A stretch of DNA of 64,000 nt, from the NCBI RefSeq assembly GCF_018881715.1, contig NZ_JACVPW010000002.1:186001-250000 (forward strand). Direction: 5' to 3'. Positions 1 through 64,000 of this stretch are shown in pieces. A program made the position numbers and the translations under genes. Source of the stretch: Polynucleobacter parvulilacunae. Lineage in GTDB: Bacteria > Pseudomonadota > Gammaproteobacteria > Burkholderiales > Burkholderiaceae. The stretch's first letter is position 1. The number at the start of each line of letters is the position of its first letter. The notes beneath the pieces were generated by a model. It searched no databases. It was not told the origin of the DNA and saw only the letters and a program-made list of their open reading frames with translations.

Positions 1-38
1 AAAATTATGTCAATGCTGTGTCAAAGCTGTCGGCATGC

Positions 39-755
39 TTAATCTGTTGTGCTCGGGCTCCAGAAGGCCTGGGTTACAAAATCCTGATCAGCAATTTTTG
101 CTATGAGCTTATCCATCTCATCACCATCAACTGCAGACGCCGTTAATACCGCTTGAATTTCAACATCATCGCTGCCGAATTGATGCACTTCAACGTCTTG
201 GGTTTGGTAGCCCGCCTCTTCTAAGGTTTTAATAAACTGCTTAAGAGCATGCTTTTGAGCATGTTTAGGGGTGATGATATAAACCGAATTTGTTACTTCA
301 ACTGAGACGGTATCAAGGGGTTGGCGGTTAATAAAAGTCACTACAGGTCGTAACAGTGTGTTGGCAGCCAAAATAAATACCGTAGCTAACCCAGCCTCCA
401 GTATCAAATCTGCGCCGGCACAGGCACCCACGGCTCCAGAAGCCCACAGAGTTGCTGCGGTATTAATGCCGCGAACATTACCCTCTTCACGCATGATGAC
501 ACCAGCGCCTAGAAATCCAATACCAGAAACCACATAGGCCATCACATGCACAGCGCCCTCATGACCGGTGAGTCGATTTGCAGCGTCCACAAAAATAGCT
601 GCTCCAATAGCAACCAGAATGTTGGTCCGCAATCCAGCAGTTCTTTGACGATATTGGCGCTCTAAACCAATGAGACCGCCAAAGAAAAAAGCTGCGGTCA
701 GACTGATCGCGGTATCAGTCAATGATGCATAGTTAACGTTGTTAATGAATTCCAT
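39..755 (-). CDS. MgtC/SapB family inner-membrane protein (first copy)
   Basis: A 238-residue protein of the MgtC/SapB family. The N-terminal half holds about four hydrophobic segments with the family signature GGLIGLERQ (near residue 27), the RTNILVAIGAA stretch and GFLGAGVIMREEG. The C-terminal ~90 residues form a soluble ACT-like tail, as in the longer MgtC proteins. The second copy at 5741 lacks this tail. The start is an ATG 11 bases after the alkaline phosphatase stop, so the two genes are probably one transcript under the Pho box at 2561. Family members are linked to Mg limitation and, in Salmonella, to phosphate control through PhoR. The job here is inferred from context only. Confidence 0.88.
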   Translation of the reverse strand: MEFINNVNYASLTDTAISLTAAFFFGGLIGLERQYRQRTAGLRTNILVAIGAAIFVDAANRLTGHEGAVHVMAYVVSGIGFLGAGVIMREEGNVRGINTAATLWASGAVGACAGADLILEAGLATVFILAANTLLRPVVTFINRQPLDTVSVEVTNSVYIITPKHAQKHALKQFIKTLEEAGYQTQDVEVHQFGSDDVEIQAVLTASAVDGDEMDKLIAKIADQDFVTQAFWSPSTTD

Positions 756-766
756 AGCGCTATTCG

Positions 767-2512
767 TTATTTTGATCCAAGGCCCAAAGACTCAACCATT
801 ATCTTAAATACTTCCGTGTTATCCATGAAGCCCTTAAATTTTTCTGAGCCAGGCCCCATAGCATTGAGCACGGCATCATCAGCGGTATGTACTCCAACAT
901 CCTGATGTGATGGCAGATTTCCACCGACATGAATCGCGTCTTCTTGAAGCTGTAAATATTTAGGATTCGCTACATACTTGCCTGACTCATCCTTAATGGC
1001 CGGGGTAAATGTACCATCTAATTTTGGATGCATGGTCTCGTAATGATCTGGATAGTTCCCGTAGAAGAAAGCGATCCGCTTGGATACGTCGATATTATTT
1101 GGATAACCCCTAGCATCCGCCTGCGGGTAATTAGGATATCCAGCTGCAGCATAGGTACCCACTTTTTCACGCAGTGGCCCCGGCTTATCGTCATGTACTA
1201 CTCCACTAATCGAGCCGCTATGAGTATGGTCAGGCGTAACAATAATGAGCGTATCAGGATGGGTCTTGGCATAGTCTTTAGCAATTTGCACAGCATTACT
1301 TAACATAATCGTGTCAAATGCAGCCCTCTCCCAGTCTAGGGGATGATTGAACTTATCAATTAACGCCGCCTCAACCATCAGAAAGAAGCCATTTGGATTT
1401 CTGGATAACACCTCTATTGCTGACTGCGTCATCTCAGTGAGGTCAGGTTGATTAGGATATTTATCAACCGTATTCTTTTTTAAATACAGACGATCTAATG
1501 ATCCATCCATGTTATCAGGATGAAAAACACCAAATAATTTTCTAGTATTTTTGTTCTCGGCAGCAGAAGCTAACTCTTGCTTAGTAAATGCAATCTTATA
1601 ACCGTCAGATTTAAATGATTCAACTAAATTCTTCTCGTCTTTTCGCTTAGATACTTTTTCTGTTTGCGGATAAAAATATGCAGCCCCACCGCCCAGGATA
1701 ACCTCTGCTCCACTAGCCAATAACTGATCAGCGATATATTGCTTGTCTGCCCTGCGCCTAGTATGCGAGACCATTGCACCTGGTGTGGCATCTTGTAACT
1801 CAGCATCAGAAACGATGCCAACTGACATCTTAGTATTGCGTTTAATGAGCTCTACAATTGTTTCTACTTTGGGATGAGCCAAATTGTCACTAGCACGAGA
1901 AACATATACGCCCATTGCATTGACTGCTGTTTTATGTCCTGTGGTGTAGGCACTCATGGAGTTAGCGGAGTCTGTAATCAGGGAATCCGATCCCGAGGTA
2001 CCAATCATTGCCGTATTTGTCATATCATCAAAGGCTAAGCGACCCTGATACTTTCCCTCTTGAATTCCTTTAGATAAAACTCTAGCAGTCGTGCGATTAG
2101 CGATCGTCATACCATCGCCAATAAAGAGAATGACATTTTTTACACGACGAGGGCCGGAAGCGTATACATCCCAACCTACCTGTAAACGCTCTTGTGGGGC
2201 TCGAGCAATAATTTGATACTTACCCGCTTTAGATAGTTGTACATCCCTAAATAGGATAGAACTACCCTTACCATTTTCATTGGAAATAAACTCTGGCTTA
2301 GCACTAATGAACTTGTGAATTGGCGCGCCATTGAGCTCAATCAGCGCATCTGCAGGATTGATAATGGAGTTAAATTCAATCTTAATGTCAAATTTTGAGC
2401 CCGCCAATATCGATGCCTGATCAATTGGATAAATTGCTGCAGCTTGCACTATGCAAGCAAAGCCACCAAAGAAAATTAGAAATGCGACTCTCAGAAATGG
2501 TGATGTATTCAT
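767..2512 (-). CDS. phoA: Alkaline phosphatase (PhoA family), secreted
   Basis: Periplasmic phosphomonoesterase that releases phosphate from organic esters. From the ATG at 2512 it has 581 residues. The order is a signal peptide (about residues 1-24), a ~90-residue beta-rich N-terminal extension absent from short PhoA enzymes, then the catalytic domain. Visible are the metal-binding GDG (Asp133), the nucleophile in TDSANS (Ser182), TPDHTHSG and VHTADD. A TTG at 2539 could add nine residues. It lies about at the predicted transcription start of the Pho-box promoter, so I prefer the ATG at 2512, even though no clear ribosome site precedes it. It is followed directly by mgtC-like 39-755. Confidence 0.93.
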   Translation of the reverse strand: MNTSPFLRVAFLIFFGGFACIVQAAAIYPIDQASILAGSKFDIKIEFNSIINPADALIELNGAPIHKFISAKPEFISNENGKGSSILFRDVQLSKAGKYQIIARAPQERLQVGWDVYASGPRRVKNVILFIGDGMTIANRTTARVLSKGIQEGKYQGRLAFDDMTNTAMIGTSGSDSLITDSANSMSAYTTGHKTAVNAMGVYVSRASDNLAHPKVETIVELIKRNTKMSVGIVSDAELQDATPGAMVSHTRRRADKQYIADQLLASGAEVILGGGAAYFYPQTEKVSKRKDEKNLVESFKSDGYKIAFTKQELASAAENKNTRKLFGVFHPDNMDGSLDRLYLKKNTVDKYPNQPDLTEMTQSAIEVLSRNPNGFFLMVEAALIDKFNHPLDWERAAFDTIMLSNAVQIAKDYAKTHPDTLIIVTPDHTHSGSISGVVHDDKPGPLREKVGTYAAAGYPNYPQADARGYPNNIDVSKRIAFFYGNYPDHYETMHPKLDGTFTPAIKDESGKYVANPKYLQLQEDAIHVGGNLPSHQDVGVHTADDAVLNAMGPGSEKFKGFMDNTEVFKIMVESLGLGSK

Positions 2513-2544
2513 ATTAAAATAGTGCTTGGATTGAGTCAAACTAG

Positions 2545-2578
2545 ACTATCTTCCAATCGAATGACAATTTGATGACGA
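2545..2578 (-). promoter_or_regulatory. Pho box and -10 for alkaline phosphatase
   Basis: Read on the minus strand, positions 2578-2561 are TCGTCAT-CAAA-TTGTCAT, a 7-4-7 direct repeat close to the PhoB consensus CTGTCAT-N4-CTGTCAT. Exactly 10 nt later is GATAGT (2550-2545), a plausible -10 hexamer. The same geometry occurs at pstS. Confidence 0.85.
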
Positions 2579-2606
2579 CCCTCTGCAGGGCGGAACTTTG
2601 GGATGA

Positions 2607-4037
2607 CTATGTCTTAGCAGCCTTAAGCCTGCGGCTCTTGACAGCCTTACGAAATAACTCAAAATCCCGCTCATTCTGCTTTGCATAGGATCTAGCAAAC
2701 GAATACATTGCTTCACCAAAATCCCCGTCTTCGCCGCAATACCCTGCTACTACAGCAGCATCCCCTGATCGCGCATGGCCAAGAGCAAGAGCCCAGCCAT
2801 ACAATTTGGAATACTCAGCAAAATTCTTTAAAGAAACGCCCCCTGGACCAATCTCTATCCCGCCTTTCATATCGCGTAATTGACGCAGATAGAACCCTTG
2901 GCTCTTATCAATATCAAATTGCATAGAGCCGTAATTCAAAAAGATATCTGGAGCGCCCTGGAGTAATCTCTGGCCAGCCACCACGCGCTGACCCATATCC
3001 CGGTAGATTGATTCACCTAAATAAGGACTCAAAACAGATTTTTGAGCTTCTTTATATTGCAAGAACAAGGGGTCGTTTTCACTATCCCCCTCAAAGTAAA
3101 GAACCATGCAATTAGTACCCACACTACCAATGCCAACTACTTTGCGAGCAAAATCTTTCAAAGCATAGCGCTCAAATAAAATCTTGCGATCAGCCAGCAA
3201 GGTGCTTGAGTAATTTAATAAAGCCTTATCAATTAGAGAGCTCAGGGGATGCCCAAACGCATTTTTTTTGAAATGCTCAATCAATGGGGGCTTATTGATA
3301 ATTTTACGGTCCTTACCCACCAGAGTTGTTAGGCTTTGTAGCACCTGAATATTGCCTTGCCCCTTAGTTTCCTTTAAATAAGTATCTAATTTTTTCTGAT
3401 GCTCATTGCAAAAATGCCTCCGAATTTCTGCCTCGCTAATGAATTCTTGCGCCAAATCTAAGTAGGGCATTTTGGCATATTGAGCCATCTTTTTTTGATA
3501 CTCAGTACATATTCTGAATGCTATTTTTTTGCTTAGTGCTTTATCGCCGCCATTACTTTCACAGGCAATGACTGCGCTAGTGACAAGACGCTTCATATCC
3601 CATTCCCAACTGCCAGGTAGAGTTTCATCGAAGTCATTGATACCAAATACCAATCGATGCTCTGCAGTTCCAAACAGACCAAAATTGGAAACATGCATAT
3701 CACCACATAACTGGACGGTGATGTTGGTTGTCGGTTGATTGGCTAAATCTTGCGCCATAATAGCTGCACCACCACGATAAAAAGCAAAGGGTGACTGCAA
3801 CATTCGCTGATATCGGATCGGAATCAGCGATTCAATACGTTGCTTTGCCTGCATCTCTAGTATTGATATTGGATCAACACGATGCTTAGGGGGTGTATAA
3901 ACCCCCTGCTCGCCAAAACTCACAGATTTGCGTAAAGCCTTGCCATCAGCCATTCTTTTTTTTATGCTGGGACGCGGGTCTTTGAATGACTCTACTGACC
4001 TCAGAACGGCATATCGTGGTTTCTGCTGGGAAGACAT
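2607..4037 (-). CDS. DUF2252 family protein (kinase-like fold likely)
   Basis: A 476-residue soluble protein of the DUF2252 family, whose biochemical role is not established. Visible family motifs are FAFYRGGA (~85-92), GDMHVSNFG (112-120) and NDFDE (134-138). The GDxHxxN plus DFD pairing resembles the catalytic and metal-binding loops of aminoglycoside phosphotransferase-like kinases; a phosphotransferase activity is therefore an inference. The C-terminus is rich in Arg/Lys. It ends 29 bases before the Pho box of phoA and has no obvious terminator, so transcription may run on into phoA. The upstream DNA has a TACCTAGGTA palindrome near the start codon. Confidence 0.85.
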   Translation of the reverse strand: MSSQQKPRYAVLRSVESFKDPRPSIKKRMADGKALRKSVSFGEQGVYTPPKHRVDPISILEMQAKQRIESLIPIRYQRMLQSPFAFYRGGAAIMAQDLANQPTTNITVQLCGDMHVSNFGLFGTAEHRLVFGINDFDETLPGSWEWDMKRLVTSAVIACESNGGDKALSKKIAFRICTEYQKKMAQYAKMPYLDLAQEFISEAEIRRHFCNEHQKKLDTYLKETKGQGNIQVLQSLTTLVGKDRKIINKPPLIEHFKKNAFGHPLSSLIDKALLNYSSTLLADRKILFERYALKDFARKVVGIGSVGTNCMVLYFEGDSENDPLFLQYKEAQKSVLSPYLGESIYRDMGQRVVAGQRLLQGAPDIFLNYGSMQFDIDKSQGFYLRQLRDMKGGIEIGPGGVSLKNFAEYSKLYGWALALGHARSGDAAVVAGYCGEDGDFGEAMYSFARSYAKQNERDFELFRKAVKSRRLKAAKT

Positions 4038-4098
4038 GGGCTACCTAGGTAATGAAGATACCTAACCATATTAATGCCATTCCAGAAACGGGGCTTGT

Positions 4099-4539
4099 TT
4101 AAGAATTCAAATAAATCAACTTCTTTTGAATGCTTGCCGGTAGAGTTGAGAACCAGACACTGTCATCACCTACCGCAGGCAGAATTTGGCCGTATTCGAT
4201 CATTTGGCCAGGGACAATTTCGTCAATATAGGCCCAGATTTGATGGCTCCCCAATTTAGTGGTGCGTTGCATCGCAATCTCCAACTCAACGAGTAGCTGC
4301 TTTTTCATCTGCTCACTTCTGCCATTGCGGATCTGCCCATTCAAAAAGATATGGGGCTCATCTAGTAGAACGCCGCCTATAAAACAGTCATGCATATCCA
4401 ACGCTTTAAATACCACCTGTGCAAAATAGGCCTCTGCCCCAGTGATATCTGCATGAATTTTAGTAATCGCTTTAGCAAGCTCAAATTTTTGATGGGTTGT
4501 CAGAGACAAGCCGGCGTAATAAACGCTATAAGTTGCCAT
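4099..4539 (-). CDS. cis-CaaD-like tautomerase-superfamily protein lacking Pro1
   Basis: A 146-residue protein that aligns by eye with cis-3-chloroacrylic acid dehalogenase (cis-CaaD) over its whole length. Numbering without the initiator Met, His28, Arg70, Arg73, Tyr103 and Glu114, the cis-CaaD active-site residues, all fall at the same positions. The exception is residue 1: the sequence begins Met-Ala-Thr-Tyr, so the catalytic N-terminal proline is replaced by alanine. The start is well fixed because the next residues (TYSVYY) match the first beta strand. It sits 18 bases after arsC in the same direction. The substrate is unknown; it may be a lyase or hydratase-like variant or inactive. Confidence 0.85.
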   Translation of the reverse strand: MATYSVYYAGLSLTTHQKFELAKAITKIHADITGAEAYFAQVVFKALDMHDCFIGGVLLDEPHIFLNGQIRNGRSEQMKKQLLVELEIAMQRTTKLGSHQIWAYIDEIVPGQMIEYGQILPAVGDDSVWFSTLPASIQKKLIYLNS

Positions 4540-4557
4540 ATTTAACTTCGGCCGTCT

Positions 4558-5055
4558 CTATGTAAATTGCTGATGAATAGAGTGCAATTCATCTTTGATT
4601 TGTAAATGACCTAACTTATCAATTGGTAGATCGATTAGTAATTCAATGCGATTACGCAAGCCCATCTCGACTTTTCTAAAAGCATCCCAGATTTCTTGCT
4701 CACTACCATCCACTGCAGCTGGATCCATAAAACCCCAATGGGCGGTAGTGGGATGACCAGGCCAATAAGGGCACTCCTCCCCCGCAGCCGAGTCACAAAC
4801 AGTGATGATGAAATCCATATGGGGAGCATCCTCTCTACCAAACTCATCCCAAGTTTTACTTCTCAGCAATTCAAGCGGGTAACCCATTTCCCTTGCAAGC
4901 CTCAAGGCAATAGGATGAACGTACAAATTGGGCCTTGATCCGGCCGAATAACCTATAAAGCGGCCATGACTGAGTGTAGTTGCAAGGGCTTCACCCAGAA
5001 TTGAACGTGCAGAGTTTCCTGTGCAAAGAAAGAGTATGTTGTATGGACGATCCAT
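4558..5055 (-). CDS. arsC: Arsenate reductase, low-molecular-weight phosphatase type
   Basis: A 165-residue ArsC of the LMW protein tyrosine phosphatase fold, which reduces arsenate to arsenite with thioredoxin or glutaredoxin. The N-terminal P-loop is CTGNSARS (Cys11 onwards), and TVCDSAAGEECPYWPG carries further family cysteines. No arsR, arsB or acr3 gene is near. It may be co-transcribed with the tautomerase gene downstream (18-base gap). A perfect 10-bp inverted repeat lies between its start codon and its likely promoter. An alternative is a plain LMW phosphatase, but the ECPYWPG region and Asp-Pro motif (MDPAAVDG) favour ArsC. Confidence 0.87.
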   Translation of the reverse strand: MDRPYNILFLCTGNSARSILGEALATTLSHGRFIGYSAGSRPNLYVHPIALRLAREMGYPLELLRSKTWDEFGREDAPHMDFIITVCDSAAGEECPYWPGHPTTAHWGFMDPAAVDGSEQEIWDAFRKVEMGLRNRIELLIDLPIDKLGHLQIKDELHSIHQQFT

Positions 5056-5058
5056 TGA

Positions 5059-5090
5059 AAATTATTTGTATTTATAGATTCAAATAATTT
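5059..5090. promoter_or_regulatory. Perfect 10-bp inverted repeat upstream of arsC
   Basis: The arms are AAATTATTTG (5059-5068) and CAAATAATTT (5081-5090), separated by 12 AT-rich bases, and they start 3 bases before the arsC ATG. AT-rich inverted repeats of this kind are typical of ArsR/SmtB-family operators, but no ArsR gene is in the window. It could also act as an RNA hairpin over the ribosome site. Confidence 0.5.
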
Positions 5091-5345
5091 CATCAAGACG
5101 TAATGCATACTTTCTGTCCAATAGAAAGTGGTTGAGTTTTGAGTCCTTTAGAGGGGCGATGCTAGATTTTAATTCTTTGGACTCTATTGCAGTCTTGTCT
5201 TTAACTTCATTTCTAAATACATCAGACAAATATTTAGTGAGATTTGTATTCATGAAATTTTGCCCTCTATTAAATAAAGAATACCATCATCCTAGGCTGT
5301 ATATATTTCACTTTTATTAATCGCCATGCACAAAAATACTGACAA
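5091..5345. other. Intergenic stretch with no supported gene
   Basis: About 250 AT-rich bases between the arsC upstream repeat and the terminator of the small gene at 5473. Short ORFs here lack ribosome sites and resemble nothing I know. I see no other structure. Confidence 0.5.
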
Positions 5346-5368
5346 GAAAAAACCCAGCCTAAGCTGGG
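5346..5368 (-). terminator. Intrinsic terminator of the 30-residue gene unit
   Basis: On the minus strand, CCCAGC-TTAG-GCTGGG (5368-5353) is followed by TTTTTTCTTG. A second perfect hairpin, GTCAGGA/TCCTGAC with a 3-nt loop (5400-5416), lies just upstream in the same transcript. Confidence 0.75.
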
Positions 5369-5472
5369 CCCAAAGGAAGAACGATACAGATTTGTCTCGG
5401 TCAGGAGTTTCCTGACAAGTTAATGATAGCCGCGCTTTATTACAAATGAATGACCAAACAATAAAAATAAAA

Positions 5473-5565
5473 TTAACTACCAAGACGATGGGAAACGTAA
5501 CGATTTGCATAAGCTAAGCGTGCTTCGTACCAAGCTTGCCAAATAGCCAATAAAGTTTTCTTCAT
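5473..5565 (-). CDS. Small 30-residue protein with its own transcription unit
   Basis: An ORF of 30 codons from ATG 5565 to TAA 5473, encoding MKKTLLAIWQAWYEARLAYA followed by NRYVSHRLGS. It is amphipathic, helical-looking, Trp/Tyr-rich and has a basic end. AAGGA lies 5 nt before the ATG. A fair sigma70 promoter precedes it (TTTACA 5613-5608, 18 nt, TAATAT 5589-5584), and two hairpins including an intrinsic terminator follow. The complete promoter, ribosome site, ORF and terminator order is why I call it real. I do not recognise the family. Alternatively the ORF is the 5' part of a roughly 230-nt regulatory RNA. Confidence 0.6.
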   Translation of the reverse strand: MKKTLLAIWQAWYEARLAYANRYVSHRLGS

Positions 5566-5583
5566 ATAAATCCTTGTGGTGAA

Positions 5584-5613
5584 ATATTAATTGGGACATT
5601 TTTATTTTGTAAA
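5584..5613 (-). promoter_or_regulatory. Putative sigma70 promoter of the 30-residue gene
   Basis: Minus-strand TTTACA (5613-5608), 18-nt spacer, TAATAT (5589-5584). The predicted start would leave a leader of about 12 nt that contains the AAGGA ribosome site. Confidence 0.5.
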
Positions 5614-5740
5614 AATGCCACTGATTCAACAATTGAATTATTTACCGTCGAAGTGACAAGGTGAAGAAGCTTTTATGACCAAATGATGTTGCTGGGATAC
5701 ACTGAGTGGAAGATAAATGTACATCCAAGAAGGAAATGAA

Positions 5741-6217
5741 ATGCTCGATTGGAATCTATACGGGACTATTGCCCTTCGATTGGCCCTAGCTTTATTGGTT
5801 GGGGCCATTCTTGGACTGAATCGCTGGCTGCACCATAAATCCGCTGGCATCCGCACCCATTCGTTGGTGGCCATTGGAGCAGCGACAGCTGTCATGCTCA
5901 TTAGCAACTTTGTAAAAGACGATGCTCAATCAGTCAGTCGCGTTCTTCAGGGCCTCATTACAGGGCTCGGCTTTTTGGGTGCCGGCGTCATAATTCATGA
6001 GCAACGATCTCAGAGAGTTCATGGCCTCACCACAGCCGCTAGTCTCTGGGCATGCGCCCTCATTGGAGCCGCCTTTGGGGCTGGTCAATTTGCCCTTGGA
6101 GGCATCTCCTTGGGTGCAATTTTGCTCACCTTAGCCCTTGGTGGTCCATTGGAGAGGTTGGTTGCCCAGATTAAAGGCGTCAAAAGAAGCTCAGAAATTT
6201 CAGGGGATCCCGACTAA
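5741..6217 (+). CDS. MgtC/SapB family inner-membrane protein (second, short copy)
   Basis: A short MgtC-like membrane protein of 158 residues from the ATG at 5741. I prefer this ATG to the one at 5717 because AGGA (5731-5734) stands 6 nt before it. Visible are the signature GAILGLNRW, RTHSLVAIGAA and GLGFLGAGVII with four or five hydrophobic segments. Unlike the copy at 39-755 it has no C-terminal ACT-like domain and ends in a short basic tail. It is transcribed alone, away from the 30-residue gene. The role may be in Mg or phosphate homeostasis; direct evidence is lacking. Confidence 0.87.
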   Translation: MLDWNLYGTIALRLALALLVGAILGLNRWLHHKSAGIRTHSLVAIGAATAVMLISNFVKDDAQSVSRVLQGLITGLGFLGAGVIIHEQRSQRVHGLTTAASLWACALIGAAFGAGQFALGGISLGAILLTLALGGPLERLVAQIKGVKRSSEISGDPD

Positions 6218-6300
6218 AAACCCATTAAAACCATCAAAAATAGGGTTTTGTCATATTTGTTTGATAGGATTGCCCTCATCGTCAATAACAAGATAAAGCC

Positions 6301-6501
6301 ATGAGTGAATACAGATATGCGGATGCAGTAAAACAGCTACAGGAAAGTGGCGCGATTGGCCTGGTGGACCTAAAAAGCCTTCCTCATGAGGATCTTGTAG
6401 AGCTATTTGAGGAAATTAAAGTTTGGTGCCTTTATGCAGGTGGCAAAACCGAAAAACTTCCTAAAGAATCCAAAAAGAAGAAGAAAAAGAAGAAAGACTA
6501 G
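6301..6501 (+). CDS. Small hypothetical protein with poly-lysine tail
   Basis: A 66-residue protein. Residues 1-50 look like a compact helical domain (SEYRYADAVKQLQ, then LVDLKSLPHEDLVELFEEIK) with one Cys near residue 43. The last 16 residues are almost all lysine (nine Lys in a row, then Asp). The stop codon is 3 bases from the phoR stop on the other strand, so the two converge. A nucleic-acid or membrane-surface contact for the Lys tail is an inference. I do not recognise the family, though the reading frame and codon use look genuine. Confidence 0.65.
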   Translation: MSEYRYADAVKQLQESGAIGLVDLKSLPHEDLVELFEEIKVWCLYAGGKTEKLPKESKKKKKKKKD

Positions 6502-6504
6502 TTT

Positions 6505-7803
6505 CTAGGTGGCTATCCGATCCTTAGGAAGGCGGAGTATAAAAGTACTACCCTTACCCGGCGTGCTTTCAATAATGAGCTGAGCCTGATGGCGGCTTGC
6601 AATGTGCTTGACGATTGCTAAACCCAATCCTGTTCCGCCCGTATCCCGGGAGCGACTCCTGTCTACACGATAAAAACGCTCGGTTAATCGTGATAGATGT
6701 TCTGAAGCAATACCAGGGCCAGTATCTGCTACAGAAAATTCACCATACCCTTCAGCGTTCACATCCCATTTCACATTAATTGAGCCATGATCTGGCGTGT
6801 AACGAATTGCATTTGAGACCAAATTGCTGAATGCAGAAAGTATTTCTCTTTCATCACTTAATAGTGAAGCAGGATTTTGAACTTCAAAGCCCAAGCTATG
6901 CTTACCTTTAGACAATGCCTCAGCATCATTTCTTAGTAAAGCCATCAACGTTTCAGGATTGACTTTTTTACTAGCAGCAGGTAATGAGTTGGCCTCTAAA
7001 TTAGCGAGCGTCAACAAATCCTCAACCAAACTTTTCATACGCTGTGCTTGAGACATCATCATCTCGAAATACTGATCACGCTGACCCTTCTCAAGCTCTA
7101 AGGTTTGGACTGTTTCTAGAAATCCCATTAGAACTGTAATGGGCGTTCTCATCTCATGAGAAACATTGGCAACGAAATCGCGTCGCATTGCGTCTGCTTT
7201 TTGCAAGTCGGTGACATTTTGAACCAGCAAAAGATGGCGCTGATTTCCGAATGGAAATAATTGCAGCATTAGACTGAGGCTGCTGTTAGGCCCCATTCTC
7301 TCTAAAAGCAAGGGTTCATCAAAATTGCGCTTATTAATGTATTGGATAAATTCAGGACGTCGAATCAGGAAGTTAATTCGCTGCATGACATCGCGCTTAA
7401 AATTCAATCCAAAAAAACGCTCGGAGATTGCATTGCACCACTCAATCTGATCGTTTTCATCCAACATCAAAATGCCATTAGGGGATGCTTGAAAGGCCTC
7501 GATAAAGCGATCGTGCTGTTGCTCGATAATCCGCATTCTTTGCTTTAATGCTTTGATCATCCGCTGCAACCTAGACAAGACCTCTTCCCAAAAGCCACTG
7601 GGTAAAGACATCGTCTCAAGTGAGTCAGTCAATATATGCTTTTGTAAACGAGCAAGATTGACGTAGGAATAAACCAAAGGAATGGATAACAAGGAAATGC
7701 TTATATAAATAGCCCATTGAGCACCCCAATTAAAGAGCGCAATAAATGAAACTATCAAGACAAGGAAAACAATGAACGCGAAACGCGATAAGGCAGAAAT
7801 CAT
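6505..7803 (-). CDS. phoR: Phosphate regulon sensor histidine kinase PhoR
   Basis: Inner-membrane sensor kinase that phosphorylates PhoB when phosphate is scarce. It has 432 residues. There are two hydrophobic segments at ~8-50 with almost no periplasmic loop, as is usual for PhoR, then a PAS domain (~95-195), the H-box FVANVSHEMRTPITVLMGF (His near 215), and the ATPase N-box SNAIRYTPD, with DTGPGIA and GGTGLGLAI. It is the last gene of the pst-pho unit, 66 bases after phoB with a strong hairpin between them, so its level may be set lower than that of PhoB. Confidence 0.95.
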   Translation of the reverse strand: MISALSRFAFIVFLVLIVSFIALFNWGAQWAIYISISLLSIPLVYSYVNLARLQKHILTDSLETMSLPSGFWEEVLSRLQRMIKALKQRMRIIEQQHDRFIEAFQASPNGILMLDENDQIEWCNAISERFFGLNFKRDVMQRINFLIRRPEFIQYINKRNFDEPLLLERMGPNSSLSLMLQLFPFGNQRHLLLVQNVTDLQKADAMRRDFVANVSHEMRTPITVLMGFLETVQTLELEKGQRDQYFEMMMSQAQRMKSLVEDLLTLANLEANSLPAASKKVNPETLMALLRNDAEALSKGKHSLGFEVQNPASLLSDEREILSAFSNLVSNAIRYTPDHGSINVKWDVNAEGYGEFSVADTGPGIASEHLSRLTERFYRVDRSRSRDTGGTGLGLAIVKHIASRHQAQLIIESTPGKGSTFILRLPKDRIAT

Positions 7804-7849
7804 AGTGCAATCTTAGACCATCTCTGAAGCAACCATGAAATGGCTTAAA

Positions 7850-7870
7850 AAAGCCTAAAAAATAGGCTTT
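7850..7870 (-). terminator. Hairpin with U-tract between phoB and phoR
   Basis: Minus-strand AAAGCCTA-TTTTT-TAGGCTTT (7870-7850) runs into more T residues and begins at the phoB stop codon. It should terminate part of the transcripts before phoR. Confidence 0.65.
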
Positions 7871-8582
7871 AGATTTCGGTTGGCATTTTAGTGATTCGGT
7901 AACCACTGCCCCGTACGGTCTCTATGAAACGATCGCAGTCTACGGGGCTCAAGGCGGCCCTCAAGCGCTTAATATGGACATCAACAGTGCGCTCTTCAAT
8001 ATAAACCTCGTTACCCCAAACATTGTCTAGCAAACTGGTACGGGAATGCACTCGCTCCGGGTTGACCATGAAATACTGCAAAAGCCTATATTCTGTCGGA
8101 CCTAAAGATATTGGCTTGGGATCTGAATTGGGCCAGATCGCTAAGACTCTGTGAGAGCTAGGATCAAGCCTCAGAGGACCTAAAGTAAGAGGTCCGGTAT
8201 CCTCAATTGGAGTCTGTCTACGCAGAAGAGCTTTAACTCTGGCAATGAGCTCTTTGGGTGAGAAAGGCTTGGTGACATAGTCATCAGCCCCTGAATCCAA
8301 GCCCATAACTTTGTCAGCCTCCTCGCTTTTAGCAGTCAGCATCAAAATAGGCAGGCCTCTTGTGCGCTCATTTGCCCTGAGCTCTTTAGCAAACTGAACG
8401 CCAGACTTACCAGGGAGCATCCAGTCTAAGATAATAAGACTCGGCAAATGGTCCTTCATAAGACCCAAGGCAATGTCCGTTTGCAATGCCTTTTCAACCT
8501 CATAACCTGCATGGGTCAAGTTAATTGCAATTAACTCTGCAATGGATGGCTCATCTTCAACAATTAGTATACGGTGAGTCAT
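7869..8582 (-). CDS. phoB: Phosphate regulon response regulator PhoB
   Basis: OmpR-type transcription factor of 237 residues. The receiver domain (~1-120) has the acidic pair EDE, the phospho-acceptor Asp in LIILDWMLPG (~54), Thr in MLTAKSE and Lys in VTKPFSPKEL. The C-terminal winged helix ends in RTVDVHIKRLRAAL and TVRGSGYRI. It is expected to bind the Pho boxes noted at 2561, 13170, 14329 and 16773. It lies 14 bases after phoU in the same operon. Confidence 0.96.
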   Translation of the reverse strand: MTHRILIVEDEPSIAELIAINLTHAGYEVEKALQTDIALGLMKDHLPSLIILDWMLPGKSGVQFAKELRANERTRGLPILMLTAKSEEADKVMGLDSGADDYVTKPFSPKELIARVKALLRRQTPIEDTGPLTLGPLRLDPSSHRVLAIWPNSDPKPISLGPTEYRLLQYFMVNPERVHSRTSLLDNVWGNEVYIEERTVDVHIKRLRAALSPVDCDRFIETVRGSGYRITKMPTEI

Positions 8583-8596
8583 AGAGGTGAGCTGTT

Positions 8597-9304
8597 TTAT
8601 TCTTTAGTGGCTTCGCGCACTAAATCTGCGTGCGGAATGTGACGAACATCAGCGCCCTTTGCAATATAAATTACAAATTCAGCAATGTTCTTGGCATGGT
8701 CACCAATACGCTCAATTGCTTTTGCAATAGTAAGCATATCCAATCCAGTACTAATCGTATGCGGATCTTCAGACATATAAGTGATGAGTTTACGAACAAA
8801 GCCTCTGAACTCTTCATCAATCTGACGGTCTTCAGCCACCACATCAGCCGCTGCAACAGTATCCAATCTGGCAAATGCATCTAAGCTACGACGCAATAAG
8901 TTAATGGCCATTTGTCCAGATAAGCGAATTTCAGCAACGTTAATATTGTGTGGTGAACCCGATTCAATTAAACGCTTAGTGCGCTTGGCAACGCGCTCTG
9001 CCTCATCACCTGCACGCTCTAAATTAGTAATTGCTTTGGACACAGCCATTACTAAGCGAAGATCTCGAGCAGTAGGTTGACGTCGAGCAATGACTTCCGT
9101 GCAAGCTAAGTCAATTTGAATCTCAAGGTCGTTTACTAGCTTTTCGTTGTCAATTACGATATTGCAGGTATCAATATCCATTTGCGTAAAAGCACGCATC
9201 GCAGTAGCAATTTGTGACTCAACCAATCCGCCCATTTCAAGCAAACGGCTTGAAAGAGAATTGAGGTCTGCGTCAAATTGTGATGATAGATGTTTATCTG
9301 GCAT
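8597..9304 (-). CDS. phoU: Phosphate signalling/transport regulator PhoU
   Basis: Cytoplasmic all-helical protein of 235 residues that links the Pst transporter state to PhoR. Two PhoU repeats are visible, each with an ERxGDxAxxxAxR-like metal-binding helix (LERAGDEAERVAKR near residue 95 and IERIGDHAKNIAEF near 200). AGGAGAG stands just before the ATG. It lies 13 bases after pstB, the usual order. Confidence 0.96.
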   Translation of the reverse strand: MPDKHLSSQFDADLNSLSSRLLEMGGLVESQIATAMRAFTQMDIDTCNIVIDNEKLVNDLEIQIDLACTEVIARRQPTARDLRLVMAVSKAITNLERAGDEAERVAKRTKRLIESGSPHNINVAEIRLSGQMAINLLRRSLDAFARLDTVAAADVVAEDRQIDEEFRGFVRKLITYMSEDPHTISTGLDMLTIAKAIERIGDHAKNIAEFVIYIAKGADVRHIPHADLVREATKE

Positions 9305-9317
9305 TTAATCTCTCCTA

Positions 9318-10166
9318 TTAACCAAAGCGGCCGGTTATGTAGTCTTCTGTTTCTTTACGCTTTGGCTTAATAAATATTTCGTCTGTTTTACCATATTCAA
9401 CCAGACTGCCCAAGTACATATAAGCAGTGTAATCGGATACGCGAGCTGCCTGTTGCATGTTGTGAGTCACAATTGCGATGGTGTACTCATGCTTAAGCTC
9501 ATTAATCAACTCTTCAATTTTTCCTGTTGAAATAGGATCCAAAGCAGAGGTTGGCTCATCCAACAAAATAACAGAAGGTTTCACCGCAACACCGCGCGCG
9601 ATACACAAACGCTGTTGCTGACCACCGGAGAGTGATAAGCCACTTTGATTTAATTTATCTTTAGCCTCATTCCACAAGGCGGCTTTATTAAGCGCCCACT
9701 CAACACGCTCATCCATCTCGGAGCGTGAGAGCTTTTCGTACAGACGAACACCGAAGGCAATATTTTCATAAATTGACATTGGAAATGGAGTTGGTTTTTG
9801 GAAAACCATACCGATACGTGAACGTAGCAAATTTAAGTCTTGCCCAGGTTCCAGTATGTTCTGACCATAGAAATTAATCTCGCCTTCAGCACGTTGGCCA
9901 GGATAGAGATCGTACATACGATTTAAGGTGCGTAATAAAGTAGACTTTCCACAACCTGATGGGCCAATAAAAGCAGTTACTTTGCCTTGCTCAATATCAA
10001 GGTTGATATCTTTGAGGCCCTGAAAATAACCATAATAAAAGTTCAGATTTCGCACCTCAAGCGCATTAATAACCACCTTATCTGAATGTTGTGTTGTTGT
10101 ATCCACTTTACCCCCTTGACCATCAATCTTATTTAAGTCAAACATAGTTTTCATATTACTCATCAT
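9318..10166 (-). CDS. pstB: Phosphate ABC transporter ATP-binding protein PstB
   Basis: ATPase of the high-affinity phosphate importer. It has 282 residues, about 25 more than E. coli PstB, with the extra length at the N-terminus. Walker A is GPSGCGKST (~92), the signature [14 protein letters not shown], Walker [14 protein letters not shown] and the switch VTHNMQQA. Its ATG overlaps the pstA stop by 4 bases (10163-10166), indicating translational coupling. A start further in, before the [12 protein letters not shown] strand, is possible. Confidence 0.96.
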
Positions 10167-11029
10167 CCTTGGACCTTCTCACGAAATACCACTCGTGCCA
10201 AAATATTTAAACCGAGAACGGTAAACGTAATCAAAAGAGATCCGCCCCAAGCAAGACTTACCCAGTTGTCATATGGGCTCATCGCAAATTGGAAAATAAC
10301 CACCGGTAAATTAGCCATAGGCTTATTCATATCCGTAGAGAAAAATTGATTGCTTAACGCAGTAAATAATAAAGGCGCCGTTTCGCCGCTAACTCGAGCA
10401 AGAGCCAAAAGAATACCGGTCATAATGCCGCTTTGTGCAGCGCGCAGGGTAACCATAAATGCTACTTTCCACTTAGGCGTTCCCAAAGCATAAGCCGCCT
10501 CACGCAAACTTCCAGGCACTAAGCGCAGCATATTTTCCGTAGTACGCACAACCACTGGAATTGCAATCAGAGCCAATGCAATAGTGCCCGCCCATCCTGA
10601 GAAATGCTGTACCTTAGCAACATATAAGGCATAGACAAACAGGCCAATCACGATTGATGGTGCGGACAGCATGATATCGGTAACAAAACGAGTCAAAGAG
10701 GCCACTCGACTGCGATCACCATATTCAGAAAGATAGAGACCCGCCAACACACCTACAGGCGTGCTGATAAATGTACATGATCCAACCAATAAAAGGCTAC
10801 CAACAATTGCATTAGCCAATCCACCACCCTCAGTACCTGGAGCTGGTGTGCTTGCTGTAAACATATTTAGATTGATTGCAGAAAACCCTTTAATAAAAAG
10901 GATGCTTAAAATCCAGATCAAACTTGCCATTCCAATTGCCATTGCAATCATGGATAAAGTAAGACCAATTTTATTTGTCCTTTTACGACGGGCAAACACG
11001 GTCATATCAAAGTTAACATTTGAACTCAT
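10163..11029 (-). CDS. pstA: Phosphate ABC transporter permease PstA
   Basis: Inner-membrane permease subunit of 288 residues with six hydrophobic segments and the EAA loop [16 protein letters not shown], which contacts PstB. The N-terminus is cytoplasmic and basic (FARRKRTNK). It overlaps both neighbours by 4 bases, so pstC, pstA and pstB form a tightly coupled block. Confidence 0.96.
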
Positions 11030-12015
11030 GATTTAAGTCCTTGCTTCTTTTCCATGCTGATTAGCATCCATTTAGCAAAAGCCAATACAACAAACGTAAT
11101 AAAAAATAGAGCAAGTCCGAGCGCGAAGAGAGATGAGTAATGTAAACCAGCCTCTGCCTCGCCAAACTGGTTAGCTAATGTTGATGCTATTGAGCTTCCT
11201 GGCGCAAAAAGAGAAGCTGAAATACGCTGCGCATTACCAATAATGAAAGTAACAGCCATCGTCTCACCAAGCGCTCTGCCAAGACCCAACATCACGCCGC
11301 CAATTACTCCCGCTTTGGTATATGGCAAAACAATGTTTCTCACTACTTCCCAAGTAGTACAGCCAATACCATAAGCTGACTCTTTTAGAACGGGAGGCAC
11401 GATTTCAAAGACATCGCGCATAACCGATGCAATAAAAGGAAGAATCATCAAGGCAAGAATTAATCCCGCACATAACATTCCAATTCCATTTGGTGGGCCA
11501 GAAAATAAAATTCCGATAAAAGGAATTTGACCAAGAGTGGCCTGAAGTGCTGGCTCAATATAGTCACCAAAGATTGGTGCAAAAATAAATAAACCAAACA
11601 TGCCATAAATAATAGATGGTACTGCTGCCAACAACTCCACTGCAGTCCCAAGTGGACGCCTTAAGGGTGGAGGACAAATTTCAGTCAAGAAAAAAGCAAT
11701 ACCAAAACTGAGTGGTACTGCAATTAATAGCGCAATCACTGAGGAGACCAAGGTGCCATAAATAGCAATTAATCCACCAAAATCACCATTAACAATATCC
11801 CAGGCTGGTGTAATGAAAAATTGCGGTCCAAACTCTTTCAATGCAGGCCATGCATTCACAAATAAAGAGCCAATAATTCCCAAGAGCGCAAAAAGCACAG
11901 AAAGAGAGAAAAATTGAGTTACGCGGTGGAATAGAAAATCTTGAATGCGCTGAAGACGCGCAATTCTTGCGGCCACTAGCGTCGGCGCGCCCGCTGATTC
12001 CAAAGTATTCATCAT
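11026..12015 (-). CDS. pstC: Phosphate ABC transporter permease PstC
   Basis: Inner-membrane permease of 329 residues, partner of PstA. Visible are a first membrane segment near residues 37-57, a periplasmic stretch ([18 protein letters not shown]), five further segments and the EAA loop [16 protein letters not shown]. It follows the pstS terminator by about 25 bases, so expression depends on readthrough from the pstS promoter or on an unseen internal promoter. Confidence 0.96.
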
Positions 12016-12031
12016 TAGACTTAAGCTAAAG

Positions 12032-12061
12032 TTAAAAAACGACCCTGGAAGCCAGGGTCGT
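12032..12061 (-). terminator. Strong hairpin terminator between pstS and pstC
   Basis: Minus-strand ACGACCCTGG-CTT-CCAGGGTCGT (12061-12039) is followed by TTTTTAAC. It lies 25 bases after the pstS stop. An attenuating hairpin here gives excess binding protein over the membrane subunits, as in other pst operons. Confidence 0.85.
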
Positions 12062-12085
12062 AATGATCAAAAATACAAAGAGGTA

Positions 12086-13108
12086 TTACTTAGTGTCAAC
12101 CTGTGACCAAACTTGTTTGCGAATGTAATCTACAGTTGCGTCAGGCATTGGAACGTAATCCAATTCTGAAGCTGCTTTTTTGCCATCTTTGAAAGAGTAC
12201 TCAAAGAATTTCAACACTGCAGCAGCTTGAGATTTGTTTTCTGGCTTTTTGTAAAGCACCACAAAAGTAGCGCCGGTAATAGGCCAGGATTTTGCACCAG
12301 CAGCATATGTGATGAATGTATTCATGCCAGGAAACTTAGACCAATCTGTACCAGCGGAAGCAGCTGCAAATGCTTCTGCAGTTGGAGAGACCATTACGCC
12401 ATCAGCATTGCGAACTTGTGTGTAGCTCAAATTATTCTTTTTGGCATATGCATACTCAACATAACCAATAGAATTCTTAATACGGGCTACGTTTGCAGCA
12501 ACGCCTTCATTGCCTTTGCCGCTAACTGTAGAGGCTGCAGGCCACTTAACTTGAGCACCAAAACCAACTGCTTCTTTAAAGTTGCTGCTTGCCTTAGAAA
12601 GGAAGCTAGTAAAAATTGCAGTAGTACCAGAACCATCGGCACGAGTAACAACGGTAATTGGGCCTGAAGGAATCTTCATACCTGGGTTCAAGAGAGCAAC
12701 ACGCTTATCGCTCCAATCAGTTACGCTACCCTGGAAAATATCTGACAACAAGTCGCCTGAGAGCTTGAGCTGATTTGGGCCAACACCTTCAATGTTCACA
12801 ACAACTACTACACCACCAATAATTGCAGGAAACTGAACCATGCCATGACTTTGGAGATCATCAAATGCCATTGGGGCGTCAGTAGCACCAAAATCTACTG
12901 TCTTAGCTTTAATTTGTTTAATACCACCACCGGAACCGATAGACTGATAGTTAAGGCCATCACCACTTTTAGCTTTATAAGACTCAGCCCATTTGCTGAG
13001 CACTGGATAGATGAATGAAGAGCCAGCTCCAGTCATTTCAACAGCATAAGCTGCAGGGGCCAAAGCAATAGCACCGATAACTAGTGCTTTTTTCAAAAAA
13101 GATTTCAT
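12086..13108 (-). CDS. pstS: Phosphate-binding periplasmic protein PstS
   Basis: Periplasmic phosphate receptor that delivers phosphate to PstCA. From the ATG at 13108 it has 340 residues: signal peptide MKSFLKKALVIGAIALAPAA then YA, and a mature domain beginning VEMTGAGSSF. Phosphate ligand loops are visible (TGAGSSFIYP, SGGGIKQI, RADGSGTT). A longer frame reaches 13168 but overlaps the -10 region of the Pho promoter. The chosen ATG has AGGAC 8 nt before it and a textbook signal sequence. Confidence 0.96.
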   Translation of the reverse strand: MKSFLKKALVIGAIALAPAAYAVEMTGAGSSFIYPVLSKWAESYKAKSGDGLNYQSIGSGGGIKQIKAKTVDFGATDAPMAFDDLQSHGMVQFPAIIGGVVVVVNIEGVGPNQLKLSGDLLSDIFQGSVTDWSDKRVALLNPGMKIPSGPITVVTRADGSGTTAIFTSFLSKASSNFKEAVGFGAQVKWPAASTVSGKGNEGVAANVARIKNSIGYVEYAYAKKNNLSYTQVRNADGVMVSPTAEAFAAASAGTDWSKFPGMNTFITYAAGAKSWPITGATFVVLYKKPENKSQAAAVLKFFEYSFKDGKKAASELDYVPMPDATVDYIRKQVWSQVDTK

Positions 13109-13153
13109 GTGATTAGTCCTGGTATTGAAATAACGCAACATTGCGATATTAGG

Positions 13154-13187
13154 ACGATACGTTTTCACTATGACGGTTTAATGACAA
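13154..13187 (-). promoter_or_regulatory. Pho box and -10 for the pst-pho operon
   Basis: Minus-strand TTGTCAT-TAAA-CCGTCAT (13187-13170) matches the PhoB box, and TATCGT (13159-13154) follows after exactly 10 nt. The leader to the pstS ATG would be about 40 nt. Confidence 0.9.
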
Positions 13188-13292
13188 AGCGTTATTTATA
13201 ATAAATATCCATAAAAAACAGCAACTTATGGTATTTATTGAGGGACTAAAATCAGGCAATATGAAAGCCTAAAAGAGGTCAAATATAGTGGA

Positions 13293-14306
13293 TTAAATAA
13301 TCCTCTTTAGCTTTAAGGAAGCAAAAACTGCTGCCCCAGTGACGGACATGAGAGCCATCACCTCATAAAAAGATCCCTTTAGCCCAGGAAGATCTTCCAT
13401 ATTCATACCCATGATCCCCGTTATTAAAGTCATCGGAAGAAAGATCACCGTCATTACGGACAAGACTTGCAAGTTTTTTGCATTAAATTCAGCCACATGG
13501 GCCGCCTGTTCATCTTGTAGCACCTTTGCGCGATCATAAAGACTTGAAATTTCCTGCACCAAGTAGGAGAGAAGATCCAAATCATCATTCAAGCGACTCT
13601 TATCTTCCTCGCTAAACCAATACGGCAGCCGTTTTAGCAGACGGTGCAAGGCAATTAATTCTGGGGAAAAATGCCTCCGAAGTCGACTACATTGAATACG
13701 AATTCTGCCCAGATTTTCGTGTTCTGGAAAATCTCTTCCCTTAAGAAGGTTTTCCTCTAGGTCATCCATATTCTCTGAAAGATGGGCTAAAAGTGTTCTC
13801 AATTGCTCGGCACGTAAATCCAGGAGCTCATGAAACAACTCAATGATGGAGGTGGGATTGAGCTGTCCGCCTCTCAAGTCATAGCGCAATTTGTCAGTCG
13901 TTCTAAGAGGGTTGTTGCGCAAAGAGACCATTAGCCTTGGTCTAACGATCGCCCAAAGGGTGCCTAAACTGGAGTCACCACCCTCCTCTCCAAACTCCTG
14001 CTGAAAATCATTCATGACCATCAGCAAGCAATCATCTAACTTCTCAATTCGCTCCAAGCGGCTGAGATTGACGCCTTCCTGAATCATTTCCACCACACGC
14101 TCAGGTATGAGCGGCGTATTTTCCAGCCAACGCTGAATTTGTGAGTTGGATAGATTTAAGTGCAACCAAATAGACAACTCAGGATTTTCAAGTGCGCCCG
14201 CAATTTCGAATAGAGGAATTTCATAACCACCTCCTGACGAAGGCATGGCCCAAGCAAATACCACACCCGCAACTGGAAAAGGCTTCGAAGTGATCTCTGT
14301 AGTCAT
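13293..14306 (-). CDS. CorA/ZntB-family metal ion transporter
   Basis: A divalent-cation channel-type transporter of 337 residues. It has a large cytoplasmic alpha/beta domain, long helices (~150-275), then two C-terminal membrane segments with the pore motif GMNM (in GITGIMGMNMEDLPG). The N-terminal VFAWAM and SIWLHLNLSNSQIQRWLENTP resemble ZntB more than classic CorA, so Zn or Mg are both possible. I chose the ATG at 14306; the frame extends to a GTG at 14324. A Pho box with a -10 lies so close that the message would start about at this ATG. It has no terminator that I can see. Confidence 0.88.
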   Translation of the reverse strand: MTTEITSKPFPVAGVVFAWAMPSSGGGYEIPLFEIAGALENPELSIWLHLNLSNSQIQRWLENTPLIPERVVEMIQEGVNLSRLERIEKLDDCLLMVMNDFQQEFGEEGGDSSLGTLWAIVRPRLMVSLRNNPLRTTDKLRYDLRGGQLNPTSIIELFHELLDLRAEQLRTLLAHLSENMDDLEENLLKGRDFPEHENLGRIRIQCSRLRRHFSPELIALHRLLKRLPYWFSEEDKSRLNDDLDLLSYLVQEISSLYDRAKVLQDEQAAHVAEFNAKNLQVLSVMTVIFLPMTLITGIMGMNMEDLPGLKGSFYEVMALMSVTGAAVFASLKLKRII

Positions 14307-14312
14307 GGCCGG

Positions 14313-14346
14313 ATTGTATGGCACGTGCGTGACATCAAAATGACAT
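14313..14346 (-). promoter_or_regulatory. Candidate Pho box and -10 for the CorA/ZntB-like gene
   Basis: Minus-strand ATGTCAT-TTTG-ATGTCAC (14346-14329), then exactly 10 nt, then TACAAT (14318-14313). The start of transcription would fall at or within a base or two of the ATG at 14306, implying a leaderless message. Confidence 0.65.
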
Positions 14347-14399
14347 GAAGTTACTCTATACAGACTCTTTAATTCTTCAGCTCGCTTGGCAATGCTCCC

Positions 14400-15230
14400 A
14401 TGAAATGCCTATGCATACTCCTTTTGCTTTTACCTGGCATTTCATTCGCCTTTGAACCATTAAATACAGATGATGCCGGCACTGTAAAGGCCGGCGGCAA
14501 TCAGATCGAGCAGTACTTTTTCTCCATTAATCGACATGGAGGAGCCCAGCAGGCAGATGTTGTGACACAGGGTGAAGAGTACACCGGTAGAACTGATGCA
14601 AAAGCCTTTCCGTTTACCTATACACGCGGACTCAGCGAAACTGTAGAGGCTTCATTCTCGATGACTTACTACAATGAGCCAAGCGGAAACTACTCCAAAT
14701 TTTCAAACTATGTTTTTGCCAGCAAGTGGCGTTTCTATGAAGATGAAGAGGCTGGCTATGCACTTGCCATTAAACCCACGGTAGTATTACCCGCAGGTAA
14801 ACAGCAGCAAGTTGCTGGTCTTGGCCTGGCTGCATTTAACTATGGAATGAACTTCATCGCATCCAAATATTGGGAAGCTTTAGAACTTCACCTCAATGCA
14901 ATTTACATGCGTTCTCCGTATAACACCAATTACAGCGTTGGCACTACGACTGAGCTTAATAGAACTAACATCTATCTAATCTCTCTTGCACCCGTCTGGC
15001 TGGTGCGCAAAGATCTCAAAATTGCCTTGGATATAGGCGCAAGCACCAACCCACCCGCATCCGAGCAGTACCTTAGCCATTACGCATTAATTGCAGGAAT
15101 CTACTCTCTCACCGAAAGCGTCGATCTTGGAGTCTCATACATGCGCACTGGCTTGAATTATGGAGCAACTTTTGCTTCCCAAACTGCAAGTGCCACTCGT
15201 AGCGAGGTCGGAATTACGTGGAGATTTTGA
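14400..15230 (+). CDS. Outer-membrane beta-barrel protein (transporter-like, unknown substrate)
   Basis: A 276-residue exported protein. The signal peptide is MKCLCILLLLLPGISFA, and the mature protein starts FEPLNTDDAGT, the typical opening of the phenol-degradation MetA-like outer-membrane family. The rest alternates polar and hydrophobic residues, and the chain ends in VGITWRF, a C-terminal Phe that the Bam machinery recognises. It diverges from the CorA/ZntB-like gene. The substrate is not known. Confidence 0.8.
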   Translation: MKCLCILLLLLPGISFAFEPLNTDDAGTVKAGGNQIEQYFFSINRHGGAQQADVVTQGEEYTGRTDAKAFPFTYTRGLSETVEASFSMTYYNEPSGNYSKFSNYVFASKWRFYEDEEAGYALAIKPTVVLPAGKQQQVAGLGLAAFNYGMNFIASKYWEALELHLNAIYMRSPYNTNYSVGTTTELNRTNIYLISLAPVWLVRKDLKIALDIGASTNPPASEQYLSHYALIAGIYSLTESVDLGVSYMRTGLNYGATFASQTASATRSEVGITWRF

Positions 15231-15308
15231 AATCCATGAAAGATATCCAATTGTCATAAATTCATAGGAAACTAAGCCTTCCCCATTCAGTCTGAACTGG
15301 AGCTAACA

Positions 15309-15728
15309 ATGCATTATCAAATTATTCCTTTGGAAATGGGCTCTTTGGTGGAGCGCAATATATTCCAGCAATCAAATAAAGAAATTAAGTGCGGAATAGT
15401 CTGGAAATTGGGTTCCGTATTAACCAACATCAAACCTGCATTTATTAAATCCTACGATCCAAATATTGGCATCTGTATTGAGGATATTCCTGGCGGTGAG
15501 ATTAGCAAGACTTATGGCGGAGAAAAAGTTATTTATTTTTTAGATACTGTCACGGAAGATGAGCAAGATGAATTAACGGATATCTTTTATCAAAGCAATC
15601 GAAAATACTCCAAGAGTTATGACGATGTGTTTCATGATCTAGGCTGGCAAAAAGTCAGCTCAGAATCCTATATATTTGGAGAGCTCGAGATTAAGGAATT
15701 GGATCGGTCTCCCGCCACCTATAAATGA
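15309..15728 (+). CDS. Hypothetical protein, coupled to the phosphoesterase gene
   Basis: A 139-residue cytoplasmic-looking protein with no signal peptide or membrane segment. I do not recognise the family. Its stop overlaps the start of the next gene by 4 bases (ATGA at 15725-15728), so the two are translationally coupled. The chain has an acidic middle (TEDEQDELTD) and a Tyr-rich region (FYQSNRKYSKSYDDVFHD). GGAGC stands 7 nt before the ATG. Confidence 0.7.
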   Translation: MHYQIIPLEMGSLVERNIFQQSNKEIKCGIVWKLGSVLTNIKPAFIKSYDPNIGICIEDIPGGEISKTYGGEKVIYFLDTVTEDEQDELTDIFYQSNRKYSKSYDDVFHDLGWQKVSSESYIFGELEIKELDRSPATYK

Positions 15729-16705
15729 AGATGAAATCCTTTAAAGTATTTTTATCTGCGCTACTCCTGACTTGCTCTTTTGTAGCCTGCGCTCAGTCGC
15801 TTGAGTCTTTCCAATTTATTGCCTTGGGCGATATGCCCTATAAGCTCCCAGACGATTATGTTCGCTATGAAAGATTAATTACAGAAATCAATAAAGCAAA
15901 ACCAAGCTTTAGCGTCTTTGTCGGGGACACCAAATCAGGCTCAACACCCTGTAGCGATGAATATAACCAAAAGATTAAGGGCTACTTCAATCAATTTTCT
16001 GCTCCACTTATCTATAGCATTGGAGACAATGAATGGACCGATTGTCATCGCCCACTAGCGGGATCTTATGACCCTATTGAACGCTTAGACAGCCTTCGCA
16101 ACACTTTCTTTAGCGCTCGGAAAAGTCTAGGCTCACAGCAAATTAATCTCACAAGACAAGCAGATGTTGATCCGCAGCACAAGAAGTTTGTTGAAAACTC
16201 GTATTGGGTAAAAAATCAATTTTTATTTGTGAATGTGCATATACCTGGATCTAACAATAACTTCGAGCGGAATGAGCAAGCAAAAGCGGAATACTTGGAA
16301 CGTAATCAGGCGAATTTAGACTGGATTCAACGCGCCTTTGACCTTGCCTCAAACAAGGGGTATTTGGGAATTATTTTTTGCTACCAGGCCGATATGTTTT
16401 ATACGCCGTCACAAGCAACTAATACAGATAGCGGCTATCGAGACACTTTGCACATCCTCAGCTCCAATTCGCAAGAGTTTAAAAAGCCCGTACTCTTAAT
16501 TCATGGGGATAGCCATCGACTCATTCTTGATCAACCCTTAAGAACGGTTGATCAAAAGGACGTTCTAGAGAATGTTCTTCGTCTGGAATTAATGGGTGCA
16601 GACCAAGTCCAGGCAGTAATGATTGGGGTTAATCCAAAGTCTGAGCAACCTTTTAGCTTTTCGCCGATTTTACTAAGACAAAATATGGGTACTCCAAAAC
16701 CCTAA
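15725..16705 (+). CDS. Exported metallophosphoesterase-like protein
   Basis: A 326-residue calcineurin-like phosphoesterase. There is a signal peptide with a possible lipobox (LLTCSFVACAQS, Cys near 21). Metal-site motifs appear in the usual order: ALGDMPY (Asp ~35), FVGDTKSG, SIGDNEWTDCH and LIHGDSHRL. Located outside the cytoplasm near the pho genes, it may release phosphate from an organic ester, but no Pho box is clear upstream of 15309. The canonical GNHD/E is here GDNE, as in several secreted relatives. Confidence 0.8.
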   Translation: MKMKSFKVFLSALLLTCSFVACAQSLESFQFIALGDMPYKLPDDYVRYERLITEINKAKPSFSVFVGDTKSGSTPCSDEYNQKIKGYFNQFSAPLIYSIGDNEWTDCHRPLAGSYDPIERLDSLRNTFFSARKSLGSQQINLTRQADVDPQHKKFVENSYWVKNQFLFVNVHIPGSNNNFERNEQAKAEYLERNQANLDWIQRAFDLASNKGYLGIIFCYQADMFYTPSQATNTDSGYRDTLHILSSNSQEFKKPVLLIHGDSHRLILDQPLRTVDQKDVLENVLRLELMGADQVQAVMIGVNPKSEQPFSFSPILLRQNMGTPKP

Positions 16706-16772
16706 AAGCTGATTAAGCGCGCTTTAGACCCTTCCAAGCAATTGGACAGTACTTTGATTTTCAGACTGTGAA

Positions 16773-16817
16773 ATGTCATCAAAATCACATCAACCTGTCA
16801 TATTTGAATTGTAAAGT
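16773..16817 (+). promoter_or_regulatory. Extended Pho box (three half-sites) and -10
   Basis: Plus-strand ATGTCAT (16773), ATCACAT (16784) and CTGTCAT (16795-16801) recur every 11 bases. Exactly 10 nt after the last is TAAAGT (16812-16817), with the same geometry as the pstS and phoA sites. It fires toward a region with no gene. Confidence 0.7.
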
Positions 16818-16821
16818 TGAG

Positions 16822-16966
16822 TTCTACTTATGGGAGATGAGGTGTAATTCTCTCGTTTCTGGTTACGAATAGTTTGTACCAACAGCCCATAGGTAACCAA
16901 ATTAGTGACTCTATTGAAATATGATGAGCTAAGAAAAAGCCACCCCGCAGGATGGCTTTTTATTTA
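16822..16966 (+). ncRNA. Candidate Pho-controlled small RNA
   Basis: About 145 nt between the predicted start of the promoter at 16773-16817 and a hairpin plus TTTTTATTT ending near 16965. The only internal ORFs are 5 and 11 codons without good ribosome sites. GGTTAC (16861-16866) can pair with GTAACC (16893-16898) to form an internal stem-loop. The phosphoesterase gene ends 117 bases before the predicted start, and the next gene lies on the other strand. I infer a phosphate-starvation sRNA; the RNA itself has not been seen. Confidence 0.45.
16939..16965. terminator. Bidirectional terminator
   Basis: GCCACCC-CGCA-GGATGGC (16939-16956) has one mismatch. It is followed by TTTTTATTT on the plus strand and by TTTTTC on the minus strand, so it can end both the candidate sRNA and the hydrolase gene at 16982. 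Confidence 0.75.
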
Positions 16967-16981
16967 AGAGGCCGACTATCT

Positions 16982-18280
16982 CTAGTTTTGAGGGCAGGCA
17001 TTAGCCAATGGTTTGCCAGCAACACGATCCTTGACCCATTGGAGATACATGGGCGCTGAGACACCAGGAGTCGTAAAGTGGGTTTGCTCACCTGGCAACT
17101 GATTCCTTCCAATATTTGCACCCATCGTGCACATTTGCTTTTGATACAGCTCATGCATTACAGGAGGAACAGCAGTATCTTTTGTGCCCCAATAAATTAC
17201 CACTGGTGCCACCGGTTTTACAGGCTTCACGCTGCCATCAATAAATGCCTTAATCCATGCCAAGGAATTAGTGGCTGTTGGCTTCAAGAGGGACTTATAA
17301 CTATCTCCATAGGCATAGTTAAAGGTGTCAGACATAACATGTACGCATTTATTGCTCGCTAGTTTCTCAACAACTTTTGCGCCTTCATCTGTTAGCACAT
17401 CGGTCAACTTTAGGTTTGGGTATGCAGCCTGCGTACCCCAAAGACCCATCACATAGTGAGCAAACAGGAAGACATTTGGGACATTGGCCTGAGTAAATCC
17501 GTTCATAAGCTTGGTCGCCCCAGCCTCATCGGTGGGCGGATTTGACAACATTACTGCAACATCGTCGGGCGCCAATGCAACAAATCCAAGGTATTGCAGA
17601 TCATCAGCAGCAGTCCCTTTTTGAGCTTGATAGTCCGGTAAGCTTGCAGCTGCAATAGTAGCCCCACCGCCCTGCGACCAACCGTAAATAATGGTCTTTT
17701 TGCCGGCGCCCACTTCTTTCATCGAGCTGGCAGCTCTCGCAGAGTTAATTGCGTCTCTGCCGTTTGTTTGAGCTACTGCGTATTGATGCTTACCACCGCC
17801 ACCTTGACCTTGATAGTCAGTCGCAACGATGACATAACCCTCTTTAATAAACTCTTCCACATTTGGAATGCCGTAATCTGTCCAAGAATTTCCACCCATT
17901 AAAAAATATTCATTTAATGGAGCGGTAGGATCAATAATCTGCGAAGGGCCGCAATTTTGAGCAGAACCAGTTGTGCCATGCGCCCAAGCCAAAATTGGCC
18001 TACCTTCTTTAGGAGGTGTTCCAACAGGAGAAATGATTACCCCTGTAGCAATCGTCTTGCGCTCACCAACATCTGATGAGATGTAAGCAATCTTCCAAGC
18101 TTGAGCACCCTTTATTGATGTCTTAATCTGCTCTTTTTTAATGATTTGACCCAATTTGCCATTGGGATTCATTTTCATAGCGGATTCATAAAATGGGGCT
18201 AACGGTGGTTCAGCATGTACAGCAGAAGAAAGCACCCCAAGCAAAGTACCGAACACCAAACCAACTAAAGAATTTTTCAT
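16982..18280 (-). CDS. Secreted alpha/beta hydrolase, secretory-lipase family (copy 1)
   Basis: A 432-residue exported hydrolase. The signal peptide ends near AVHA-EPP. The nucleophile elbow is GWSQGGG (Ser202), the acid is probably Asp in YWGTKDTAVPP and the base His in EQTHFTTPG. AHGTTG near residue 100 forms the oxyanion region. Cysteines near 110, 313, 382 and at the C-terminus suggest disulfides. It resembles the secretory lipase (LIP) family, and an ester or lipid substrate is likely. A paralogue lies at 19024-20319 on the same strand, separated by a small exported protein gene. Confidence 0.85.
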   Translation of the reverse strand: MKNSLVGLVFGTLLGVLSSAVHAEPPLAPFYESAMKMNPNGKLGQIIKKEQIKTSIKGAQAWKIAYISSDVGERKTIATGVIISPVGTPPKEGRPILAWAHGTTGSAQNCGPSQIIDPTAPLNEYFLMGGNSWTDYGIPNVEEFIKEGYVIVATDYQGQGGGGKHQYAVAQTNGRDAINSARAASSMKEVGAGKKTIIYGWSQGGGATIAAASLPDYQAQKGTAADDLQYLGFVALAPDDVAVMLSNPPTDEAGATKLMNGFTQANVPNVFLFAHYVMGLWGTQAAYPNLKLTDVLTDEGAKVVEKLASNKCVHVMSDTFNYAYGDSYKSLLKPTATNSLAWIKAFIDGSVKPVKPVAPVVIYWGTKDTAVPPVMHELYQKQMCTMGANIGRNQLPGEQTHFTTPGVSAPMYLQWVKDRVAGKPLANACPQN

Positions 18281-18382
18281 AAGGCTCTACAAATATAGGT
18301 TTTATCAAAATTAGAATTAATGATCATCACTATACCGAATTAGTACTGGAGTGCCCAACTCTAGTACTAGCCATAAAAGAAA

Positions 18383-18400
18383 AACCACCCGAAGGTGGTT
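18383..18400. terminator. Terminator downstream of the 151-residue exported protein gene
   Basis: AACCACC-CGAA-GGTGGTT. The minus-strand read continues TTTCTTTT, so it serves the gene ending at 18452. Confidence 0.7.
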
Positions 18401-18451
18401 TTGTCCATCTTAAGACCACCAATAAGATTGGAGGAGTTTAATGCTCTTCAC

Positions 18452-18907
18452 TTATTTCAATAGCTTGATTACTGCACCTGTTGATGGCATCCATAGTGGG
18501 CCATTCAAAGTACCAGTCATTACAGCGGTAACACCCTTACTATTTTTATAGGTTGCAACATCACTTTGTTCGCCTGGGTTAATGCCGCCACCGATGATAA
18601 AGAAAGGGCTCTCAAATTGCGTAATGTCCTTCATGCCATATAAGACGCCATTTGCCTTCAAAGTTGTAGAACCAAAACTATTGCCCATGGTCAAAGCTTG
18701 CACGGTAAATGGGTATTGCTTCCCCTGGAAAGTCACCACCCCTTTGGAAGTTGGGAGATCAGTTTCGCCGGAATACATTGTGAGGGCTTTAATCTCCAGG
18801 GTAAAAGTACCGGATTGAGTTAAGACTGGATCTACAGCATATGCACTACCCGCAAAATTACTGAGGGCGAAAATAAAGATTGCTGTTAATTTAAGAAATT
18901 TTTTCAT
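18452..18907 (-). CDS. Small exported protein of unknown function
   Basis: A 151-residue protein with a signal peptide (MKKFLKLTAIFIFALSNFAG, cleavage probably after SAYA). The mature part is beta-rich and Gly/Thr-rich, has no cysteine and contains IIGGGINPGEQSDV. I do not recognise the family. It stands between two paralogous secreted hydrolases with its own terminator, so it may be expressed independently. Confidence 0.75.
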   Translation of the reverse strand: MKKFLKLTAIFIFALSNFAGSAYAVDPVLTQSGTFTLEIKALTMYSGETDLPTSKGVVTFQGKQYPFTVQALTMGNSFGSTTLKANGVLYGMKDITQFESPFFIIGGGINPGEQSDVATYKNSKGVTAVMTGTLNGPLWMPSTGAVIKLLK

Positions 18908-18985
18908 GATTTATATGGATCGATTGATTTTAAAAACTATATCAGATGATAGTAATTTTCTAATGTCACAGGCATATTCCTCTAA

Positions 18986-19007
18986 GCCAACCAACGTTGG
19001 CTTTTTT
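18986..19007 (+). terminator. Plus-oriented hairpin with T-tract between minus-strand genes
   Basis: GCCAAC-CAAC-GTTGGC followed by TTTTTT on the plus strand. The minus strand lacks a U-tract after the stem. Both flanking genes are on the minus strand, so the orientation is unexpected. Confidence 0.5.
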
Positions 19008-19023
19008 ATGCCAAAACTCGGAT

Positions 19024-20319
19024 CTAGTTTTGAGGGCATGCATTTACCAACGGCTTTCCAGCAATACGATCCTTCACCCATGCCAAATAGAATGGCTTAG
19101 ATGTTCCCGGGGTCGTGAAATGAGATTGCTCTCCTGGCAACTGCATTCTTCCAACATTGCCACCCAATTTGCATGCTTGCTCTTGATAGAGCTTATGCAT
19201 CATTGGTGGAACTGCCGTGTCCTTGGAGCCAAAGTAAATCTGAATTGGGGCAATTGGTTTTGCAACAGGCACCCCACCCTTTAGCATCGCCTCAGCCCAA
19301 GCAAGAGTGTTAACTGGTTTTTGCTTTAATAAATTTGCGTAGCTAACTCCATAGTTAAAGTTAAATGTATCGCTAGCTGCATGCATACATTTATTGCTGT
19401 AAATATCATTAACGACTTTTACACCTTCATCAGTAAAAATGTCTGATAACTTCAGATTAGGGAATGCAGCCTGAGTCCCCCAATAAAACATCGTTGCATG
19501 GGTGAAGTTAAAGACGTTATCCAAAAACATTTTTTGGGAGTCTTGGAAGTATTTATCAGCAGTTGCTTGATCACGTTTACCTGCTGGTGCAAGAATAGAA
19601 ATATCTTGAGGTGCTAAGGCAACAAAACCAACGATATCAAGATTGTCAGAAGCTGTGCCAGTTTGCTTAACGTATTCAGGCATTCCAGCCAAAGCAATCG
19701 CAGCGCCACCGCCTTGAGACCAGCCATATACCAATGTCTTTTTATTGGCGCTTGCTTCTTTCATAGAACCAACGGCACGAGCTGCATTGATGGTATCCAT
19801 CGCATTAGTAGCTGCAACACTGTATTGATGTCTGCCGCCACTACCCAAGCCTTGGTAATCGGTCGCCACTACAGCATAACCTTCTTTAATAAATTCTTCT
19901 ATAGCGGGGATGCCATAGTCAGTCCAGGAATTTCCACCAACCAAGAAATACTCATTCAGGGGAACTACTGGATCAATCACTTGTGATGGGCCACAGTTTT
20001 GTGCGGCACCTGTTGTGCCATGTGCCCACGTCATGATGGGGCGACCTCCCGCTGGAGCCTGCCCTACTGGCACAACAACCAATCCGGTTGAAATCGTTTT
20101 ACGACCTGAAATGTCAGAAGAGATATATGCAATTTTCCAAGCCTGCGCACCCTTAACGGAAGTCTCGATCTTTTCCTGCTTGATGACTTGACCCAATTTA
20201 CCCTCTGGGGACATTTTCATGACTGAGGCATAAAATGCTTGCATTGGTGGATCAGCAAAAACCGTGGCTGAGAAAGCAGAGATACCAACCAAAAATAGGT
20301 TGCGCAATAATCCCCTCAT
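19024..20319 (-). CDS. Secreted alpha/beta hydrolase, secretory-lipase family (copy 2)
   Basis: From ATG 20319 the protein has 431 residues. This start has GGGGAG 5 nt before it and begins a proper signal peptide (MRGLLRNLFLVGISAFSATV, then FA-DPP); the frame runs open a further 20 codons upstream. It is colinear with the copy at 16982: GWSQGGGAA, YFGSKDTAVPP, EQSHFTTPG and the C-terminal NACPQN are shared. The two are old tandem duplicates because synonymous positions differ widely. The substrate is unknown. Confidence 0.85.
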   Translation of the reverse strand: MRGLLRNLFLVGISAFSATVFADPPMQAFYASVMKMSPEGKLGQVIKQEKIETSVKGAQAWKIAYISSDISGRKTISTGLVVVPVGQAPAGGRPIMTWAHGTTGAAQNCGPSQVIDPVVPLNEYFLVGGNSWTDYGIPAIEEFIKEGYAVVATDYQGLGSGGRHQYSVAATNAMDTINAARAVGSMKEASANKKTLVYGWSQGGGAAIALAGMPEYVKQTGTASDNLDIVGFVALAPQDISILAPAGKRDQATADKYFQDSQKMFLDNVFNFTHATMFYWGTQAAFPNLKLSDIFTDEGVKVVNDIYSNKCMHAASDTFNFNYGVSYANLLKQKPVNTLAWAEAMLKGGVPVAKPIAPIQIYFGSKDTAVPPMMHKLYQEQACKLGGNVGRMQLPGEQSHFTTPGTSKPFYLAWVKDRIAGKPLVNACPQN

Positions 20320-20394
20320 AACAACTCCCCTTTTATATATAAAACCACCGAAAATCTCAGAAAATAATACACCGGCCAATAAGCCAAAATAAAA

Positions 20395-20412
20395 GCCAAC
20401 CCGAAGGATGGC
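20395..20412 (-). terminator. Terminator of tRNA-Ser
   Basis: Minus-strand GCCATCC-TTCG-GGTTGGC is followed by TTTTATTTT and lies 18 bases after the tRNA 3' end. Confidence 0.7.
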
Positions 20413-20430
20413 TTAAACAAATGAATAACT

Positions 20431-20520
<90 letters not shown>

Positions 20521-20571
20521 GTTACTTACAGGATAAAACTTAAACGGGAATCCCGCTTTAACTCCTACTAT

Positions 20572-20979
20572 CTATTGCTCGCACACGCCTGTCATTAGGA
20601 GTGCACCAGAGAAGAATCCAAAAGGATACTTACCGTCTTTTGCAAACCCTTCGATGCTGAGATAGTCCACAAAGGCGCCATCCTTGCCTGCAGCCTTTTG
20701 TGTCCAAATGACTTTATAAGAATTGCTCTTGCTTCCAGATGCAATTACCTTGGGCTTTCCTAAAGAATCCATTACATCGCCAACAACCTCGCCCGTTTTC
20801 TTGACCACTGCAAATTCTTGACCAACTCTGGGGCTATCTTTAACGATGTCTAACTCACCATTGCTTTTGATATAGGCATCACTCAAAACCTCACAGCGAT
20901 AGGTTGTTTCTGTAGCAAAAACACCTGAAGAAAAAAATGCTGTGCATATGAGGAGCGTAATTAATGATCGCTTATTCAT
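20572..20979 (-). CDS. Small exported protein of unknown function
   Basis: A 135-residue protein with a signal peptide (MNKRSLITLLICTAFFSSGV, then FA-TETTY). Two cysteines in the mature part, near the N-terminus (YRCEV) and near the C-terminus (GVCEQ), may form a disulfide. I do not recognise the family. It sits between serS (29 bases upstream) and tRNA-Ser and may be co-transcribed with serS. Confidence 0.75.
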   Translation of the reverse strand: MNKRSLITLLICTAFFSSGVFATETTYRCEVLSDAYIKSNGELDIVKDSPRVGQEFAVVKKTGEVVGDVMDSLGKPKVIASGSKSNSYKVIWTQKAAGKDGAFVDYLSIEGFAKDGKYPFGFFSGALLMTGVCEQ

Positions 20980-21008
20980 TTGAGTGAGCTCTTTAAATCT
21001 GGTCAGAG

Positions 21009-23056
<2,048 letters not shown>

Positions 23057-23062
23057 GGATTC

Positions 23063-26371
<3,309 letters not shown>

Positions 26372-26393
26372 GTTAGTAACTAAGCAATAAAAA

Positions 26394-26422
26394 AACGCCT
26401 AGCAATGCTAGGCGTTTTTTTA
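26394..26422. terminator. Bidirectional terminator between trxB and hppA
   Basis: AACGCCTAGC-AAT-GCTAGGCGTT (10-bp stem) is flanked by A and T tracts, so it can stop both converging genes. Confidence 0.9.
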
Positions 26423-26454
26423 TGTTGCGTTTTTGTATGTTGCGGTTTTATTGC

Positions 26455-28515
26455 TTAACGTGAGACTACTGGCAAGAGTGGCACGATGAGTAATGCCACG
26501 ATGTTGATGATCTTGATCAGCGGGTTAACAGCAGGACCCGCAGTATCTTTGTAAGGGTCACCTACGGTATCGCCAGTCACTGCAGCTTTGTGAGCTTCAG
26601 AACCTTTACCGCCGAAGTTACCTTCTTCGATGTATTTCTTGGCGTTATCCCAAGCACCACCACCGGTACACATGGAGATCGCTACGAACAAGCCGGTCAC
26701 GATTGTGCCCATGAGCAGCCCACCCAATGCAGCAGGCCCTAACAAGAGACCTACAACGATTGGCGCAACCACTGGCAAGAGTGAAGGAATGATCATTTCT
26801 TTAATAGCTGCTGAAGTGAGCATGTCCACTGCTTTGCCGTACTCAGGCTTAGCAGTGCCTTCCATGATCCCAGGGATATCGCGGAACTGACGACGAACTT
26901 CCTCGACCACTGCACCAGCGCAACGGCCAACCGCTTCCATCGCCATCGCACCGAACAAGTAAGGAATCATGCCGCCGATAAACAAGCCAATGATCACCAT
27001 GTGATTAGACAAGTCAAAAGATACTTGCTGACCAATGCTCTCTAAAGCGTGGGTGTAGTCAGCAAAGAGTACGAGTGATGCCAAACCCGCTGAACCAATC
27101 GCATAACCTTTAGTAACTGCTTTAGTAGTGTTGCCAACCGCATCCAATGGATCGGTAATGTCGCGTACCGATTGTGGCAAGCCTGCCATCTCTGCAATAC
27201 CACCAGCGTTATCGGTAATTGGACCGTACGCATCGAGCGCAACCACAATACCGGCCATCGACAACATCGCAGTTGCTGCAATGGCAATTCCGTACAGACC
27301 AGCTAACCAATACGCTGCAAAAATCGCTGCGCATACAAACAGCACTGGATAAGCAGTCGACTTCATCGAGATACCTAGACCAGCAATGATGTTGGTGCCA
27401 TGACCTTTAGTGGATGCTTCCGCAATATGCTGCACTGGCTTGAACTGGGTACCGGTGTAGTACTCGGTAATCCATACCAATCCAGCTGTTAGCAACAAGC
27501 CGACTACAGTTGAACCAAACAAGCGCCACTGGCTACCTGGGATACCCAAGGCATCGTCCGGCATGATGAAGTTGGTGACGAAGTAGAAGGCAATCAGCGA
27601 CAAACTACCAGCAATGATGAGGCCTTTATATAAAGCAGGCATCACGTTTCTCATGCCAGGAGTTGCTTTTACAAATGAACAACCAATAATCGAAGCGATG
27701 ATAGAAACGCCACCAAGTACTAATGGATAAATAATTGCTGCTACTGGAGCACCAGTCACCATGAGCGAACCCAATACCATGGTTGCAATCAAAGTTACTG
27801 CATACGTTTCAAATAAATCAGCAGCCATACCTGCGCAGTCGCCAACGTTATCGCCAACGTTGTCAGCAATCACTGCAGGATTACGTGGATCATCTTCCGG
27901 AATACCTGCTTCCACTTTGCCAACCAAGTCCGCACCAACGTCAGCACCCTTAGTAAAGATGCCGCCACCTAAACGCGCAAAGATAGAGATTAAAGATGAG
28001 CCAAATGCCAAACCAATTAATGGGTGCAATACGGAAGAGAGGTCTTGGCCTGCACCAATCGATACGAGGAACATAAAGAACAAGCCAACACCTAAAAGAC
28101 CAAGCCCAACAACCAACATGCCGGTTATTGCGCCACCCTTAAATGCTACGTTGAGTGCTTCGTTCATACCCTTGGTTGCAGCTTCTGCAGTACGCACGTT
28201 TGCCTTGACGGAGACATTCATACCAATGAAGCCGCAGGCCCCAGAGAGAACGGCACCAATCACAAAGCCTATCGCAGTCGCAAAATCGAGGAAGAGTGCC
28301 ATCAGAATGGTTAAAACCACCCCAACAATAGCGATCGTTTTATATTGGCGCGACAAATAAGCTGCCGCACCCTGCTGAATCGCCTCAGCAATTTCTTGCA
28401 TCTTGGCGTTGCCCGTACTTTGCTTCAAAATCCAGCCGCGCATCACAAAACCGTAAACCACGGCCAGGACACCGCACGCCAAGGCAAAATACAAGCCTAA
28501 AGTGATATTACTCAT
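26455..28515 (-). CDS. hppA: H+-translocating membrane pyrophosphatase (K+-independent type)
   Basis: Integral membrane pump of 686 residues and about 16 hydrophobic segments that couples PPi hydrolysis to ion export. Family motifs are [40 protein letters not shown] and [20 protein letters not shown]. The key site reads [11 protein letters not shown] Lys after GNTT (instead of Ala) marks the K+-independent, proton-pumping class by established family rules. The soluble pyrophosphatase ppa is divergently next to it. Confidence 0.95.
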
Positions 28516-28686
28516 GCTTGAACTCCCTATAGTTGATCTTTTTGTTTTGTATCTCTAGCGCCTAGGTAGACCCGGTTTTGGAAAGCTTTAAACTATGGTC
28601 TTTAAGCCGTTCCAGTATGTAACAGAATCACCCCTGCGCCCCCTCTATAGGATCAGGGTATTTACTAATCATTATTCGGAGTATTT

Positions 28687-29223
28687 ATGAGTCTCGACAA
28701 AGTCAAGCCAGGTAAAAAGATCCCTGAAAGCTTCAACGTCATTATTGAAATCCCAATGAACGCGGATCCAATCAAGTATGAAGTAGATAAAGAGAGTGGC
28801 GCAATTTTCGTTGACCGTTTTATGGGTACTGCAATGCACTATCCATGTAACTATGGTTACATCAATAAAACGATCGCTGGTGATGGTGACCCTGTTGACG
28901 TTCTCGTGATTACCCCATTCCCATTGATTCCAGGCGTGGTTGTATCTTGCCGCGCTATTGGCGTATTGCAAATGGAAGACGAAGGCGGTCAAGACGCTAA
29001 GTTGTTGGCCGTTCCGGAAGACAAAATTTTGCCTATCTACACACACTGGCAGAAACCTGAAGATATCAACCCACTCCGCTTAAACCAAATCCAGCACTTC
29101 TTCGAGCACTACAAAGATCTCGAACCAGGCAAGTGGGTAAAAGTGAGTGGTTGGGGTGGCGTAGCAGATGCTCATAAAGAAATTCTTGAAGGCATCGATC
29201 GCTACAACAAAGAGCACGCTTAA
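28687..29223 (+). CDS. ppa: Inorganic pyrophosphatase, family I
   Basis: Soluble Mg-dependent enzyme of 178 residues that splits PPi to 2 Pi and pulls biosynthesis forward. The active-site signature is [11 protein letters not shown], and other conserved stretches are [16 protein letters not shown] and [12 protein letters not shown] precedes the ATG by 5 nt. It diverges from hppA by 171 bases, which must hold both promoters. Confidence 0.96.
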
Positions 29224-29266
29224 TTAATTACTTATTTATTTAATAGCACAGGCTTTGTGATTCGGA

Positions 29267-30886
29267 GTGAGCGGACAGACAATTGCCCTAGCCCAGATCA
29301 ACCCATTACTGGGTGATTTGGCTGGCAACGCGCAACTCATTCACAAAGCCGCTCTGGATGCCTACTCCCAAGGCGCCAAACTCGTAGTAACCCCCGAGCT
29401 TTCGCTCACCGGCTATCCTCCAGAAGACTTACTGCTCCGCCCTGCTTTTATTGCAGCTGCGCAGCTGCAGCTTGAGCTACTCATGAAAGAACTAGCTCAG
29501 CACCCTGATCTGACTGTCATTGTTGGTCACCCCAAACAAACATCGCAAGGCTTGCAAAACTTCGCATCCGTTTTACAAAGCGGCAAAGTGATTGCAGGCT
29601 ATGCAAAACAAGAATTGCCAAATCACGAAGTATTTGATGAAGTGCGTTACTTCGTCCCCGGCAATCAAGCCTGCGTATTCGAATGCGAAGGCATACGTTA
29701 CGGTTTAATTTTGTGTGAAGACGCCTGGCATGCAGGGCCTGCCAAACAAGCACATGCTGCTGGCGCTCAAGTATTACTCGTTCCCAATGCATCACCCTAT
29801 CATCTGAAAAAAGAAGCGCTGCGTATTGATGTATTGCGCGGGCATATTGCGCAAACAAAAATGCCATTGGTTTATGTCAATGCTGTTGGCGGTCAAGATG
29901 AGCTGGTTTTTGATGGTGGCTCATTTGCTTTAAATAGCAAAGGTGAAGTTGTGATGGCAATGCCCCAGTTTGAAACTGGCTTAGGTCTTGTTGCGGCCTC
30001 TCCTTCTGGTGAGCTGGAAAAGGGTTTAATCACCCCACCCCAATCAGTTGAAGCGCAAGCCTATCAAGCGCTTGTCTTGGGCGTACGTGACTATGTCACT
30101 AAAAATCGCTTCCCTGGCGTGATTATTGGCCTATCCGGCGGGGTGGATTCAGCCTTGGTACTGGCTATTGCTGTGGATGCCCTAGGCGCCGACAAAGTAC
30201 GTACCGTCATGATGGCTTCACGCTACACAGCAGACATCTCCTGGATCGATGCGCGTGAGATGGCAGAGAATTTAGGTGTGCAATATGACGAGATTCCGAT
30301 TAGCGGTCCAGTAGATGCTCTAGAAGCATCTCTAGCAGAACAATTTAAAGGTTTAAAGGTAGACGCTACTGAAGAAAATATTCAGGCACGTGTGCGCGGC
30401 ACTTTATTAATGGCCCTATCTAATAAAACTGGTCGACTGGTTTTGACAACTGGCAATAAAAGTGAAATGGCTGTTGGCTACTGCACTCTCTATGGAGATA
30501 TGGCCGGCGGCTTTGCGGTGATTAAGGATATTGCCAAGACCTTGGTGTATCGCTTGTGCGCTTATCGCAACAGTATTGCGCCGATCATTCCGGAGCGGAT
30601 TTTGACTCGTGCTCCTTCAGCAGAATTACGCCCTGATCAAAAAGATCAAGATAGCCTACCCTCCTACGAAGTATTGGACGGCATTGTTGAGCGCTATATG
30701 GAGCAAAACCAATCCATCGCCCAAATCATTGCCGCAGGCTTTGATGCTGAGAGCGTAGAAAAAGTAACTCGCTTAATTAAGCTCAATGAATACAAGCGCC
30801 GCCAAGCACCCCCAGGGGTTCGCGTAACTACCCGCGCCTTTGGCCGGGATTGGCGCTATCCGATCACTTCGCAATTTAGAGCCTAG
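29267..30886 (+). CDS. nadE: Glutamine-dependent NAD+ synthetase
   Basis: Final step of NAD synthesis, amidating NaAD with ammonia from glutamine. It has 539 residues. The N-terminal nitrilase-like glutaminase (~1-250) has Glu in TPELSLTGYPPED, Lys in YAKQELPNHEVFDE and Cys in LILCEDAWH. The C-terminal synthetase has the PP-loop SGGVDSALVLAI and TTGNKSEMAVGY. The start is a GTG (29267) with CGGA directly adjacent, so initiation may be weak. It is followed 72 bases later by a PII gene. Confidence 0.95.
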   Translation: MSGQTIALAQINPLLGDLAGNAQLIHKAALDAYSQGAKLVVTPELSLTGYPPEDLLLRPAFIAAAQLQLELLMKELAQHPDLTVIVGHPKQTSQGLQNFASVLQSGKVIAGYAKQELPNHEVFDEVRYFVPGNQACVFECEGIRYGLILCEDAWHAGPAKQAHAAGAQVLLVPNASPYHLKKEALRIDVLRGHIAQTKMPLVYVNAVGGQDELVFDGGSFALNSKGEVVMAMPQFETGLGLVAASPSGELEKGLITPPQSVEAQAYQALVLGVRDYVTKNRFPGVIIGLSGGVDSALVLAIAVDALGADKVRTVMMASRYTADISWIDAREMAENLGVQYDEIPISGPVDALEASLAEQFKGLKVDATEENIQARVRGTLLMALSNKTGRLVLTTGNKSEMAVGYCTLYGDMAGGFAVIKDIAKTLVYRLCAYRNSIAPIIPERILTRAPSAELRPDQKDQDSLPSYEVLDGIVERYMEQNQSIAQIIAAGFDAESVEKVTRLIKLNEYKRRQAPPGVRVTTRAFGRDWRYPITSQFRA

Positions 30887-30908
30887 AGCCCCAAAAGCCG
30901 CCGGATTT

Positions 30909-30938
30909 TTGGCAAGTCATTCAAGTTCTAGGTATGAT
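30909..30938 (+). promoter_or_regulatory. Sigma70 promoter of glnK
   Basis: TTGGCA (30909-30914), 18-nt spacer, TATGAT (30933-30938). The PII gene can thus be transcribed separately from nadE. No sigma54 (GG-N10-GC) element is evident. Confidence 0.55.
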
Positions 30939-30958
30939 TACTGCATTAGGGGGAATAA

Positions 30959-31297
<339 letters not shown>

Positions 31298-31321
31298 CAC
31301 TAGGTTTAACGCGTTAAAAAG

Positions 31322-31349
31322 CAGCGGCTTAACAGGCCGCTGTTTTTAT
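31322..31349. terminator. Terminator of glnK, also usable from the minus strand
   Basis: CAGCGGC, 7-nt loop, GCCGCTG (31322-31342), then TTTTTATTT. It lies between the converging glnK and RodZ-like genes; the minus side also reads into T residues. Confidence 0.85.
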
Positions 31350-31354
31350 TTGGA

Positions 31355-32374
31355 TTAACGCAATTGAGAATCTGTTGAAGTTGATGTAGCTGCAGGCTGA
31401 ATGATTTCCGCCGGCTCCAAATTAATGGTCTTGCTACTAGTATTGCCGATACGAACTTTTGCACCCTGGTAATACAAATCTACCTGATTCAATCCACCAG
31501 TTAAGACCTTGAACGGTGGCTTGCCATACACACTAGCTCCAACGCCAGGCTCAAGCATTTTGTTCTGAGTTTTACCGGTTGCATCGACCACACAAACTGC
31601 TTGCGCAGTCTTAGATTGCAAATACACCATGTCACCCGCTTTTTTAGGTGCGTCTGGTTTGTAATTGAGAGCAGAAGCATCCGCAGCTGGGCATTCAGCT
31701 GAAACAGTCGCTGGCGCTGTTGCTGCGACTACCGCTGGAGCTGCCGCCGTAGCTACAGGCTCTGCTGGGACATTCGTCGGTGCGGGCTCTGGTGCCACCT
31801 CTTGAATAATGACTACCTCTTCCCTCGTTGGCTCAGGAAAAAATAAGGGGCGTAGATTCAATACAGAAAATATCACTGCTGCACCAATTGCTGCGAGTAA
31901 GAAGATTTTCTTTTTTGGATCTACAGATGCTTTTGACTTCACGCTGTAATCAATGGCCGTTGGTGAGATTTTGCTAAGGCTAACCTTCTCGGATTTTGGT
32001 TCTGCAACTTTCTCTACCGCAACAGGACTAAGCTCTTTTTCTTTTTCAGGCTTCGTCTTTTTTTCTGCGGCAGGGGTTTTTGTCTCCTCCTGCAATTTCT
32101 CTTCTACTTCAACTGCCTTAGCAGGTTGTACCACGCCAGTGAAATCAAATGCCTCTTCTGGTGTGAGCTTTAATAGGCCGGCCACTTTTTTTGCTGCCGT
32201 GAATTTAACTTGAGCGCCATAGAAGCTGCTAATTTCGCCATTCTCAATCTGCTCTATTTGACGAACAGAAAGGCAAGCCATCCCAGATAGATCCTTCGCA
32301 CTTAAGCCAAGATTTTCTCTAGCCCTGGTAAACGCTTCTTTGCGAATCTCCGGAAGTTTGACTGGCTTGTTCAC
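31355..32374 (-). CDS. RodZ-like membrane-anchored HTH protein
   Basis: A 339-residue bitopic protein. An N-terminal XRE-type helix-turn-helix (~9-75, with LSAKDLSGMACLSVRQIEQIENGE) is followed by a Lys/Glu-rich cytoplasmic linker, one membrane segment (~155-173, KKKIFLLAAIGAAVIFSVL), a Pro/Ala-rich periplasmic linker, and a C-terminal beta domain of the DUF4115 type (~235-325). This layout is that of RodZ, which links MreB to the wall machinery, but the order fits generic RodZ-like proteins too. The periplasmic domain has two Cys. Confidence 0.82.
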   Translation of the reverse strand: MNKPVKLPEIRKEAFTRARENLGLSAKDLSGMACLSVRQIEQIENGEISSFYGAQVKFTAAKKVAGLLKLTPEEAFDFTGVVQPAKAVEVEEKLQEETKTPAAEKKTKPEKEKELSPVAVEKVAEPKSEKVSLSKISPTAIDYSVKSKASVDPKKKIFLLAAIGAAVIFSVLNLRPLFFPEPTREEVVIIQEVAPEPAPTNVPAEPVATAAAPAVVAATAPATVSAECPAADASALNYKPDAPKKAGDMVYLQSKTAQAVCVVDATGKTQNKMLEPGVGASVYGKPPFKVLTGGLNQVDLYYQGAKVRIGNTSSKTINLEPAEIIQPAATSTSTDSQLR

Positions 32375-32452
32375 TAAACTGTAACCATCTTATAAGTATT
32401 TGATACTTTTGATAGTAATACCAAAATGGTACGAGGGTAATTAGCCGCCAAG

Positions 32453-33082
32453 CTAATTATTTAAAGGATGGCTCTCGAGATTGGATTCAAGGTACTTCTT
32501 GACTAGCACTTGCAATGAATCTGCATGCATTTTGTCCATTACCCTTGCCTTGTGGACCTTAATCGTGGCATCGGTTGTACCGAGCTTCACCGCGATATCC
32601 TTGTTTAAAAGGCCCTTAACAAGCCATCCACACACTTCGCGCTCTCTTGGGGTGAGACTTTCGTAATCTTTTTTGGCTTCCACATCTAACGAAACGCGCT
32701 TAAGCTGACGACTATCAAAATCAATAGCATCAGCTACCGCCTTTAATAACTCTTCGAGATTGAATGGCTTAAATAAGAAATCTAACGCCCCCTTCTTCAG
32801 ACCCTGAACGATTTGATGAGGATGGCTTTGTCCACTAACAAATACGATAGGCGTCTTACGGCCACACTTTTGGAGCTTTTCTTGTAAATCTAGCCCAGTC
32901 ATATCTGGCATTTGCATATCCAACAGAATTACTGCTGGCGATACTGGAACAGATTTCTCCAGGAAAACACTGGCAGATGCGTAGTCCTCAACCAGATAGC
33001 CCAATTCCCGCAGCATTCTCGAGAGAGAAATGCGCATGGATTCGTCATCATCAATTAGGTATATATGGCCGACTTTAGTCAT
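32453..33082 (-). CDS. FixJ/NarL-type response regulator
   Basis: A 209-residue regulator from ATG 33082 (the frame continues to 33130 without better support). The receiver domain has DDDES, phospho-acceptor Asp in VILLDMQMPD and Lys in FLFKPFNLEEL. The C-terminal LuxR-type helix-turn-helix is LTPREREVCGWLVKGLLNKD and so on, with the FixJ-like recognition helix (TTDATIKVHKARVMDKM). No histidine kinase gene is adjacent, so it is an orphan in this window. It diverges from ilvD. Confidence 0.87.
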   Translation of the reverse strand: MTKVGHIYLIDDDESMRISLSRMLRELGYLVEDYASASVFLEKSVPVSPAVILLDMQMPDMTGLDLQEKLQKCGRKTPIVFVSGQSHPHQIVQGLKKGALDFLFKPFNLEELLKAVADAIDFDSRQLKRVSLDVEAKKDYESLTPREREVCGWLVKGLLNKDIAVKLGTTDATIKVHKARVMDKMHADSLQVLVKKYLESNLESHPLNN

Positions 33083-33217
33083 TGAATTCAAAGGAAAAAG
33101 TATTAGATCTAGTAATGTACTGCAGTGCATTTCAGGAAGCTATTAGCCATTTGGCTAATAATTAGACCTAAATCAATGATTTCATTGATATTTCTCTATT
33201 GCGGTGCAACATTTTTC

Positions 33218-33244
33218 CTGGGTTGAGTTGTTAGCTCAACCCAG
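33218..33244 (+). promoter_or_regulatory. Long perfect hairpin in the ilvD leader
   Basis: CTGGGTTGAG (33218-33227), loop TTGTTAG, CTCAACCCAG (33235-33244): a perfect 10-bp stem 69 bases before the ilvD ATG. No U-tract follows on either strand, so it is not an ordinary terminator. Confidence 0.5.
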
Positions 33245-33313
33245 AGAGCCTTTGATTCCATCTCACGGCACAATAGAGCCTTTCGACACAAACCTTTTCT
33301 GGAGTAAATAAGC

Positions 33314-35005
33314 ATGAAACGCCTTAATGAACGCTCGCGCATGGTCACCGAAGGGGTCGCTCGCGCACCTAATCGTTCGATGTATTACGCAATGGGTTAC
33401 GAAGAAAAGGATTTTGTAAAGCCAATGGTTGGCGTTGCAAATGGTCACTCCACTATCACCCCTTGTAATAGTGGTTTACAAAAATTAGCTGACGCTGCTG
33501 TTGAAGCACTCGAAGCTGCCGGCGCAAAAGCTCAGGTATTCGGTACGCCAACCGTTTCCGATGGTATCGGCATGGGCACCGAGGGAATGAAGTATTCACT
33601 CGTCTCACGCGAAGTCATTGCCGACAGTATTGAAGTATGTGTCAATGGTCTTTGGCAAGATGGCGTAGTGGTAATTGGTGGCTGCGATAAAAATATGCCT
33701 GGTGGCATGATGGCTTTAGCCCGCACTAACGTTCCTGGTATTTATGTTTATGGCGGCACAATTAAGCCAGGACATTACAAGGGCAAAGAACTCAATATTG
33801 TTTCTGCATTTGAAGCGGTTGGTGAATTTACCTCCGGTCGATTAAGCGAAGAAGATTTAAAGGGCGTAGAACAGCACGCCTGCCCTGGTAGCGGCTCTTG
33901 TGGCGGTATGTACACAGCGAACACCATGAGCTCTTCGTTTGAGGCTTTAGGCATGAGCTTGCCCTACTCTTCAACAATGGCCAACGTGGATGCTGAAAAA
34001 GTAGCAAGTGCTGCTGAATCAGCAAGAGTACTTGTTGAAGCAGTTAAAAATAACCTACGTCCACGCGACATCATCACCAAGAAATCCATTGAAAACGCAG
34101 TCAGCGTGATCATGGCAGTTGGCGGATCTACCAATGCTGTGTTGCATTTCTTGGCCATTACTAGCGCCGCAGAAATCGATTGGACTATTGATGACTTCGA
34201 GCGCATTCGTAAACGCGTTCCAGTAATCGTGGATATGAAACCATCTGGTACTTACCTAGCGACAGACTTGCATCAAGCCGGCGGTATTCCACAAGTCATG
34301 AAGATTTTGCTCGATGGTGGATTGCTCCATGGTGATTGCATGACGATCACTGGCAAAACGATTGCTGAAGTATTGAAGGATGTTCCATCAGTGCCGCGCG
34401 CTGATCAAAAAGTCATTCGCTCTTTAGACAATCCCTTGTATAAGCAAGGTCACTTAGCAATCTTAAAAGGCAACATTTCCCCAGAAGGTTGTGTAGCGAA
34501 GATTACCGGCCTCAAGAATCCATCTATCACTGGCCCAGCGCGCGTGTTTGATTCTGAGGATGACGCAATGGCAGCCATCATGGCGCAGAAGATCAAAGAT
34601 GGTGACATCGTTGTGATTCGTTACGAAGGCCCTAAAGGCGGCCCTGGCATGCGCGAGATGCTTGCCCCAACCTCAGCCCTTGTTGGCCAAGGTTTAGGCG
34701 AGTCTGTTGGCCTCATTACCGATGGTCGCTTCTCTGGTGGCACCTGGGGCATGGTGGTTGGTCACGTAGCTCCCGAGGCTTATGTTGGCGGCACAATCGC
34801 CCTCATTCATGAAGGTGACTCAGTCACAATCGATGCCCATCAGCTCCTCATTCAATTGAACGTAGATGAAGCAGAAATTGCCAAGCGTCGGGCAGCCTGG
34901 GTACAACCTAAGCCACGTTACACCCGCGGCCTGCTCGCCAAATATGCAAGTCTTGCAAGTAGCGCCAGCAAAGGTGCGGTAACTGATCGAGATTTAAATA
35001 TTTAA
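33314..35005 (+). CDS. ilvD: Dihydroxy-acid dehydratase
   Basis: Fe-S enzyme of valine, isoleucine and pantothenate synthesis. It has 563 residues. Cluster ligands are in [10 protein letters not shown] and [18 protein letters not shown], and the C-terminal signature is [17 protein letters not shown] precedes the ATG by 9 nt. It stands alone, with a structured leader upstream and a bidirectional terminator downstream. Confidence 0.97.
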
Positions 35006-35025
35006 TTAGTTTTGGTTGTTAAAAA

Positions 35026-35055
35026 AAGCCCCTAAGTAAAACTAGGGGCTTTTTT
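35026..35055. terminator. Bidirectional terminator between ilvD and the copper operon
   Basis: AAGCCCCTA, 8-nt loop, TAGGGGCTT, flanked by A7 and T7. It serves both converging units. Confidence 0.88.
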
Positions 35056-35080
35056 ATTACCTCAGTATTAATGCTGAATC

Positions 35081-35560
35081 TTAATGCTTCATTGCACCTG
35101 GGTTACCCATTGCGTTTACAGGCATCTTCACTTCTACTTCACCAGCTTTAGCAAACTTCAGTTTTACAGGGACGGATTCACCCGCAGTCAGTGGAGCCTT
35201 AATATTCATAAACATTAAATGCAAGCCACCTGGCTTTAATTCCACGGCGCCGCCAGCAGGCACAGCAATATCTTTTACCTGACGCATTTTCATCACATTG
35301 CCGTCCATTGCCATCTCGTGGAGCTGTACTTCACCAGCAACTGGTGAACTTGCAGAGATCAATTGATCAGCCGCACCTTTATTTTCAATCTTCATAAAGC
35401 CGCCAGCCACTTGCTGACCAGGCACTGTAGCGCGGGTATAAGCATCTTCAATTTTGATTGCGTTTGTAGTGACTGTTTTGGAAACGTTTTGCGCCCATGA
35501 CACTCCTGATAGAGCCATTGCTGCAACAGCAAGGGTTGTTACAAGTTGTTTTGTATTCAT
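35081..35560 (-). CDS. Periplasmic copper chaperone PCu(A)C
   Basis: A 159-residue exported protein (signal MNTKQLVTTLAVAAMALSGV, then SWA-QNV) of the PCuAC (DUF461) family, which delivers Cu(I) to cytochrome oxidase. The conserved copper ligands are visible: His and Met in LHEMAMDGNVMKM and His/Met in GGLHLMFMNIKAPL. It is the last gene of the five-gene cluster running from 39980 down, 39 bases after the thioredoxin-like gene. Confidence 0.92.
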   Translation of the reverse strand: MNTKQLVTTLAVAAMALSGVSWAQNVSKTVTTNAIKIEDAYTRATVPGQQVAGGFMKIENKGAADQLISASSPVAGEVQLHEMAMDGNVMKMRQVKDIAVPAGGAVELKPGGLHLMFMNIKAPLTAGESVPVKLKFAKAGEVEVKMPVNAMGNPGAMKH

Positions 35561-35599
35561 ATCTATATTCTCCAGGTAATTTATAAGAAATTCATTTGA

Positions 35600-36076
35600 C
35601 TACGGCTTCACTATCAAAGCATATTGCAATTGCTGAAAGTCTACTAAGCCTGTTTTTCTGGTAGCTTTGCCATTTTTATCGATCAGTATGGTTGTCGGTG
35701 TTTCGCCATGCCATTGAGGATCAATTTCATAGCGCAGGCGCTCATCAAAGGGCGCTGCAACATAATAATTATTGGCCTTATCCAGATTTGCTTTGCTCAA
35801 CATTTTTTTCATCGACTCGATTGAGACATCATCAACCTGAATGAAAACCACCTTCGCAGTTGGATTGTTTTTGATAAAAAGACCCCACTGCGGCATCTCT
35901 TTGACACAGGATGGGCAGGTCACGCCCCAAAAGTTGATTGCTATCGGTCCGCCGTTGGATGCTTTGATGATCGATTTCCAATCTCCAGCATGATACGGCT
36001 TCAGAGAAACTGGATCGGCGAAGGTAAACCCAGTCATTGATAGAGTGAGAATAAAAATGAGCCAATATCTTTTCAT
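35600..36076 (-). CDS. TlpA-like periplasmic thioredoxin
   Basis: A 158-residue exported thioredoxin-fold protein (signal MKRYWLIFILTLSMTGFTFA). The redox motif CPSC (Cys54, Cys57) is in FWGVTCPSCVKEMPQW, with the cis-Pro region GETPTTILIDKNG. In copper-delivery clusters, TlpA/Sco-type proteins reduce the copper-site cysteines of the oxidase or chaperone. Its start overlaps the stop of the BNR protein gene by 4 bases (36073-36076). Confidence 0.88.
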   Translation of the reverse strand: MKRYWLIFILTLSMTGFTFADPVSLKPYHAGDWKSIIKASNGGPIAINFWGVTCPSCVKEMPQWGLFIKNNPTAKVVFIQVDDVSIESMKKMLSKANLDKANNYYVAAPFDERLRYEIDPQWHGETPTTILIDKNGKATRKTGLVDFQQLQYALIVKP

Positions 36077-37332
36077 TGCTTTTGTCCAATATTGATTAAT
36101 TGGTATCCATCATTGCGTGTCAGCCAAGACAAAAATACATGATTACCTTGAGCCAACAACAATGGATGATCACTGTACCCCGCTGTGCTGGATAGTATTT
36201 TAGGGATTGCCCAAGTTTTTCCATCATCCGTAGACTCTTTAAGATAAACGAAAGATTGAGTGCCATCAAATTCTTTCCATACCAACCAAACTTGCTGGCC
36301 CAATGCCAATAGATATGGCCTGGAAACATTGGCACTTTCAGAGCCTACGCGGCTAGGCTTGGTATAGCTTAGCCCTTCGTTGCTAGAGTTTGCATAAAAT
36401 ACTCCAGAGCGCTTTCCGCCCTGGGTATACCAAGCAACATGGAATGTTCCGTCGCTTGATACTGCTATGGATGGCCCATGATGTGGGCAGGCATCAGTTT
36501 TCCAGTTGTCATCAGCCACCTTACGGATTGACCCAGCACCTGAAGCTGAAATCACTTGGCTAGCTTGATCCCGAATGCCCCCGGGAAATATAGCGCGATA
36601 CGCTACTACCGGATTGCCATTTGGATCAAGGCTGGCAGCAATGCGACAACACTCGCAACTACTCTCATTAGCAAAGCGTTCTGCCTGAAATGTTTTGCCG
36701 CCGTCCTGTGAAAATGAATAGGCTATTGAGCCACCAAGACGATTTTGCCCACTCTGCTTGGCTGCAGAAACTAAACGCTTATCGATCCAAGAGATAAAAA
36801 TATCGCCACTTGGCTTGATCAGAACGGATGGAAAGCGCTGGCTCGAACCGTCATTGACCAATGATGCTGGCGCCGTAAATGTATTGCCCCCATTTTCAGA
36901 TCGGGCAGTATTGATTTGCGCATTCCAGTTTGAGTCTTTAAAAAAGCTATAAGCTAAAAATACATTTCCTTGTCTATCAGCAACGATTTGTGGGCGTGCA
37001 TCAGCACCAGCATCCAATGACTTGCCATGCTCAGCAATTTTTACCGGCGGTGAGAATGACTTTCCGAGGTCAGCAGACTGGGCAACAGACACCACTCCGT
37101 TGGCGGTCCATGAAAGCAGCAACTTTCCATCAGAAGTAAAAAATGGAGTGGCGGCATTCGCGCACTCCAAGCCAGCGCCCTGGCAAACACTGCTCACTTT
37201 TGCTGGATTTGCACCGGCCATATGCGATGAATGATCCATTTGCATTTGAGCTTGTGCAGCAAAGCTCAGAACTCCCGAAAGCAGCGCTCCGAGCAATAAG
37301 AATCGATTAAAAGAGTATGGGATCGGATTCAT
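36073..37332 (-). CDS. Exported BNR-repeat (sialidase-like propeller) protein
   Basis: A 419-residue exported protein. After the signal (~1-28) comes the Met/His-rich stretch QMQMDHSSHMAG, then a beta-propeller with several BNR Asp-box repeats (SxDxGKTF/W types at ~65, 150, 210, 330, 380). A cluster of cysteines (SSCECCRIAAS, near 225) sits in a loop. True sialidase arginines are not evident. In this setting, between a TonB receptor (2 bases upstream) and a copper chaperone set, copper binding is more likely than glycan cleavage, but this is inference. Confidence 0.78.
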   Translation of the reverse strand: MNPIPYSFNRFLLLGALLSGVLSFAAQAQMQMDHSSHMAGANPAKVSSVCQGAGLECANAATPFFTSDGKLLLSWTANGVVSVAQSADLGKSFSPPVKIAEHGKSLDAGADARPQIVADRQGNVFLAYSFFKDSNWNAQINTARSENGGNTFTAPASLVNDGSSQRFPSVLIKPSGDIFISWIDKRLVSAAKQSGQNRLGGSIAYSFSQDGGKTFQAERFANESSCECCRIAASLDPNGNPVVAYRAIFPGGIRDQASQVISASGAGSIRKVADDNWKTDACPHHGPSIAVSSDGTFHVAWYTQGGKRSGVFYANSSNEGLSYTKPSRVGSESANVSRPYLLALGQQVWLVWKEFDGTQSFVYLKESTDDGKTWAIPKILSSTAGYSDHPLLLAQGNHVFLSWLTRNDGYQLINIGQKQ

Positions 37333-37334
37333 AA

Positions 37335-39527
37335 TTAGAAGATGATACGTGCACCGACAGTAATGCTATGTGGTTGCCCGGCGATATAACTTCCTTGACT
37401 AGTTCCCGTACCGTAAGTGATGTAGCTTCGATTGAACATATTGATCACGCTGGCAAATACTGAGGCTTCTGGCGTTAATTGATGGTTCACCTTTAAACCA
37501 ACAACTGCATAGGAAGGAACTGGTAAGGTATGCGCGCCATCCAACCAAGAGTTACCAATATAACGAACATTGGCTGTCAGACTGGTCTTTGGAAGCGGCA
37601 TATAGGTCACTCCTGCATAACCCATGTTTTGTGGCACACCGCCAACCTGAGATCCAATTGGATTTAAGGATGCACTAACCCCCGAGCCAATCCAAGTAAG
37701 AATGGTATTCGTATGGGTATATGTACCATCAACAGCCCACTGAGCATTGAGATCATGATGTGCCTGTACCTCAAGTCCACGACTTTGAAGATTCTGATTA
37801 TTGCCATACAAACTAAATGTTTGGCCATTAGCTCCGGTACAAACTGAGATTGGACAACCTGCAGCAGCAGCTTGTGCCTGAGAAACATTGGGTGCATAAA
37901 CTGCGTTTTTTACATTCGCATTAAAGCCCGTGATCTGCACAAAACCCGCATTCCAACGATAGTCAGTCCCTAATTCATAGCCAGTCATATTCTCGGGACT
38001 CAGCAATGGATTGGCCAGGCTAACGATCGTTGAATTTCCATAAGTACGAAGCGTGTTGTTCAAGCCAGGCGCATGGAAACCCTGATAGGCCGCACCCCTA
38101 AAGTCCCACTCCTTAGTAGCCTGTAATAACAAGCCGAGATTAGGGCTGAACTTATATGCAGTTTGATTAGGGACATTGGTGTAATTTTGAACACCATTTG
38201 CACCTGCGATCCAATAGGTTGGGGTCTGGCTTTGCCATTGATCCTCTCGAAGCGAGAGAGTGGCTTGCAATGGGATGGCATCTGTTTTAGCCTTCATTTG
38301 CGCCATCACACCATAAAACTGCTGCTGACCTTTTGCGTAATCAGAGGAGGTAACTACTCCATTTGCATATCCAGCAGCAGAGCTAAAGGAATTCGTTAAA
38401 TTCTGTGCAGCTACCTGTCTTCCATCAACACTTACTACTACCTGATTAATGGTTTGATCCTTTAAGTCATGGGTATATTGCGCAGATGCCCCCAGCGTTG
38501 AATAAGGATCGTTATAGTTGGCACTAATATAAGCTGGTGTTGCACCGCTATTGCTGACATTTTGCTGCCAGAGAGTGGTGTTTTCGTAAAAAGCATTTAC
38601 CTGAACCTTTTGCGCTGCGCTCAAACGCGTAGTTGCTCCTCCAGAAAAAGTAGTTTCTTGAGTTGTCTTGGTGGCAAAGTTATATCCACCAGTTGGTAGA
38701 TTTTGCATATTGTGGGAACCAAGATTAAAAAACGCATCCGTATCAGAACTTAATTTCAAGGCTCCTTGAAGTCGGTAATTTGCACTATTAGCGCTTTCAG
38801 GGCCCATCCCAGGCAATAAAGGCGCAGACTGCCCTGCTTTATTTTTTACCGGGTAGACTGTTGCCGGGGAAATAGTAGGCTGATTAATATAACCATCCGT
38901 ATTAAAGTAGTCCGCAGATACTCGCAGCTTTAATACGTCATTTACTGCCACTTCTTTTGAAGCAGCTACATTGCTTGTGTTGTATGAACCATAACTGGCA
39001 GATACTTCGCCTTTGTTATCGTTAATGGGTTTGGTGGTGATGTTGATTAAACCACCCATGCCATAGTTGCCATAAAGATTGGAGACGCCACCGCGAACCA
39101 GTTCTACATCCTGCACCGCTGAGAGCGGGACCAGATTCCATTGAATGGTTCCATACATAGCGTCATTTGCAGGCAGTCCATCAATCAATGCCAGAGTCCG
39201 CGCAGCACCAAGACCGCGGACATTCAAACTCTGACCGGTGGGGTCCTTTTCATAATACGGTTGATCATTTAAAAATACACTTGCTTGATTCTTTAAGACC
39301 TGGTCAACCGTCATTTCCGGGGCATTTTGAATATCTTCATTCGTCAAAATAGAAGTGTTTTGAGTCATGTCCTTTAGCTCGGTACCAGAGCGAGTGGCGC
39401 TAACAACCACATCACCTATTTTTTGACCGTAGTCGGGTGGCTGCGCAATTTGTGCTTGCGCGTTGATTAGTACTGACCCAAATAGCACGCCCACGCATGC
39501 GCTGATTTTCTTTTGCTGAAATAACAT
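37335..39527 (-). CDS. TonB-dependent outer-membrane receptor, probably for copper
   Basis: A 730-residue receptor. The signal peptide is followed by the TonB box region (GDVVVSATRSGTE), the plug domain (~45-165, with RGLGAARTLALIDGLPAND and VELVRGGVSNLYG) and a 22-stranded barrel ending in SITVGARIIF with terminal Phe. The substrate cannot be read from the sequence; copper is inferred from the DUF2946, TlpA-like and PCuAC neighbours. Confidence 0.87.
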   Translation of the reverse strand: MLFQQKKISACVGVLFGSVLINAQAQIAQPPDYGQKIGDVVVSATRSGTELKDMTQNTSILTNEDIQNAPEMTVDQVLKNQASVFLNDQPYYEKDPTGQSLNVRGLGAARTLALIDGLPANDAMYGTIQWNLVPLSAVQDVELVRGGVSNLYGNYGMGGLINITTKPINDNKGEVSASYGSYNTSNVAASKEVAVNDVLKLRVSADYFNTDGYINQPTISPATVYPVKNKAGQSAPLLPGMGPESANSANYRLQGALKLSSDTDAFFNLGSHNMQNLPTGGYNFATKTTQETTFSGGATTRLSAAQKVQVNAFYENTTLWQQNVSNSGATPAYISANYNDPYSTLGASAQYTHDLKDQTINQVVVSVDGRQVAAQNLTNSFSSAAGYANGVVTSSDYAKGQQQFYGVMAQMKAKTDAIPLQATLSLREDQWQSQTPTYWIAGANGVQNYTNVPNQTAYKFSPNLGLLLQATKEWDFRGAAYQGFHAPGLNNTLRTYGNSTIVSLANPLLSPENMTGYELGTDYRWNAGFVQITGFNANVKNAVYAPNVSQAQAAAAGCPISVCTGANGQTFSLYGNNQNLQSRGLEVQAHHDLNAQWAVDGTYTHTNTILTWIGSGVSASLNPIGSQVGGVPQNMGYAGVTYMPLPKTSLTANVRYIGNSWLDGAHTLPVPSYAVVGLKVNHQLTPEASVFASVINMFNRSYITYGTGTSQGSYIAGQPHSITVGARIIF

Positions 39528-39608
39528 TTACTACTCCACTGATTAATACGACAACGAATTGATTGATTCGTTGCCAATTACATAGCTAGGCTATGCCCTA
39601 ATATTTGA

Positions 39609-39980
39609 TTAGGCTTGTACTGGTGGAGCTGCTGAAGGTGGAGTTACCCAAACGGCGAGTGGTTTGGGTGATTGGTAGAAAAGCTGAGGCAGTAGAGCTA
39701 AAGTCTGCGGAGCCTCATATCTGAGGTTAGTGTTGAATACTGGAGTGATAGCACTCTGCGCTACACAATATGGGCAAGGCTTCATTTGATTGGCAACGTC
39801 TTGCCCATCATCTTGAACATCGATTTGCATCTTGCTGCCATCGACAGAACAAATCTCCATTGCAAAACCTTCACCATGCTTGGCCACTGAAACCGCTTGA
39901 GATGCAGCTGGTGCAAGAGCACTCATCGCGATTGCAAAAGCGGCAATCCAGTGAATGAAGCGGTTTTTGGAGCAATTCAT
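39609..39980 (-). CDS. DUF2946 family protein
   Basis: A 123-residue exported or single-membrane protein with a hydrophobic N-terminus (~10-30). It contains a Cys in MEICSVDG and the CPYC motif in MKPCPYCVAQ, characteristic of DUF2946 proteins, which often accompany copper TonB receptors. It is the first gene of the copper cluster and lies 81 bases before the receptor start. Two small hairpins (CATAGC/GCTATG, CCTAAT/ATTAGG) fall in the gap. Its role is unknown. Confidence 0.82.
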   Translation of the reverse strand: MNCSKNRFIHWIAAFAIAMSALAPAASQAVSVAKHGEGFAMEICSVDGSKMQIDVQDDGQDVANQMKPCPYCVAQSAITPVFNTNLRYEAPQTLALLPQLFYQSPKPLAVWVTPPSAAPPVQA

Positions 39981-40050
39981 AATGGAGGGATTTTATCTGA
40001 TTTCCATCTCTGACTGATGCCATTGAGCCTTACTTTATTTTGGGCAAACA

Positions 40051-40078
40051 AAAAGGGGTCCGAAGACCCCTTTTCTTA
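40051..40078. terminator. Terminator of the OxlT-like carrier gene
   Basis: AAAAGGGGTC-CGAA-GACCCCTTTT (40051-40074). The minus-strand read serves the carrier gene ending at 40094. Confidence 0.85.
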
Positions 40079-40093
40079 GGCTTTTGACCTGAA

Positions 40094-41356
40094 TTACATA
40101 GAAGCAGAACGCTCGATCAGTTTGCGACGCATTGGGCGCAATACAAACCAAGCCAAGATTGCAGCTGTACCGTTCAAGATACTAGCAACCCAGAACACTG
40201 CTTCCCAGCCACCTGTAGCAGCCATTAATACGCTAGATAAAGGTACCAACAATGAAGCTGTGCCCTTGGCCGTGTAAAGAAGGCCCGCATTACCAGCGGC
40301 GAAGGTTGAGCCGAATGTATCAGCGTTAGTGGATGGGAACAAGCTATAGATCTCACCCCATGCAAAGAACACCAAACCAGTCAACAGCACGAACATGACC
40401 GGGTCATGACCGAGGTAGTACAAACCAAGAATACCTACGCACTCAAAAGAGAAGCATAGGGTCATCGTTTGTTCGCGACCAATCTTGTCTGATACCCAGC
40501 CAAAGAATGGACGGGTCAAGCCGTTTAAAACACGATCAATGGTTAATGCAAACGTCAGGGCTGGCAATGCTAGGCCTAATAGGCTCACTGTGACACCGGC
40601 AACTTGGAAGTCTTTAGCGATTGGAGCTAATTGGGCAGTAGCCATCAAGCCACCAGCAGCAACCATCACGAACATGATGTACATAATCCAGAATACTGGT
40701 TGCTTAACCATTTCCATTGGGCGGAAATCTTTACGAGTCTGAGCAACGGCAGCCTTAACTGCAGTAATAGCACCCTTAATTGGCTTGGAAAGAAATAGGC
40801 TTAACAAGACAACGATTGCACCTTGACCAATGCCAAAGAACCAGAAAGTTTCTTGATAGCCTTGTTCAGCAATCATTTTTGCAATTGGAATTACGGTTAA
40901 TGCAGAGCCCGCACCAAAGCCCGCAGCTGTAATACCTGCAGCCAAACCACGACGATCTGGGAACCATTTGAGCGCATTACCTACGCAGGTACCGTAAACA
41001 GCGCCAGCACCAACACCGCTAACTGCAGCAGCCGTATAAAGCATGGTTAGTGTGTCTGCATGAGAATTCATGATCCATCCAAGACCACACAAAATACCAC
41101 CCCCAAATACCACTGGACGAGGACCGAACTTATCTACCAAGTATCCCTCAATTGGAACTAACCAAGTCTCAGTCAATACAAAAATGGTGAATGCAACTTG
41201 AATCGCTGCGCGACCCCAACCAAACTTTGCGTCGATTGGGTTTACAAATAAAGTCCAACCGTATTGCAAATTTGCAATCATCGACATACAAACAACGCCG
41301 ATTAGTAGCTGAAACCAACGACCTCCTAAAGGTCCTGCAGTTTTCTCGCCGCTCAT
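40094..41356 (-). CDS. MFS carrier of the oxalate/formate antiporter (OxlT-like) family
   Basis: A 420-residue transporter with 12 membrane segments. The opening GRWFQLLIGVVCMSMIANLQ followed by YGWTLFVNPI is typical of OxlT-like carriers. The loop motif DKFGPRPVV and the second-half SDKIGREQTM are MFS signatures. No oxalate or formate metabolic gene is near, so the substrate, an organic anion, is not set. AGGAG precedes the start closely (rc of 41364-41370 region). Confidence 0.85.
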   Translation of the reverse strand: MSGEKTAGPLGGRWFQLLIGVVCMSMIANLQYGWTLFVNPIDAKFGWGRAAIQVAFTIFVLTETWLVPIEGYLVDKFGPRPVVFGGGILCGLGWIMNSHADTLTMLYTAAAVSGVGAGAVYGTCVGNALKWFPDRRGLAAGITAAGFGAGSALTVIPIAKMIAEQGYQETFWFFGIGQGAIVVLLSLFLSKPIKGAITAVKAAVAQTRKDFRPMEMVKQPVFWIMYIMFVMVAAGGLMATAQLAPIAKDFQVAGVTVSLLGLALPALTFALTIDRVLNGLTRPFFGWVSDKIGREQTMTLCFSFECVGILGLYYLGHDPVMFVLLTGLVFFAWGEIYSLFPSTNADTFGSTFAAGNAGLLYTAKGTASLLVPLSSVLMAATGGWEAVFWVASILNGTAAILAWFVLRPMRRKLIERSASM

Positions 41357-41580
41357 CCTGAATCTCCTATTTTTACTTTTTTATAAATACTCATTACACC
41401 CAGAAATTTGGGTTAAGTGATTTTTAAGCATTTAAACCTGGGAAGTCTTGACACTAATCAAGATTTCTTCAAAACCTCACTAGTGATTACCCTTGCCATA
41501 ACACCATGAAATATAAGCTTTCTCAAGGAATAGCTAAGCCAGTATTGCACCAAAATCTAACGGCATCAGAAAACAAAAAA

Positions 41581-41600
41581 GCCACCCGAAGGTGGCTTTT
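41581..41600 (-). terminator. Terminator of the 35-residue gene
   Basis: Minus-strand GCCACC-TTCG-GGTGGC (41596-41581) followed by TTTTTTGTTTT, 26 bases after the stop. Confidence 0.85.
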
Positions 41601-41621
41601 GAGTTGCTGTAATTTTTTAAA

Positions 41622-41729
41622 TTACATGCCGCGATACGCGCCGTCAAAATCATAATGACGAGCAGCCTGGTCTTGGCTTGGTTTGCTTTCAGAAAAAAGC
41701 TGGTTGATCATATTCAATAAAACAGTCAT
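41622..41729 (-). CDS. Small 35-residue protein with its own transcription unit
   Basis: From ATG 41729 to TAA 41622 it encodes MTVLLNMINQLFSESKPSQD then QAARHYDFDGAYRGM. AAGGAG stands 6 nt before the ATG. A near-consensus promoter (TTGCGC, 17 nt, TATAAT) precedes it and a strong terminator follows. The N-terminus is a short amphipathic helix and the C-terminus is polar and Tyr-rich. I do not recognise the family. The complete transcription unit makes a real gene very likely. Confidence 0.72.
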   Translation of the reverse strand: MTVLLNMINQLFSESKPSQDQAARHYDFDGAYRGM

Positions 41730-41757
41730 TTGAATCTCCTTAAGGGTTAGTACCTAG

Positions 41758-41786
41758 ATTATAACCCTAATATTATTGCGGCGCAA
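41758..41786 (-). promoter_or_regulatory. Sigma70 promoter of the 35-residue gene
   Basis: Minus-strand TTGCGC (41786-41781), 17-nt spacer, TATAAT (41763-41758). The predicted leader is about 22 nt. Confidence 0.65.
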
Positions 41787-41936
41787 CGAGGAGACATGGG
41801 GAGCGAAATAGCTATAAACCATTGTTTTTAATAGTAATTTACTCATTTTGGGCATAAATCGGGGGTTTACTCTATCTGAGCAAAGGGGAATGCCCTGGTA
41901 CCGGCTGCCAAACTAAAGTTGGCATGGCAAACTTGT

Positions 41937-42416
41937 TTAGCGGAAGCGATCTAGCAGTTTTTTACTGACTTTATCCAACTCGGTGGAGTCCTTGATTAAG
42001 AACTGTAAGCCATTGGAGTCGGCAATGAGCAATGTATTGCCAGCGATTCTGCGAATATCTTCTTCGCCCTTCAAGCGAATTCGCGTTGGGCCACGATCAG
42101 TTTCGATATCCCAAATACTTGGAGTAGCAAAGGTGGAGACCTTAGTAATTTTCTCAATCACCGGCATGAATTCACGCTCGGCTAATTCTTCTTCAATTAA
42201 CCCCAACTCCGCTTCAGAAATAGCGGCAGTAATCGGAAACCAGCAAAGCTCTTTGCCTGATTGATTCATGATGCCAATACCGGCGCCTGGTGCAGTGATT
42301 GGGAAAGCTCTTACTGGATGAACGCCCACATGCCGCTCACCCTTGCTATCAATAAATACTAGTCGACCCAGTGCATCACGCTCTAGTTGATGAGTGGAGC
42401 GATTGATTTGCGTCAT
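41937..42416 (-). CDS. DUF1854 family protein of the cyanophycin locus
   Basis: A 159-residue cytoplasmic protein of DUF1854, a family that regularly accompanies cyanophycin synthetases with a dedicated ABC transporter. Visible features are RLVFIDSKGERHVGVHPVRAFP, GKELCWFP and a C-terminal beta-rich half (DIETDRGPTRIRLKGEEDIR). Its start overlaps the ABC transporter stop by 4 bases (42413-42416), so the two are coupled. The role is unknown. Confidence 0.85.
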   Translation of the reverse strand: MTQINRSTHQLERDALGRLVFIDSKGERHVGVHPVRAFPITAPGAGIGIMNQSGKELCWFPITAAISEAELGLIEEELAEREFMPVIEKITKVSTFATPSIWDIETDRGPTRIRLKGEEDIRRIAGNTLLIADSNGLQFLIKDSTELDKVSKKLLDRFR

Positions 42417-44779
42417 ACCCCACCCCCAACATTCTTGGCTACTTCTTGAAGCTGCTCTTCATTTATTTCTGCTTGCTCTTCATTTATTTCCGCTTGATCT
42501 TCTTCCAAGCTTTCGCCAATGGCGCCGCCCTCAACCAATTCAGCTGCATGACGTAATTGGGCTTGATACAAGGTGTAATAAGCACCTTGGGCTTCCATGA
42601 GCTCGTCATGCGAGCCGATTTCGACAATCTCACCTTTGTCTAAAACCACCAAGCGATCTGCTTTTCTTAAGGTGGAGAGACGGTGTGCAATGGCAATCGT
42701 GGTGCGGCCCTTAACCAAGTTATCCAAAGCGCGCTGAATTTCTTTTTCAGTCGTAGTGTCTACTGATGAGGTGGCCTCATCCAAAATGAGGATGCTTGGA
42801 TTAATCAGTAACGCACGTGCAATCGAGATGCGTTGGCGTTCACCACCAGAGAGGGATTGGCCGCGCTCACCTACTAGGGAGTCGTAACCCAAAGGAAGGC
42901 GGAGAATAAATTCATGGGCGTGGGCTGCGCGCGCTGCTTCGATGATTTCTTCACGAGTTGCGTCTGGTTTGCCATAAGCAATATTCTCAGCAATCGTGCC
43001 AAAGAATAAGAATGGTTCTTGCAACACCAAACCAATTCGCTTGCGATAGTCGGCAATCCTGATGCCACGAATATCGCGCCCGTCCAATGAAATCGCTCCA
43101 GAACTGACGTCATAGAACCGGCAGATCAAGTTCACCAGAGTGCTCTTGCCCGAACCGCTATGCCCCACTAAGCCAATCATTTCACCAGGAGCGATATCTA
43201 AATCGATACCCTTGGAGACAGCGCGGTTGCCGTAACGGAAACCTACACCGCGTAAGGAAATACGCCCTTTGACATCACCCAATGGTGCTGGATTGATTGA
43301 CTCAGGAACGCTGGAGACGTGATCCAAGATATCAAAGATTCGTTTAGCGCCAGCAGCTGCTTTCTGCGTATGAGAAACAATGCGACTCATGGAATCAAGG
43401 CGAATATAAAAACGGCCGATATATGCCAAGAAGGCAATCAACACACCAACAGTGACTTTCTGATGCGCAACTTGCCAAATACCAAAACCCCACACGACTA
43501 ATAAACCTGTTTCAGTCAGCAATGTCACTGTAGGCGAGAACAAGCCCCAAACACGATTTACGCGATCATTAATTTGTAAATTGTGTTTATTGGAATCAAC
43601 AAAACGTTTGAGTTCACGATCTTCTTGAGCAAACGCTTTGACTACACGAATACCTGGAATCGTGTCAGCAAGGATGTTTGTTACTTCAGACCAGATGCGA
43701 TCGATCTTTTCAAAACCAAAACGCAAGCGATCGCGCACCACATGAATCATCCACACAATAAATGGCAACGGCGCCAAGGTGACTAAAGCCAGCAAAGGAT
43801 CAATAGATACCAGAATCGCTGCAGTCATGGTGATCATCAAGACATCGGTCGCAAAGTCAAGCGCATAAAGGGAGAGGAAGACGCAGATGCGATCAGTTTC
43901 CGCACCAATACGAGCAATCAAGTCACCTGTTCTCTTGCCACCAAAGTATTCCAATGAAAGCTTTAGTAAATGCTCAAAGGTTGTGTTTCGTAAATCCGCA
44001 CCAATTCGCTCGCTTACTAATGCGAGTAAATAGGTCTTCCACCAACCCAGACCCCAAGCAACAATCGCAGCTCCAAATAAAGCCAAGAGATACATGCTGG
44101 CCAAATGGAAATCAATTGGATTACCACGTTCGTAAGGAATCAACACGTGATCCATCAATGGCATCGTGAGATATGGCGGAATTAAAGTGGCGCCCGTGGA
44201 TAACAGGGTCAATACAAAACCTAACAACAATTGTTTCTTGTAAGGCCGTGCAAAACGCCAGAGTTTAAATAACGTCCAAGTGGATGGCGGCGCATCATCC
44301 TCGGGATCACAAGTCGGGCATGAATCCGAATTCGCAGGTTTTGGGCTCAAGCAAACCGGGCAAACTTGCTTGTCATACTCGCTGACCTCACCACTGCTAA
44401 TTTCTTCGCCACGAGTTAATTGCTTAAAACTGGATTGCAGGCGAAGAACTTGAGGATTGACAGCTAAAGTGAAGTTCCATGATCTGAGCAAGCTATCAGC
44501 AGTTTCTAGCCTTAAATGCCCTACCCCGGCATGGTCTCCATGAACTAAGTGCGCTCCATTACCCAGCTCCCAGGACTCGAATGTCTTTCCATCGGTCCAA
44601 ATTAGACCCTGCTCGCTTAGCAAAAGAAGGCTTTTTTCAAAGCGCAAATCCGCATCTAAATCGAGCTCAACCCATGCCAGCAGGGCTTCAGGACTCTTTA
44701 CTAGGGAGTTTTCAGCCCCTAAAACAGCCTGCCAATCACTTGGTAGCACGGGGGCAAAAGGTAGGATTTGTGGCTTCAT
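42413..44779 (-). CDS. Cyanophycin-locus ABC exporter with N-terminal extension and zinc ribbon
   Basis: A 788-residue fused exporter. Residues 1-135 are a beta-rich extension that resembles the DUF1854 partner in tone. A zinc ribbon follows (Cys140, Cys143, Cys154, Cys157), then six membrane helices (~180-465) and the ATPase with Walker A GHSGSGKST, signature LSGGERQRISIARAL and Walker B ILILDEATSSVD. The C-terminus is Glu-rich with a short repeat (QAEINEE twice). It diverges from two cyanophycin synthetases by 203 bases. The substrate may be cyanophycin, its dipeptides or Arg/Asp; this is an inference. Confidence 0.87.
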   Translation of the reverse strand: MKPQILPFAPVLPSDWQAVLGAENSLVKSPEALLAWVELDLDADLRFEKSLLLLSEQGLIWTDGKTFESWELGNGAHLVHGDHAGVGHLRLETADSLLRSWNFTLAVNPQVLRLQSSFKQLTRGEEISSGEVSEYDKQVCPVCLSPKPANSDSCPTCDPEDDAPPSTWTLFKLWRFARPYKKQLLLGFVLTLLSTGATLIPPYLTMPLMDHVLIPYERGNPIDFHLASMYLLALFGAAIVAWGLGWWKTYLLALVSERIGADLRNTTFEHLLKLSLEYFGGKRTGDLIARIGAETDRICVFLSLYALDFATDVLMITMTAAILVSIDPLLALVTLAPLPFIVWMIHVVRDRLRFGFEKIDRIWSEVTNILADTIPGIRVVKAFAQEDRELKRFVDSNKHNLQINDRVNRVWGLFSPTVTLLTETGLLVVWGFGIWQVAHQKVTVGVLIAFLAYIGRFYIRLDSMSRIVSHTQKAAAGAKRIFDILDHVSSVPESINPAPLGDVKGRISLRGVGFRYGNRAVSKGIDLDIAPGEMIGLVGHSGSGKSTLVNLICRFYDVSSGAISLDGRDIRGIRIADYRKRIGLVLQEPFLFFGTIAENIAYGKPDATREEIIEAARAAHAHEFILRLPLGYDSLVGERGQSLSGGERQRISIARALLINPSILILDEATSSVDTTTEKEIQRALDNLVKGRTTIAIAHRLSTLRKADRLVVLDKGEIVEIGSHDELMEAQGAYYTLYQAQLRHAAELVEGGAIGESLEEDQAEINEEQAEINEEQLQEVAKNVGGGV

Positions 44780-44945
44780 TGACCATAAAAGTATAGTGGA
44801 GGTGAATTATTTAGATTTATTGCCTCTGTCAACTTTAGAGGCTCAAAAGCCGTTAAATTGTCTAAGTAGGCCTTTTTATGTATTTTTGCTAATTTTGTGA
44901 GTTTTTCAATAACAACTAAAACAGAGAGACTGTCTGACGCGCCAT

Positions 44946-44961
44946 CGCCAAAACCTTGGCG
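44946..44961 (+). promoter_or_regulatory. Hairpin just upstream of the first cyanophycin synthetase
   Basis: CGCCAA-AACC-TTGGCG lies 21 bases before the ATG at 44983. It may affect ribosome access; no U-tract follows. Confidence 0.3.
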
Positions 44962-44982
44962 CCGGCCATCGCAACACTGCAT

Positions 44983-47175
44983 ATGCCCCAATTACTAGAT
45001 AAATCCATCGAGATTCTGAGCGTTAAACATCTCCGTGGCCCCAATATGTGGACCTACCACCCCGTTATAGAGGTATGGCTAGATATTGGCGATTTAGAGG
45101 ACTACCCCTCTAACCTCATTCCCGGTTTTTATGACCGCCTTGTCAAAGCACTCCCTAGCCTAGTTGAACATCGCTGCAGCTATGGTGAAGCTGGTGGATT
45201 TTTAAAGCGCGTTGAAGAAGGCACTTGGCCTGCCCACATCCTTGAACACCTCACTTTAGAGCTACAAAACTTAGCCGGTATTCCTGGTGGGTTTGGCAAA
45301 GCGCGTGATGGTGACAGACGTGGTGTTTACAAGGTGATGGTTAGCGCCATCAATGAAGAAGTCACACTCACCGCGCTTAAATACGCTCGCGACTTATATC
45401 TTGCCCTAGCGCAAGACAATAAAGATTGCGTAGCGGAAGCTCAAACTATTATTGAAAATTTACGTGAACTGGGCGACGACCTTTTGCTCGGCCCAAGTAC
45501 TGCGTGCATTGTGAATGCAGCTGAAGAGCGCGGCATTCCCTCCATTCGCTTATCCGAAGGTAATTTAGTGCAGTTGGGTTATGGTGCCAAACAACGCCGC
45601 ATTTGGACTGCGGAGACTGATCAAACAAGCGCTATTGCAGAAACGATTTCGAGAGATAAAGATTTAACCAAGAGCTTGTTACGTAGTGCTGGCGTGCCTA
45701 CCCCGGAGGGCAGAACAGTAACTAGCCCTGATGATGCTTGGGAAGCTGCGCAAGACATTGGTTTACCGGTAGTAGTAAAGCCAATCGATGGCAACCATGG
45801 CCGCGGTGTCTTTATCAACCTCTATACCCAACAAGAAATTGAAGCTGCTTATGCAGTTGCAATCGACGAAGGTAGCGAAGTATTGGTAGAGCGCCACATC
45901 GTTGGTGATGAGCATCGCTTATTGGTTGTTGGCAACAAAGTAGTTGCTGCTGCAAAAGGTGAAACTGTTTGGGTTACTGGTGATGGCAAACATACTATTT
46001 ATGAACTCATTCAGATTCAGATTAACTCTGACCCACGTCGTGGCACCGCTGAAGAACATCCCCTCAATCCAGTACGGATTGATTCTGCTGTCGAGTTAGA
46101 GTTAGCACGCCAAAAATTAACTGGTGAAAGTGTGCCAGCTGCGGATCACAAAGTACTGATTCAAAGCAATGGTAACGTTGCATTTGATGTCACTGATTTG
46201 GTTCATCCTGATGTAGCTAGTCAAGTTGCATTAGCTGCTCGTGTAGTTGGCCTAGAAATCGCAGGGGTTGACTTAGTAGCCCAAGACATCAGCAAGCCTC
46301 TTGCTGATCAAAATGCGGCTATTGTGGAAGTCAATGCTGGCCCCGGTTTATTGATGCACTTAAAACCAGCAAGTGGTAAACCTCAGCCTGTGGGTAAAGA
46401 AATTGCCAATCACCTCTTCCCGCCTGGAGCAGATTTCCGTATTCCAGTAGTAGGCGTATGCGGTGAGCGCGGTAAAACGCCTGTTGCAGAAATGATCGCC
46501 CACTTTTTACGCCTTACCAATGTGTACGTTGGACTGTCTTGCAGTAAAGGCTTATTTTTTGGCAATCGCGCCATTCCAAATTCCAATGCATCCAATTGGG
46601 AGAATGCCCGTCGCACCCTACTGAACCGTGCAGTAGAGGCGGTTGTAATTGAAAACAATCACCTGTCAATGTTGATTGAAGGTTTAGCCTACGATCGCTG
46701 TCAAGTTGGTGTCGTGCTCAATGCCGATCCAAAGGCAAACTTCCCACAATACGCAATTTATGATGAAGACCAGGTCTTTAGCGTTGTCCGCACCCAGGTC
46801 GATGTCGTATTACCAACGGGCGTAGCTGTTTTAAATGCCGATGATGCAATGTGCGTGCAAATGGCTGAATTGTGTGATGGTCAAGTAATCTTCTTTAGCG
46901 AAAATCCTGACTCGGAGATCGTTAAAAATCATTTAGCTAATGGTGGTCGCGCAGTTGCCATTGGCAAACAGCAAATTACTCTGAAGTCCGGCAAGTTGGA
47001 TCAGAAATCCATCCCCGTTCCACGTCACTCAGAAGCTAACAGCACTTCTCCTTGGAAGACTATGAATTTAGGGGCAGCAATTGCTGCAGCCTGGGCTCTA
47101 GATATTCCTTTTAATGTTATTGAAGCAGGCGCAGAAACATTTGTGCCTGATGCCACTACCGCTACAGGGGCTTAA
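44983..47175 (+). CDS. Cyanophycin synthetase paralogue with degenerate Mur-ligase half
   Basis: From ATG 44983 it has 730 residues; a TTG nine codons earlier is less likely. The N-terminal domain (ILSVKHLRGPNMW) and the ATP-grasp domain (~220-480, with KPIDGNHGRGVFI and EVNAGPGLLMHLKP) look intact. The Mur-like domain has lost key residues: the P-loop reads GERGKTPV instead of GTNGKTTT, ETARGG is ENNHLS, and GEGDHLG is ADPKANF. The chain ends where the last Mur domain should begin. It may ligate only one of the two amino acids, act on dipeptides as CphA2 does, or serve as a partner of CphA. Confidence 0.88.
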   Translation: MPQLLDKSIEILSVKHLRGPNMWTYHPVIEVWLDIGDLEDYPSNLIPGFYDRLVKALPSLVEHRCSYGEAGGFLKRVEEGTWPAHILEHLTLELQNLAGIPGGFGKARDGDRRGVYKVMVSAINEEVTLTALKYARDLYLALAQDNKDCVAEAQTIIENLRELGDDLLLGPSTACIVNAAEERGIPSIRLSEGNLVQLGYGAKQRRIWTAETDQTSAIAETISRDKDLTKSLLRSAGVPTPEGRTVTSPDDAWEAAQDIGLPVVVKPIDGNHGRGVFINLYTQQEIEAAYAVAIDEGSEVLVERHIVGDEHRLLVVGNKVVAAAKGETVWVTGDGKHTIYELIQIQINSDPRRGTAEEHPLNPVRIDSAVELELARQKLTGESVPAADHKVLIQSNGNVAFDVTDLVHPDVASQVALAARVVGLEIAGVDLVAQDISKPLADQNAAIVEVNAGPGLLMHLKPASGKPQPVGKEIANHLFPPGADFRIPVVGVCGERGKTPVAEMIAHFLRLTNVYVGLSCSKGLFFGNRAIPNSNASNWENARRTLLNRAVEAVVIENNHLSMLIEGLAYDRCQVGVVLNADPKANFPQYAIYDEDQVFSVVRTQVDVVLPTGVAVLNADDAMCVQMAELCDGQVIFFSENPDSEIVKNHLANGGRAVAIGKQQITLKSGKLDQKSIPVPRHSEANSTSPWKTMNLGAAIAAAWALDIPFNVIEAGAETFVPDATTATGA

Positions 47176-49746
47176 TTGGAAATTACCCGTATTCGTATGT
47201 TGCGCGGCCCAAATTTATGGAGCCGCCACACTGCCTTGGAAGCAATCGTTTCTTGTGATGAGTCAGAGCGCTCTATCGACTTGATCCCTCAATTTGAAAT
47301 CAAGATTCGTGAGCGCTTTCCGCAACTGGGTAGCATGCGTCGCGGCGGCCACAATGAAGTGCTGTCGCTTGCCCACGCTCTAGAGCACGCAGCTTTGGGC
47401 CTTCAAGCGCAAGCAGGCTGCCCTGTCACTTTTAGTCGCACCGTACAAACTGTAGATACCGGCGTTTATCAAGTTGTTGTTGAATACACCGAAGAAGTTG
47501 TTGGACGTATGGCCTTTGACTTTGGCTTTGCTTTAATTCAGGCAACCCTCAATGACGCGCCTTTTGATCTAGCCGCAGCTCTCTCTGAATTAGAAGCACT
47601 GTACGAAGATGTCCGCCTTGGTCCAAGTACTGGCTCTATTGTTGATGCCGCTGTCCAGCGCAATATCCCTTATCGACGTATGACTGAAGGCAGCATGGTG
47701 CAGTTTGGTTGGGGCAGTAAACAAAAGCGCATTCAAGCTGCTGAAACTAGCGATACCAGCGCAATTGCCGAAGCGATCGCCCAGGATAAAGAACTTACTA
47801 AGAATTTACTGGCTGCAGCAGGCGTATCAGTACCGATTGGTGAAGTAGTAACAACCGCTGATGATGCTTGGCGTGCTGCGCAAAAGATTGGTGGGGCAAT
47901 TGTGCTCAAGCCAAAAGACGGCAATCAAGGTAAAGGTGTTGTTGCTAACATTCAAACTGAAGAAGAAGTGCGTGCTGGCTTTATCGTAACTCAAGCCTTT
48001 GGTCGTGAAACCATTGTTGAGCGCTACCTACCCGGTGCTGACTACCGCTTACTCGTAGTCGGCAATCGCCTTTCAGCAGCTGCTCGCCGCGAGCCTGCAC
48101 AAGTGGTTGGTGACGGCACCCATACCGTTGCTGAACTGGTTGAAATAGAAAATAAGAACCCATTGCGTGGCGATGGTCATGCCACCGCCCTAACTAAGAT
48201 TCGCTTTGACGATATTGCGCTTGCTCACCTCGCTGGTAATGGCCTTACTCCGCAATATGTACCGAAGACTGGTGAACGCGTTTTACTGCGCAACAATGCC
48301 AACTTGAGTACTGGTGGCACTGCGACTGATGTGACTGATGATGTTCATCCAGATGTCGCAGCAAGCGCTGTTGCGGCCGCGCAAATGATTGGGCTGGACA
48401 TTGCTGGCGTAGATATCCTTTGTGAAAGTATTTACAAACCCTTAGAGCAACAAGGTGGCGGCATTGTTGAAGTTAATGCTGCCCCCGGTTTACGCATGCA
48501 CCTGAAGCCCTCCTATGGCAAGGGACGCCCTGTTGGTGAAGACATCATCAATATGATGTTCCCGCCAGGTGAAGACGGACGCATTCCGGTAGTAGCTGTC
48601 ACCGGCACTAACGGCAAAACCACCACTGTTCGCCTCATCTCTCATCTATTAAATGAAACTGGTCTACGTGTTGGTATGACTGGCACCGATGGCGTGTATA
48701 TCAATCATCGCCTCATCGACACCGGTGATTGCAGCGGCCCTAAGAGTGCCCGCAATGTATTAATGCATCCAGATGTTGATGCTGCCGTTCTTGAAACTGC
48801 ACGCGGTGGCTTGCTGCGTGAAGGCTTAGGCTTTGATCGCTGTGAGGTTGCAGTCGTTACCAATATTGGTGAAGGTGATCACCTTGGCCTCAATTACATT
48901 ACAAGCGTTGAAGATTTAGCAGTTCTCAAGCGCGTCATTGTACAGAACGTAGCCCCTACTGGCGCAGCTGTCTTAAATGCTGCCGACCCAATGGTTGCGA
49001 AGATGGGTGACAAATGCTCGGGTCGAGTAATCTTCTTTGCACAAAATCAACATCACCCAGTCATTACTGCACACCGCGCTAAAAATAAGAAAGTGATTTT
49101 CTTTGATGGCACATACATTGTTGCGTCTAAGGGTTCACGCGTCATGTATCGCTTCCCTGTAAGCGAGATCCCTCTTACCCAAAATGGTGTCCTTGGCTTC
49201 CAGGTTGAGAATGCAATGGCTGCCATTGGTGCAGCCTGGGCTCTAGGCTTGGATGCTGAAAAGATTGCTCGCGGTCTTCATAGCTTTGAAAGCGATCCTA
49301 ATTCAGTACCGGGTCGCTTTAACCAGTTTCAACACAATGGCGCTACGGTGATTGCCGACTACGGTCACAATCCTGATGCAATGCGCGCTCTTACTAGCGC
49401 GGTCGAGGCCATGAAGCCCAAGAAGAGCCATGTCGTGATTAGCGGTGCCGGCGATCGTCGCGATGAAGATATTCGTGATCTAACCCGCATCCTTGGCAAT
49501 GCTTTTGATAATGTGATTCTCTATCAAGATGCCTGCCAACGCGGTCGTGAAGATGGTGAGGTATTACGCCTACTGCAAGAAGGCTTGGTTGGCGCCACCA
49601 AGGCAAAAGAAGTGCAAGAAATTCATGGTGAGTTCAAGGCAATAGATACCGCTTTAAATGGCCTCTCGCCTGGTGACATTTGCTTGATCTTGATTGACCA
49701 GGTGGAAGAGTCCCTTGCCTACCTTAAGGAAAAGGTAAAGCCGTAA
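47176..49746 (+). CDS. cphA: Cyanophycin synthetase
   Basis: Makes the storage polymer of an aspartate backbone with arginine side chains. It has 856 residues. It starts at a TTG directly after the stop of the upstream paralogue, with GGGG 5 nt before it. The N-terminal MEITRIRMLRGPNLWSRHTA is the family opening. ATP-grasp adds Arg or Asp (KPKDGNQGKGV, EVNAAPGLRMHLKP). The Mur-ligase domain has GTNGKTTTVRLI, ETARGGLLREGLGFDR and GEGDHLGL, and the C-terminal domain is intact (DYGHNPDAM, GAGDRRDEDI). No cyanophycinase gene lies in the window. Confidence 0.95.
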   Translation: MEITRIRMLRGPNLWSRHTALEAIVSCDESERSIDLIPQFEIKIRERFPQLGSMRRGGHNEVLSLAHALEHAALGLQAQAGCPVTFSRTVQTVDTGVYQVVVEYTEEVVGRMAFDFGFALIQATLNDAPFDLAAALSELEALYEDVRLGPSTGSIVDAAVQRNIPYRRMTEGSMVQFGWGSKQKRIQAAETSDTSAIAEAIAQDKELTKNLLAAAGVSVPIGEVVTTADDAWRAAQKIGGAIVLKPKDGNQGKGVVANIQTEEEVRAGFIVTQAFGRETIVERYLPGADYRLLVVGNRLSAAARREPAQVVGDGTHTVAELVEIENKNPLRGDGHATALTKIRFDDIALAHLAGNGLTPQYVPKTGERVLLRNNANLSTGGTATDVTDDVHPDVAASAVAAAQMIGLDIAGVDILCESIYKPLEQQGGGIVEVNAAPGLRMHLKPSYGKGRPVGEDIINMMFPPGEDGRIPVVAVTGTNGKTTTVRLISHLLNETGLRVGMTGTDGVYINHRLIDTGDCSGPKSARNVLMHPDVDAAVLETARGGLLREGLGFDRCEVAVVTNIGEGDHLGLNYITSVEDLAVLKRVIVQNVAPTGAAVLNAADPMVAKMGDKCSGRVIFFAQNQHHPVITAHRAKNKKVIFFDGTYIVASKGSRVMYRFPVSEIPLTQNGVLGFQVENAMAAIGAAWALGLDAEKIARGLHSFESDPNSVPGRFNQFQHNGATVIADYGHNPDAMRALTSAVEAMKPKKSHVVISGAGDRRDEDIRDLTRILGNAFDNVILYQDACQRGREDGEVLRLLQEGLVGATKAKEVQEIHGEFKAIDTALNGLSPGDICLILIDQVEESLAYLKEKVKP

Positions 49747-49790
49747 CAACGGTAAGCCCCCTTTCCTCTGAATTATCTTCAGGACAATAA

Positions 49791-49820
49791 AAAACCCAAT
49801 CGCTTGATTGGGTTTTTTAT
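49791..49820. terminator. Bidirectional terminator between cphA and fbp
   Basis: AACCCAATC-GCTT-GATTGGGTT flanked by A and T tracts (AAAA before, TTTT after). Confidence 0.9.
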
Positions 49821-49837
49821 TGGAGATGAGACTCTAC

Positions 49838-50836
<999 letters not shown>

Positions 50837-50953
50837 AGATATTTCTCCAAAGCTCTATTGAAATTAGGGTCTATTTTGCCCTGTTCTTGAGTGCCGTCAT
50901 AATTTATGACTTAGAGCCACGAATTTACGCACTTTTAAACAGGGGTTTTGATA

Positions 50954-51130
50954 ATGTTGGTCAATGTTAATGACGAATTAATCCGGGATGCCATGAAGTA
51001 TTTCGACCCACAACTTAGCCCTGGCGACCTAATTAATGAGGCGATTACAACCCTTGTTCGATTACAGGCCACTAAAAAACTTGTAGCCCTAGGGGGTATG
51101 GCTCCTGAAATGAAAGATATCCCACGTTAA
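50954..51130 (+). CDS. Orphan VapB-like antitoxin protein
   Basis: A 58-residue protein from ATG 50954 (AGGGG 8 nt before). The sequence LVNVNDELIRDAMKYFDP matches the VapB/DUF2191 antitoxin type: a short beta strand for operator contact then a helix. The C-terminal part, normally toxin-binding, ends GGMAPEMKDIPR. No PIN-domain toxin gene adjoins it: downstream lies convergent pepN, 2 bases away, and upstream is divergent fbp. It may be a relic or a stand-alone regulator. Confidence 0.72.
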   Translation: MLVNVNDELIRDAMKYFDPQLSPGDLINEAITTLVRLQATKKLVALGGMAPEMKDIPR

Positions 51131-51132
51131 AT

Positions 51133-53742
51133 TTAATTACCCAGCGCCTTACCAATCACTTCCCTCACATCCGGAGAGAGTGTTTGGCACGCTGAAACCC
51201 GCTCTAGCGCAGCTTTCATACGATCTTGGTAGGGTTGGGCAAACAAACGCCAGCGGTCCAAAGCCCTTGCCAGGCGTGCAGCTACCTGAGGATTGATTGG
51301 GTCAAGCGCTAGGACGCTATCCGCCCAAAACTCATAACCACTGCCGTCAACCTGATGAAAGCTCGCCGGATTATTAGCGCAGAAGGAATGGATGACGCTG
51401 CGCACTCGGTTGGGGTTATTTAACTTGAAGGCTGGGTGCTCACGTAGCTTCTTCACTTCAGCCAGCGTAGATTCCGCGCCATCTACTGGTGGGCGACTTG
51501 ATTGCAAGCCAAACCACTTATCAATCACCAGAGCATCATTAGCAAAGCGATTGTAGAAATCAATCAAGCAATCTTTTGCCTGCTTTGCACCGTGCACTAC
51601 CAATGCTGATAAAGCAGCATAACGATCGGTCATATTGTCAGCAGTTTGGTATTGATTGGCGGCCATTGGAGCCCACACTGCTGGAGCAGCTTCGAGCAAC
51701 ATACTCAATGCCAGGTTCTTAAGTGCACGCTTACCGGAACCTACTCCATCCGACTTGAATGGTCCAGGCGTTTGCATTTGTTGATACAAGGCGGCCCACT
51801 CCAACTGGAGTTGTTTAGCAATCTCCCTACGGAAAGCACGGCGCGCGGTAAAGATATTCTGGGGATCAACACTTGTGCATTGCTCATACAAATAAGACTC
51901 TGCAGGCAGAGTTAAGGCAAGGTCCTTAAAGGCTGGATCTAAATTAGGATCCAATAGGATATTGCGATAAGCCTCAATCAACTGTGCATCTGGGAGACGG
52001 CTATTCAAAATCATTTGCATCGCCAACTTCTGACCAGCTTCCCAGCGATTAAATGCGTCATCATCGCTTGAGAACAAGGTTAGAAGATCCGCCTCAGACT
52101 GCTCAAAATCCAAATTAATCGGTGCTGAGAAATTTCGGTTGATCGAAAGTACTGGGCGCTCTTCGATATTGTCAAAAGTCCAGGTTTGACTTGCTTGCGT
52201 TAGCTCCAGCAACTGCTCTTGTTGATCATTTGCCTTAGTAAGCAAACGTATCTTCAGCGGAATATGAAAAGGCTTCTTCTCTGGCTGACCTGGACTAGGC
52301 GCACAAGTTTGCGTCAATGTCAGTCGATACTGTTTTTTAACGGCATCGTAATGCTCTTGCATCTTAACCCTTGGGGTGCCTGCTTGGCTATACCAATTCT
52401 TAAACTGAGTCAGATCTTTGCCGTTGGCATCAGCCATCGCCATCAAGAAATCATCGCAAGTAACTGCTTGCCCATCATGACGCTTGAAGTACAGATCCAT
52501 ACCCTTGCGGAAACCGTCTTTACCTAAAAGGGTTTGGTACATCCTAACAACCTCAGAGCCCTTCTCATAAACCGTAACGGTATAGAAATTATTAATTTCT
52601 TGATACTCATCCGGACGAATCGGATGCGCCATCGGACCCGCATCTTCCGGAAACTGCAGTTGACGCAACAATCTCACATCTTCAATGCGCTTCACTGCCC
52701 TACCGGATTCGCTGCCCATTTGATCAGCAGAAAACTCTTGATCTCTAAAGACGGTTAAACCCTCTTTAAGTGATAGCTGGAACCAATCCTGGCAAGTAAC
52801 GCGGTTACCAGTCCAGTTATGGAAGTATTCATGAGCTACAACGCTTTCAATATTCGCAAAGTCTGCATCAGTAGCGGTTTCTGGTTGCGCAAGAACAAAC
52901 TTGGTATTGAAAATATTCAAGCCCTTGTTCTCCATCGCGCCCATATTGAAATCACTCACCGCCACAATCATGAAACGCTCTAAATCCAGCTCTAAGCCAA
53001 AGCGCTTCTCATCCCAATGAATCGAGGCAATCAAAGAATCCATGGCATGGCGAGTCTTTTTCAGATCATGTGGCTCAACCCAGATCTGCAAGAGCTTCTT
53101 AGCGCCACTGCTAGTGGTAATGGTTTCTTCAATACACTCCAACTTACCAGCCACCAAGGCAAATAAGTAGGATGGCTTCGGAAACGGATCTTCCCAAGTC
53201 GCGCTATGCCAACCATTTGGAAGTTTTTCTGTATTGAGTAAATTGCCGTTAGACAATAAGACTGGGCACTCCGCCTCACGAGCACGCAAGGTCACACGAT
53301 AGCGCGCCATCACATCTGGACGGTCTAAGAAATAAGTAATCTTTCTGAAACCTTCTGCCTCACACTGAGTAAAGAAGTTTCCATTAGAAACATATAAGCC
53401 CATCAGAGTGGTATTTTTCTCGGGCACACAAACGCAAATAATTTCCACAACAAATTTTTCTTGACCCTCATTAGGTAAAGAATGAATCGTCAGTGTTTCT
53501 GGTGTTAATTCAAAATGGCGATGCGCTTGGCTATTAATACGCAAACTCACGAACTCAAGCTCATGCCCCACCAGAACTAGAGGTGCACCTGGCGTAAAGC
53601 TTTTGCCCGGCAAAACCTCAATGCGACTCTTAATAATCGTTCTGGCTGGATCTAATGCGATGTCTAGCTCAACTTGATCGAAGTTATAGACGGGCGGGAG
53701 GTATTCGAGCCGACGAAAGCTCTGTGGGAGATCAGTTTTCAT
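51133..53742 (-). CDS. pepN: Aminopeptidase N
   Basis: Zinc M1-family peptidase of 869 residues for peptide turnover. Substrate loop GAMENKG (~265) and zinc motif HEYFHNWTG with the downstream Glu in KEGLTVFRDQEF (~302-330) are intact. The C-terminal helical half ends with RFDP-less, helical RLARALDRWRLFAQPYQDRM. The start ATG is at 53742. The gene is monocistronic. Confidence 0.96.
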   Translation of the reverse strand: MKTDLPQSFRRLEYLPPVYNFDQVELDIALDPARTIIKSRIEVLPGKSFTPGAPLVLVGHELEFVSLRINSQAHRHFELTPETLTIHSLPNEGQEKFVVEIICVCVPEKNTTLMGLYVSNGNFFTQCEAEGFRKITYFLDRPDVMARYRVTLRAREAECPVLLSNGNLLNTEKLPNGWHSATWEDPFPKPSYLFALVAGKLECIEETITTSSGAKKLLQIWVEPHDLKKTRHAMDSLIASIHWDEKRFGLELDLERFMIVAVSDFNMGAMENKGLNIFNTKFVLAQPETATDADFANIESVVAHEYFHNWTGNRVTCQDWFQLSLKEGLTVFRDQEFSADQMGSESGRAVKRIEDVRLLRQLQFPEDAGPMAHPIRPDEYQEINNFYTVTVYEKGSEVVRMYQTLLGKDGFRKGMDLYFKRHDGQAVTCDDFLMAMADANGKDLTQFKNWYSQAGTPRVKMQEHYDAVKKQYRLTLTQTCAPSPGQPEKKPFHIPLKIRLLTKANDQQEQLLELTQASQTWTFDNIEERPVLSINRNFSAPINLDFEQSEADLLTLFSSDDDAFNRWEAGQKLAMQMILNSRLPDAQLIEAYRNILLDPNLDPAFKDLALTLPAESYLYEQCTSVDPQNIFTARRAFRREIAKQLQLEWAALYQQMQTPGPFKSDGVGSGKRALKNLALSMLLEAAPAVWAPMAANQYQTADNMTDRYAALSALVVHGAKQAKDCLIDFYNRFANDALVIDKWFGLQSSRPPVDGAESTLAEVKKLREHPAFKLNNPNRVRSVIHSFCANNPASFHQVDGSGYEFWADSVLALDPINPQVAARLARALDRWRLFAQPYQDRMKAALERVSACQTLSPDVREVIGKALGN

Positions 53743-53787
53743 AAGCCTATTTTAAGTCTTGGCTGGAAGACTCGCTGCATCTCTAGC

Positions 53788-54363
53788 TTAAGCCCAAATT
53801 AGGGTAGCCAAGCCTATAGCAATGAAGGTTATGGCAGCAACCGCATGCACCCACTTAATTGGCATGCGTTTCGTGAACTTCTGACCAATCCAGACTGCAG
53901 GAGCATTAGCCAACATCATCCCCAATGTGGTGCCAACCGTTACCGAAACGACATCGTCATAACGAGCGCCTAGAGCAATTGTTGCAATTTGCGTCTTGTC
54001 CCCCATCTCAGCCAAAAAGAAGAGGCCTACGGTCAACATAAAGACCTGAAAAGTCTTGTCAGCAACCTTGGATCCAGCCGCATCATCAATATGATCTGGT
54101 ACCAATAACCACAAACCAATTCCCAGAAAACTCAAACCTAAAATCCAGCGCATCACATCAGGCGAAACTAAGGTTGTTAACCAATGCCCCAGGAATGCAG
54201 CACAAGCATGGTTCGCAATCGTAGCGATAAAGATACCGGCAATAATTGCTAATGCTTGCTTAGGATAGCGAGCAGCGAGCATCAAGGAAAGTAATTGGGT
54301 CTTATCGCCCATCTCTGCTAAAGCAACCACTCCAGCAGAAAGCGTTAAAGCAGAAAAATCCAT
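53788..54363 (-). CDS. GDT1/UPF0016 family transporter, probably manganese exporter
   Basis: A 191-residue membrane protein with six hydrophobic segments arranged as two repeats. Each begins with the family signature: EMGDKTQLLSLMLAARY (~17) and EMGDKTQIATIALGARY (~118). Bacterial members (MneA) export Mn2+. No yybP-ykoY-like riboswitch is evident in the 106 bases upstream. It follows ald in the same direction and could be part of that unit. Confidence 0.9.
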   Translation of the reverse strand: MDFSALTLSAGVVALAEMGDKTQLLSLMLAARYPKQALAIIAGIFIATIANHACAAFLGHWLTTLVSPDVMRWILGLSFLGIGLWLLVPDHIDDAAGSKVADKTFQVFMLTVGLFFLAEMGDKTQIATIALGARYDDVVSVTVGTTLGMMLANAPAVWIGQKFTKRMPIKWVHAVAAITFIAIGLATLIWA

Positions 54364-54469
54364 ATTTGACTTGGTCCAGTAGGTTTTGCAATTGCTTGCG
54401 CATTACATATATTAGAGATAGTTTAAATCTCCTAACCCACCAGACCAGACAAACACTACATTTACTGCG

Positions 54470-55588
54470 CTATGCGACCAAAAGCTCTTCAGCCACGACA
54501 AAGTCTAGGCCCTGTGCCAACGCAACGGGTTTAGAAGTCAGAATGCCTTTGTGTACGCTTAAGCCATTGCGCAAATGGTGATCGATAGAGAGAGCCTTCA
54601 TCACTCCGCGATTAGCCAAGGCCTCTACAAAGGGATAAGTCGCATTGGTTAATGCAAAAGTAGATGTTCTTGCCACCGCCCCTGGCATATTGGCAACGCA
54701 ATAGTGCAACACGCCATCCACTACAAAGGTTGGGTCTGCATGTGTTGTAGGTTTGGATGTCTCAAAGCAGCCACCTTGATCAATCGCTACGTCTACCACT
54801 ACCGATCCCGACTTCATTTTTCTGATCATGTCATGAGTTACTAATTTAGGAGCTTGTGCACCAGGCAACAAGACCGCCCCAATCACGACATCAGCCTCAC
54901 ACACTTCTTGCTCGATCAATAAGCTATCCGAATAAAATGTTCTGACTCGATTGCCATAGAACATATCAATCTGACGCAAGCGATCAATATCGCGATCAAA
55001 GATGCAAACGTCGGCACCCATACCGACTGCCATTTGCAATGCATTGCGACCCACTACCCCACCGCCCAAAATGACAATCTTTGCTGGAGAGACTCCAGGC
55101 ACTCCAGCCATCAAGACCCCCAAACCACCATTAGTCTTTTCTAAATGTGATGCAGCAGCCTGAATAGACATACGCCCCGCCACTTCACTCATGGGCGCCA
55201 AGAGAGGCAGAGCACCATTCATAGCCGTAACGGTTTCATATGCGATACAAGTTGCACCTGATTGCAGCAAAGCCTCAGTCTGCTGTGGATCTGGAGCCAG
55301 ATGTAAGTAAGTAAACAGAATTTGATCCTCGCGCAGCATCGCACATTCCTGCGCCTGGGGCTCTTTGACCTTCACAATCATCTCAGCCTTATGAAACACT
55401 TCAGCTGCACTATTAATTAGGCTGGCACCGGCAATTCGATAAGATTCATCACTCAAACCAATCTGCTCACCAGCGCCACGCTGAATCAGAACAGAATGTC
55501 CCTGCTTACAAAGTCCACTGACATTGCCCGGTGTTAAACCGACTCGGAACTCATTGTTTTTAACTTCTTGAGGTACGCCAATAATCAT
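54470..55588 (-). CDS. ald: Alanine dehydrogenase
   Basis: NAD-dependent deamination of L-alanine to pyruvate and ammonia. It has 372 residues. The N-terminal MIIGVPQEVKNNEFRVGLTP is the family start, Lys75 region is MIVKVKEPQ, and the NAD fold is VILGGGVVGRNALQMAVGMG. AGGAGATAG precedes the ATG. It is 12 bases after the amino-acid permease, which suggests alanine or a related amino acid as the permease substrate. No lrp-type regulator is adjacent. Confidence 0.95.
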   Translation of the reverse strand: MIIGVPQEVKNNEFRVGLTPGNVSGLCKQGHSVLIQRGAGEQIGLSDESYRIAGASLINSAAEVFHKAEMIVKVKEPQAQECAMLREDQILFTYLHLAPDPQQTEALLQSGATCIAYETVTAMNGALPLLAPMSEVAGRMSIQAAASHLEKTNGGLGVLMAGVPGVSPAKIVILGGGVVGRNALQMAVGMGADVCIFDRDIDRLRQIDMFYGNRVRTFYSDSLLIEQEVCEADVVIGAVLLPGAQAPKLVTHDMIRKMKSGSVVVDVAIDQGGCFETSKPTTHADPTFVVDGVLHYCVANMPGAVARTSTFALTNATYPFVEALANRGVMKALSIDHHLRNGLSVHKGILTSKPVALAQGLDFVVAEELLVA

Positions 55589-55600
55589 TGCTATCTCCTA

Positions 55601-56983
55601 TTATTTAAAGTCATGCTGGATTGCAGTTTTGCGATGTAAGCCCACGACATAAAACATCACGAGATACACGCTCAATAAACACGGCCCGACTATTAATGCG
55701 ATCCGTGCATCCTCATGAAAGCCCATCAGCACCACAACTAAACCGATAAATGCCAGAGCAAACCACGAGGAATAGGGCCACCAAGGAGCTCTATAGGCCA
55801 ACTCAGCTACTTGGGAATTAGATAAGGAGCGACGGAATTTAATCTGCGTAATTAAGATTGCAATCCACACCATCAAACCAATAAAGGTCACGGCAGCCAT
55901 CATGTATTGAAAGGCTTTGTCAGGCACAAAGTAGTTCAGAACCACACCTGACATACACACTGCGACCGTAGTCATCACCGCCCGATGAGGAACGCCGTAC
56001 TTAGAAAGCTTTGCAAATGATCTAGGGGCGTAACCATTAGACGATAAGGAATACAACAAACGTCCGCCGCTAAAGATGCCGGCATTACAAGATGACAGCG
56101 CTGCAGTGATCACGACAAAATTGATTAAGCCTGCTGCTTCTCGTAAACCCAGTCGTTCAAACATCACCACAAAGGGGCTGCCTTGTTGACCCACTTGATT
56201 CCATGGGAATATTGCCAAAATGACTAGGATGGCTCCCATATAAAAAATCAGAATGCGCCAAGCCAGAGAATCAATTGCCATCGGAATGGTTTTTTGTGGG
56301 CTCTCAGCTTCACCCGCAGAAAGGCCAATCATCTCTATGCCGACGTAAGCAAACAGCACCATCTGGAGTGAGAGCAACATACCGCTGATACCATTTGGAA
56401 AGAAGCCGCCGTGTTGCCATAAATTACTCAGACCAATTGGCTGCCAGTCATTGGTAAAGCCAAATAAGATAACGGAACCACCCAGCGCAATCATTGCGAC
56501 TATGGCCACTACCTTAATCAGTGCAAACCAAAATTCAAATTCGCCAAATACTTTGACTGCAATGAGATTAATCAAACCCATCATCACAATGGAGGAAAGC
56601 GCCCAAACCCATTGCGGTGTCTCAGGAAACCAAATTCCCATGTAGATACCTACGGCAGTGACTTCCGCAATTCCAACGACGATCCAATAGGTCCAATACC
56701 CCCAACCCACCATATAGCCCGCCAATGGGCCAACATAAGTATTGGCATATGCCGCAAAAGAGCCTGCTACAGGCTCATGAACTGCCATCTCACCCAAGGT
56801 GCGCAGAACAATAAAAGCAACAATGCCTGCAAGCAGATACCCCAAAAGAATAGATGGGCCGGCTATTTGAATTGCGCTTGCTGATCCAAGAAATAATCCG
56901 ACACCGATTGTTGAGCCTAAGGCCATCAAACGAATATGACGTACTTTGAGATGACGCTTTAAGCCAGTGTGTTCAGTCTGCAA
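55601..56983 (-). CDS. Amino-acid permease (APC superfamily), TTG start
   Basis: A 12-segment permease of 460 residues. A strong ribosome site, AAAGGAGG (56997-56990), stands 6 nt before a TTG at 56983, so I start the protein there (MQTEHTGLKRHLKVRHIRLM by initiator rule) and not at the upstream end of the open frame. The first helix is GSTIGVGLFLGSASAIQIAG, typical of the AAT family. With ald directly after it, alanine uptake is likely. Proline or GABA permeases are near relatives. Confidence 0.88.
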   Translation of the reverse strand: MQTEHTGLKRHLKVRHIRLMALGSTIGVGLFLGSASAIQIAGPSILLGYLLAGIVAFIVLRTLGEMAVHEPVAGSFAAYANTYVGPLAGYMVGWGYWTYWIVVGIAEVTAVGIYMGIWFPETPQWVWALSSIVMMGLINLIAVKVFGEFEFWFALIKVVAIVAMIALGGSVILFGFTNDWQPIGLSNLWQHGGFFPNGISGMLLSLQMVLFAYVGIEMIGLSAGEAESPQKTIPMAIDSLAWRILIFYMGAILVILAIFPWNQVGQQGSPFVVMFERLGLREAAGLINFVVITAALSSCNAGIFSGGRLLYSLSSNGYAPRSFAKLSKYGVPHRAVMTTVAVCMSGVVLNYFVPDKAFQYMMAAVTFIGLMVWIAILITQIKFRRSLSNSQVAELAYRAPWWPYSSWFALAFIGLVVVLMGFHEDARIALIVGPCLLSVYLVMFYVVGLHRKTAIQHDFK

Positions 56984-57151
56984 GAGAGACCTCCTTTCGA
57001 TTTGTCGTTGGCGATTTACCAACGAAGCAAAGTCTAGGGAGGACTAGGGATATGCACTAGAGCAGAAATATTACTAAAGTAACTAAATGAATAAAACTAT
57101 TTAGATAAATAAAGAAATGTCTTTAAAATCAACGTTTAGTTTTGATTAAAT

Positions 57152-57180
57152 AATTACTGACTGCAAAAGAATCAGTAATT
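57152..57180. promoter_or_regulatory. Inverted repeat between tcdA and the permease gene
   Basis: AATTACTGA (57152-57160), 11 bases, TCAGTAATT (57172-57180), a perfect 9-bp repeat, 49 bases after the tcdA stop in direction of the permease start at 56983. It could be an operator for the permease-ald unit or a weak tcdA terminator (no U-tract). Confidence 0.4.
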
Positions 57181-57228
57181 TCCTACAGGGAATCCCCTTA
57201 AGGATTTATGGCGCTTTTTGAGAAAAGC

Positions 57229-57990
57229 TTATTGTGCCGAGATGAGACTCAGAATTTCTGCTGCAGCAGCCAGGCCACAAGCAGCAGTCACCATGACGGT
57301 TGAGCCATAACCAGAGCAGGCTAGGCCTCCGCTAGAAGCGCCAGCCCTTGGCTCGTGGGAGTAGATCGCACGTATGCCGATTTTTTTCTTGAGGTTTCTA
57401 GAAAAGCCATGATCCTGCCTAAGCCCTTGACGCACTTTAGCTAACAAAGCATCTTGCTCTGTACGCGAAAGATCGTCACAGCGCACTGAAGTTGGATCTG
57501 ACTTCCCACCAGCAGCACCACACATCACTAAAGCCCGATTATTTGCCACCGCCCAAACTGACAAAGCAATTTTGGTTTGCACTGAATCGGTAGCATCTAA
57601 TACAAATGCATCTGCCGGAATCAGTTGATCGAGATTTTCAGGCTCTAAGAATTCATCGCAAGAAGTGAGTTTGATCTCTGGATTGATTTGTAATATACGC
57701 TGAGTCATCGCCTCGACTTTTGCTTTGCCGTACTGACCCTCCAAGGCATGCAACTGACGATTGGTATTACTCTCGGCAATATGATCAAAATCAATTAAAA
57801 CAAGGTGTCCGATACCAGTACGCGCCAAGGCTTCAGCCGCCCAGGATCCAACGCCCCCTAGGCCAGCCACCACTACCGTTGCATTCAGAAAGCGCTCGCG
57901 CAGCTCTGGTCCATAGAGTCGTGAAACTCCGCCAAAACGTCGATTTTCTAAGCTGCCCTCTGCCTTACCTTCTGCCTTGTCTTCTGCCAT
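57229..57990 (-). CDS. tcdA: tRNA threonylcarbamoyladenosine dehydratase
   Basis: E1-like enzyme that cyclises t6A37 of ANN-reading tRNAs to ct6A. It has 253 residues. Nucleotide loop GLGGVGSWAAEALARTG (~38-54), the Arg finger region NTNRQLHAL, and DATDSVQTKIAL are visible. C-terminal Gly-rich GYGSTVMVTAACGLAAA fits the membrane-touching tail of the family. The first 17 residues (AEDKAEGKAEGSLENR) are a low-complexity leader. It diverges from pdxH by 22 bases. Confidence 0.93.
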   Translation of the reverse strand: MAEDKAEGKAEGSLENRRFGGVSRLYGPELRERFLNATVVVAGLGGVGSWAAEALARTGIGHLVLIDFDHIAESNTNRQLHALEGQYGKAKVEAMTQRILQINPEIKLTSCDEFLEPENLDQLIPADAFVLDATDSVQTKIALSVWAVANNRALVMCGAAGGKSDPTSVRCDDLSRTEQDALLAKVRQGLRQDHGFSRNLKKKIGIRAIYSHEPRAGASSGGLACSGYGSTVMVTAACGLAAAAEILSLISAQ

Positions 57991-58012
57991 AGCTTCTCTT
58001 TATACTGAATAA

Positions 58013-58648
58013 ATGGACTCCATTGCACAACTCCGCAAAAACTATACCTTCGGTCAACTCTCAGAGACTGAGGTTCCACATGACCCTCTGCAGCTTTTTA
58101 AGCTTTGGTTTGATCAAGCCGTGAAAGCAGAGTGCCCAGAACCCAACTCCATGACCCTAGCAACAGCAGACCAAGCTGGAAATCCATCAGCCCGTATTGT
58201 CTTACTAAAAGGCGCAGATCAAAACGGCTTTACCTTTTTTACCAACTATCAGAGCCAAAAAGGTCGAGACTTGGCCATACGCCCTCAGGCTGCCTTGCTC
58301 TTTCATTGGCATGAATTAGAACGTCAAGTGCGCATTCAGGGTGTTGTAGAGCGTGTGAGCGCCACTGAAAGCGACGAGTACTTCCACTCCCGTCCGGCAG
58401 CCTCCAGAATTGGTGCCTGGGCATCACCTCAGAGTACCGCCATCCCGAATCGTGAATTCTTGGAAGAAGCCGAAAAGCGTTTCAAAGATGAGTTTGGTGA
58501 TGCGCCCCCACGTCCAGAGCATTGGGGTGGTTACCGCCTACATCCTACTGAAATTGAATTCTGGCAGGGTCGCCCTTCGAGACTGCATGACCGCATGCAC
58601 TACAAGCTTGAAGGTCTCGAGTGGCGAGTAAATCGTCTAGCCCCCTAG
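58013..58648 (+). CDS. pdxH: Pyridoxine/pyridoxamine 5'-phosphate oxidase
   Basis: FMN enzyme forming pyridoxal phosphate. It has 211 residues. Visible are PNSMTLATADQAGNPSARIV, VLLKGADQNGFTFFTNYQSQ, HWHELERQVRIQG and the C-terminal signature EFWQGRPSRLHDRMHY. It is monocistronic and the start ATG lies 22 bases from the divergent tcdA. Confidence 0.96.
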   Translation: MDSIAQLRKNYTFGQLSETEVPHDPLQLFKLWFDQAVKAECPEPNSMTLATADQAGNPSARIVLLKGADQNGFTFFTNYQSQKGRDLAIRPQAALLFHWHELERQVRIQGVVERVSATESDEYFHSRPAASRIGAWASPQSTAIPNREFLEEAEKRFKDEFGDAPPRPEHWGGYRLHPTEIEFWQGRPSRLHDRMHYKLEGLEWRVNRLAP

Positions 58649-58678
58649 TCTCCTTCATTACTCGCGTATTGCAACAAC

Positions 58679-59251
58679 TCAGGAGTACTGGGGCGCAATG
58701 AGCGATTTAAATTTCGCCCTAAATTTTGCAAGCTTAGGCGCAACAACTGCCATGCAGTAGCCCTGATTGGGGTGCTGCACAAAATAATTCTGGTGATACT
58801 CCTCAGCTGGGTAAATTATTGGCGCAGCATCAATCTGCGTTACCACTGGATTTGAATAGATTTTTGAATCCTCAAGCTCCTTGACGACCTCATGTGCAAT
58901 TTTGGTCTGTTCCTCACTATGCGTGAAAATAACTGAGCGATATTGCGTGCCATGATCATTCCCCTGGTAATTGAGAGTGGTTGGATCATGAATCACAAAG
59001 AAGATCTCTAGCAGATCTCGAAATGACACTATTTCTGGGTTAAACAGAATGTCGACAATCTCGGCATGGCCCGATACACCAGCACAAACAGCCTCATAGG
59101 TCGGGTTGGGTCTTGCGCCTCCGGCGTAGCCAGAAACCACGGATTTAACCCCAGTAATTTGCTGATAAACCGCCTCAAGACACCAAAAACAGCCTCCACC
59201 CAAGGTGGCACGTTCTAGATGGGGTTCATTTTTATCTAAATTTGTTTCCAT
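58679..59251 (-). CDS. msrA: Peptide methionine sulfoxide reductase A
   Basis: Repairs Met-S-sulfoxide. It has 190 residues. The catalytic motif GGCFWC carries Cys21 and Cys24, with GYAGG, YHQNYF and a Tyr-rich region. The second resolving cysteine may be Cys in NQGYCMAVV near the C-terminus. It converges with pdxH. No msrB is near. Confidence 0.96.
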   Translation of the reverse strand: METNLDKNEPHLERATLGGGCFWCLEAVYQQITGVKSVVSGYAGGARPNPTYEAVCAGVSGHAEIVDILFNPEIVSFRDLLEIFFVIHDPTTLNYQGNDHGTQYRSVIFTHSEEQTKIAHEVVKELEDSKIYSNPVVTQIDAAPIIYPAEEYHQNYFVQHPNQGYCMAVVAPKLAKFRAKFKSLIAPQYS

Positions 59252-59300
59252 GGCTTTATCCTAATGCCTTATTCCAATGCCTGCCAACTATTAATCCACT

Positions 59301-60698
59301 ATGAATCGCTTTACTATCCAGCTCGACGAAATGAAAGCAGCCTACGCTGCAGAACCAAACCCTACGATTGAAGTGAGGTTAGATCGGATTGCTCGCATTG
59401 AAAAAATGATTGAAGCAAACGAAGAGAAGATCTGCAAAGCCCTGATGGCTGACTTTGGAGTGCGCAACTCTATAGAAACACGACTTGCTGAATGTCAGAT
59501 GATTTATCAAGCATGCAAGCACACGCGTAAGCACCTCAAAGAGTGGATGAAGCCAGAGCAACGAGAAGTTCCTTTTCACATGGGCGCTTCACAAGCTTGG
59601 GTTCAAAGTCAGTCACTCGGTGTAGTTGGTATTTTGAGCCCCTGGAATTATCCGGTTCAATTAGCACTCATTCCAGCAATCGCCGCTTTTGCTGCTGGTA
59701 ATCGTGTTTGGCTCAAACCTTCTGAGCGTAGCTCACGTACTTCAGGATTTATTGCTAGCTTGATTCAGGAATATTTCCACCCTAGCGAGTTTTGCGTCAC
59801 GACAGGTGGCCCAGAAGTGGCGGAACAATTTGCTGCCCTGCCTTTTGAACACCTTTTCTTTACTGGCTCTGGTGCCATCGGGAAAAAGGTGATGCGCGCT
59901 GCGGCAGAAAACCTCACACCTGTGACCCTGGAGCTGGGCGGTACAACACCTGTCATTATTGATAAGAGCGCCAAATTGAAAGACGCTGCCTCCTCAATTA
60001 TTTACGGCAAGTTATTGAATGGCGGACAAACCTGTATTGCCCCAGACTATGTTTTGCTTGAACCAAGCATGCAAGATGAATTCATTACTGAATTACAAGC
60101 TGCAGCCCAAACCCAATTTAGCAATCCCGCAGAATTAACGGGTCCAATTGATGAAAGACAGTTGGAGTACTGGCAACATTTAGTGAGCGATGCATTAGAT
60201 CGTGGCGCAAAAGTAATTCCTTTGCTCAACAACCCTGGTGCTGGCGCAAGACCATTTGAACCGATTGCACTAGTAAATGTTCCGCCAGAAGCCCGCATTC
60301 TGCACGAAGAAATCTTTGGACCTATTTTGCCGATTGTGGCTGCTGCCGATATTTCTGCAGCAATCGCTTACGTCAATAACAAACCCAATCCACTAGCCTT
60401 GTATTGGTTTGGTAAAGATAAAAAGAATATGAAGCGTGTTTTAAATGAAACTCGCTCTGGTGGCGTTACTGTTAATGACACGCTCCTACACATCACCATC
60501 GAGGACTTACCTTTTGGCGGCGTTGGCGCCAGCGGTATGGGCAGTTACCACGGTAAGGCTGGCTTTGATACGTTCAGCCATCAAAAATCCATACTGGAAG
60601 TACGCGGCTTCTTTGGCTTGAATTTCTTTAAGGGAACCAAAACAGCGCGCCCTCCATATGGAAAAATAACTGAGTGGCTTTTGCGTTATCTCAAATAA
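59301..60698 (+). CDS. Aldehyde dehydrogenase, coniferyl-aldehyde-dehydrogenase-like
   Basis: NAD(P)-dependent class 3-like aldehyde dehydrogenase of 465 residues. Substrate tunnel SPWNYPVQL, Glu in LELGGTTPVI and nucleophile Cys in GKLLNGGQTCIAPDYVLL are all present. LPFGGVGASGMGSYHG is the C-terminal signature. Sequence resemblance is to the coniferyl aldehyde dehydrogenase branch, used on lignin-derived or fatty aldehydes; the substrate is inferred. It diverges from msrA by 49 bases. Confidence 0.88.
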   Translation: MNRFTIQLDEMKAAYAAEPNPTIEVRLDRIARIEKMIEANEEKICKALMADFGVRNSIETRLAECQMIYQACKHTRKHLKEWMKPEQREVPFHMGASQAWVQSQSLGVVGILSPWNYPVQLALIPAIAAFAAGNRVWLKPSERSSRTSGFIASLIQEYFHPSEFCVTTGGPEVAEQFAALPFEHLFFTGSGAIGKKVMRAAAENLTPVTLELGGTTPVIIDKSAKLKDAASSIIYGKLLNGGQTCIAPDYVLLEPSMQDEFITELQAAAQTQFSNPAELTGPIDERQLEYWQHLVSDALDRGAKVIPLLNNPGAGARPFEPIALVNVPPEARILHEEIFGPILPIVAAADISAAIAYVNNKPNPLALYWFGKDKKNMKRVLNETRSGGVTVNDTLLHITIEDLPFGGVGASGMGSYHGKAGFDTFSHQKSILEVRGFFGLNFFKGTKTARPPYGKITEWLLRYLK

Positions 60699-60916
60699 AG
60701 AGTCAAACAAGCAATACTTGAATGACTAAGCGCATCAGATGCGGCTTTATCCCTCCATTTATTGATTAATTCGGGAAAACCCTTGTAATTACGCGCTTGA
60801 AATGCCATAATAGGAAGCTTTTTTAAGCAATTTGATTCATCGCCCCCCAGCTCTATTTCAGCGTACCGTTTAGAAGTCATAAACATAGAAGTCACAAAAC
60901 GCGCTGCCGCTTGTCT
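60699..60916. other. Upstream region of rhlE with no supported gene
   Basis: About 220 bases after the aldehyde dehydrogenase. The only open frame is an antisense one without ribosome site. The following structured leader begins near 60917. Confidence 0.5.
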
Positions 60917-60995
60917 GATGGTCGATGCCTTTGACCATCGCACCCTATAAAAAACCATGGGTGCAACATACGGAGACATCCCTTAAAGGGGATGT
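60917..60995 (+). promoter_or_regulatory. Structured rhlE leader: three tandem hairpins, last one covers the ribosome site
   Basis: Hairpin 1: GATGGTC (60917-60923) with GACCATC (60933-60939). Hairpin 2: GCACCC (60940-60945) with GGGTGC (60958-60963). Hairpin 3: ACATCCC (60976-60982), loop TTAAAG, GGGATGT (60989-60995). The Shine-Dalgarno AAAGGGG (60985-60991) lies in the loop and stem of hairpin 3. Confidence 0.55.
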
Positions 60996-61003
60996 GCAAT
61001 AGC

Positions 61004-62554
61004 ATGACTTTTTCTAAAGAAACTAAAATTGAGTCGAAAGACTCAAAGAGCACTGGAACTGAATTCCAGAATTTCGCCCTAGCGGCATCACTCCTTAAAA
61101 ACGTTGCTGAACTGGGTTATACCCAAGCCACTTCCGTGCAAGCTCAGGTTATTCCTGCAGCCTTAGCTGGTGGTGACTTATTGGTCAGCAGCCAAACCGG
61201 TAGCGGTAAAACCGCAGCCTTTTTATTGCCTTTGATTAATCAACTCATCGAAGACAACCCGAACAACTCACCTGTACCAGGTCGCGCACAACCTAAAGTG
61301 TTAGTGCTCTGCCCTACTCGTGAATTGGCTCAACAGGTTGCCGCCGATGCAGTGAATTTAGTTCGCGGCATGAAGGGTATCCGTATCGCAACTGTGATGG
61401 GTGGCATGCCTTACGGCAAGCAAATCCAGGCATTGAAAGGTGCATTGTTAGTTGTTGCCACTCCAGGTCGTTTACTCGACTTATGTGACAGCAAAGCAAT
61501 TCGCTTAGATGATGTTAAACAACTCGTTATCGACGAAGCTGATCGCATGCTTGACATGGGATTTGCTGACGACCTCGAGGCAATTGATAAGCGTTGCGCA
61601 GGCCGTAACCAAACTTTGATGTTCTCTGCAACTTTCGCGCCAAAGATTATGTCTTTAGCAAATGAGTTGACTACAGATGCCAAGCGTATTGAACTTGCTC
61701 ATGCAGGTGAAAAGCACGCCAACATTGAACAGAAGTTGCATTGGGCTGACAGCATGTCACACAAGCATAAATTACTCGAGCACATTTTGGCTGATGCTGA
61801 TTTGGATCAAGCGGTTGTGTTTGCAAGCACTCAAGTTGAAAGCGAAAAAATCGCTGACACATTGCGTGCTAATGGCTACGAAGCAACTGCACTTCATGGT
61901 GCAATGCCTCAAGCTGTTCGTATGCGCCGTCTCGAGTCTTTGCGTAAAGGTCACACCAAGATTTTGGTTGCAACCGACGTAGCGGCTCGCGGTATCGATG
62001 TGCCACGTATCAGTCACGTGATTAACTTTGGCTTGCCAATGAAACCAGAAGACTATACGCACCGCATCGGTCGCACAGGTCGTGCCGGTCGCAATGGTGT
62101 TGCTATCACTTTGGTTGAGCATCGTGATCGCGCAAAGATCCGCAATATCGAACGCTTCACACAGCAAGATATCGTTGCTTCAGTCATCGCTGGTCTTGAG
62201 CCACAAGCCAAGCCAAGCTTTGGTGGTGGCGGTGGCGGCAATCGCTCTGGTGGTGGTCGCCCTGGTGGTGGCGGTCGTTCTGGTGGCGGCTTTGGTGGCA
62301 ATCGCTCTGGCGGTGGTGGCGGTCGTTATGGCTCAGGCGCTCGTTCAGAGTCTCGCTTTGGTGGTGGCGGTTCAGGCGGCGGCAATGCTGGTGGTCGCTC
62401 AGACGATTCACGCCCAGCTCGCTCAGCTGACTCACGTCCTGCGCGTTCTGCTGACTCACGTCCAGCACGCTCTGGTGACTCACGCCCTGCAGGTGGTCCG
62501 CGTTTTGCTAAACCAAAGGCCGGCGGTCAACGTCGTAGCTTTAGCGGTAGCTAA
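61004..62554 (+). CDS. rhlE: DEAD-box RNA helicase RhlE
   Basis: ATP-dependent RNA unwinder for ribosome assembly and decay. From ATG 61004 it has 516 residues; an ATG four codons earlier (60992) lies in the leader stem. The core has the Q motif and SSQTGSGKTAAF, PTRELAQQV, VIDEADRMLDMG, SATFAP, ARGIDVPRI and HRIGRTGRAGR. After ~residue 405 the tail is Gly/Arg/Ser-rich with RGG-like runs and a tandem DSRPARSA repeat. Strongly structured leader and tail suggest autoregulation. Confidence 0.95.
   Translation: MTFSKETKIESKDSKSTGTEFQNFALAASLLKNVAELGYTQATSVQAQVIPAALAGGDLLVSSQTGSGKTAAFLLPLINQLIEDNPNNSPVPGRAQPKVLVLCPTRELAQQVAADAVNLVRGMKGIRIATVMGGMPYGKQIQALKGALLVVATPGRLLDLCDSKAIRLDDVKQLVIDEADRMLDMGFADDLEAIDKRCAGRNQTLMFSATFAPKIMSLANELTTDAKRIELAHAGEKHANIEQKLHWADSMSHKHKLLEHILADADLDQAVVFASTQVESEKIADTLRANGYEATALHGAMPQAVRMRRLESLRKGHTKILVATDVAARGIDVPRISHVINFGLPMKPEDYTHRIGRTGRAGRNGVAITLVEHRDRAKIRNIERFTQQDIVASVIAGLEPQAKPSFGGGGGGNRSGGGRPGGGGRSGGGFGGNRSGGGGGRYGSGARSESRFGGGGSGGGNAGGRSDDSRPARSADSRPARSADSRPARSGDSRPAGGPRFAKPKAGGQRRSFSGS
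62405..62491 (+). repeat. Tandem 24-bp repeat in rhlE encoding DSRPARSA
   Basis: Three full 24-bp units (62405-62428, 62429-62452, 62453-62476) and one partial (62477-62491) encode DSRPARS(A/G). Units differ at synonymous third positions, so it is not a fresh expansion. Confidence 0.85.
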
Positions 62555-62556
62555 AA

Positions 62557-63129
62557 ATGGTTCACCGTAATCGTCTCCGTTCTGCATGGAATCGAGTCGG
62601 TTCCGGTGAAATCCATCGGGCTCCACGCGAGTGGCAACCTTGGCTAAGCGATACCGGGTCTCTCACCCAAAAAATTGAGAAAGCAATTGGGCAAAAACTA
62701 GAAGTTCAGGTTTTGCGTGACCGCCCTCAATCACTCAATAGCGACGAAAGTCGCTATTTTCATTTCAAGCTCAGACGCTGCAGAGTACGTGAAGTATTGC
62801 TTTGTTCCAATGGAGTTCCATTGGTCATGGCACATAGCGTCATTCCAACATTGAGCTCTAGCGGTAGTAATCATGGGATCTTGCGTTTAGGCACAAAGCC
62901 TTTAGGTGCCGTCTTATTCAGTAAAACCCGCAAGCATTCCAAAGCAAAACCGCCGCGTGACATTGCTCGCCTAGATAAAAGCAATGAGCTATGGAAACGA
63001 TGCTCTAAGCACTTTTCTGATGTGAGCTCACCCTTGTGGGCACGACGCACCCTCTATCGTTTAAAGGGTCGCCCAATCTTGGTAAATGAAATCTTTTTGC
63101 CTGCCCTACTAGAGGCTGCAAAGTTCTAG
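62557..63129 (+). CDS. ubiC: Chorismate lyase
   Basis: Splits chorismate into 4-hydroxybenzoate and pyruvate, the first step of ubiquinone synthesis. It has 190 residues. Family pattern: REWQPWLSDTGSLTQKIEKA, VREVLLCSNGVPLVMAHSVI and the C-terminal WARRTLYRLKGRPILVNEIFLP with the catalytic Arg and Glu. The ATG is 2 bases after the rhlE stop, so translation may be coupled; no clear ribosome site precedes it. Confidence 0.9.
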   Translation: MVHRNRLRSAWNRVGSGEIHRAPREWQPWLSDTGSLTQKIEKAIGQKLEVQVLRDRPQSLNSDESRYFHFKLRRCRVREVLLCSNGVPLVMAHSVIPTLSSSGSNHGILRLGTKPLGAVLFSKTRKHSKAKPPRDIARLDKSNELWKRCSKHFSDVSSPLWARRTLYRLKGRPILVNEIFLPALLEAAKF

Positions 63130-63145
63130 TTATTTGCTTCAAGTT

Positions 63146-63970
63146 TTAGATTGTCAGCCAAGCTAAGGTTGACTTCACCAAAGCTTCATCGCCTGGCTCG
63201 CTAGTAAAAACCTCACCAAACCCAATCATCTCTGCCGCATCCGCAATATTGTGATGTGGACATAAAGCACTAGCGGCACTCAAACCTTGGGTAAATTGAT
63301 CTTTCATCACTTCGCCCAGATAGCGCACCGCTTCCGAGGAGGTGAGTAGCCAAAGTGATTTACTTAGGTCCATTTCTCTGACCAGTTGCCAGGAAGGGTT
63401 ATCAAGATCCAAAGGTACGCGCGTGTAGGTTGAAATGACCTCTACTGTTGCGCCTGCCTTTTTCAAAGTGTCGGCCAGCCAATCACGGCCGCCCTCGCCT
63501 TTGAAGATCACTACTTTTTTATTCTGCCAATCCCACTGTAGAGTCTGAAGCTCTTTCCACAAACCTTCTGAATCCCAACTTTCGTTACTCTTGGGAATGA
63601 TGATGGGTGTCGGCTTCTCCTCTAATCCGATACCATGATTTTTTAGCGCTAGATGACTACTGCCGCCCATCACACCAATCGGAATAATCTTCTTAGAAAA
63701 ATCTTGCCAACCCCGCTCCAGTAAACGCATCACACTTTCAATGGCATTAGGACTTACAAAGATAGCAAGGTTAGCGTCAGTGAGAGCAGTGGCGATATGG
63801 TCAGCCAAATGTTCATCTGATTTAGGAACGATAGTTAATAAAGGTAAAGAAAGAATTTCTGGGAGACTACGCTTACCGACACCGCTTGCTTCAATGGCAC
63901 GACTGAGTACCTCAACCAATTGACGTGCCTGACCACTAGGTCTGGTGACAACAATCGTTTTAGTACTCAT
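63146..63970 (-). CDS. hemD: Uroporphyrinogen-III synthase
   Basis: Closes and isomerises hydroxymethylbilane in heme synthesis. It has 274 residues, the usual two-domain size. The family is very divergent; the opening TIVVTRPSGQARQLVEVL, IFVSPNAIESVMRLL and LLTSSEAVRYLGEVM support the call. The start ATG is at 63970, and hemC probably lies just outside the window upstream, as in related genomes (inference). Confidence 0.87.
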   Translation of the reverse strand: MSTKTIVVTRPSGQARQLVEVLSRAIEASGVGKRSLPEILSLPLLTIVPKSDEHLADHIATALTDANLAIFVSPNAIESVMRLLERGWQDFSKKIIPIGVMGGSSHLALKNHGIGLEEKPTPIIIPKSNESWDSEGLWKELQTLQWDWQNKKVVIFKGEGGRDWLADTLKKAGATVEVISTYTRVPLDLDNPSWQLVREMDLSKSLWLLTSSEAVRYLGEVMKDQFTQGLSAASALCPHHNIADAAEMIGFGEVFTSEPGDEALVKSTLAWLTI

Positions 63971-64000
63971 GCTAAATGGCTACTTTTTCTTTGGCTTTTG

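Follow-up and report, generated by a model that had tools for sequence, protein, structure and literature searches.

The nearest phosphate-linked RNA from a 5' end, going by the part of its description available to us, is LapS, an sRNA derived from the 5'-UTR of lapA in Pseudomonas aeruginosa that is raised in phosphate-depleted medium (PMC12131859). It resembles the RNA predicted here in deriving from the 5' end of a transcript linked to phosphate; unlike the latter it overlaps the lapA coding region, stands in an unrelated gene context and, in that part of the source, is not noted to belong to a family of dispersed copies. The PhoB-induced sRNA acting on rpoS of E. coli, as cited in the accessible text of PMC8829014, follows the same PhoB-to-sRNA logic and, coming from another organism, is likened by this logic alone, and sRNAs acting on phoB, as described in the available part of PMC12506140, represent the reverse logic.

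Structured RNAs have also been described from Polynucleobacter itself. The Polynucleobacter-1 RNA (RF01718) is named for the genus (PMC2864571), but its 141-position model gave no match at positions 16700-17000 of the stretch analysed here up to E 10; it gave none in the surrounding genome either, where the controls likewise gave no match, so that its absence there is not proven. The HRC-28-1, icd-II and carA motifs, going by the part of PMC8632094 that was accessible, are likewise structured RNAs mostly found in Polynucleobacter, but are associated with the genes PRK05408/rpiA, icd and carA, respectively. These genes were not among the neighbours scanned at our locus and at three other loci, the motifs being compared by gene context only, and HRC-28-1 is further set apart by its six stems and its probable location in a 3'-UTR, according to the same source. 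No description of the RNA presented here was found in the open-licence literature, and its absence in print is thus not proven.

The putative Pho-type promoter and its setting

The stretch under study, in the following called the window, comprises 64,000 nucleotides from Polynucleobacter parvulilacunae. An earlier note, based on its letters alone, had proposed a phosphate-starvation sRNA driven by PhoB. The following features lie at the site and around it.

6505-7803, minus strand: phoR (TIGR02966 above cut-off)
7869-8582, minus strand: phoB (TIGR02154 above cut-off)
15725-16705, plus strand: upstream gene of 326 aa, metallophosphatase-like by eye, the anchor of the Pho-type copies
16773-16801, plus strand: triple Pho half-site ATGTCAT-ATCACAT-CTGTCAT in 11-bp steps, found by scan and conserved in nine loci
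16812-16817, plus strand: -10 element TAAAGT after a 10-nt gap from the last half-site, GTAaAGT in nine loci
16982-18280, minus strand: convergent secretory lipase gene (PF03583)

A PhoB-activated promoter is expected to have at least two half-sites resembling CTGTCAT, set at intervals of 11 bp, the last of them ending about 10 nt ahead of a -10 element, and this pattern is found at 16773-16817. The earlier note had correctly read the three half-sites (16773-16779, 16784-16790 and 16795-16801), their recurrence every 11 bases and the TAAAGT 10 nt further on. At up to three mismatches the 29-nt half-site string occurs once in the window, with 0 occurrences expected, and triple half-site and -10 together reach a score of 22.6, a value seen once in the 64 kb, whereas none of 100 dinucleotide shuffles exceeded 20.3, the scoring being our own simple half-site scheme based on the PhoB consensus. 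From the spacing to the -10 element, transcription is predicted to start at about 16823-16825.

PhoB and PhoR are both encoded within the window, as are pstS and an alkaline phosphatase gene, which makes control by PhoB plausible. Upstream of pstS (13187, minus strand) and of the alkaline phosphatase gene (2578, minus strand) there are two half-sites each, with a -10-like TATCGT and GATAGT, respectively, 10 nt on. This is compatible with the geometry that the earlier note held to be the same at pstS and phoA, but since the scan imposed the spacing it provides no independent test of that claim. The top two-half-site score listed for the window belongs to a double Pho-like half-site with TACAAT at 14329-14346 (minus strand), where a gene for a CorA/ZntB-like transporter (13293-14324) begins.

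Since the upstream gene and the lipase gene converge, there is no protein gene for the Pho promoter to serve. The upstream gene product had no match in Pfam or NCBIfam. A second secretory-lipase gene (19024-20379, minus strand, also PF03583) lies near the first, with a 151-aa ORF in between.

A structured RNA family

The promoter points at a predicted transcript of about 142 nt, from about 16824 to about 16965, which has no plausible ORF; the earlier note had given roughly 145 nt. No plus-strand ORF of at least 40 aa starts in it; of at least 20 aa there are three at the locus, one of 34 aa from 16768, which begins upstream of the predicted start, one of 20 aa (GTG) from 16905 and one of 35 aa from 16952, which begins inside the terminator and extends beyond it, and none of these resembles the ORFs of relatives described below. 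The features within the predicted transcript, all on the plus strand, are listed here.

16824-16900, plus strand: conserved hairpin RNA domain (model R1), from alignment, covariance model and fold
16825-16834, plus strand: 5' strand of P1, UACUUAUGGG, with 98.9% of cells paired in 45 distinct rows
16860-16863, plus strand: apical-loop UGGU, which might pair with the tail ACCA (tentative pseudoknot)
16886-16895, plus strand: 3' strand of P1, CCCAUAGGUA, followed by ACCA (16896-16899), from the alignment
16934-16965, plus strand: intrinsic terminator, hairpin and T-run (-12.6 kcal/mol, z -3.4)

As a whole the predicted transcript is more stably folded than shuffled sequences (z -3.0), and the terminating hairpin that had been put forward was confirmed by the fold energy given above, with TTTTTATTT at 16957-16965. 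A simple pattern scan did not list this terminator, probably owing to a stem mismatch. With an A-run on its other side it could act as terminator for the convergent lipase gene as well, and its stretch 16934-16960 recurs near-identically elsewhere in the same genome and in the genus, and is not specific to the window RNA. As sequence features, an own promoter, an own terminator and the lack of a conserved ORF, which characterise a stand-alone small RNA, are all present. The earlier note had suggested a target search in lipase, pst and cyanophycin mRNAs; among the 54 ORF start regions of the window, none gave a convincing interaction (best z -1.97).

The main thing that the earlier note had missed is the structured RNA family in 16824-16900. 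A DNA search of 151 genomes of the genus showed that the stretch of about 16823-16904 recurs elsewhere, often with dissimilar flanks. From the 31 loci obtained, four matching only the terminator stretch or sequence after it (L002, L025, L028 and L030) were left out, and the remaining 27 rows, in which L001 is represented by the window, formed alignment A1, on which the covariance model R1 is based. With search filters that lose weak matches, R1 gave 40 matches in 33 of the 151 Polynucleobacter genomes, in a patchy distribution of one to three copies per genome, and 118 genomes had no match at E 0.001. With the same filters, none was found outside Polynucleobacter in samples of the order (2 of 300 genomes matched, both Polynucleobacter, including the genome of the window itself) and of the family (6 of 150 genomes, all Polynucleobacter; one of 25 genera). 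An exact-pattern scan of 84,980 species genomes yielded 25 stretches, titled Polynucleobacter or metagenome bins of beta-proteobacterial, Betaproteobacteria or Burkholderiaceae origin. Nothing matched the RNA in viral contigs (exact pattern) or in plasmids and phages (blastn), and no Rfam family matched it at gathering score, searches up to E 10 giving only sub-threshold scores. The domain represents an apparently undescribed structured RNA family, genus-specific in the samples searched.

Its consensus fold consists of P1, a near-invariant internal loop AGAUGA/AACAG, and then P2, P3 and P4, with ACCA as the tail. Among the 45 distinct rows of an alignment that was fitted to the structure, 88.4% of cells pair compared to 84.4% in shuffles, and double changes occur in 11 of 24 pairs, with 53 double-changed cells, where 500 shuffles gave 12.9 and slid controls no more than 15; the 27-row MAFFT alignment agrees (25 versus 7.4 in shuffles). 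The fold is clearly supported by this covariation of the inner stems P2 to P4. P1 is nearly devoid of covariation because its sequence barely varies, and its pairing therefore rests on complementarity. P4 is unpaired in 19-21 of the 45 rows, by eye mainly those preceding the 59-aa ORFs (see below). Single-sequence folds recovered P1 in all seven copies tried; the minimum-energy fold of the window copy matches the consensus in P1 only, and the interior of L034 also folds otherwise.

What is conserved is the UACUUAUGGG/CCCAUAGGUA hairpin and not the GGTTAC/GTAACC stem that the earlier note had described. The complement exists (16861-16866 and 16893-16898) but shows no covariation above shuffles, in which 84.7% of cells pair as against 85.0% in the alignment (at most 60.2% in slid controls), and its GTA belongs to P1. 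Just the GGU/ACC part was kept, as a tentative pseudoknot: all three pairs of this conceivable contact between loop and tail can form in 33 of the 45 distinct rows, and L061 shows one double change. A kink-turn, a CsrA site and an anti-Shine-Dalgarno role were considered and dropped by eye.

Promoters and small ORFs around the copies

A strict pattern gives 36 copies of the RNA, the fuller count being 46 (47 alignment rows less the duplicate of the window). By our own reading, 30 of the 46 precede a family of 59-aa ORFs, five precede ORFs with the motif RLIW, and 11, including the window, precede neither. The script had labelled 27 as '59aa', five as 'RLIW', five as 'other' and nine as 'none'; L062 and L057 (from 'other') and L061 (from 'none', the frame being found in its genome) were reassigned to the 59-aa family, and the short unrelated frames of the window, L039 and L044 were counted as no related ORF. 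ATG starts only were admitted in this listing, with GTG and TTG allowed for the window alone. The 59-aa family is acidic (MTTFTTEDRE...EKEPIPFYGY...SSEDLED; e.g., L023, 1605-1784), with one member frame-shifted (L059) and one without ATG (L061). The ORFs of the RLIW copies, of 54-55 aa with RLIWQ, are unrelated to it and represent a second micro-protein family, of about 55 aa and basic (L116 and L117, from 1501). Neither the 59-aa nor the 55-aa ORFs had a match in Pfam, NCBIfam or PHROGs.

In 34 of the 35 ORF-bearing copies the modelled RNA is followed, at a distance of 14-22 nt, by an ATG on its own strand. This arrangement speaks for a cis-acting leader, i.e., a riboswitch-like or protein-bound 5' regulator of the translation or stability of small proteins, of which the window copy would be an orphan drifting out; so does a degenerate stretch in genome G047 (L164), downstream of the metallophosphatase-like gene, which by eye resembles a decayed copy of the RNA. 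We regard this explanation as possible but rather doubtful. The window copy itself does not stand before an ORF of either family, and no element hiding a ribosome site was seen, by eye, in the copies. Matches to the 59-aa protein were also obtained in G087 (E 7e-9) and, over part of its length, in G103, in neither of which the RNA model found a match, and the pairing of RNA and ORF is therefore not absolute. The absence of a match from 118 of the 151 genomes, together with the relic-like stretch in G047, suggests that the RNA may be lost or dispensable in many species.

The distribution of the Pho box also argues against a leader on its way out. Nine copies score at least 17.3 for the triple half-site (the window, L034, L035, L037, L041, L044, L048, L051 and L087) and the remaining scored copies at most 14.3, L096 being one that could not be scored. 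Half-sites, -10 element and spacing are kept in all nine loci, conservation in related genomes being a check that the earlier note had named. Seven of the nine lack both ORF families (with only unrelated short frames in the window and L044) and still keep the Pho box; L041 and L048 carry an RLIW ORF. Eight have the upstream gene of the window directly before them, the locus of L087 being too short upstream to tell. This gene has matches at E 1e-40 in 62 of the 151 genomes, and of 30 such loci fetched the RNA stands directly behind it in eight and is a relic, by eye, in one; in three more (G069, G030 and G080) a script flagged a copy within 800 nt. The latter copies lack the triple Pho box (L039, L091 and L033 score 11.4-12.9), so that this box is not a fixed part of the upstream-gene neighbourhood.

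Across five genomes that have neither ORF, 74 of 78 hairpin positions do not vary (mean pairwise identity 0.97), compared to 44 of 57 in the Pho promoter, 32 of 60 upstream, 8 of 31 in the gap between hairpin and terminator and 8 of 34 in the terminator. The terminator sequence changes, yet by eye the window, L034, L035 and L087 retain hairpin and T-run; the terminator of L037 is interrupted by an apparent end of an insertion sequence. Because the hairpin is kept in ORF-less genomes while its flanks drift, a functional RNA is preferred to a dying leader.

Among the 33 upstream regions that were aligned, 22 copies of the 59-aa group have a different conserved region, TTTCACC..TAAAA followed by TAGA and then AAT. 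Under both promoter types the predicted start falls, by eye, at the 5' foot of P1. Upstream of the 59-aa copies (e.g., L024 and L042) inverted arms TTGTCACATTTGA ... TCAAATGTGACAA and a conserved AATTTCACCTCTTAAAATTT-like block are visible by eye, which are perhaps the sites of another regulator.

A search for relatives of the 55-aa ORF led to 57-aa ORFs sharing RLIWQHL, which stand behind another long hairpin (model R2), exemplified by the following locus.

L121, 1367-1455: R2 leader, together with 10 other loci in alignment A3, preceding 57-aa RLIWQHL ORFs

The 11 sequences of A3, from which L129 was left out as a leader without the conserved 3' half, show 20 double-changed cells as opposed to 8.0 in shuffles, the number of pair types not exceeding that in shuffles. 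R2 has 20 matches in 17 of the 151 genomes of the genus and none in the window's own genome; no Rfam family matched it, its loci giving only sub-threshold matches elsewhere (FsrA, plastid families) and a tRNA. R2 ends in GGCAACCA (AGCAACCA in L128) and the window RNA in GGUAACCA, a closing U-A pair followed by ACCA being common to both, which suggests that the two classes may be a common type of leader. Mimicry of a tRNA acceptor or recognition by RNase P were considered as leads for the ACCA after the U-A pair in both classes.

A leader module as a probable Pho-controlled RNA

We consider it probable that the window encodes a PhoB-driven non-coding RNA which was made from a 5' leader module and is kept for the RNA itself. 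Phosphorylated PhoB would bind the triple half-site and give rise to an RNA of about 142 nt from about 16824, ending at the terminator near 16965, of which the 5' 77 nt or so would fold into the conserved extended hairpin, perhaps closed by the UGGU/ACCA contact between loop and tail. It would be a non-coding member of a family that consists mostly of 5' leaders on mRNAs for small proteins, and in the window and four near relatives, all having neither small ORF, selection would maintain the RNA alone behind the Pho promoter. The RNA would act in trans, probably by way of a protein or ligand recognising P1 and the internal loop, both near-invariant, and not via a long antisense seed. The promoter pattern and its conservation, the covariation of the inner stems, the absence of an ORF and the conservation of the hairpin above that of its flanks are direct results of the computation. 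Confidence in the mechanism is moderate, as transcription and PhoB binding are predicted and the target search within the window gave no convincing candidate; for the window RNA we infer PhoB control, transcription and action in trans from its sequence and that of its relatives.

The proposal of a PhoB-driven sRNA is thereby partly supported, being right in outline and too narrow: promoter pattern, half-site conservation in nine genomes, the site between convergent genes and the nearby pho genes speak for it, but the body of the RNA belongs to a genus-wide family that elsewhere is mostly a 5' leader under a different upstream region.

The near-invariant inverted arms and the patchy distribution of one to three copies per genome would also fit an element acting as DNA, i.e., a dispersed repeat or a mobile or recombination site with the arms TACTTATGGG/CCCATAGGTA as protein binding sites. 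Compensatory changes in P2 to P4 are at odds with this, as are the shared orientation of the copies, their nearly fixed spacing to the promoter motifs (33 regions) and to the start codon (34 copies), and the lack of matches in the viral contigs, plasmids and phages searched, which together render such an element very improbable. Equally hard to credit is an assembly of unrelated parts, in which the hairpin at 16934-16960 would simply terminate both convergent genes and the half-sites would be inert, for even though this terminator is a stock sequence and transcriptionally inert PhoB sites are reported for E. coli in the accessible part of PMC10294691, half-sites, -10 element and spacing are conserved in nine loci and the conserved RNA domain begins where transcription should.

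A wider reading, which we put forward only tentatively, is that Polynucleobacter possesses modular 5' RNA domains of two sequence classes, with a long hairpin, a closing U-A pair, an ACCA tail and a possible pseudoknot, which can be plugged in behind different promoters and before unrelated tiny proteins, and of which the Pho locus would carry a free-standing, PhoB-controlled version. If true, the constant part would be the RNA, so that the RNA and not the micro-proteins, two families of which without a Pfam or NCBIfam model match are added here, would be the main functional unit. Polynucleobacter is an abundant freshwater bacterium with a small genome, and the waters it inhabits are often short of phosphorus. 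In this genus, a conserved RNA behind a predicted Pho promoter, from a family that had no Rfam match and that comes with differing promoters and differing protein cargo, may offer an example, open to testing, of how a leader RNA turns into an independent regulator.
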